Of a stretch of 30,557 nucleotides of DNA, positions 1 to 30,557 are shown piece after piece. The notes beneath the pieces are model-generated. The model saw only the letters and a list, made by a program, of their open reading frames with translations, was not told the DNA's origin and did not search any database. Source of the DNA: a virus; the IMG/VR virus record IMGVR_UViG_3300024429_000025, positions 1 to 30,557 of that record; one strand, written 5' to 3'. The first letter of the stretch is position 1. Each line of letters begins with the position of its first letter. A program made the translations under genes and the position numbers.

Positions 1-14
1 CGCCGGGGGAAGTA

Positions 15-221
15 TTGACGAAGATCGAAGTCGCAGGAAAGCCGGTTGAAACAAGGGATCAGGCAGAGACATATGCGCCGGAATGGTGCAGAAGAGGGCA
101 AGGCATGTGCATAGGTAAAACGGGCGGAGAATGCGGGATCAAAGTAACGGATCCCCGGACATGTGAAGAGATAATAAAGGAGACGGAAGAAGAAGGAAAG
201 AAAAGGGGATTGGTATCGTGA
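15..221 (+). CDS. Small cysteine-containing protein of unknown function
   Basis: A 68-residue protein that starts at a TTG preceded by GGGGGAAG at a usable distance. It has four cysteines (in EWC, GMC, GEC and RTC contexts) and an acidic/basic C-terminal helix rich in E and K. I do not recognise the family. The start is only 14 bases from the window edge, so a longer N-terminus upstream cannot be excluded. It belongs to a run of very small genes ahead of the terminase promoter and probably ends the operon that enters from the left. Confidence 0.6.
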   Translation: MTKIEVAGKPVETRDQAETYAPEWCRRGQGMCIGKTGGECGIKVTDPRTCEEIIKETEEEGKKRGLVS

Positions 222-256
222 TACAGTTGACATGGAATGGTGGGGGAGAATTTCTG

Positions 257-499
257 ATGGATACGAAATGCATCGAGATAATGTACGAACACAATCCGGA
301 TGGCACAAAGGAACATTGCAAATCGGTGATAGAGACTCGCGGCAGAAGAAAAGAATATGTTCGCGAAACTCTGAAAGAGATCATATATGCCATGAGGGAC
401 AGCGTGATTGTCGCGAAGGGATTGGAGAAAAAGGAGAAGGCAGATTGGGACGAAATGGTTAAGACAATGAACGAAGGGGAACGAGAATCGGATCAATAG
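257..499 (+). CDS. Small hypothetical protein
   Basis: An 80-residue charged protein of unknown family. I choose the ATG at 257 because GGGGGAG sits 8 nt upstream. A GTG at 218 is in frame and would add 13 residues with a GTGA overlap to the previous stop. However, those residues include a GGGE stretch that is simply the translated Shine-Dalgarno sequence, which argues for the later start. The C-terminal half looks helical. No domain, signal peptide or membrane segment is visible. Confidence 0.65.
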   Translation: MDTKCIEIMYEHNPDGTKEHCKSVIETRGRRKEYVRETLKEIIYAMRDSVIVAKGLEKKEKADWDEMVKTMNEGERESDQ

Positions 500-511
500 A
501 CAAAGCGGAGA

Positions 512-520
512 GGGGGGGGG
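512..520 (+). repeat. Run of nine G serving as ribosome-binding site
   Basis: Nine consecutive Gs lie six bases upstream of the GTG at 527. The tract is the only candidate Shine-Dalgarno sequence for that mini-gene. Its length could vary by polymerase slippage, or be misread in sequencing. Confidence 0.6.
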
Positions 521-526
521 TGGAAC

Positions 527-649
527 GTGGGAAATAAAGAAGAGAGTCGGACAGAGAAAGTAATAAATGAGATTGCAAGTGGTGGATTCACGGAAGACGA
601 GTTAAATGACATAATAGAGGCGTGCGAGACGGAAATCGAAAATAAGTAA
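527..649 (+). CDS. 40-residue hypothetical acidic protein
   Basis: A short ORF of 40 residues starting at GTG, six bases after the G9 tract. The product is acidic, with a predicted amphipathic helix (FTEDELNDIIEACETEIE) and one cysteine. No family is recognised. Support comes from the strong ribosome-binding site, the position in a run of small genes and the absence of a competing frame. Short length limits certainty. Confidence 0.45.
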   Translation: MGNKEESRTEKVINEIASGGFTEDELNDIIEACETEIENK

Positions 650-681
650 AACGGACAGACAGGCCTAATCGGGCCGAACTC

Positions 682-709
682 TTGACATATCGGGATACTC
701 ACGTATACT
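682..709 (+). promoter_or_regulatory. Strong sigma70-type promoter P1 upstream of the packaging genes
   Basis: A perfect -35 box TTGACA (682-687) and a TATACT -10 box (704-709) are separated by 16 bases. The expected start of transcription is about 715-718, which coincides with the ATG of the next gene at 717. The 11 bases from the -10 onward (TATACTGTATG) are identical to those of promoter P2 at 21594. Confidence 0.75.
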
Positions 710-716
710 GTATGTA

Positions 717-1226
717 ATGGCAAAGGGTCACAAAACAAAGAGAAAACAGGGTATCCGGGCCACAGCAAACAACAAGCAATTATGGAATCGGCGCGTTGAA
801 GAATATCGGCGTATAGGCACAGGATACACAATCCCGGAAGTAGCAGACGAATTCGGAATCACACAGGACGTGGTGCGTATGGATCTGAAAGCAATAGCGG
901 AGACCCGCGACGTTCCACAGATCAAGATCATGGTGGCCGGGATATATGAGAAGGTCGTCAGCGCGGCATGGGAGAAATTCAAGGGAGAAAAGGCAGGATT
1001 CAACCAGATCGGCTTCCTTCGGGAGATAGCGGAGACCGCGACAAAGTTGGCGCGGATGAATGGCTTAATATCGGAGATATCAGTCAATCAACACCTTAAC
1101 ATATTCGGGGGGGTGAGTAGTGAAGCGAACGGATACGATAGATGGTCAGGCGATAGACTACGCGAAGAGTTTGGAAAAAGACGACTCGCACTTCCGGGCG
1201 GCAATAGCAAGAAGAGCGCGAAATGA
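717..1226 (+). CDS. terS: Small terminase subunit-like DNA-binding protein
   Basis: A 169-residue protein directly upstream of the large terminase. A helix-turn-helix-like segment around residues 38-60 (YTIPEVADEFGITQDVVRMD) resembles the DNA-recognition part of small terminases. A helical middle follows, and the end is basic. The role would be recognition of the packaging site and handing DNA to the large subunit. The ATG lies about 7 bases after the -10 box of P1 with no room for a ribosome-binding site, and no better in-frame start exists before the HTH, so translation may be leaderless. The 3' end overlaps the large terminase by 107 bases. The assignment rests on the HTH and position, not on a firm family match. 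Confidence 0.7.
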   Translation: MAKGHKTKRKQGIRATANNKQLWNRRVEEYRRIGTGYTIPEVADEFGITQDVVRMDLKAIAETRDVPQIKIMVAGIYEKVVSAAWEKFKGEKAGFNQIGFLREIAETATKLARMNGLISEISVNQHLNIFGGVSSEANGYDRWSGDRLREEFGKRRLALPGGNSKKSAK

Positions 1227-2583
1227 CTTTGAGTTTTTCTTCAATACGATATTCACAATCAGCGCGGAACAGATCGAGGGACAATTCGTGAGGGGGGACT
1301 GGCTCAACCGGTTATGTAGGCGTTTACAGAACGGGACGAAGACCTGCACGGGAGCGGCCCGGAAACATGGGAAGACTACGGTCTTGCTGGCGTTCGTTAT
1401 GTGGCTACTGTTCCGATGTGGCGGTATGCCGGGGAAGGTAGTCGAGTATCTCTATATCATGTATTCGGACGAATTGGCCTGTGAGAAGATCAAGCGCACG
1501 AAGCAATACGTCGAAGTCAATCCATTCTTCAACGGGATACGGGACCTGAAGCCGACAGCCGACACGTTCATGGAGTATCTTGTCGGGGATCATATCTTCA
1601 CGTTGAAGCCGGCCGGGATCTTCTCATTCAAGCGAGGGAGACATCCGGATGGCGTGATATGTGACGATATACTCCGGGATCCCACGAAGCGACTGGACGT
1701 GTCACAGATCGAGAAGATAACGCAGACGTTCGAGGCCGAAGTGACAGCGCTTCCGAGAGAAGGCGGCTTTCTGCATTTGGTCGGGACCGCACAGGATAAG
1801 ACCGATATCTTCTTCGTACTCAAGACGCGGCCGGCGTGGGATTGGGAATGGAACACAGCGTATCCGAATGGACGAAAGGCGCCGCCATTGTGGCCGGAGA
1901 TGTTCACGGCGGCTCGGCTTCGGGACATCGAGATCAACGAGACAGGGAAGAAGAACTTCCTCAAGGAATATATGCTCATACCGCAACGCATGGCCGACAG
2001 TTACATGGAAGAACACGACTATGAGATGGCGCTCGATAAGCAGTTGATAAACTACGGGATAATCAAGTCGCCGAAGGACGATCACGAATTCGGGGAATCA
2101 GTCGCCGGGTTTGATATCGGGAAGAAGCGACACCCGGCACACATAGCAGTCTTTGAGATAGTGGAGTCGAAGAAGGTCGAGTATCTGGTGCAGGTCCATT
2201 CATACTGGTTTGACGGGATCGATTACACCGATCAGGTGAAACATTGTGAGAGAGCCGGGAAGCGCTTCGGGATCATAGGTCATAACTATGACGCAACCCG
2301 GGGAGAGTTCGATGGCTTCGCAGAGAGGGGAGAATTACCGGACGAAATGGAAGGGGTCACGTTGACGGCGAAGGAAGAAGGACAACTCGCGGTCGATATG
2401 GAGAAGATGTTCAATCAGGGCCGGATCATATTGTTGAATGACGAACGACAGAAGAGACAATTCCTCTCGGTCGATAACAGTCTCAAGGCGCCGGAGAGCG
2501 CGGATGGACACGGGGAGCCGTTCTGGAGCATATCGCTTGCGGTGAAGGCTTATGTCGAAAGGAGTCCGTTGTTGACGACATGA
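1120..2583 (+). CDS. terL: Terminase large subunit (packaging ATPase and nuclease)
   Basis: This 487-residue motor protein pumps DNA into the prohead and cuts it. The ATPase part shows a deviant Walker A (AARKHGKTT, residues 79-87), a Walker B-like DGVICDD (177-183) and a coupling motif VGTAQD (221-226). The RNase H-like nuclease part shows the expected acidic residues in FDIGKK (D332), NYDATRGE (D391) and SADGHGEPFW (D462). I choose the GTG at 1120, preceded by GGGGGGGTGAG. The gene overlaps the small-subunit gene by 107 bases and the next gene by ATGA. Length is typical for the family. Confidence 0.93.
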   Translation: MKRTDTIDGQAIDYAKSLEKDDSHFRAAIARRARNDFEFFFNTIFTISAEQIEGQFVRGDWLNRLCRRLQNGTKTCTGAARKHGKTTVLLAFVMWLLFRCGGMPGKVVEYLYIMYSDELACEKIKRTKQYVEVNPFFNGIRDLKPTADTFMEYLVGDHIFTLKPAGIFSFKRGRHPDGVICDDILRDPTKRLDVSQIEKITQTFEAEVTALPREGGFLHLVGTAQDKTDIFFVLKTRPAWDWEWNTAYPNGRKAPPLWPEMFTAARLRDIEINETGKKNFLKEYMLIPQRMADSYMEEHDYEMALDKQLINYGIIKSPKDDHEFGESVAGFDIGKKRHPAHIAVFEIVESKKVEYLVQVHSYWFDGIDYTDQVKHCERAGKRFGIIGHNYDATRGEFDGFAERGELPDEMEGVTLTAKEEGQLAVDMEKMFNQGRIILLNDERQKRQFLSVDNSLKAPESADGHGEPFWSISLAVKAYVERSPLLTT

Positions 2584-2804
2584 CGACAGCGATCAAAGAC
2601 CCGATACCGAAGTCAGTCAGGGAAGCCGAAGCGAAGATCGCGACTTATGCGAAGGATGGTTGCGGTAGTTGTTATGGCCGGGGGATAACCGGATGGCTCA
2701 TAATGGGACGAACCCGGGGGCCGGTGATATGCAAGTGCGTCAAGGCTGGCGTGGCGCGGCAGATCAAGAGAGAGATCGAAGAGAAGGAGAGTGAAATGAA
2801 ATGA
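2580..2804 (+). CDS. Small putative zinc-binding protein
   Basis: A 74-residue protein with a CGSCYGRGITGW segment (cysteines near residues 28 and 31) and a CKC pair after residue 50, so up to four metal ligands. The CxxCxGxG pattern recalls DnaJ-type zinc knuckles. The C-terminal third is a charged helix. It starts inside the terL stop (ATGA) and is followed by another ATGA overlap, so its translation is probably coupled to terL. Function is unknown; zinc binding is inferred from cysteine spacing only. Confidence 0.7.
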   Translation: MTTAIKDPIPKSVREAEAKIATYAKDGCGSCYGRGITGWLIMGRTRGPVICKCVKAGVARQIKREIEEKESEMK

Positions 2805-2914
2805 AACATGATCATTTTTATAAGCGGATAGGTGATATCGTCTATTGTTGGTGTCCATTATGTGGTAACTGGACAATCCCAGCAGAAACAGAAAGGAAGG
2901 GTGAGGGAAAATGA
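2801..2914 (+). CDS. 37-residue CxCxxC mini-protein
   Basis: A tiny ORF joined to both neighbours by ATGA overlaps (2801 and 2911), which is good evidence for real coupled translation. The product carries YCWCPLCGNW around residues 15-24, a half zinc-ribbon with three closely spaced cysteines, followed by a charged tail. The family is unknown. Confidence 0.55.
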   Translation: MKHDHFYKRIGDIVYCWCPLCGNWTIPAETERKGEGK

Positions 2915-3180
2915 CGACAGTAAAAGCGAAGACAATCGGGTTCAAGAATCCGAACGGGACATATGCGGTCGTGTTTGAGATAACGTGGCCGGATGGCACA
3001 ACGGAAGAGGTCGAGTTGACTATGGGTATCAATTCCCGTGCGTCGTATGAGGATATGAAAAGGCAAGTCATGGGGATATTGAGAAGACACTTTGTGGACA
3101 GACTCGATCCGATGTCGGACGCAACGGTAAAATCGAGATTTGAAGGACACGAGTTTGAAGTCGGGGACAACGAGTGGTAA
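2911..3180 (+). CDS. Hypothetical protein between terminase and portal
   Basis: An 89-residue protein with GGGTGAGG a few bases before the ATG, and an ATGA overlap to the preceding mini-gene. The first half alternates hydrophobic and polar residues as in a small beta sheet (TYAVVFEITWPDG, EEVELTMG). The second half is helical and basic. No family is recognised. Position suggests a head-operon accessory protein. Confidence 0.7.
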   Translation: MTTVKAKTIGFKNPNGTYAVVFEITWPDGTTEEVELTMGINSRASYEDMKRQVMGILRRHFVDRLDPMSDATVKSRFEGHEFEVGDNEW

Positions 3181-3188
3181 GCGGATAA

Positions 3189-3317
3189 ATGGAAGCCGGC
3201 GTAGTGTTCTTTAATATGGTACATAAAGTTGACAAGTTGTCAAGGAAATGTGAAAGTGCGAGACGCCGAATCAATCAATGCCCACAGGCGGCAAGCCTGT
3301 TCCGTCGGTTTCCTTGA
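3189..3317 (+). CDS. Possible 42-residue basic peptide
   Basis: An ATG-started frame fills almost the whole gap between the previous gene and the portal gene. It encodes a basic peptide with RKCESARRRINQCPQAA near the end. The ribosome-binding site is weak (AAGCGG). In favour: full use of the gap and a protein-like composition. Against: the stretch also contains two inverted repeats, which suggests it may instead be regulatory. Confidence 0.3.
   Translation: MEAGVVFFNMVHKVDKLSRKCESARRRINQCPQAASLFRRFP
3229..3243. repeat. 15-bp near-perfect palindrome, possible operator
   Basis: TTGACAAGTTGTCAA has seven-base arms around one central base. It lies 90 bases upstream of the portal start. A TTGACA at its left arm has no good -10 partner at 16-18 bases, so a protein-binding site is a better guess than a promoter. 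Confidence 0.4.
3284..3300 (+). other. Small stem-loop before the portal gene
   Basis: ACAGGC and GCCTGT form a six-base stem with a five-base loop (GGCAA). There is no U-tract, so it is not a classical terminator. It lies 33 bases upstream of the portal GTG and could affect translation or RNA processing. Confidence 0.4.
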
Positions 3318-3332
3318 AAGGGGGACAGATAA

Positions 3333-5372
3333 GTGATTAAGGAGTTGGTCAGAGATATCCGGCAGGAGATAGGCCGGTTATTCCTCAAGGACGCGATGCC
3401 GGGCTATTTCGATTCATTCTTTGACGTGTGGGAGTCGGCTCAAGGGAAGTGGCGGCCGACAGACTTCGCGAGACAGGTCAAGAGCAATCTGTCATGGGTC
3501 TATGCTTGCGTAAGCGCGATATCCGAAGCGGCGGCCATGATACCGATCAATCTGTATGTCCAGAGGGGGGGCAGACAGGAACCGGTCGAGGATCATATCT
3601 TTTGGGACTTATGGCGCGAGGTCAATCCGTTTATGAACAATTTCATGTTGAGAGAGATAACGGAAGTGTATCAATTACTGACAGGGAACGCATACTGGTA
3701 TATGGTGAAGGACGGCTTCAAGGCGCCGAGTCAGATATGGCCGGTCCCGTCTCAATACATGAAGATCGTCCCAGAGAAAAAGAACTTCATCAAAGGCTAC
3801 ATCTTCCAACAGCCGGGATCGGAAGCGATTAAGTTTGAGGTCGAAGAGATCATCCACTTCAAATATCCGAACCCGAATGATATGTATTATGGAGTCGGGC
3901 CGCTTATGGCCGCGGCTTATGAGGTAGATGTCAACCAGAGTATGAATGAATACCAGACGGCGATATTCAGGAATCAGGGAATCCCGGACGCGGTACTTCA
4001 ATCCGACTTGCCATTGGGAGAAACGATCCGTAACAGAATGAGACTTGAATGGAATCAGATGCACAAGGGACCTGACAAGGCCGGGAAGATAGCGATCTTG
4101 GAGAAGGGACTCAAGTACCAGCAGATACAGTTATCGGCCCGGGAGTTGGCATATATCCAGAGCAAGAATGTCAATCGGGACACGATCATGGCAATCTTCC
4201 GGGTGCCGCCTTCGGTGTTGGGAATGGTCGAGAACGTCAACAGGGCGAATGCAGAAGCCGGGATCTATACCTTCATGCTACAAAACGTCAAGCCGAAGTT
4301 GATCAGGAATCAGGAGAAACTCAATGAGCAGTTGATGCCGATGTATCCGCAGGACGGGAACGCTCATCTCCGAGTAGAATATGACGACCCGGTCCCGGAA
4401 AACAGGGAATTGCTATTGAAGGAACGCGAGAGCCGGCTCAAGACGGGATATGCCTCGATCAACATGGAACGTGAAGAAGATGGCGAGAAGCCGGTCAAGT
4501 GGGGAACCGTCCCGATCATGCCGATGCAGATGATCCCGATCGGGAGCGCGGCGCCGACTCCGGCGAAGCCTATACCGAAGCCGAAAGACGGGGACAATGG
4601 AGACGGGAAGAAAACAAAGGCGATCTTCTCCCGGGAACGCGCCTCAATTCTATATCGGCAACGCTTCGACACGCAGACGACGCTTATGATGGCGACAATG
4701 AGATCTCTATTTAGGGATCAGGAAAAGGAAGTATTGAAGAACGTCAGGGAGTATTATCAGGGGAGAGCGTTATCGAAGGACGCGGCTGATGCGTTCCTGT
4801 TCTTCCGGACCGAAGCCGAGAAGGAATTCGCGGAGAGAGGGCGGCCTCATATGGAAGGCGCTTATGAGGCCGGAGCGAAACACGGGATCAGGTTGGCGGA
4901 TCTGGATCTGGTTTTCAGTCTGGACAATCCGGTGGCACAGACGTTCCTTGAGGAAAAGACTCACCGCTTCTCATTCGAGACGAACGACACAACGATCAAA
5001 CAGTTGAAGGCCGAACTTAACGAGGGCATGGCCGAGGGAGAGAACATGAAGGCGATATCGGAGCGGGTCAAGAAGGTCTTCGGTCAAGCCGAGACGTACC
5101 GGGCAGTCAGGATCGCCCGGACGGAGATCGCAGAGGTCGAGAATCAAGCGACAGAACATATGTGGGCCGAGAGCGGAGTGGTGGAAGAGAAGGAGTGGCT
5201 ACATGGTGGCGGCGGACTCGATCCACGTCCGGAGCATGTCAGGATGAACGGAGAGCGCGTGAAGATAGGTGAGAGGTTTTCAAATGGAATGTTGAGGCCC
5301 GGGGATCCTGCAGGCGGATCGGGGAATGTTTGTAATTGCACGTGCAGTCTATTACCGCACGTCAAGGAATGA
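3333..5372 (+). CDS. Portal protein fused to MuF-type minor head protein
   Basis: A 679-residue protein that combines two usually separate proteins. Residues 1 to about 395 form an HK97-type portal: early WVYACVSAISEAAAMIPINLY, then TGNAYWYM, a FKYPNPNDMYYGVGPL region and a helical stem/crown region. A Pro/Lys/Asp-rich linker follows (about 401-430). Residues about 430-679 form an SPP1 gp7/Mu gpF-like minor head domain with ARTEIA (595-600) and a terminal NVCNCTCSLL cysteine cluster. The portal ring is the DNA entry vertex; MuF-like proteins assist head assembly and may enter the cell with the DNA. The GTG start follows AAAGGGGGA. No stop or frameshift separates the two halves. Confidence 0.92.
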   Translation: MIKELVRDIRQEIGRLFLKDAMPGYFDSFFDVWESAQGKWRPTDFARQVKSNLSWVYACVSAISEAAAMIPINLYVQRGGRQEPVEDHIFWDLWREVNPFMNNFMLREITEVYQLLTGNAYWYMVKDGFKAPSQIWPVPSQYMKIVPEKKNFIKGYIFQQPGSEAIKFEVEEIIHFKYPNPNDMYYGVGPLMAAAYEVDVNQSMNEYQTAIFRNQGIPDAVLQSDLPLGETIRNRMRLEWNQMHKGPDKAGKIAILEKGLKYQQIQLSARELAYIQSKNVNRDTIMAIFRVPPSVLGMVENVNRANAEAGIYTFMLQNVKPKLIRNQEKLNEQLMPMYPQDGNAHLRVEYDDPVPENRELLLKERESRLKTGYASINMEREEDGEKPVKWGTVPIMPMQMIPIGSAAPTPAKPIPKPKDGDNGDGKKTKAIFSRERASILYRQRFDTQTTLMMATMRSLFRDQEKEVLKNVREYYQGRALSKDAADAFLFFRTEAEKEFAERGRPHMEGAYEAGAKHGIRLADLDLVFSLDNPVAQTFLEEKTHRFSFETNDTTIKQLKAELNEGMAEGENMKAISERVKKVFGQAETYRAVRIARTEIAEVENQATEHMWAESGVVEEKEWLHGGGGLDPRPEHVRMNGERVKIGERFSNGMLRPGDPAGGSGNVCNCTCSLLPHVKE

Positions 5373-5385
5373 AGGGGGGATAAAT

Positions 5386-6594
5386 ATGGAAAAGATATTC
5401 AAGGAGTTTATCGCAGAGATCAAGGATATCGACAAGAAGGCAAGGACGTTGGTGGCCTATGTCTCAACCGGCAAGAAGGACCGCATGGGCGAGTATATTC
5501 CGCCGGGTGAGTGGATCTTGGCGAACTATCGCAAGAATCCTGTCGTATTGTGGGCGCATGATTATCGATCGCCGCCGGTTGGGAAGGCGCTCTGGATCAG
5601 GACAGACGAAAAAGGGCTACTTGCGAAGATTCGATTCGCGGAGACAGAGAAAGGGGAAGAGATCTTCTACCTATACAGCGAAGGATATCTCAATGCGTTC
5701 TCCGTAGGCTTCCGGGCAAAGAGGGACGAGAAAGACCCGAACATATTCCGCAAGTGTGAACTGATGGAGAACTCTTGTATCCCGGTCCCGGCCAATGCAG
5801 AAGCGCTTACAGAAAGAGACATCGAGTTTATGAACGCATTAAAAAAAGAAGAAATAACGGAAGTAAGTCATGAGACGGCTGAATTGATTATCAAGTCGGC
5901 CGAAGAGAGAGAAGAAAAGGATGAAGAGACCGAGACTCATATCCATATTCGGGTCAGGCCCCCGGGCAAGTTTACGCCGGGATCCTTCCGGGTGATCGAT
6001 ATCAGCAAGGCGCAGGGGATACAGGCCACGATCGGGAGACTCAAGGGAGAGACGACAACGACTGTCCAGAAGTATATGTTCCTGAAGGCGAAAGGTTGGA
6101 CAATGGCGAAGGCGAAGGCATGGGTCAAGGAGCATGGCAAAGGGCTTGAGTTACATAATAATATGCTTTTTGGCGAGATATTTAATTCGAGATGGGAAGC
6201 GGCCGGTAAGAGCGAAGAAACTACTTCAAGCATGGATCCAGCCGAGACAGAACGGGAATCGCAGGAAGCGAACGAAAGGCTACTTGAAGAGATAGGCCGA
6301 TTGAAAGCAGGCCGGATATTGTCCGCGAAGAGCCGGAAGGCAGTCAAGGCCGCGATCGATGCGCTTCAAGCCTTACTGGACGCAAGCGAACCAGCACAGG
6401 AGCCGAGCAAACCGAAGAAGGATACCGGAACTCTTGACAAACCGCGAAAAGGGGTTATACTATATAACAAGGCAAACAAAGGGGAGCCGGAGATTTCAGG
6501 TGACACCGTTCATTCCCTCGTGAAAGCGATTAAGGGAATCGACGTCAAGGAAATCGTCGCTGGAGAAATTAGGCGCAGACAAGGGAAACTATAG
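5386..6594 (+). CDS. Prohead protease (HK97 gp4-like) with long C-terminal extension
   Basis: A 402-residue protein, roughly twice the usual length of the protease alone. Residues 1-150 carry the HK97-type serine protease: the histidine in LWAHDY (H58), the serine in NAFSVGF (S106), and the conserved CIPVPANAEAL. A second block at about 185-250 (ISKAQGIQATIG..., then KGWTMAKAKAWVKEH) is an extension I have seen in phage proteases. The rest is charged and helical and could act as a scaffold. The ATG at 5386 follows AAGGGGGGA; an upstream in-frame ATG at 5326 lies inside the portal gene with no ribosome-binding site. Promoter P3 lies within the last third of the gene. Confidence 0.85.
   Translation: MEKIFKEFIAEIKDIDKKARTLVAYVSTGKKDRMGEYIPPGEWILANYRKNPVVLWAHDYRSPPVGKALWIRTDEKGLLAKIRFAETEKGEEIFYLYSEGYLNAFSVGFRAKRDEKDPNIFRKCELMENSCIPVPANAEALTERDIEFMNALKKEEITEVSHETAELIIKSAEEREEKDEETETHIHIRVRPPGKFTPGSFRVIDISKAQGIQATIGRLKGETTTTVQKYMFLKAKGWTMAKAKAWVKEHGKGLELHNNMLFGEIFNSRWEAAGKSEETTSSMDPAETERESQEANERLLEEIGRLKAGRILSAKSRKAVKAAIDALQALLDASEPAQEPSKPKKDTGTLDKPRKGVILYNKANKGEPEISGDTVHSLVKAIKGIDVKEIVAGEIRRRQGKL
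6434..6461 (+). promoter_or_regulatory. Internal promoter P3 for the capsid gene
   Basis: TTGACA (6434-6439), 16 bases, then TATACT (6456-6461), inside the protease coding region and about 165 bases before the capsid start. The bases CTCTTGACA are shared with P1, and the spacing is identical to P1. It would give the capsid gene transcripts independent of the upstream head genes. Confidence 0.6.
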
Positions 6595-6625
6595 GCTGAC
6601 GATTTATTGAAAGGGGGAAGAAACG

Positions 6626-7870
6626 GTGGATAAGACGCAGATTCAAATGCTTGCAGTCCTGCGAGCAAAAGAAATCGACAAACTATCCGAAGACGAAAAA
6701 GAACTCTTATCGGAACTCGAAGATTTGGAGAAGGCCGACAAAGAGAAGAATGCCGGGGAAGCGGTGACGCTCGGTGATTTGGCGAAGACGCTGAAGGAGA
6801 CGATAACCGAGAGCATGAAGGAAGTAGTGAAGGAATTCTCCGGAGCGATCGGAGAGATGAGTGCGGCAGGGCAGGGGCCAGCCATACACACGGGAAAGGG
6901 CGATAAGGATCGTTCATTCCGTGAGATGCTTCTCGGGATCAAGAAAAACGACAAAAGCATCCTTGAGAAATACAAAATAGAGGATACGGCAGAAGCGAAG
7001 GCATTGTCAGAAGGCACTCCGGCGGCCGGGGGCTTTTTGGTGCCAACCGAAGAGAGCAACAAACTGATCAACCTGATAAAGGAGAAGTCCTATATCAGAA
7101 ACGTCGCGCAGATATGGCCGATGAAGTCGAACGTGCTGACTGTTCCTGTTGTGACAGATGGGGTGACGGCATACTGGATCGATGAGAGTTCTATCAAGTC
7201 CGAGAGCGATCCTGTATTCGGGCAGATGGTACTTACCGCGTATAAACTTTGCACGATAACGATCGTGTCGGACGAGTTGCTTGAGGATTCCGACCCGGCC
7301 GTTGACGCGGTCCTATTCGACCTGTTCGCGAAGGCTATGATCAGGGGAGAAGAGACCGCGTTCATACAGGGGGCAGGCGTTGGCGGAGATCCTCTCACCG
7401 GGATTTACAATCTGGCTGGGATCACGACAATTCCTTACGGCGGCGATCTGTTGGACGGGGTAAGCGACATGCTGTCTGCGGTCGAAGAGGCCGAGGCCGA
7501 AGAAGTAAAGATCTTCCATGCGATCCGCGAGACGGGCGCATTGAGGAAGCTGAAGGACGACGAGGGGCGCTATATCTACCAGATGCCGGCAGATAAAAAC
7601 GTGCCGAGGTCGATATGGGGATACGACACGTTCGCCAACAAATATATTCCCCGGAATCTCGGAGCCGGAGCCAACGAGTCCTACATGGTTGCAGGAGACT
7701 TCAACCATGCACACATCGGAGACCGGAAGGGAATCGTGATCAAGGCAAACTCGGGCGGTGAGGCATGGTTCAAATACGATCTGACAGCATTCCGCTCGGT
7801 GAAGCGAGTAGCGTTCAATGTGGACGACATAACGAAGTTCAGTCGTCAGACCGGGATACTACCGGGATAA
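6626..7870 (+). CDS. Major capsid protein (HK97 fold)
   Basis: A 414-residue protein right after the prohead protease. Residues 1 to about 125 are charged and predicted coiled-coil (DEKELLSELEDLEKADKEKN), matching the delta/scaffold domain removed in HK97-type maturation. The mature part begins near TPAAGGFLVP (131-140), a typical start of the N-arm, and continues with the expected P-domain and A-domain-like blocks to the end (AFNVDDITKFSRQTG). It forms the icosahedral shell. The GTG start follows AAGGGGGAAG. It has its own upstream promoter (6434-6461) and a hairpin behind it. Confidence 0.93.
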   Translation: MDKTQIQMLAVLRAKEIDKLSEDEKELLSELEDLEKADKEKNAGEAVTLGDLAKTLKETITESMKEVVKEFSGAIGEMSAAGQGPAIHTGKGDKDRSFREMLLGIKKNDKSILEKYKIEDTAEAKALSEGTPAAGGFLVPTEESNKLINLIKEKSYIRNVAQIWPMKSNVLTVPVVTDGVTAYWIDESSIKSESDPVFGQMVLTAYKLCTITIVSDELLEDSDPAVDAVLFDLFAKAMIRGEETAFIQGAGVGGDPLTGIYNLAGITTIPYGGDLLDGVSDMLSAVEEAEAEEVKIFHAIRETGALRKLKDDEGRYIYQMPADKNVPRSIWGYDTFANKYIPRNLGAGANESYMVAGDFNHAHIGDRKGIVIKANSGGEAWFKYDLTAFRSVKRVAFNVDDITKFSRQTGILPG

Positions 7871-7890
7871 CGAGAAGATGAAGCCGATAA

Positions 7891-7914
7891 GGAGAGGGTC
7901 AAAACGTCCTCTCC
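7891..7914 (+). terminator. Hairpin behind the capsid gene (weak terminator or RNA stabiliser)
   Basis: GGAGAGG (7891-7897) and CCTCTCC (7908-7914) form a perfect seven-base stem with a ten-base loop, 20 bases after the capsid stop. There is no T-run after it, so complete termination is unlikely. It may protect capsid mRNA or cause partial termination. Confidence 0.45.
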
Positions 7915-7945
7915 CTATCGAGTCTAAAGAAGGGGGAATGGAAAA

Positions 7946-8497
7946 ATGAAGACATATTTTACGGAGACGAAAACGAGTAGCAACGTGCTATCGCTTGTTC
8001 TTCCGGCATCAGACACCATGCAGAGGATTATCACGTGGCTCGAGGTAACAAATGATCTTGGGGGATCAACAATGAATCTCTATCAAAGTATACCGGGAAG
8101 CCGAAAAACATCTACGGGGGCGGCCGCAACGGGACAGGCGATATTCCCGATTACAGTAACCGCCGGAATCGTTGCGAATGATTATGGAATGGTGCAGGAC
8201 GTTGTTGATCCAACCTTGTATGAATTCATCGAGATACTATCCGTCCAAGCCAATGTATCATACACCATGCAAACCAACTTCGTAAATAGTTATTCTGCAG
8301 GGGCAAGATTCCACGCTTTTAGCATTGGTGGTGGGGCGACTGGACCGGCTTGGATGTTTCAAGTCGGTGCCGCAACGGTAACAAAAGAGAATGATACGGC
8401 TGTTTTTGTTACAGGCAAAGGACAAGCAACACTCGTGGGATTTGGTAGTTGCACGACAATCTGCGCAACGCATGTGGCCGGATTCCTTCGCTCCTAA
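7946..8497 (+). CDS. Putative virion structural/decoration protein
   Basis: A 183-residue protein with few charged residues, rich in T, S, G, V and A. It looks like an all-beta virion protein. Its place directly after the capsid gene is the usual place for head decoration or head-fibre proteins. It has no signal peptide and no recognised motif. The ATG follows AAGAAGGGGGAATGG. Composition is more AT-rich than the flanking head genes, as is common for exposed, fast-changing surface proteins. The function is inference from position and composition. Confidence 0.7.
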   Translation: MKTYFTETKTSSNVLSLVLPASDTMQRIITWLEVTNDLGGSTMNLYQSIPGSRKTSTGAAATGQAIFPITVTAGIVANDYGMVQDVVDPTLYEFIEILSVQANVSYTMQTNFVNSYSAGARFHAFSIGGGATGPAWMFQVGAATVTKENDTAVFVTGKGQATLVGFGSCTTICATHVAGFLRS

Positions 8498-8671
8498 CCG
8501 ATTGACGAAAGTCAGAAGGGAGTATAAGTCATCGTATTAAGGATCGGTGATGTCCCGTGGGTGAAAAACAAGGGGGGGTCGATATTGTCGGCTCCCTCTT
8601 TGGAAGAGAAGGACGAAGACGACGATGACTTCGCATATGACGTGCCGGAGTCAAAGAAAGGGGGAAAACAA

Positions 8672-9034
8672 GTGTCAGATGAAAACAAAAAGGTCTATGT
8701 CTCCGTGATCGACAATCTTGTCGAAAGGGGAGCGCGACACATGAAGGGACAGATCTTGAAGGTGCCGGTTGATGAAGCAAGAGCGAATACGCTTATCACG
8801 CACAGTTTTATCGCACGGCGCGAGGACTATCAGGACGTGATCACAGATACAACCGGTCAGGGATTGTCCCGGGAGTCTCTTACGAAGGCGGAAGAGAAAC
8901 CGGAGCACGACAGAGCCATGAAGCCCGGAGATGTCGAGAAGAAGGACGAGAAAGGCGCGGAAGGCAAGGGCGCAGATCTTCTCAAAGGCAAGGAAGACAA
9001 GAAAGACAAGAAGGCCAAAAAGGGCAAGAAGTAA
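8672..9034 (+). CDS. Small head/neck-operon protein with Lys-rich tail
   Basis: A 120-residue protein: a short beta-like N-terminal domain (KKVYVSVIDNLVERG, then MKGQILKVPVDEARANTLI) followed by a long K/E/D-rich tail ending in a lysine run. The GTG at 8672 has AAAGGGGG seven bases upstream. The same frame is open further up: a GTG at 8561 would add 37 acidic residues (including DEDDDDF) but has no clear ribosome-binding site. I favour the downstream start, but a longer form is possible. The small domain followed by a charged tail resembles phage proteins located between capsid and connector genes. Exact function unknown. Confidence 0.65.
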   Translation: MSDENKKVYVSVIDNLVERGARHMKGQILKVPVDEARANTLITHSFIARREDYQDVITDTTGQGLSRESLTKAEEKPEHDRAMKPGDVEKKDEKGAEGKGADLLKGKEDKKDKKAKKGKK

Positions 9035-9056
9035 AAAGAGAGAAGGTGGCTGACGG

Positions 9057-9617
9057 ATGGCGCTCAACGCAAATGCGATAATAGACAAGACCGAGATCAA
9101 ACTATATCTCAAGGAGGCCTCGACGGCCGAGGATACGCTATTTGAGACGATAATCAACAACGTATCCTCAATGTTTGAGGTCTATTGCGACAACATCTTC
9201 ATCATTCAGGCGCTTACCGAAGATTATGACGGGAACGGAACGGAGATGTTGATGTTGAGGCATTGGCCGATTACAGTCCTGACAAAAGTAGTTTACGAAT
9301 ACGACGGGGAGCAAGCTGTGTCGAACTTCAAGTATAACGCGGCGACAGGAGTCTTGATGTCTACATATGCGGCCTTCCCGGAAGGCTTCCAGAATGTCGA
9401 GATCCAGTATTCGGCTGGGTTGGCCGTCGCGAAGGCAGACCTTCCGCCGGATCTGAAACAAGCCGCATTGAAACAAGTCGAGTTTTTCTATAAGAGGGAC
9501 GCCGCAGACTTCTCGGACACGTTCGCCGAGGGAATGATTGTGAAGGCGCCGGCAGACCTATTCAGTCCGATCGTCAGGGGATTGCTCGCGCCATACCGGA
9601 ATATAAGGACGGGATGA
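9057..9617 (+). CDS. Head-tail connector protein (gp6/gp15-like)
   Basis: A 186-residue protein with the layout of HK97 gp6/SPP1 gp15-type connectors. A helical N-terminus (IIDKTEIKLYLKEA...LFETIINNVSSMFEVYCD) is followed by a beta part with LRHWPITVLTKVVYEYDG and GVLMSTYAAFPEGFQNVEIQYSAG. A C-terminal helix has LPPDLKQAALKQVEFFYKR. It would form the ring below the portal that closes the DNA-filled head. Gene order (capsid, connector, gp10-like, terminator-like, tube) supports the call. It overlaps the next gene by four bases. Confidence 0.82.
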   Translation: MALNANAIIDKTEIKLYLKEASTAEDTLFETIINNVSSMFEVYCDNIFIIQALTEDYDGNGTEMLMLRHWPITVLTKVVYEYDGEQAVSNFKYNAATGVLMSTYAAFPEGFQNVEIQYSAGLAVAKADLPPDLKQAALKQVEFFYKRDAADFSDTFAEGMIVKAPADLFSPIVRGLLAPYRNIRTG

Positions 9618-10096
9618 TGGCAGACGGAATGACAATCGCGATCAAGATTCCGCCGGCACTTGCCCGGGGATTAAGAGATCCTAAATCGACAGCAGGGCGA
9701 AGGCTTCGGCCAGCGATCCTGAAGTCGCTCATAATAGCACAGGGAGAGGTCAAGAAGAATATCACGCCGGGATGGGGAGCCGGCTTTCGCAAGGGGATCT
9801 TCTCGGGAGCGCTCATGCGATCTACTACATACCGCATGGAATCGCCATTGAAGGGGATCCTCGGGGTGAATAAGGTCTATGCGAGGATACAGGAGAAGGG
9901 CGGAGTGATTATGCCGAGGATCAAGAAGATGCTCGCATGGTTTGACAAGCGTCAAAAGAAGTGGATCTTCGCGAAGAAGGTAACACTCAAAGCGAAGCAC
10001 TATTTCAAGAGGGGAATCCAGAAAGCCCGGGCGCCGATCAAGAGGACCTTACAGAAGGCCGTAAAGGATATCACCCGGGACATGGGATTTAGATAA
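9614..10096 (+). CDS. HK97 gp10-like neck/head-closure protein
   Basis: A 160-residue very basic protein. The block VYARIQEKGGVI followed by KMLAWFDKRQKKWIFAKKV and AKHYF matches the HK97 gp10-like/minor-capsid neck family, which acts at the head-tail junction. Two adjacent ATGs (9614, 9617) are possible starts. The first overlaps the connector stop and is used here. The TAATGG overlap at the end joins it to the next gene. Confidence 0.78.
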   Translation: MMADGMTIAIKIPPALARGLRDPKSTAGRRLRPAILKSLIIAQGEVKKNITPGWGAGFRKGIFSGALMRSTTYRMESPLKGILGVNKVYARIQEKGGVIMPRIKKMLAWFDKRQKKWIFAKKVTLKAKHYFKRGIQKARAPIKRTLQKAVKDITRDMGFR

Positions 10097-10509
10097 TGGC
10101 TTCATACGATATAAGCGAAATCGAGGACGCACTTGTGGTTATATTGAGTGGACTCCCGGCGCTCAAGACTGTATTGGACTATGATCCAAAGAGGATCCCT
10201 GCACTCCCGGCCGCGACACTTTTCTATTCTGGTTTTGAGCAAGGACAGACGGAATCGCAATCTTTCACGATAACGCATAAATGGATCTTGAGACTTTACG
10301 TTAAGTTGGTTGACGCAAAGAGAGCGCAGGATCTGATTAAGGAATTGATCGAGGATGTTCTCGTTGCGTTCAAAGCGAATCAGAAATTCGGCGGATCGGT
10401 CAATATAAGAGGAGTGATCCCGAGTGGTGATGTTGGTGTCATATTGGATCGGGAACGGCCGCTTATGGTGGCCGAGTTAGATGTAACAGGAATGAAACAA
10501 GAAGATTAA
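10096..10509 (+). CDS. Tail terminator/tail completion-like protein
   Basis: A 137-residue protein with a helix-beta pattern: an N-terminal helix (ISEIEDALVVILSGLPALK), a central beta segment ending with HKWILRLYV, a helix (AQDLIKELIEDVLVAFK) and C-terminal beta strands. This pattern and its place between the gp10-like and tail tube genes fit tail terminator proteins, which cap the tail tube and join it to the head. No unique motif; the call is from context and fold pattern. It begins in the stop of the preceding gene. Confidence 0.65.
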   Translation: MASYDISEIEDALVVILSGLPALKTVLDYDPKRIPALPAATLFYSGFEQGQTESQSFTITHKWILRLYVKLVDAKRAQDLIKELIEDVLVAFKANQKFGGSVNIRGVIPSGDVGVILDRERPLMVAELDVTGMKQED

Positions 10510-10522
10510 GGGGGGATGGGTA

Positions 10523-10708
10523 ATGAGTGACAAAGACAAATATATCGGCGCGAGATTCATGGGGACATCGCCGGCCATGAGTCCGGAGTTCGGATGCATG
10601 GAGCCGGGCGAGATCTATCCGTTACCAGAAGAGCGCGCGAAGGTCTCGAACGGATTCGAGCCGATCTACGGAGACGGAGACAAGAAAAAAGAAAGGAAGG
10701 TGAAGTAA
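10523..10708 (+). CDS. Small hypothetical protein upstream of tail tube
   Basis: A 61-residue protein with GGGGGATGG before the ATG. A central PGEIYPLPEERA segment is followed by a lysine-rich end. No known domain. It sits one base before the tail tube gene, so it is likely a co-expressed tail-operon protein. Confidence 0.65.
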   Translation: MSDKDKYIGARFMGTSPAMSPEFGCMEPGEIYPLPEERAKVSNGFEPIYGDGDKKKERKVK

Positions 10709-10709
10709 A

Positions 10710-11696
10710 TTGTCATATTTGACCACGAACGGGTATATCGGGATGGGGAAACAGACGGCTTTCGGGACGGCGTGGGGGCCGGAAGTGGGTCTATTTATCA
10801 AGTACCTCTCGGAAAGTCTTTTGCAGGAGCAAGATGATATCAAGGCGGTGGAAGGCGGACAAGGACGGAATATAATCGAGGCTTACAAAAGCACACATAA
10901 GGCCGGGGGAGAGGTCTCATTTTACGCGAGGCCGGACGTTGCTGGGTTCTTCCTTGCTATGGCTATGGGCGCCGACTCCTATGCCGCAGGTCCACCGATG
11001 CAACACACGTTGACGCCAGCCTTGCCGCACTATTTCACGATAGAGCGGTGCATTGATCCTGCAACAGCAATGTTTGTCGAAAGGATACAAGATTGTGCTA
11101 TAAGCGAGATCACGATTGAGGGTGAAAGTAGTCAGCCGTGGAAGGTGACAGCGACTCTCATGGGGACAAAGGGGGCGCTTTTGACTATGCCCGGAACTCC
11201 GACCTATGAGGATAACGATCCGATCATGTTTTTCGATACGCCGGTCTATACGCATGACGGCGTACCGACGACGGAGATCAGCAAGTTCAGCATCAAACTC
11301 TCAAATAATCTCGACGAATGGTACGGGACGACAATGACAAGAGCGGCGATCATAGCGAAGTTACTGACGGTCGAAGTTGCCTTCACGCTCAAGTTTGAGA
11401 ATGCGACACATTACAAGGCGGTCTATTATGGCGGTGGAACGGCGGTTGTTGACACGTTGGATGATGGCAATCTCACAGTAAAAGCCGGTTATGGTGCCGG
11501 TGCGACCGAAAGATCGATGCAGATTGAATGCAAGAACATCAAGCATATCGGAGCGGCGGTTCATTTGGCCGGGGAAGCCGCGCCGATCTTTCAGGAATGT
11601 GTCGGATATGCGCGGAAGGTGACTACCGATAACATAATCGATGCGGTAATCAAAGGAACATATAGCAGGGACTACGATACAAACTCCGGAGAGTAA
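10710..11696 (+). CDS. Major tail tube protein
   Basis: A 328-residue protein starting at TTG after AAGGAAGGTGAAG. The N-terminal GYIGMGKQTAFGT and the following beta-rich sequence, with central SEITIEGESSQPWKVTATLMG, are characteristic of siphovirus tail tube proteins. Its place between the terminator-like protein and the tail chaperone pair is the canonical one. It polymerises into the hollow tube around the tape measure. The length leaves room for an extra surface domain in the C-terminal half. Confidence 0.82.
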   Translation: MSYLTTNGYIGMGKQTAFGTAWGPEVGLFIKYLSESLLQEQDDIKAVEGGQGRNIIEAYKSTHKAGGEVSFYARPDVAGFFLAMAMGADSYAAGPPMQHTLTPALPHYFTIERCIDPATAMFVERIQDCAISEITIEGESSQPWKVTATLMGTKGALLTMPGTPTYEDNDPIMFFDTPVYTHDGVPTTEISKFSIKLSNNLDEWYGTTMTRAAIIAKLLTVEVAFTLKFENATHYKAVYYGGGTAVVDTLDDGNLTVKAGYGAGATERSMQIECKNIKHIGAAVHLAGEAAPIFQECVGYARKVTTDNIIDAVIKGTYSRDYDTNSGE

Positions 11697-11724
11697 TCGG
11701 AGAGGAAAGAAAGGGGACGGGAAA

Positions 11725-12072
11725 ATGGCTGACGATATACTGGATCTTGACGCGTTCGTGCCGCCGGCGCGGACGATAAGGATCGACAAAAAGGACTATA
11801 AGGTGGCCGGCGGTGGGAGTGTCGAGTTGACGCTGAAACTTATGGCGGCATCAAAGGCGCAACAGAAGGATCCTCAATCCGAAGCGGCGGTCAAAATCTT
11901 GATGGAGACACTCCGGGCATTCTTCATAGATCCGATCGGGATGGACAAGTTGATGAAACTGGATCTCGCGACGCAGGTCCCGCTGATAATCGCGTTCCTT
12001 TATGGCCGGGACATAAAGAAGATTCAGAATGAAGACACACCAAAAAAAGACAAGGGCCAGCCGAAGACATAA
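11725..12072 (+). CDS. Tail assembly chaperone, G-type protein
   Basis: A 115-residue protein located between tail tube and tape measure, the conserved location of the lambda G/GT chaperone pair. The N-terminus (DLDAFVPPARTIRIDKKDYKV) and the helical core ending FLYGRDIKKIQ fit this family. Near the 3' end the frame reads CCA AAA AAA GAC, so a run of seven As (12042-12048) can support a -1 shift into the downstream frame, which is open to 12260. The chaperone binds the tape measure and recruits tube subunits and is normally absent from the virion. The ATG follows AAAGGGGACGG. Confidence 0.85.
   Translation: MADDILDLDAFVPPARTIRIDKKDYKVAGGGSVELTLKLMAASKAQQKDPQSEAAVKILMETLRAFFIDPIGMDKLMKLDLATQVPLIIAFLYGRDIKKIQNEDTPKKDKGQPKT
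12042..12048 (+). other. -1 ribosomal frameshift slippery site (A AAA AAA)
   Basis: In the zero frame the site reads CCA AAA AAA G. After a -1 slip both decoding tRNAs can re-pair with AAA. Reading then continues AGA CAA GGG CCA and stays open through the next frame to the stop at 12258-12260, giving a fused product of about 178 residues. Confidence 0.75.
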
Positions 12073-12074
12073 GG

Positions 12075-12260
12075 TTGGCCGAATTGTTTATCGCCGTAAA
12101 GGTGATGATCAATGAATCGCACGAAGGGATCATGAAGATGCCGTGGAAGACGCTCATGTGCTATATCGGCGCACTCGATAAGCGCGAAAGGAGACGAGTC
12201 ACGGAACAAAAATCGAAGGAGTTTACAGCAAGCGCAAGGAAGCGGCTCGGGTTAAAATAA
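12075..12260 (+). CDS. Tail assembly chaperone, T segment (made as G-T frameshift fusion)
   Basis: This open frame codes for about 61 residues (ELFIAVKVMINESHEGIMKM and a basic C-terminus). It lies in the -1 frame relative to the G-type gene and is open upstream at least to the slippery site at 12042-12048, adding nine residues. A TTG at 12075 could start it independently, but there is no good ribosome-binding site. Frameshifted expression as a G-T fusion is therefore more likely. In lambda the T part binds tail tube subunits while G binds the tape measure. It ends one base before the tape measure ATG. Confidence 0.72.
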   Translation: MAELFIAVKVMINESHEGIMKMPWKTLMCYIGALDKRERRRVTEQKSKEFTASARKRLGLK

Positions 12261-12261
12261 T

Positions 12262-14256
12262 ATGGCAAAAGAAGAAGTCACGCTTGTTATAGACGGCGAG
12301 TCGAAGGGCGCACAAAGAGCGCTCAAGGGGACTTCTGTCTCGACAGTTGCGCTCGGAAACGTGATCGCGAACGTTGCCGGAGTAGCCATGCGACAAATGG
12401 CGGCCGCGCTCCGGGGGATAGCGAATCAGGCGCTTGCGGCGATCGCCGCATCCTCGGCTCTGGAAGAAACAATCGCAAAGTTTGAGACAGTCTTTGCGAC
12501 ACAAATAGACAAGGCGAATGAGTGGGCTTCTGTTTTGGTGGACTCCTTCAAGATGAGCGAAAGGGAAGCGAAAGCGAATCTCGCGGCCTTTCAGGATCTA
12601 CTTGTGCCGATGGGAATGGCGGCAGACGCGGCCGGCCGTATGTCGTTTGAAGTGGTGAAACTGTCCGCGGATCTTGGCTCGTTCAACAATCTACCGACCG
12701 AGAGGGTTATCGCGGACGTTCAAAGCGCTCTTGTCGGTAATTACGAGACCATGAAGAAGTACGGAGTCGTGCTGAATGCCACTACAGTCCAACAGGAAGC
12801 GCTTGGCATGGGTCTTGCGGCCTCGAAAGAGGAATTGACGGCCGCAGACAAGGCACAGGCGGCATATGCGCTCATAGTCAAGGGAAGCACGGCGGCGATT
12901 GGTGACATGGAGCGCACAGGGGGAAGTTGGGCGAACACTATGAAGGGAATGAAAGCTCGCCTTGAGGATATGTCGGCGGCAGCCGGAGATGTGATAGTCA
13001 AGAATCAGGGCTTGAGTATAGTCTTTGGAATCTTGCAGGATGCGATTATGCAAGCGACTGAATGGATACGCGCACATCAGTTGCAAATGGCCGAACTGGT
13101 GAAGACAGGGATTGTCAATTTAGTGAAGGGGCTCGGGTTTGTTGTCGATGGCCTGAACTTCCTGTCGTTCACATGGACGGAAGTCGGCAATGCAGGCGTG
13201 AAGGCCTTTGGGCTTATGCTTCAAGGCGCAAGGGTTTATATGCAAGTTGTCAATCTCTATGACAAGAGCGCAGGCAATGTAATTAAAAACATTGATTTGA
13301 TGATAACGGCCGGTGATGAAGAAGTCGCCGCAGGTGAAGCGGCACAGTTAAAGCGTGGCATTATGTTTGAAAGATTCAAGACTGGCCTTGACGAAGTCGC
13401 GGCAAAGATCGCGGCTGTCCCGGGAATGTATGGGCCAGTCAATGAGGCAGTTATAAAAAATGCAGAGATAACGCAAGAGGCGGCAGAACAGAAGATGGAA
13501 ACAACAGAACAGTTGAAAGATCTTATCCGGGGATACACGGAAGCCGAACTTGAGGAATATATGCGCCGAACAGAGGCTCTCTGGGGGATGATGGAAGAAG
13601 GGAAAATCTCAAGAGAAGATTTCACGGCATGGGTTGCGGCAAATGGCGTGAAGTTTAATCTGACGGAAAAGAAGACGACAGAAGCATGGAAGAAAAACTG
13701 GACATCAGCATGGCAAAAAATCAAGGCAGTATCGAGCAAAGCATCCGACGAAATAGTCAAGGGCGAAAAAACTTTTGGCGAAGCTCTTGCAGATGCAACG
13801 AAGAAGGCGATGGTGGCACATATCGAAGAGTACGTAGACGCCAAAATCGCGAAGCTCGCAACAACAGTGGCGACAGAAGTTGGTATCGCGACAGCCGAGG
13901 CCCCCATGTCTTTCGGTGCGACGCTCCTGATGATCCCCTTGATATTAGCGGCCTCACTCGCGGCAAAGGCGGCAATAAGGGCGGCGGCTGGGTTTGCTGA
14001 AGGCGGCATGGTTGGCCCGGGCGGAATGAGACTCCCGATCCCGTCATTCCAGAGCGAAGGAGCCGGGGCGCCGCATCTTGTGACAGCGCATGAGAACGAA
14101 GTTATCGGGACGCCGGCAACATTGGCGGCCGCAGGGATTGGCGCGGTCACAGTCAACGTCACCTTTGAAGGTGGCATTTCGCCGGAGACTGATATTGAAG
14201 AGATAGGAAGAGAACTCGGGGAAGCGGTAAGAGAAGAGATAAGGACGGCGGTATGA
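12262..14256 (+). CDS. Tail tape measure protein
   Basis: A 664-residue, Ala- and Lys-rich, mostly helical protein that sets tail length and may help DNA entry. The first 120 residues resemble the start of many tape measures (ALGNVIANVAGVAMRQMAAAL). A segment near 130-170 has the MGMAADAAGRMSFEVVKLSAD pattern. Near the C-terminus a hydrophobic stretch (ATLLMIPLILAASLAAKAAI) is followed by the family-typical GFAEGGMVGPGG. If about 0.15 nm of tail corresponds to one residue, the tail would be around 100 nm. It overlaps the Dit gene by four bases. Confidence 0.92.
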   Translation: MAKEEVTLVIDGESKGAQRALKGTSVSTVALGNVIANVAGVAMRQMAAALRGIANQALAAIAASSALEETIAKFETVFATQIDKANEWASVLVDSFKMSEREAKANLAAFQDLLVPMGMAADAAGRMSFEVVKLSADLGSFNNLPTERVIADVQSALVGNYETMKKYGVVLNATTVQQEALGMGLAASKEELTAADKAQAAYALIVKGSTAAIGDMERTGGSWANTMKGMKARLEDMSAAAGDVIVKNQGLSIVFGILQDAIMQATEWIRAHQLQMAELVKTGIVNLVKGLGFVVDGLNFLSFTWTEVGNAGVKAFGLMLQGARVYMQVVNLYDKSAGNVIKNIDLMITAGDEEVAAGEAAQLKRGIMFERFKTGLDEVAAKIAAVPGMYGPVNEAVIKNAEITQEAAEQKMETTEQLKDLIRGYTEAELEEYMRRTEALWGMMEEGKISREDFTAWVAANGVKFNLTEKKTTEAWKKNWTSAWQKIKAVSSKASDEIVKGEKTFGEALADATKKAMVAHIEEYVDAKIAKLATTVATEVGIATAEAPMSFGATLLMIPLILAASLAAKAAIRAAAGFAEGGMVGPGGMRLPIPSFQSEGAGAPHLVTAHENEVIGTPATLAAAGIGAVTVNVTFEGGISPETDIEEIGRELGEAVREEIRTAV

Positions 14257-15002
14257 GTCTGAAACTGAAAGATACGGACCTTAACGAGTTGACGTTGAAT
14301 GATACATTCCGGCTCGGGAGTTTTTCGTGGAAGAAGAGATCGAAGACAGCAGAGGCGGCCTTCAGTCATGGCGGCCGGGACATGGCCGATGGTATGCTTC
14401 GGGTGCGAGTGCTTCAGATCGAGGGGATCGTTCAGGGCGTGAATCAGGCCGCTTATGAGGCGGCATATTTCGAGTTGACATCATGGCTTTACAAAGAGGA
14501 TCTACAATTATCTTACGGCGTGAGCAATTATATCAAGGTGAAAAGGATATCGAACTTCAAGCACAGTTTTGTCGAGGGCGGTTTCCTGCGTATCGCGAAG
14601 GTAGCCTTTACGTGTGTTTGTGAGGATCCATTCTGGTATGACGCGGCATTGACATCGGATACGCAGACTGTCACGAGTAGTCCGTGGGTTTTCGTGTTGG
14701 CCAACGACGGAAGTGCCGAGACATATCCGATATTTACGATAACAGCGATCGCGAACAACACCGACATGACACTTGCGAATGCGACAGACGACAACCGGAA
14801 ACTTCGTTATCAGGATACAGGCTTTTATATCGGTTCAGTTGTCGTGATCGATTGTCACGAAGGAACAGTCACAAGGGACGGGACGAATCTGATATCGGCC
14901 TTCGATGGTTCTTTTCTCCCGTTATTGAAAGGATCAAACAGTCTGGAATATACCGGCGCGGACGTAACGATCCTCACGGAATATCGGGAGCGCAAATTGT
15001 GA
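14253..15002 (+). CDS. Distal tail protein (Dit-like)
   Basis: A 249-residue protein after the tape measure, the normal place of Dit, the hub linking tail tube to baseplate. Sequence signs: an early GSFSWKKRSKTAE strand pair, a conserved middle with SFVEGGFLRIAKVAFTCVCEDPFWY, then a C-terminal galectin-like beta domain with YPIFTITA and a LLKGSNSLEY region. Dit proteins of lactococcal and SPP1 phages have this two-part structure. It begins inside the tape measure stop and shares GTGA with the next gene. Confidence 0.82.
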   Translation: MSLKLKDTDLNELTLNDTFRLGSFSWKKRSKTAEAAFSHGGRDMADGMLRVRVLQIEGIVQGVNQAAYEAAYFELTSWLYKEDLQLSYGVSNYIKVKRISNFKHSFVEGGFLRIAKVAFTCVCEDPFWYDAALTSDTQTVTSSPWVFVLANDGSAETYPIFTITAIANNTDMTLANATDDNRKLRYQDTGFYIGSVVVIDCHEGTVTRDGTNLISAFDGSFLPLLKGSNSLEYTGADVTILTEYRERKL

Positions 15003-16030
15003 GCGTCCACAGGGTAACAGAATATCGGACGGGGAGATATCGCGAAGAACGGCGATATCGGGAATATGCAGATCTTACCGTTCAGGAGAAGTTATCACAG
15101 ATCGCGGAGTTTACCGCGATTGTCTATGACCGCAACGGCGTCAAGATAGGTCAGTTATCGAGCATAAATGAGCGCGCATATATGATCCTTGACTTCGCGC
15201 TTGGGGAGATCGGGAGCGGTAATTTCAAGTTGACATTGCTCCGAGAGCCGCCATTCCTGATCGATTACAGTTTCAAGATTGTGGTATATCTCTTTCAGTC
15301 GATAGTCCCGTGGTATGCCGGCTATGTAACCGAATTGCCGCGGTTGGGAAGTACGGACCGGCGAAAGGTTTACTCCGGGGTCGGATATTATAATCAGTTG
15401 CAAGGGTGCGTCATACTCAACCGGGTATATGCGGCCGAGAAGGTCGAAGATATAGTGAAACATCTTGTCCAGAACGAGGTCACGCCACAAAGTGATATCA
15501 TCTATAACGCCGGGAAGATACAGACGACGGCCTACACAGTACAAGATCAACAGTTTTTTTTGGTGGACGCAAAGAAAGTAATGGGTGAGCTCGCGCGGCT
15601 TGCCGGGAATTGGGTCTTCGGCGTAGACGAATATCAAGAGTTTTTCTTCAAGCCGCGAGACACAGGGCTTCAGACAGCGGCGATCAAGGCAGTCGGGAAG
15701 CACATGGACAGTTTCGTTCCACAGGAAGATGCGACAAAGATCGCGAATCGTCTGTATATCAAATGCGGCAAGACAACAGGGGGATCGAATTATATCGTGA
15801 CTCTCAATGATGCAACGAGTCAGGGGATATACGGGATCCGGTCAAAGGTTCTTACCGCGCCTTCTGTCCTTGATATTGCCGACGCGACACAATGGGGAAC
15901 GGAGAAGCTCACACAGTATGCCTATCCGACAGTACGCTCCACGATCAAGAACGTCGATATCACTTTGTTGAAGGAGAGAATATCGGCAGACGGCAAGGCG
16001 CGCATTCTATTGACAGAGGTTCCGGCATAA
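14999..16030 (+). CDS. Baseplate hub/tail-associated protein (Gp37/Tal N-terminal-like)
   Basis: A 343-residue protein directly after Dit. I choose GTG 14999, which overlaps the Dit stop as GTGA. An open frame continues upstream to 14684 but lies within dit. The sequence has a beta-rich start (TAIVYDRNGVKIGQLSS), a central VYSGVGYYNQL block and RLAGNWVFGVDEYQEFFFKP, resembling siphovirus Gp37/baseplate hub families. No peptidase or lysozyme domain is visible at the C-terminus, so it is the structural hub only. It ends in TAATG with the fibre gene. Confidence 0.72.
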   Translation: MSVHRVTEYRTGRYREERRYREYADLTVQEKLSQIAEFTAIVYDRNGVKIGQLSSINERAYMILDFALGEIGSGNFKLTLLREPPFLIDYSFKIVVYLFQSIVPWYAGYVTELPRLGSTDRRKVYSGVGYYNQLQGCVILNRVYAAEKVEDIVKHLVQNEVTPQSDIIYNAGKIQTTAYTVQDQQFFLVDAKKVMGELARLAGNWVFGVDEYQEFFFKPRDTGLQTAAIKAVGKHMDSFVPQEDATKIANRLYIKCGKTTGGSNYIVTLNDATSQGIYGIRSKVLTAPSVLDIADATQWGTEKLTQYAYPTVRSTIKNVDITLLKERISADGKARILLTEVPA

Positions 16031-18543
16031 TGGCAGAGATAACGAAGACGCTGACAAGTCAGGCCGACTGGCAGGCCGCGATCGTGCAATACCTGACGGA
16101 TCTCACAACGACTCCCGGGGACGCGTTGATTGATACGCCGGCGGCCGGCAGACATACGATCCTCACAAACATTGTCAACATGGGATCGAAGCCGCTTGCG
16201 AAAGGGCGATTCTCAAGGAACGTGACCTTACAGAATGAGATCATATCGCAGAGGATCGGATATGCCCGGGGAGCATGGTATCAGATATTGACAAGTCAGG
16301 CGAATTGGGAAGGGTTCAGCCAGAAGAAGGAGAACATTGACACGGCGACGACTCCCGGAGATGTTGTGCTTGCGGCTAATCCTACACCGACGGTAATTGA
16401 CAATATGGAATATGCCAACGATGCGGCGGCACAGGCGGCATGGGTGACGAGCAAAGGACCAAGTTATTTAGACGAGTTTGATGATGATGTTATTGACCCA
16501 CATTTAGATAAAGCCACAGCAAACAATGGTACAGTAGTGGAGTTGGGCGGTAAGATCACGACTCATTCACCCGCGACTACTGATGGATCAATTATCAAAA
16601 CCGCTGACGCTGATATATTAGGAACAGCAGCGTTTGATTTCAGAATCAAAGCACAGGTGGCTGCACGAACATCAGGACATGGATTTCTTGGATTGATGCA
16701 TGACACGTGGGATGGCAATTGTGGCACAGGAGCAACCCAGACAGCACATGGCAAGTTTTCTATATATTTCCTAGCTGGTTTTGATTTCAGGATTGTTTAT
16801 TTCGATGTGGGGGGAGGTGCTCATTGGTGGAGTGGTATTGCGTGGGTTCCAGACGCTGCTACGGGTGTCACTTGGTTAACAGGGACTGATTATGTTTTCA
16901 GATTTATAAAAACGGGTAATGTGGCAGATACGGACACAATACAGATAATAGTTTATGCTGCTGATGGAGTCACTCCATTGATTACTTGCGACCCTGTTCT
17001 TCTGGAGGATTTGCAACATACAACTGGCAAGGTTCAATTCTACGCAGGTGATTTTAGGACAGAAAGTGGCAAGCTGGATATGGAGTTTGATTATATAGAT
17101 GGACTTTATCTGACTGATGCAGGAGCACTTCAATGTTATTCCGACGATGTAGAGGAACAACAAGGTACATATTGCTTGAAAGTTGTGGCAGACCAGACAG
17201 ATTCTTTGAACGAACGAATCGAGCGAGACTTGGGCGGTGGGGGAACGATTGATATGACAGGGTGGGCGATCTTGGAATTATGGATCCGGGCAACTCGAGG
17301 GGGTCAGCATATCCGTTTCTGGTTTGGTGAAGCGAATTATAATGAGAATAGTTTTGATCTCTACATCGAGGTGGCTGACACATGGCAGAAAGTCTATATC
17401 GATATCTCCGACATAGCAGACGGGGACAAGGACGCCGTTCGATATTTGGCTTTTGAGATAACAAATGACGACGAGGACACGATATATTATCTTGACGCAT
17501 TCATACACCCGGGATATGGATATCAAAGGAACACGATTGATTTCGGCGAAGTGCCGGAAAATGATGTCGTATTATCGGTCGTGCATAATATACCGGCAAG
17601 CACGTCATTGATTTATGTCGCGGCCGAATCAAGCGATGGTATAACATACGGGCCAACCCGGGAGATCTCGCTTGTGGACGATTCAGGAGCAATGCCGACG
17701 GGAACAAAACGCCGATATTGGCGGATCGGTTGCATACATGATACGGCTGTATGGCCTACAGTACCGACACAATACTCATTGACGCTTGACTGGTTCGCGG
17801 CGCTTGTGGATTTGAGCCTGAATGAATTAACCGTTCTTCCGTATCAATACGTGAAGATACAGGTCAGACTTGAGACGAACACGGGAACGTCCCCGGCGCT
17901 TCATTCCTATACGTTCACGTTCATAAACTCATATGATCTATATATCAAGAAGGTAAAATACAAATGCTCATCAGGGGGGATCAAGGTTGATATGAGCGTG
18001 GCGAGTGCGGATCCCGAGCCGGTCAATCCGGTCGTGGCACTACAGCAACAGCTAACCGAGGACAGGGGAACACAGGAGATCACTCATCGAAGTGGAATTG
18101 CGCTATGTTACGGGGAGTTGTGGGTAAAGGGCAATGCAGGCGCCACGGCGATAGGTACAGCAGGAGTTTATGTTCAAATGCTCGCCTTTGCGAATAACGG
18201 GCCTTTCAATTACACAACGCCGGATCACACCAACGATCACATAGTTATCGACGTTGCAGGTAACTATTTTATTGTATGTACTTTTTGCATAGAGAAAACG
18301 GCTGGCACGGAGATTGTGCTTGCTATTGATATCAGGAAAAACAACGGAACGGTAATCTATAACAATCTACACGCGCACAAAACACTTCTCGGCGGTGGCG
18401 GTGATATAAGAGCGACTACAATTTCAGGGATAATTCCGTCTTTGGTGAAGACAGATACAGTCGAGATATGGGTTGCTAATGAAACTAATACTGAAAACAT
18501 CATATTTGAAGCCGCGAACATGACAATACACAGGGTAATATAA
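16030..18543 (+). CDS. Large tail fibre/receptor-binding-type protein with inserted lectin-like module
   Basis: An 837-residue modular protein. The N-terminus has two related units: TLTSQADWQ...TTPGDALIDTP (residues 8-36) and ILTSQANWE...TTPGDVVLAAN (87-117). About residues 140-362 form a beta-rich, Trp- and Gly-containing module (HWWSGIAWVPDAATGVTW) resembling concanavalin/LamG-like folds. A carbohydrate-binding-like jelly roll follows (GTYCLKVVADQTDSLNERIE, then LELWIRATRGGQHIRFWFG). The last 170 residues look like a C1q/TNF-type trimeric head (VAGNYFIVCTFCIEK). It probably contacts host surface sugars. Start ATG 16030 is at the hub stop. The 16450-17120 segment is AT-richer, as if imported. 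Confidence 0.75.
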   Translation: MAEITKTLTSQADWQAAIVQYLTDLTTTPGDALIDTPAAGRHTILTNIVNMGSKPLAKGRFSRNVTLQNEIISQRIGYARGAWYQILTSQANWEGFSQKKENIDTATTPGDVVLAANPTPTVIDNMEYANDAAAQAAWVTSKGPSYLDEFDDDVIDPHLDKATANNGTVVELGGKITTHSPATTDGSIIKTADADILGTAAFDFRIKAQVAARTSGHGFLGLMHDTWDGNCGTGATQTAHGKFSIYFLAGFDFRIVYFDVGGGAHWWSGIAWVPDAATGVTWLTGTDYVFRFIKTGNVADTDTIQIIVYAADGVTPLITCDPVLLEDLQHTTGKVQFYAGDFRTESGKLDMEFDYIDGLYLTDAGALQCYSDDVEEQQGTYCLKVVADQTDSLNERIERDLGGGGTIDMTGWAILELWIRATRGGQHIRFWFGEANYNENSFDLYIEVADTWQKVYIDISDIADGDKDAVRYLAFEITNDDEDTIYYLDAFIHPGYGYQRNTIDFGEVPENDVVLSVVHNIPASTSLIYVAAESSDGITYGPTREISLVDDSGAMPTGTKRRYWRIGCIHDTAVWPTVPTQYSLTLDWFAALVDLSLNELTVLPYQYVKIQVRLETNTGTSPALHSYTFTFINSYDLYIKKVKYKCSSGGIKVDMSVASADPEPVNPVVALQQQLTEDRGTQEITHRSGIALCYGELWVKGNAGATAIGTAGVYVQMLAFANNGPFNYTTPDHTNDHIVIDVAGNYFIVCTFCIEKTAGTEIVLAIDIRKNNGTVIYNNLHAHKTLLGGGGDIRATTISGIIPSLVKTDTVEIWVANETNTENIIFEAANMTIHRVI

Positions 18544-18561
18544 TGAGAGGGGGAAGATAAA

Positions 18562-19254
18562 ATGGGTGGAAGTCTAACGAGATATAATTGGAGATACGAT
18601 CCGTTCACACAAGTCTTAACGCCGAATAGCATTGTCAACGAGGCACATACAATACCGGCCGGGGCGCCGTATTATATCCAGTTGCTCGAAGTGCCGAGAC
18701 AGGAATCGCCGAGTTCTGTTACGGTCGCCGGTTATGCCGAAGTCGCGACGGCTCCCGGAGTCGGAGAGTTTCAAGTTGACTATCAATTCAAGACCGGCAT
18801 GATAAGATTCAACGCCGCTGATGCGACCGACAATATACAGGTAACATATGAAGGGACAGGCTCGCCGATCCTCGCGGCGGATCAGAATCGAGCATGGAAT
18901 TATGCAGGGACACCGGGGAATCAGAACACAAACACAACCGCTTATGTTGATGATTCCGTATGTGCGTTCAATGTAACAGTCGCGGTACCATCGATTCTTC
19001 TTTGTCATTACATGGCGACATCACTTGAAAGTGGTGGTGCAGGGATTCGGGAATTCAGGATATTGGTCGGAGCGTCGCCATCGGAAGATCTGAAGGTTGG
19101 TGCGGCTGGTGGTTGGAATCCGTCTTGTGTAGCATTTATGTTGTCGGTTGCGGCCGGAGTGCATACTATTAAGGGTCAATTCCGACTTACTGCGGCAGTT
19201 GGATCGGTTGACGTACAAGATCGGGCATTGACCTGTTTGGCCTTGAAGATATAA
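18562..19254 (+). CDS. Accessory tail fibre/virion surface protein
   Basis: A 230-residue, low-charge, beta-rich protein after the main fibre. Residues 20-95 (PAGAPYYIQLLEVP..., then QFKTGMIRFNAADATDNIQVTYEG) look like a compact beta domain found in phage tip proteins. The second half (ADQNRAWNYAGTPGNQ...) looks like a separate head domain ending in ALTCLALKI. The ATG follows GAGGGGGAAG. It may form a second adhesin, or a cap or chaperone for the main fibre. The role is inferred from composition and position. Confidence 0.65.
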   Translation: MGGSLTRYNWRYDPFTQVLTPNSIVNEAHTIPAGAPYYIQLLEVPRQESPSSVTVAGYAEVATAPGVGEFQVDYQFKTGMIRFNAADATDNIQVTYEGTGSPILAADQNRAWNYAGTPGNQNTNTTAYVDDSVCAFNVTVAVPSILLCHYMATSLESGGAGIREFRILVGASPSEDLKVGAAGGWNPSCVAFMLSVAAGVHTIKGQFRLTAAVGSVDVQDRALTCLALKI

Positions 19255-19274
19255 GTATAAGGAAGGGGGATGAT

Positions 19275-19616
19275 ATGAGCGTATTGAAATTAGTAAAGCC
19301 GGAGAAGGAAATCAATCTCGGACAGTTGGAGACAGAATTGAATGGAGTCGCGGTGAAGGTCTATCGTGGCGATATCGCGGAGATAGGCAAGGACAAGGGC
19401 CGAGAATATGGCAACGGAATCTCGATGGACGACAAAGAGATCGCAATCGTAATTGACGGGGAGATAACAAACGGCATGAAGATTGAGGCGCAGAAAGTCC
19501 TTGACGAACACAAGGCGCCGGCGGTAGTTGATCTGAAGGCGGAATATGCGGCGGCTTCGACTGCGACGGCGAAGATCGAAGTCATAGCGAAGAAGATAGG
19601 ATTGATCGATGCCTGA
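19275..19616 (+). CDS. Small hypothetical protein between fibre and lysis genes
   Basis: A 113-residue protein with GGAAGGGGGATG before the ATG. A central segment KEIAIVIDGEITNGMKIEAQKV suggests a small alpha/beta domain, and the C-terminus is an Ala/Lys helix. No recognised family. It shares eight bases with the next gene. It may be a tail tip accessory protein, but there is no direct evidence. Confidence 0.65.
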   Translation: MSVLKLVKPEKEINLGQLETELNGVAVKVYRGDIAEIGKDKGREYGNGISMDDKEIAIVIDGEITNGMKIEAQKVLDEHKAPAVVDLKAEYAAASTATAKIEVIAKKIGLIDA

Positions 19617-19902
19617 CGGCGACACTCCCGGCGGATCGGTCAAGGAGCGGCTCGTTCGGATCGAAACGCAGGGGATATCTCACAATGAAACATTAAAGTC
19701 AATCGACAATAGACTCGCCGGAATTGGAACAACATTCAAGCAAATGAGAGAGAATCACTGCACGCCGAACGAACGGGAGATCACGTCATTGAGGGAGAAG
19801 ATCAAAGGTGCATTCCGGCGGATCAGAACATTAGACTATCTTATGGCCGGGATCGTCCTCGCGGTGATCGGTGCATTGGTCAAAGTTTTCGTCAGGGGTT
19901 GA
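19609..19902 (+). CDS. Coiled-coil protein with C-terminal membrane anchor (XhlA-like)
   Basis: A 97-residue protein. Its N-terminal half is charged with heptad-like spacing (SVKERLVRIETQGISHNETLKSIDNR). A basic block follows (REKIKGAFRRIRTLDY), then one hydrophobic segment (LMAGIVLAVIGALVKVF) near the C-terminus. This layout matches haemolysin XhlA-type holin-associated proteins that accompany endolysin genes. It heads the lysis module. A holin function is possible but not shown. Confidence 0.65.
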   Translation: MPDGDTPGGSVKERLVRIETQGISHNETLKSIDNRLAGIGTTFKQMRENHCTPNEREITSLREKIKGAFRRIRTLDYLMAGIVLAVIGALVKVFVRG

Positions 19903-20045
19903 AAGGGAATCTCTTATGGTTGCAAGTGCTGACGGCCGTCGCGCTACCAATTGCGGCGGTACTCATTGTCGCGTTGATCGAAACGAAGATATGGCACGAA
20001 TGGGATTGGTGGAAGAGGATATTCAGAAAGAAGGGGGGTGAATAG
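19899..20045 (+). CDS. Small single-TM membrane protein in lysis module
   Basis: A 48-residue ORF beginning at TTG within the stop of the previous gene (TTGA), or 41 residues from a second TTG at 19920 behind GAAAGGG. One hydrophobic helix (LTAVALPIAAVLIVALI) is followed by a Trp-rich, basic C-terminal part (WHEWDWWKRIFRKK). This resembles small holins or holin modulators. The frame ends two bases before the next gene. Size and start are uncertain. Confidence 0.5.
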   Translation: MKGNLLWLQVLTAVALPIAAVLIVALIETKIWHEWDWWKRIFRKKGGE

Positions 20046-20047
20046 AT

Positions 20048-20452
20048 ATGAAAAAGATGGCAATCGTGATGGTAATGGTGGTCATGTTCTTCTCGGTAAT
20101 CGGTCAGGCTGGCGCCGAAGAGGGATCATGGCTTGACTTGCCGGTATTCCCGAACGGACAGGTGAATGTTCTATATGACTTCGCGGTAAGTCAACCGGGA
20201 GCGGCTATAACATTGTCGCTTCTTGAGTCTGACAAACTCGCGCTTGATCTGCGGCTCGGTTATATGGCGACGGTAGAAGAGAACAATATCGGGATCATCG
20301 AGATCGGGATCAATATCGACAAGATCGATTGGGTTAATTGCACATTGAAGGATATCGTCAGTTCCGTCGGCGGATTTGTGGGGAGAGACTTTACGGCCGG
20401 CGTATGGCGATATGGAGTTTACGCGGTATTACTCAAGATAGGGAAGGAGTGA
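20048..20452 (+). CDS. Secreted protein with cleavable signal peptide, unknown role
   Basis: A 134-residue protein with a classical Sec signal peptide: MKK, a hydrophobic core (MAIVMVMVVMFFSVIG) and a likely cut after QAGA around residue 23. There is no lipobox cysteine, so it is not a typical o-spanin. The mature part alternates polar and hydrophobic strands (LALDLRLGYMATVEE, then GVWRYGVYAVLLKIG) and could be a small beta protein in the periplasm or outer membrane. It sits between small membrane proteins and the holin candidate, after AAGGGGGGTG. It may act on the envelope during lysis or superinfection; this is inference. Confidence 0.6.
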   Translation: MKKMAIVMVMVVMFFSVIGQAGAEEGSWLDLPVFPNGQVNVLYDFAVSQPGAAITLSLLESDKLALDLRLGYMATVEENNIGIIEIGINIDKIDWVNCTLKDIVSSVGGFVGRDFTAGVWRYGVYAVLLKIGKE

Positions 20453-20459
20453 AAGAGAC

Positions 20460-20783
20460 ATGGAAGGGATAGCAAATCTGGTTTGCGGCGTCTTCGGCGT
20501 TGAGAAGATTATCAATGTCGCTGTGGCGGCCGCGTTGCCGTTCCTTGGGCAGATCCTACAAAGGAGCAGTCTGAAGAAGTCGCAGGCGTTCCCGTATATC
20601 ATAACCTTCTTGGCGGTGGGAATATGGGGACTCGTCGAGCAAATAATCCCGGGCGGCGAGACGTTTGTCAGCACAGTCGGCCCGGCGATCCATGCGGCGA
20701 TCTTTGGTTGCGGTCTGCATGGATACCTCAAGGGGTCGCCGAAGTTCGGGAAGATATACAAAGCGCTCGGAAAAGAAAAATAA
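20460..20783 (+). CDS. Candidate holin (multi-TM small protein)
   Basis: A 107-residue protein with two to three hydrophobic segments: about 17-33 (EKIINVAVAAALPFLGQ), 45-60 (YIITFLAVGIWGLV) and 75-90 (AIHAAIFGCGLHGYL). The C-terminus is lysine-rich (KIYKALGKEK), as in holins. It is the last gene before the endolysin. No named holin family is recognised. It starts after AAGGAGTGAAAGA. Confidence 0.62.
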   Translation: MEGIANLVCGVFGVEKIINVAVAAALPFLGQILQRSSLKKSQAFPYIITFLAVGIWGLVEQIIPGGETFVSTVGPAIHAAIFGCGLHGYLKGSPKFGKIYKALGKEK

Positions 20784-20892
20784 CAGGAAGGCGCCGGGCA
20801 TGGGAGAAGATATCCGGGTAAAGCGTTTCGGCGCTCCCGGCGTCAGCCGCTTATGTTCGGCGCTTCTGTTTTCAGAAGGGAGCATATAAGAT
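20784..20892 (+). other. Structured leader before the endolysin gene
   Basis: A 109-base gap. GGCGCCGGG (20790-20798) pairs with CCCGGCGTC (20836-20844) over nine positions with one G-U. Inside is AGCG/CGCT (20822-20825/20832-20835). Further on, CTTCTG (20863-20868) and CAGAAG (20873-20878) form a perfect stem with a TTTT loop that covers part of the endolysin ribosome-binding site. A 29-codon frame (20800-20889) with a fair ribosome-binding site also fits here but is not protein-like enough to call. Translational control of lysin is plausible. Confidence 0.5.
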
Positions 20893-21378
20893 ATGATAAG
20901 TAAGTTGAGGATCGTCAGGGAAGTCACAGGGCTTAATTACTGGAATCTGGATCACACGCGAGATTGGACCGGGATCGTTTATCATCACTTCGCGACTCCG
21001 GATGGCGAGCGCCGAGATGCGCGATCCGTGCAACGATATCATATCGAAGAGAACGGATGGAGTGATATCGGCTATCACTTCGTAGTTGAAAGATACAAAG
21101 GTGCTTACGTTATCATAGAAGCCCGGCCATTGATCCGGATCGGCGCGCATACGAAGGGATATATGAATCGGGTCGCGATCGGGGTTGCTCTTGCAGGAAA
21201 CTTTGACAAAGGATACCCGGACATCGGTCAAATCATTCTCGCGCGGAAGTTGACGCTCACTTTACGCGCTCGCTTCAAGATCCCGGTCCCGAAGATCCGG
21301 ACACATAGCGAGTTTTCAGAAAAATCCTGTCCCGGAAACTTCTTGCCGCCTGAAATAATCAGGCTTTTTTTCGCTTGA
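20893..21378 (+). CDS. Endolysin, N-acetylmuramoyl-L-alanine amidase (Amidase_2/PGRP type)
   Basis: A 161-residue single-domain zinc amidase that cuts the amide bond between MurNAc and L-Ala. Likely zinc ligands are the histidine in WTGIVYHH (H31 or H32), H138 in KIRTHSE and C146 in EKSCPGNF. DIGYHFVVER (58-67) is the typical PGRP strand, and GVALAGNF is conserved. There is no signal peptide, so release needs the holin. The compact single-domain layout, without a cell-wall-binding module, is common in phages of Gram-negative hosts. An intrinsic terminator overlaps its last codons. Confidence 0.9.
   Translation: MISKLRIVREVTGLNYWNLDHTRDWTGIVYHHFATPDGERRDARSVQRYHIEENGWSDIGYHFVVERYKGAYVIIEARPLIRIGAHTKGYMNRVAIGVALAGNFDKGYPDIGQIILARKLTLTLRARFKIPVPKIRTHSEFSEKSCPGNFLPPEIIRLFFA
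21348..21371 (+). terminator. Rho-independent terminator overlapping endolysin 3' end
   Basis: GCCTGA (21348-21353), loop AATAA, TCAGGC (21359-21364), directly followed by seven Ts (21365-21371). A perfect stem plus T-run is a textbook intrinsic terminator. The T-run also encodes the final LFF of the lysin, so the terminator closes the structural/lysis operon inside the coding region. Confidence 0.88.
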
Positions 21379-21570
21379 AACGATAGACCTTCAGGAAGCC
21401 GATCCAGACGTCCTATCCTATCAGCCGGCCCACAGGAACGCGCAGAAGGGGCTTACAAGCCGATTTTTCAGGCTATCCCTACGGGATATACCGCATATAG
21501 AGAATATGAGACCCATTGCCCGGGAAGGCTCGGAATCGCTGGAATCCTCGAAAAAACTTATGCTTGGGAC
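21379..21570. other. Intergenic region between late and early operons
   Basis: About 190 bases without a supported gene, and 351 bases up to the next chosen start. It holds TATCCC TAC GGGATA (21474-21488), a six-base inverted repeat, and a GGCTTACAAGCC near-palindrome followed by GATTTTT (around 21450-21468). A GGAATC direct repeat lies around 21530-21545. There are no iteron-like arrays. It could contain operators or an origin, but nothing decisive is visible. Confidence 0.4.
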
Positions 21571-21599
21571 TTGACAAATGGTTTTTCATGTGGTATACT
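21571..21599 (+). promoter_or_regulatory. Strong sigma70-type promoter P2 of the early/recombination operon
   Basis: A perfect -35 TTGACA (21571-21576), a 17-base spacer and -10 TATACT (21594-21599), with transcription expected near 21606. The eleven bases TATACTGTATG match P1. It lies right after the late operon terminator and before the operon starting at 21730. Confidence 0.8.
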
Positions 21600-21609
21600 G
21601 TATGGTAGC

Positions 21610-21729
21610 ATGAGAGACGAAGCGCTTCAAGAAACAAAAAAAGAATCGGGACGCGGCCGAGTGATGTCCGACCTCTGGCTTTGTCCTCATGCGCATTCAG
21701 TCGCGTCCCCGGATAAAGGAAGGTGTGAG
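21610..21729 (+). other. Structured 5' leader of the P2 transcript
   Basis: A leader of about 120 bases. GAAGCGCTTC (21619-21628) is a perfect ten-base palindrome just downstream of the expected transcription start, a suitable operator. GGGACGCG (21648-21655) and CGCGTCCC (21702-21709) form a perfect eight-base stem closing a 46-base loop, just before the ribosome-binding site (GGAAGG) of the next gene. The frame is open from ATG 21610, but no ribosome-binding site precedes that ATG, so untranslated leader is favoured. Confidence 0.5.
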
Positions 21730-22449
21730 ATGATCGAAATGGTAAAGGATCAGGAAGTGAGCGCCGGGAATGACGCGCTCATATTGGATGAAGTCACTCA
21801 AGAGAATTGGGAAGAGTGGGTCAACAAACACACAATCTATGACCGCAAAAACAAGTTGAAACTCACCTATTATTCCGGCTTCGGGGATATCTACATTATG
21901 GACATATCAAATGCCGGGAAGAGAGGTAAGACTTGTTTGCAGATCTCGATTAAATTAGAGAAGCCCGATCGGCATTATTGCACGCATAACTTTTTTAGGG
22001 CTTCTTTAGTTGAGACTTTCAAGGAATTGCGCTCACTTGATATGTCCGGAGTGGATCGCTTCAGTTCGAAAGAAATCGAAAGGGATGGCCGGAAGTGGCA
22101 CATCAGTCATTTTGAAGAGCGTTCGGCTCGAATCTTCTCGCCATTCAACCTACTCGAGATTTACAAGCCGTTGAAGGAAGAGCCGAAGAAGTGGACAGTC
22201 CCTCATGCGCTCCGGGCGATTATCAATGGACAATATGAGTACCTGAAATGCAACGGCGTATATACAGATGATTACGCCTATGATGCGGCCGTAAACTTTA
22301 AGAAAGGTGAGATCACCGGGAATATCATTTTCGCTGTCCGGATCCTGACAAGCCCGAGTGGTTGGCATTGTTGGAAGGATTCGGAAGATGGAAGCATCAA
22401 TATATCCTGTCACAGTTTCGATAGCAACGAGTTCAAGCTGAGGATATAA
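21730..22449 (+). CDS. Hypothetical protein, first gene of the P2 operon
   Basis: A 239-residue protein with a mix of helices and strands. Blocks include LTYYSGFGDIYIMDISNAGK, FSSKEIERDGRKWHISHFEE, and a C-terminal SPSGWHCWKDSEDGSINIS. I do not recognise the family. Start ATG 21730 has AAGGAAGGTG six bases upstream. An in-frame ATG at 21610 would add 40 residues but lacks a ribosome-binding site and would translate the leader hairpin. First-in-operon position suggests early expression. Confidence 0.72.
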   Translation: MIEMVKDQEVSAGNDALILDEVTQENWEEWVNKHTIYDRKNKLKLTYYSGFGDIYIMDISNAGKRGKTCLQISIKLEKPDRHYCTHNFFRASLVETFKELRSLDMSGVDRFSSKEIERDGRKWHISHFEERSARIFSPFNLLEIYKPLKEEPKKWTVPHALRAIINGQYEYLKCNGVYTDDYAYDAAVNFKKGEITGNIIFAVRILTSPSGWHCWKDSEDGSINISCHSFDSNEFKLRI

Positions 22450-22467
22450 GAAAGGAGTGATATCGGA

Positions 22468-22779
22468 ATGAGTCAAGAGTCAAAGATATTCGAGATCCTG
22501 AAGGATGGCGCGTGGCACGCGACTTACGATATTGTCCGGGAACTACATGCCGGGCCGATCATAAATCTCAAGGGACGGATATCGGATCTCAATCACAAGC
22601 GCTATTGTGTGATTATATCGCAGAATGATCGGAAGCATTGCGAACACTTTGGCCTGACGCGAGAGCCGATCCGGTCAATGTGGTGGTATAAGATGGTAGA
22701 TTATAGTAACTACCTGCCGCCGGGCCGACTCGCGGAGATGGGACAAGGGAGTCTATTGAAAGAAGGGAGCGTATTATGA
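22468..22779 (+). CDS. Winged-helix DNA-binding-like protein
   Basis: A 103-residue protein. The first half reads as a winged helix (SKIFEILKDGAWHATYDIVREL, recognition-like helix INLKGRISDLNHKRY, then a CVIISQNDRKH wing). Such phage proteins are often built on a helix-turn-helix that senses or binds DNA ends or promoters. The ATG follows AAAGGAGTG. It lies just before the probable annealing protein and overlaps it by ATGA. It could be an operon regulator or replication accessory. Confidence 0.62.
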   Translation: MSQESKIFEILKDGAWHATYDIVRELHAGPIINLKGRISDLNHKRYCVIISQNDRKHCEHFGLTREPIRSMWWYKMVDYSNYLPPGRLAEMGQGSLLKEGSVL

Positions 22780-23642
22780 AAAAGAAGAAGACAAAGAAGG
22801 AGAAGGCGAAGAAAGTAAAGAAGGCGAAACGGAAGGTTATCAAGATAACGACAGCCATGACGATCAGCAAAGGTACAAATCTTATCTCGAGGGAAAGTGC
22901 CTTATTGGTTGCGGCGCTATTCGATCACGAAGATACAGAATTGATCGCGGCGGAGCATGCCGGCCGGTACGTGAAGAAACTCGGTTATGCTCTGGTCAAC
23001 AGTAAGACCGGGAAGCCGTATCTTGACGAAGACGGGAATCCGGTCGAGGCATTAAGCATGATCGGGATTCGGGAATGTGCGCGAGCGTCCTATCGCTTCA
23101 AGTTCGGGGAGCCAAAGGAGACATATCTTGAGGACAAAAAGCGATGGGTCGTCCGGACTGAATGCACGAATCTGGATACCGGGGAGAACGCGTGGGGCGG
23201 TGCCGAAGTAGATGAACAATGGGACACCGGCAAGATCAACAAGTTCGCTTATGCCTCGGCGATCTCGAAATCGCAACGGAACGCACAAAAGAAACTGAAT
23301 AAACTTGAGGACGAATTGAAATGGTTCGCCGTCTGGAAGCGTCAGGGATTGATCGCGAAGATCCCTTATGACCGACAGAAGGCGCTTATAGAGGTTGGTG
23401 GAGATCGGGCCGAGGTTGAGAAGATGGTCAAGGCTTGCTTCGTGCGTTGCGCGGAGATTGGGGTTGATAAGGATCTATGGCATGACGCCGCGAAGATAAT
23501 CGCCGGGGTTGACAGTATATTTGATGTGTCGCTTGACTGGATCAAGGAACGAGAACACACGATCGCAACGATCAAAGGTGACAAGAGAGCGATCGAGAAG
23601 TTCAAACTCCATCTGATCCAGAATCGGGATAAGAAGAAATGA
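22776..23642 (+). CDS. Probable single-strand annealing-type recombination protein
   Basis: A 288-residue protein. After a very lysine-rich N-terminus (first 20 residues), the core has GIRECARASYRFKFG and, at about 155-180, INKFAYASAISKSQRNAQKKL, a segment resembling the AYA/A-K-AxRNA signature of ERF/Sak/Rad52-like phage annealing proteins. The position next to a RecB/Cas4-like nuclease matches the two-component recombinase pattern of phages. It would anneal complementary single strands during recombination or replication. The family is not certain, and the lysine-rich N-terminus may be a DNA-binding tail. Confidence 0.5.
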   Translation: MKKKKTKKEKAKKVKKAKRKVIKITTAMTISKGTNLISRESALLVAALFDHEDTELIAAEHAGRYVKKLGYALVNSKTGKPYLDEDGNPVEALSMIGIRECARASYRFKFGEPKETYLEDKKRWVVRTECTNLDTGENAWGGAEVDEQWDTGKINKFAYASAISKSQRNAQKKLNKLEDELKWFAVWKRQGLIAKIPYDRQKALIEVGGDRAEVEKMVKACFVRCAEIGVDKDLWHDAAKIIAGVDSIFDVSLDWIKEREHTIATIKGDKRAIEKFKLHLIQNRDKKK

Positions 23643-23809
23643 AGAAAACCTGTAGGTCTTGTAACTATTATCGCGAGGATATACTAACACCGCCACGCAG
23701 ACTTAAAATGGGACATTGTTTATCTGAAGAAAGCCCCATGATACTAACGTATGGGTGTGATAAAGCGTGCAAATACTGGCGACCGAAGAAAGGCAAGGTG
23801 AAGAGGTGA
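23639..23809 (+). CDS. 56-residue cysteine-rich mini-protein
   Basis: A small ORF starting within the stop of the preceding gene (ATGA) and overlapping the start of the next gene. Its five cysteines (CRSC near residue 5, GHC, YGCDKAC) followed by KYW look like a zinc-binding knot, a pattern seen in many uncharacterised phage mini-proteins. Composition is more AT-rich than its neighbours, suggesting later acquisition. Confidence 0.6.
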   Translation: MKKTCRSCNYYREDILTPPRRLKMGHCLSEESPMILTYGCDKACKYWRPKKGKVKR

Positions 23810-25002
23810 AACCAAGATTCCCATCGCCACATATCTCGTTTTCTTCGATGGCAGACTTCGGATATTGTCCCCGGTATTGGTATCTACTTCGGAAGCATAA
23901 ACCGCCGCTCAAGGGCAGGGAGACGCCGGAGATAATCGCTGGCCGTCATGGACATATCGCGTTGCATCTGATCAACAAGTTCATTAAGACTGACCGGGAC
24001 GCGTTCGATGCGGTCGAAGTCAAGAGGATATTTGACAAAGCCATGCGACCCCTGAATCTCAATCTCCCGTTCTACGAGAATCTATGGCAGGGGATACGGA
24101 ATCATGCCGAAGAAACCCATGCGTCACAGCCGCCGATCTTTGAGGTTGAATATCCTCTTATGGTCAAACTTGAGACAAAAAACGATGGTGTGATCTGGAT
24201 TGTCGGGACACTTGACCGGCTCGATATAAGGGAAGGGGTCGCGACGTTGTGGGATTACAAGATCACGTATTTGATCCCGACGCGTGAAGAATTGGACGCG
24301 AACGAACAGTTTACGCTCTATTCATATTTGATATGGAAGGAGTTCCCACAAGTCAAGCGGATTATTCTCAAGTGGCACGCGGTGCTTGCCGGCAAGTCCC
24401 GGAGAGTCGAAAAGGATCTGACGAAACTGACAGCGATCGAAGAGCATCTCGCGGACCGGTGGCACGCAATCCGGACCGAGAAGACATGGCCGACAAATGC
24501 GCCATGTGCGCGATGTGATACGTGTCCGCAAGTCTGTACCGATTACAAGGCTTATCTCCGGCAAGTTTACTACCAGAAGGATATCAAGACGTTCGAGGAT
24601 AAGGCCGTCGTGTTCCTTGCCATTCGGGATCAGATGGGCGCATTGAAGAAGGAACACAAGCGGCTCGATACAGATATCAAAAAGGAGATCGCAGTTAGGA
24701 TGGGGGAGCCGGTTATCGCGGCCGGCCGGGAATGGAAGTTATCGACGCAACACAGAGAGGGCGGCTATACGGAGCCGACGGATTTCACGAAACTTGTCCC
24801 GGTGAAGTTGCTCGGGACGGAAAAGGGCGCTCGCCAGCGAGCGAGCGAGAAAGGCAAGGTGGGAAGTGAAGGGAATAAGGATCGATGCACAGATCGAAAA
24901 GGTGGAAAAGGAAAGGTCAACAGCGCTCGCGAAACTGGAAAAGGACATCAACAAAGAGGCCGGCGGAGTGGTATCACGGGCGGAGAAGTTCCCACTTGGT
25001 AA
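23806..25002 (+). CDS. RecB/Cas4-like PD-(D/E)XK nuclease with cysteine cluster
   Basis: A 398-residue nuclease. Cas4/AddB-type signs: SSMADFGYCPRYWYL with C21; a GRHGHIALH histidine; VGTLDRLDI with D137; LWDYKI (D150, K152); a QxxxY helix (EQFTLYSY); and a CARCDTCPQVC cluster (234-244) that with C21 could hold an iron-sulfur cluster. It likely trims DNA ends 5' to 3' for the adjacent annealing protein. The GTG at 23806 overlaps the previous stop and follows AAGGTGAAGAG. After about residue 340 the sequence becomes a low-complexity K/G/R tail that overlaps the next gene by 137 bases, so the real end may differ. Confidence 0.78.
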   Translation: MKPRFPSPHISFSSMADFGYCPRYWYLLRKHKPPLKGRETPEIIAGRHGHIALHLINKFIKTDRDAFDAVEVKRIFDKAMRPLNLNLPFYENLWQGIRNHAEETHASQPPIFEVEYPLMVKLETKNDGVIWIVGTLDRLDIREGVATLWDYKITYLIPTREELDANEQFTLYSYLIWKEFPQVKRIILKWHAVLAGKSRRVEKDLTKLTAIEEHLADRWHAIRTEKTWPTNAPCARCDTCPQVCTDYKAYLRQVYYQKDIKTFEDKAVVFLAIRDQMGALKKEHKRLDTDIKKEIAVRMGEPVIAAGREWKLSTQHREGGYTEPTDFTKLVPVKLLGTEKGARQRASEKGKVGSEGNKDRCTDRKGGKGKVNSARETGKGHQQRGRRSGITGGEVPTW

Positions 25003-25501
25003 CGAAGAGCAATACAAAAAGGCTTCGGTCGTTGTCAAGTGGCTCATGGATATAATCCGGGCGGTCAAAGGCGAGGAAAAATATCATTGCGAGCCATTCA
25101 AGGAAGGGCTTGCACGTTTAACGGATCGATTCAGGGAGATGCGGGCGCCGGTAGAAAAGGCCGTTGACATTATGAAGGAAAAAATGACGACATGGTGGGC
25201 GGCCGAAGAAGAGAAGAAGGAAAAGGAAGCCGCAAAGATCGAAGCCGATAACCGGAAGAGACTTGAGAAGGCGAAGGAGCCGGCTCGCGTCAAGATCAAG
25301 GAGACGCCTGACGCGCCGGTGAAGTCAGTCGGAGCGACGACAGCCGTGAAACATTGGACATATAAGGTGGTAGATGAAGCGAAAGTCCCGAGAGCATATC
25401 TTCAGTTGAACAAAGGCACAATCATGGGAGCAATACGACAAGGGAAAAGAGAAATCGCTGGCCTTGAGATATATCAAGAAATAGGGATCACGACAAGATA
25501 A
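24866..25501 (+). CDS. Coiled-coil recombination-associated protein
   Basis: A 211-residue protein. Residues 1-130 are coiled-coil-like and charged (QIEKVEKERSTALAKLEKD...). The C-terminal region, TTAVKHWTYKVVDEAKVPR then YLQLNKGTIMGAIRQGKREIAGLEIYQE, is a pattern I associate with phage proteins found beside annealing proteins and exonucleases. Gam/Gp157-like functions have been proposed for similar proteins, but that remains inference here. Start GTG 24866 follows AAGGCAAGGTGG. The start region overlaps the nuclease tail in another frame. Confidence 0.68.
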   Translation: MKGIRIDAQIEKVEKERSTALAKLEKDINKEAGGVVSRAEKFPLGNEEQYKKASVVVKWLMDIIRAVKGEEKYHCEPFKEGLARLTDRFREMRAPVEKAVDIMKEKMTTWWAAEEEKKEKEAAKIEADNRKRLEKAKEPARVKIKETPDAPVKSVGATTAVKHWTYKVVDEAKVPRAYLQLNKGTIMGAIRQGKREIAGLEIYQEIGITTR

Positions 25502-25752
25502 TGGAAGCCCGACAGAAGCGGTCCGATAATGTAGCTCAGGAGTCGTCTTCCCACATCGGCGGCTCAAGTCGGACCGCTTCCGGGAAGTTTGTCCCGAGCG
25601 AGAAGAAGTGGATCGAGACAGTCTTGAAAGCATATAAGGAAGGCAGGAAGTCTCTTGAGGAATGTATGATCGCGCTTGAGAACTTTATCATCGAGGCCGA
25701 GGATCGGGCAACGAAAGAGATCCGGGAAGGACAAGTGAGTGATGGAAAGTAA
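25501..25752 (+). CDS. Hypothetical helical protein
   Basis: An 83-residue protein. A polar Ser/Gly-rich N-terminus (about 35 residues) is followed by amphipathic helices with KKWIETVLKAYKEGRKSLEEC and a C-terminal IIEAEDRATKEIREG. It begins in the stop of the previous gene. No family recognised; possibly an accessory of the recombination proteins. Confidence 0.62.
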   Translation: MEARQKRSDNVAQESSSHIGGSSRTASGKFVPSEKKWIETVLKAYKEGRKSLEECMIALENFIIEAEDRATKEIREGQVSDGK

Positions 25753-25891
25753 AGAGGAAAAACAGATATCAAAAATCATGAACAATATCCGACCAACATT
25801 CACGCCCGGAATCTGGTTGCTACGTTTAACCGGCAAAGATCTTCAGGCTCTCTGGGCTATGTATAAGGAATGGAAGAAAGGAAAGGTGTAG
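25742..25891 (+). CDS. 49-residue hypothetical protein
   Basis: A short ORF overlapping the end of the previous gene by 11 bases. The sequence has a basic N-terminus and a hydrophobic centre (FTPGIWLLRLTGKDLQALWAMY) that looks like a small folded helix pair rather than a membrane segment. The start is ATG 25742; a GTG three bases earlier is also possible. Supported by tight packing and lack of any alternative frame. Confidence 0.45.
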   Translation: MESKEEKQISKIMNNIRPTFTPGIWLLRLTGKDLQALWAMYKEWKKGKV

Positions 25892-25893
25892 GG

Positions 25894-26121
25894 ATGGCAA
25901 AGGTTTATTATTGGGAAACAGTTATTGCCGATATGAAAATAATTTCCAAAGAAGATAATGATAAATACAGCAGACGATTGATTCCTGCTTCAACAGTTTG
26001 GAGCAACGGGCAAATACTAATGGGTTTAGAAGAAGGCAAACGCCTCGAATCCGAGAACAAACAGTTGAAAGAGAAAATAGAAACATTAGAAGATATGCTA
26101 TTGGAAGAACAGGAAAGGTGA
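25894..26121 (+). CDS. Small AT-rich protein with C-terminal coiled coil
   Basis: A 75-residue protein. The N-terminal half contains AKVYYWETVIADMKIIS, and the C-terminal half (RLESENKQLKEKIETLEDMLLEE) is a clear leucine-zipper-like coil. ATG 25894 follows GAAAGG; an earlier in-frame ATG at 25870 lies in the previous gene. The gene is markedly AT-richer than its neighbours. Likely dimeric; function unknown. Confidence 0.62.
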   Translation: MAKVYYWETVIADMKIISKEDNDKYSRRLIPASTVWSNGQILMGLEEGKRLESENKQLKEKIETLEDMLLEEQER

Positions 26122-26125
26122 AGTA

Positions 26126-26569
26126 ATGGCAACGAGCCGGCAGATCTCGACTGACATAGGAACAGACGAACAGTTGAACATGGTATCAGATCAGGCCGCG
26201 CTCTTATTCACATGGTGTATTGCGAGAGCCGATCCTCACGGATACTTGCCCGGGAAGCCGGGAGAATTAAGGTTGAAGGTTGTCCCGGGCCGCAAATGGA
26301 CGGACAAAGAGGTCGCTGGCTATTTGAAGGAACTTGAAGCAACGAAGACAGATACAGATCCGGCATTGGTAGAATGGAAGTATCCTCATTATGTGCGGCT
26401 GTTGGGATGGGAAGGGACGCAGAAGTTTTTGTATAGGAGACCCGAATCGATCTACCTCAAGAAGTATACGGAAAGGGTCGGGAAGATTGAGAAAGGTCAG
26501 GAAAGGTTGGCAAAGGTAGAGAAAGCCACTATACGTATAAGAGAAGAGAAGAGAAGAGAAGAGAAGTGA
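26126..26569 (+). CDS. Replication-initiator-like N-terminal protein (DnaD/replisome-organizer type)
   Basis: A 147-residue protein. The segment SDQAALLFTWCIARADPHGYLPG matches the N-terminal winged-helix part of phage replisome organizer/DnaD-like initiators. The next 60 residues carry a KVVPGRKWTDKEVAGYLKELE helix and a wing. The end is a basic/acidic linker encoded by five GAGAA repeats. Initiators of this type usually continue into a C-terminal domain, but here a stop follows the repeat and the next gene begins at once. Loss of one repeat unit would fuse both frames. It probably recruits the helicase or loader to the origin. Confidence 0.68.
   Translation: MATSRQISTDIGTDEQLNMVSDQAALLFTWCIARADPHGYLPGKPGELRLKVVPGRKWTDKEVAGYLKELEATKTDTDPALVEWKYPHYVRLLGWEGTQKFLYRRPESIYLKKYTERVGKIEKGQERLAKVEKATIRIREEKRREEK
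26541..26565 (+). repeat. GAGAA pentanucleotide repeat (five units) at a gene junction
   Basis: Five tandem GAGAA units followed by GTGAA. They encode the C-terminal residues EEKRREEK of the upstream gene and also provide the purine-rich ribosome-binding site of the GTG at 26566. Because the unit is five bases, a change in copy number changes the reading frame. Confidence 0.85.
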
Positions 26570-27009
26570 ATATAGGGGGAAAAACGCGCCGATTCGGGGT
26601 TATAGGTAGAAAGGATAGGATATCACTCCATAAAGGCGCTAAAGCGCCGCAGAAGGTAGATATTGAGGCAAATAAGAGGCGTATGGCTGACCTCATAGAG
26701 ATGATAACTCGTGAGAAGGTCCTCGGGGATAGTGTCAAGAGAATAGAGCAACATGGCCGGTCCGGGTGTATCCTGTCATTACGCCGGGGAATGGACGCGC
26801 TATGCTATGCGAAGGGGGATATGTGTACCGGCCCGGAAGATTGCGCAAAGGACTTTCAGGCGATAGCAGGGGAGATCCGGAAGAAGTTCCCGGATATGGA
26901 GATGCAGAACTTCTATTCGAACTTGAGGACGTTCTGCGCCATGTGGGTAAAATATAACAAGGAGATGTTATGGAATCGTTACAAGGCGAAGATCGGGGAG
27001 ACTCGGTGA
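26566..27009 (+). CDS. Possible C-terminal part/partner of the replication protein
   Basis: A 147-residue protein starting at GTG overlapping the previous stop. The first 30 residues are basic and linker-like (GKTRRFGVIGRKDRIS). The rest is helical with EANKRRMADLIEMITREKVLGDS and a conserved-looking centre around two cysteines (YAKGDMCTGPEDCAKDF). It lies in the frame that the upstream gene would enter if one GAGAA unit were lost. It may be a separate protein, or the second domain of a split initiator. No family match is claimed. Confidence 0.6.
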   Translation: MNIGGKTRRFGVIGRKDRISLHKGAKAPQKVDIEANKRRMADLIEMITREKVLGDSVKRIEQHGRSGCILSLRRGMDALCYAKGDMCTGPEDCAKDFQAIAGEIRKKFPDMEMQNFYSNLRTFCAMWVKYNKEMLWNRYKAKIGETR

Positions 27010-27020
27010 AAGGAAGGTGA

Positions 27021-27230
27021 ATGATGGCTGATACAGAGAAAGCGTTAAGGGATTTAGAGCCTTGCCGGGAAGGAGAACAGCTTGTTCTTGGTGCAGGGTC
27101 TGCAAAAAATATCTTGGCATGCGTGGAGCGTGGTCAGATATTTGAGGAAAGGTTTAACGGGCTTGATGAAATAAAGATACCTATACCCTCAAGTTTTGGC
27201 TACAAGGCAATGTTTGTAGAACCAAAATAA
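27021..27230 (+). CDS. Small hypothetical protein
   Basis: A 69-residue protein, with ATG codons at 27021 and 27024 after AAGGAAGGTGA. The sequence is mixed helix/strand (KNILACVERGQIFEER, then IKIPIPSSFGYKAMF). Slightly AT-rich. No family recognised. Confidence 0.6.
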   Translation: MMADTEKALRDLEPCREGEQLVLGAGSAKNILACVERGQIFEERFNGLDEIKIPIPSSFGYKAMFVEPK

Positions 27231-27248
27231 AAAAAGGAAGGTGGTAAT

Positions 27249-27746
27249 ATGACAACAACGAAGAGTGTAATGGCAGTTACTGTGATTGTCATAGTATTTA
27301 TGACGACAGGATATCTTCTCCGGGTGAAGATAGAAAGGGGAACGCAACGAATGATTGATTCACTCCCGATGCTCGAAAGCGAAACAGACCCGGAAAGTCT
27401 CGGGGAAGTCTATCAGGTCCGGGACGTTCGGGTGACAGGATACACGCTTGACCCGAAGGAGTGCGGCAAGGAGAAGGGGGATAAGTGGTACGGGATCGGC
27501 GCGTCCGGGAGAAAAGTCAGGATCGGGGACTGCGCCATGAACGGGATCCCGTTTGGATATCGTGTCATGTTTGTGAAGAAGATCAACGGCTGTCTCATGC
27601 AGACAGTAGCAGATACGGGATCGTTTGACTGGACAACGTGTGATGTTTTCTGCGGCGAAGGGAAGAAGGCGAAAGAGCGCGCCCGGAAGATAACAGGAAA
27701 TTATACAGCCATTATCTTCAGGCCGAAAGGAGAACGAGGGGAATGA
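27249..27746 (+). CDS. Membrane-anchored 3D-like domain protein (possible peptidoglycan-acting)
   Basis: A 165-residue protein. Residues 7-26 form a TM anchor or uncleaved signal (VMAVTVIVIVFMTTGYLL). The rest resembles a 3D/double-psi beta-barrel as in MltA and Rpf-linked enzymes: RVTGYTLDPKEC at about 61-72, SGRKVRIGDCAM (86-97), PFGYRVMF, then VADTGSFDWTTCDVFCG, with D122 and D132 as the expected catalytic or structural aspartates. Four or more cysteines could form disulfides in an exported domain. It lies far from the lysis genes. It might remodel the wall early in infection; function is inference. Confidence 0.6.
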   Translation: MTTTKSVMAVTVIVIVFMTTGYLLRVKIERGTQRMIDSLPMLESETDPESLGEVYQVRDVRVTGYTLDPKECGKEKGDKWYGIGASGRKVRIGDCAMNGIPFGYRVMFVKKINGCLMQTVADTGSFDWTTCDVFCGEGKKAKERARKITGNYTAIIFRPKGERGE

Positions 27747-27982
27747 TAGACATTGAGAAAATGCGGAAACAGTTTGAAGAAGAAAGACAGATAAGATGTC
27801 CTTTTTGTCAGTCACTTCAGACAACCGACGATGGTAATTACCCAATGACTTATCATGGCAGTTGGGATAGTGGGGTAACGGAAATGGATTGTTATGATTG
27901 TGAAAAAACATTCTGGATTTTTGAACAGGTTAGTCGTACCTACAAAGTTGGGAGAACTCCAGAAGAAGCCGAAGAACGATGA
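27743..27982 (+). CDS. Small zinc-ribbon-like protein
   Basis: A 79-residue protein with CPFC near residue 19 and CYDC near residue 50, a two-knuckle zinc ribbon spacing, plus aromatic and acidic residues around the second pair (DCEKTFWIFEQ). AT-rich relative to neighbours. It starts in the stop of the previous gene (ATGA). The role could be nucleic-acid or protein binding. Confidence 0.65.
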   Translation: MIDIEKMRKQFEEERQIRCPFCQSLQTTDDGNYPMTYHGSWDSGVTEMDCYDCEKTFWIFEQVSRTYKVGRTPEEAEER

Positions 27983-28022
27983 TACTAACAAAAAGGAGCA
28001 GGATAGGAAGGGGTGAGGGAAT

Positions 28023-28319
28023 ATGTTGAAGTGGGAAAAGATTGACAACGAAACGATGAGGGCGAGTGTCCCGAGCGGTTGGTTAGTCAAGATTGTGCAG
28101 GTAGTAATTATCAAGATGCAACAGGGAGACCCGAAACTTATCGGCCGAATGAGAGTGGTAGATGCGCCTTACGGGACGATGGCGATGACATTCGTCCCGG
28201 ATTCTGAACATAAGTGGGAATTGGAGAAGGACGAAGAAGGGACAGAATCGGGCGGTAATGGTAGGAAACCGAAGACTGGCGAAACCGGCGAACCATCCAA
28301 CATAAAACTTGCGCCATGA
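28023..28319 (+). CDS. Hypothetical small beta protein with Gly/Glu/Lys tail
   Basis: A 98-residue protein. Residues 1-65 look like a compact beta domain (TMRASVPSGWLVKIVQVVII, then MAMTFVPDSEHKW). The rest is an E/G/K-rich disordered tail. The ATG follows GGAAGGGGTGAGG. It overlaps the HNH-like gene by ATGA. Unknown function. Confidence 0.62.
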   Translation: MLKWEKIDNETMRASVPSGWLVKIVQVVIIKMQQGDPKLIGRMRVVDAPYGTMAMTFVPDSEHKWELEKDEEGTESGGNGRKPKTGETGEPSNIKLAP

Positions 28320-28660
28320 CGCGGACAGTTTTCTTGCCGAACTGGAAGGTGAAGACATTCAGGAGCCGGCGATATCTGAATTGGATCCGGACGTTACCTT
28401 GTATGTTCTGCGGACTACCAGACGGAAGGAATGAGAGCGGATATCCAACCGAGCCGGATCATATCGGGTCGCGTGGCATGTCTCAAAAATGTGAGGATCG
28501 ACTGGTGATCCCGGCTTGTTCAAGAGATCATCCGTACCGACAGAATCACGATTTCAAGGGACTCGAAAAAGTGACAGGCAAGCGGTATAATTGGGCGGAT
28601 ATCTGGAAGAAGGTTACGGAATGTATCCTGAAATATATCGACGAAGGGAAGAAGTTTTGA
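28316..28660 (+). CDS. HNH-like/DUF968-type nuclease
   Basis: A 114-residue protein. CMFCG (C29, C32), TEPDHIGSRG (D48, H49) and IPACSRDHPYRQNH (C68, H72, H78) form the usual layout of small phage HNH-type zinc endonucleases, with the DH pair as the metal and catalytic core. It may act in recombination (a NinG/DUF968-like role) or in DNA end processing. The start GTG/ATG region overlaps the previous gene by four bases. The exact subfamily is not certain. Confidence 0.65.
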   Translation: MTRTVFLPNWKVKTFRSRRYLNWIRTLPCMFCGLPDGRNESGYPTEPDHIGSRGMSQKCEDRLVIPACSRDHPYRQNHDFKGLEKVTGKRYNWADIWKKVTECILKYIDEGKKF

Positions 28661-28666
28661 GAATAT

Positions 28667-28735
28667 CCCGGGCGAGCGTTCAGGATTGGGCAGACATAAG
28701 CCTCCAGTCATTACCTCTCTTGATGCTCGCTCGGG
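28667..28735. repeat. Long inverted repeat before a small membrane protein gene
   Basis: CCCGGGCGAGC (28667-28677) pairs with GCTCGCTCGGG (28725-28735) over eleven positions with one G-U, enclosing a 47-base loop. It lies between the HNH-like gene and the mini-gene at 28755. No T-run follows, so it is not a normal terminator. The loop size is close to that of the P2 leader hairpin (46 bases). Confidence 0.6.
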
Positions 28736-28754
28736 TCGGGAAGGAGTTGGTGAA

Positions 28755-28892
28755 ATGAGAAAATGGATTGTAAGGATACTTGCGATTGTGATGATCGCGG
28801 TCGCGTCGGTCGGATTTGTGTTTGTAGTCGGCGTGTTGGTGAAGTTATTGATAATTGCGTTCCTGATGGGTTGGAGCGCAATCAGTTTATGA
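28755..28892 (+). CDS. 45-residue two-TM membrane protein
   Basis: A mini-gene with AAGGAG before the ATG. After MRKWIV, the chain is nearly all hydrophobic with two segments (ILAIVMIAVASVGFVFVVGV and VKLLIIAFLMGW) and a short turn between them. It could be a small inner-membrane protein with a role in host takeover or superinfection exclusion. An in-frame upstream start at 28686 is possible but has a poor ribosome-binding site. Confidence 0.6.
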   Translation: MRKWIVRILAIVMIAVASVGFVFVVGVLVKLLIIAFLMGWSAISL

Positions 28893-28926
28893 CGCTCGAT
28901 GAGAGCGAGAAAGGAAGGGATTGAAA

Positions 28927-29664
28927 ATGGCTGACGTATCACCTTCGGCATTGGGAGAGTTTGAGAAGTGTTCCCGGTGCTTTTGGTTGGGTAGGAACAA
29001 AAAAGTGAAGTGGCCTCGAGGGATCTTCCCGAGTTTACCGGGCGGCATGGACAGGAAGATCAAGATACATTATGACAATCACAGGAGCGTCAATATCTTG
29101 CCGTCAGAGATCGAAGGGCAAATCAGCAAAGGGTTGGTATTATATCCGGATCAGAAGAAGATCGATTCGTGGCGTAATTACTTCAAGAAGACGCTCACGT
29201 ATTCATGCCCGGATACAGGGGGAACGCTTGGCGGAGCGCTTGATGATCTTCTGCAAGATAAGGATAATCGGGTTGCGCCGCTCGATTACAAAACGAGGGG
29301 ATATCCGATCAAGGAAGACTCACACAAGTATTACATAACACAGATGAATTGCTATGCGCTCATGCTATCAGAGGGACCGACACAACTCGAACTCAACGGG
29401 AAAGCATATCTGGTCTTCTATTCTCCGAGATCGATCATTTCGGAAGAGAAGCCGATTGGGACAAACATTGCGTTAAGCGATTGGCTGGTTGAAGTGGTCG
29501 AACTGAAGATTGATATCGAAGCGGCCCGGAAACTTGTCAGAGACGCGGTGGATTGCTTGCAGAGCGCTATCCCGTGGGCGGCGAGGGATTGTGAGCAATG
29601 CAAGTATATCGAGGACAGAATCGATATGTTGCGAGATATGAAGAAAGCCGGGGAGAAGACATGA
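28927..29664 (+). CDS. Second Cas4/RecB-like PD-(D/E)XK nuclease
   Basis: A 245-residue protein. Near the N-terminus SPSALGEFEKCSRCFWL carries C15 and C18. GGALDDLL (D106/D107) and APLDYKTRG (D120, K122) give the PD-(D/E)XK core. QMNCYALML (Q139, Y143) is the QxxxY helix, and the C-terminal CEQCKYIE (C222, C225) completes a possible four-cysteine iron-sulfur site. I choose ATG 28927 with AAGGAAGGGA upstream; a TTG at 28921 is in frame. It is a standalone Cas4-like exonuclease or a repair enzyme; there are no cas genes nearby. It overlaps the next gene by ATGA. Confidence 0.78.
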   Translation: MADVSPSALGEFEKCSRCFWLGRNKKVKWPRGIFPSLPGGMDRKIKIHYDNHRSVNILPSEIEGQISKGLVLYPDQKKIDSWRNYFKKTLTYSCPDTGGTLGGALDDLLQDKDNRVAPLDYKTRGYPIKEDSHKYYITQMNCYALMLSEGPTQLELNGKAYLVFYSPRSIISEEKPIGTNIALSDWLVEVVELKIDIEAARKLVRDAVDCLQSAIPWAARDCEQCKYIEDRIDMLRDMKKAGEKT

Positions 29665-29825
29665 ATCCTATCTGCAAATGTGGGAAGGCGATGGAGCGGA
29701 TCAACGGGACTTATGTATGCCCGGATTGGCTCGATTGCGGTGGAGCGATCCCGGCGGCAGAATATGACAGGGAGCAAGCCGGGGATCGTGCGCTTCATAT
29801 CGCCCGGGACGAAGGGAGAAGGTAA
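29661..29825 (+). CDS. Small zinc-ribbon-like protein
   Basis: A 54-residue ORF starting in the stop of the nuclease gene. The cysteines in PICKCG (residues 5 and 7), TYVCPDW and DCGG form a compact ribbon. The C-terminus is charged. A longer in-frame start at 29598 exists inside the nuclease gene but has no ribosome-binding site. Function unknown. Confidence 0.6.
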   Translation: MNPICKCGKAMERINGTYVCPDWLDCGGAIPAAEYDREQAGDRALHIARDEGRR

Positions 29826-29829
29826 GAGA

Positions 29830-30024
29830 ATGAGGATATGCGAGACGTGTTTGTATAAGTCATATTGCAAGAAAGTGAATGATCAAGAGAGGCAAGAAAA
29901 AGAACTCGGCACAAGGTATTGCACAGATTACAAAAAAGATGATTACGTATCGCTCGATTCGAAGAAGAAACAAAAGAAGAAAACGAAGACGAAGAAAGCG
30001 AAACGTCGAAAAGAAAGGGGGTGA
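29830..30024 (+). CDS. Small Cys/Lys-rich protein
   Basis: A 64-residue protein starting at ATG after AGAAGGTAAGAG. RICETCLYKSYC (C4, C7, C12) and RYCTDYK give four cysteines. After about residue 45 it becomes a K/R run that looks like a nucleic-acid-binding tail. Part of the mini-protein cluster. Confidence 0.58.
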   Translation: MRICETCLYKSYCKKVNDQERQEKELGTRYCTDYKKDDYVSLDSKKKQKKKTKTKKAKRRKERG

Positions 30025-30029
30025 AACTG

Positions 30030-30278
30030 ATGATAAAATTAGGACAGAAGGCGAGGGACAAGATAACTGGGTTTACGGGTATAGTAATCGGTAAGATTGA
30101 TTATCTTTTCGGTTGCAACCAGTACGGTCTTACGCCGGAGATTGACAAGGATGGCAAGACTGGTGAGACTCAGTGGTTCGATGATGGCAGAATCGTCGTG
30201 TTGGGCCGGGGGATACTTCCGAAGGAGGTCAGGAGCAAGAAGAACGGCGGCCCGAATAGAGATCGCCCGAGGGCATAA
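30030..30278 (+). CDS. Hypothetical protein of a common small phage family
   Basis: An 82-residue protein with the block KARDKITGFTGIVIGKIDYL, then FGCNQYGLTPEIDKDG and TQWFDDGRIVVLG, a conserved-looking small beta fold I have seen in many phages (DK-TG--G----GC-QYG---, WFD-GR). Function unknown. I choose ATG 30030 after GAAAGGGGG; a GTG at 30021 is in frame and overlaps the previous stop. Confidence 0.7.
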   Translation: MIKLGQKARDKITGFTGIVIGKIDYLFGCNQYGLTPEIDKDGKTGETQWFDDGRIVVLGRGILPKEVRSKKNGGPNRDRPRA

Positions 30279-30305
30279 CGCAATGGAAAGAAAGGTGGTG
30301 GAAAT

Positions 30306-30545
30306 ATGGTGCGGATAGTAGGAGACGTGACATCGGTCATGTTGAAGGTCTCGTCGAAGAAGGAGAATCCCGAGGACGAAAAGGAAAAGGCGAAGAAGAT
30401 CCGGACGTTGCATATAACGATAAAGTCGGGACAGACAGGTGCGTTCGAGGAAGTGGCGGATCTTCAGGGGGAAGCGTGCAACATCGGGATCGAAACACAG
30501 CAAGCCCGGCTCCCGGTGGGAGAGAAGAAGAAGGGCAAGAAGTGA
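30306..30545 (+). CDS. Hypothetical small charged protein at the window end
   Basis: A 79-residue protein starting with MVRIVGDVTSVMLKVS. A K/E-rich linker follows, then a strand region (IRTLHITIKSGQTG) and a lysine-rich end. The ATG follows AAAGGTGGTGG. No family recognised. Only 12 bases remain to the window end after its stop, so the operon likely continues. Confidence 0.6.
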   Translation: MVRIVGDVTSVMLKVSSKKENPEDEKEKAKKIRTLHITIKSGQTGAFEEVADLQGEACNIGIETQQARLPVGEKKKGKK

Positions 30546-30557
30546 AACAAGGCCGTG

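Follow-up and report, generated by a model that had tools for sequence, protein, structure and literature searches.

What is a run of five GAGAA units doing at the very place where one replication-type gene of a virus ends and the next begins? The locus lies in a window of 30,557 nucleotides, which is the whole stretch of DNA analyzed here (IMG/VR virus record IMGVR_UViG_3300024429_000025, positions 1 to 30,557). The features needed to follow the argument are these:

26126 to 26569, plus strand: ORF1, initiator N-terminal domain, 147 aa; winged helix at about residues 1-105, then a long repeat-encoded helix, ending in REEKRREEK and the stop.
26471 to 26530, plus strand: iteron-like array, six copies of the 10-bp unit GAAAGGTnnG (GAAAGGGTCG, GGAAGATTGA, GAAAGGTCAG, GAAAGGTTGG, CAAAGGTAGA, GAAAGCCACT).
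26530 to 26539, no strand assigned: palindrome TATACGTATA between iterons and tract, from the sequence.
26541 to 26565, plus strand: (GAGAA)5 tract, from the sequence and shuffles; read here as the probable purine-rich half of an origin within the gene.
26543 to 26570, plus strand: six GAA at exact 5-nt spacing, TGA stop included, from a count of the GAA chain.
26566 to 27009, plus strand: ORF2, 147 aa, GTG start at 26566, predicted helical protein, perhaps the C-terminal half of the initiator, perhaps a gene of its own.
26683 to 27009, plus strand: shorter alternative for ORF2 from ATG 26683, 108 aa, from the sequence.

The sequence-only reading had described five tandem units closing an initiator-like gene, and we confirmed this: five exact units occupy 26541-26565, preceded by CTATACGTATAA and followed by GTGAATATAGG, and the TGA stop of ORF1 is at 26567-26569. 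No 23-mer as close as the window tract arose in 100 dinucleotide shuffles. The GAA phase extends one unit beyond the five, as the stop itself lies inside a sixth pentamer (GAAGT, then GAA), giving a chain of six from 26543. The tract is purine-asymmetric, has 60% A+T against 50% for the window, and encodes REEKR in all three frames. Because five is not a multiple of three, slippage by one unit splits the protein. Modulo 3, ORF1 occupies frame 2 and ORF2 frame 1, so that a change of -5 or +10 nt yields a single frame; the earlier calculation that the genes would be fused by the loss of one unit or the gain of two was thus correct, and the ORF2 frame is open 5' of the tract back to a stop at 26488. 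The two ORFs overlap by 4 nt (GTGA). The further suggestion that the tract supplies the ribosome-binding site of ORF2 is only possible, since GAGAAGAGAAG would pair weakly with the anti-Shine-Dalgarno sequence. Ribosomal frameshifting in place of reinitiation was considered and rejected, as reading the sequence at the ORF1 stop revealed no classical slippery heptamer.

ORF1 does appear to be initiator-like, as had been proposed. Sequence searches gave weak but consistent matches to Moorella phage MCACPph1 (5e-6) and to DnaD-domain proteins of Paenibacillus phages (3e-4), along with PHROG 1408 (E 0.015). The AlphaFold model, built on a 20-sequence alignment, has a confident winged helix (pLDDT 88) and a long helix across the repeat-encoded part, continuous over residues 109-146 with the repeat included. 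Its top Foldseek neighbors were mostly winged-helix DNA-binding domains, with weak E-values. ORF1 therefore has the N-terminal winged helix, related to known phage initiators, of a phage DnaD/Rep-type protein. Its chain stops at the tract (about codon 139), and searches of Pfam, PHROGs and further collections found no DnaB_2, DnaT or similar C-terminal domain in ORF2. Slightly upstream of the initiator, at 23767-25002, is a PD-(D/E)XK exonuclease-type gene (Pfam 2.8e-14); an ORF at 24866-25501, in another frame, overlaps its end and matches an exonuclease PHROG (1.5e-6).

Beyond what had been described earlier, a 10-bp repeat array and a palindrome adjoin the tract on its upstream side, and the stop falls within the sixth pentamer. 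The self-identity of the array is 0.60 at lag 10 and 0.62 at lag 20, versus 0.09-0.49 at other lags, and it holds five copies of a 9-mer with two mismatches, a number reached in 0 of 200 shuffles. These iterons are imperfect and lie within K/E-rich code. In relatives, short repeats also stand directly upstream of the tract, usually as 8-mers every 10-11 bp and often ending 2-3 bp before it. Among the matches listed, 9-mers repeated at least three times in the 120 nt upstream accompany 49 of 98 tracts, versus 7, 7 and 2 in the controls, which were equal-length segments of the same loci. The same test on ORF1 relatives (set B, 31 sequences brought in by a profile search and not chosen for the tract) was positive for 14 of 21, versus 1, 0 and 5 in control segments.

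Is the tract itself found elsewhere? Scanning viral contigs for exact (GAGAA)5 gave at least 119 stretches. Among the matches listed for viral tracts of at least five units, 103 of the 107 with the ORF start in view carry the tract at codon 90-220, and in 93 of 98 complete tract-bearing ORFs the frame continues for at least 150 nt beyond it. The N-terminal parts of these listed ORFs fall into 13 clusters, one of which holds 83 of the 103 members. At the N-terminal end, examples matched Lin1244_N, DUF1376 (below the Pfam cut-off) and several replication-initiation PHROGs; at the C-terminal end they matched DnaT, DnaB_2 or Phg_2220_C. Among the matches listed, viral (GAGAA)5 thus appears to be nearly confined to the linker of phage replication initiators. 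Judged by sequence comparison, the tract is not peculiar to this phage and is common to many otherwise unrelated phages, with epsilon15, SPN1S, BUCT711, CP2 and phiPSA1 as named examples. It is not universal, being absent from the relatives in Rac (YdaU), TL-2011b, PAN70, Carin1, Vibrio 1.211 and Klebsiella ST11. Since the scan required at least five units, the surplus of viral tracts with n = 5 is to some degree a product of the search itself. In bacterial genomes (GAGAA)n lies inside such genes in only 10 of 91 cases, and a look-up for strain-level unit polymorphism in E. coli found the epsilon15-type gene in only two genomes. Unlike the viral tracts, the (GAGAA)n tracts of the bacterial loci (L124-L240) mostly lie in short ORFs or in none and reach 17 units. 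Initiators of the same family that lack GAGAA (L354:1228-2016, L353:1501-2325 and L366:901-1671) have poly-Glu purine runs (LPEEEEEE) at the same place in the linker.

A repeat at a fixed place in a coding sequence may be kept for the peptide or for the DNA. In the first case the tract would have no DNA function and would only encode a charged helical linker (REEKR), tolerated by the protein and lengthened by slippage; the continuous modeled helix through the repeat agrees with this, as does the fact that slippage does occur in relatives. The codons tell against it. When synonymous codons were permuted within each gene, the GAA chain, 7.8 in the 23 non-redundant relatives picked without regard to the tract, dropped to 2.6; for the 93 relatives chosen by it (among the matches listed) the drop was from 5.25 to 1.84. 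The observed chain of the window lies beyond the 1% level of this permutation. In the linkers of relatives not chosen for the tract, 149 GAA pairs have a spacing of 5, versus 0-6 at each of the spacings 3, 4 and 6-9. Arginine in the tract is encoded by AGA in 336 of 336 cases, a figure fixed by the search pattern, versus 10% AGA elsewhere in the same genes (among the matches listed). In GAAnn arrays of varied units the 5-nt spacing persists for as many as 13 units; slippage alone would not preserve it, and the fixed place after the iterons points the same way. We take these comparisons to show that the 5-nt register is a feature of the DNA and no by-product of the peptide, and we consider the linker-only explanation unlikely. 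Part of the periodicity could nevertheless come from slippage in a linker tolerant of charged repeats.

Other pentamers behave in the same manner. For (GAACA)4, a pentamer read from relatives, 57 of 92 tracts with a covering ORF of at least 60 aa are in the sense orientation at codon 90-230, and 54 of the ORFs are similar to members already known. (GACAA)4 had been intended as a control of the same composition, yet it too was enriched: 25 of 54 tracts had the sense orientation and this position, although similarity to the library counted only 9. A motif consisting of GAA alone was therefore ruled out, and the relevant property seems to be an A/G-rich pentamer rather than GAA alone. The pyrimidine-containing control (CATCA)4 gave 0 of 9, a small sample picked after the (GACAA)4 control had failed.

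We then asked how often the two halves are separate. The view that homologues are normally a single chain was borne out, and the fused relatives that had been called for make up most of those found. Besides the 93 of 98 ORFs above, 74 of 78 complete loci in set A are fused in one chain; this family of 80 loci was gathered by N-terminal similarity to tract-bearing seeds and is thus a biased sample. Set B proteins are mostly 218-443 aa. The other 4 of 78 loci in set A are split, and each has one GAGAA unit more or fewer than its relatives: L250 (+1), L255 (-1), L259 (+1) and L320 (+1). Their C-terminal frame is still open, over 119 or 179 codons. Tracts in set A are mostly of 4 or 5 units. The scan sample and set A overlap at two places (L063/L250 and L073/L320 are the same contigs).

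These loci bear directly on the proposed contingency switch, in which gain and loss of units would be selected and populations would alternate between a fused initiator and separate halves. As in simple-repeat contingency loci such as phase-variable methyltransferase genes, the repeat is coding and non-triplet, and single-unit indels change the frame, both by arithmetic and in the four split homologues, where the other frame remains open. One part of the proposal holds: by these comparisons, natural relatives do switch frame through single-unit changes, in about 5% of cases. A contingency switch would account for that proportion, but so, equally well, would slippage under selection for the fused form. 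What found no support is switching as the reason for the tract. The phage initiator tracts are short, narrow in length and about 95% in frame, whereas likely phase-variable methyltransferase tracts have 7-17 units, and the comparisons are across relatives 79-94% identical over the gene and not within one clone. With conservation at the DNA level beside iterons in 13 clusters, the sister pentamers and the predominance of in-frame tracts, an origin element would fit better, and we judge a switch improbable. Phage genes do contain long (GACAA)n/(GAACA)n tracts of 7-17 units at codon ~54-58 (L472, L475, L482-L484, L489, L517 and L522), and a second group of the same length range lies at codon ~234-287 of genes that by eye resemble cytosine DNA methyltransferases (L391, L405, L424 and L442). 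The tracts of both groups look like real phase-variable tracts.

In the window phage the halves are split, and the status of ORF2 is less clear. The coding signal shifts at the tract from the ORF1 frame to the ORF2 frame, which would fit the split of a once-fused gene. ORF2 had no homologue in viral contigs, phages, Pfam, PHROGs, NCBIfam or the PDB, and did not match either of the adjacent Moorella phage replication proteins. Its single-sequence model, made apart from that of ORF1, is poor (pLDDT 45), with predicted helices starting near residue 33. That ORF2 is the lost C-terminal half of the initiator is only plausible. ORF1 and ORF2 may instead be simply adjacent genes with the common GTGA overlap, ORF2 being unrelated to initiation or starting at ATG 26683. 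The lack of homologues and of likeness to the C-terminal parts of the Moorella phage relative speak for this. However, nearly all relatives are fused at that place, and the coding signal follows the ORF2 frame from the tract on; this holds also for the 39 codons that precede ATG 26683 and is mildly against a start there. We regard adjacent genes as a serious possibility, if short of even odds; it concerns only the split and is compatible with an origin at the tract. Alternatively, the gene may be fused in reality, and the split an error of sequencing or assembly. The virus record is an assembly from sequence data, and indels at repeats are a usual type of error; on the other hand, 25 nt fits well within short reads and PCR slippage of 5-mers is rare, so we consider an error quite improbable.

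Iterons and an asymmetric stretch in the middle of an initiator gene form the layout known from lambda, and for this reason we propose, with a probability of roughly 70%, that the initiator gene contains a replication origin, as do those of lambda and SPP1 (oriL), and that the tract is its purine-rich, strand-asymmetric half. The support, all at the level of sequence, consists of iterons followed by a purine pentamer array between the code for the N-terminal DNA-binding domain and the rest, recurrence in many initiator families, and apparent selection on the DNA register. The A+T content of only 60%, the absence of the tract from the relatives named above and the imperfect iterons of the window speak against this reading. 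In lambda and Stx phages the origin lies inside gene O and comprises iterons and then a strand-asymmetric A/G-rich stretch (PMC7466680), at about codons 117-158. The lambda annotation puts the iterons at codons 117-144 of O, the same place as the phage tracts; in the window and in relatives alike the tract lies between the two domains, with iterons (imperfect in the window) directly upstream. Lambda differs in having an AT-rich irregular tract, whereas here there is a pentanucleotide array with shorter iterons spaced 10-11 bp; lambda and TP901-1 both have other sequences at the place of the tract. SPP1 oriL, inside gene 38, has direct repeats and an unwinding element within the initiator gene (PMC6316719), a likeness at the level of description.

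A further parallel is the DnaD recognition element (DRE) of B. subtilis oriC, a paired TnnT on one strand (PMC10201434), which like the DnaA-trio is a short-period single-stranded code beside initiator boxes. TnnT occurs in (TTCTC)n, the pyrimidine strand of GAGAA, and paired 5'-TnnT-3' can be read directly in TTCTCTTCTC on the minus strand of 26541-26565. The bacterial elements have period 3 rather than 5, the arrays here are in phages and inside a gene, and GAAGG and GAACT units give no TnnT. The DRE may be the nearest biochemical parallel, and we offer it only as a lead.

If the tract is such an origin half, the N-terminal domain would bind the iterons and the strain would melt the adjacent array. 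The exposed strand would then be taken by a C-terminal domain that binds single-stranded DNA or recruits the loader (DnaT-, DnaD/DnaB_2- or Phg_2220_C-type in relatives), followed by helicase loading. As the charged linker REEKRREEK is encoded in every frame, the array could be DNA element and linker at once. In this phage the halves, now in different frames, would probably be read by stop-start coupling at GTGA.

More broadly, and tentatively, many unrelated tailed phages might share a single-stranded pentanucleotide origin code: a purine array stepped by 5 nt beside iterons and read by the initiator or loader whose linker it encodes. Such an array would be frame-neutral and so fit any reading frame, with one-unit slippage giving a split initiator. 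We found no description of such arrays in phage origins in the open-access literature; papers outside it may exist. If the proposal is true, looking for an iteron and pentamer array in the initiator gene could be enough to find the origin of many uncultured phages from their sequence, an element stepped by 5 nt would be a counterpart of the DnaA-trio and DRE codes at bacterial oriC, and the recurrence of the odd RREEKRREEK and NRTEQNRTEQ linkers in phage initiators would be explained.

Three ORF1 relatives (L324, L327 and L330; initiator gene at locus 3001, codons ~115-250) have about 130 extra residues before the pentamer array. The extra stretch has FEVKRQRLS-type motifs and may be a nuclease fold, and the iterons and array are shifted downstream with it.
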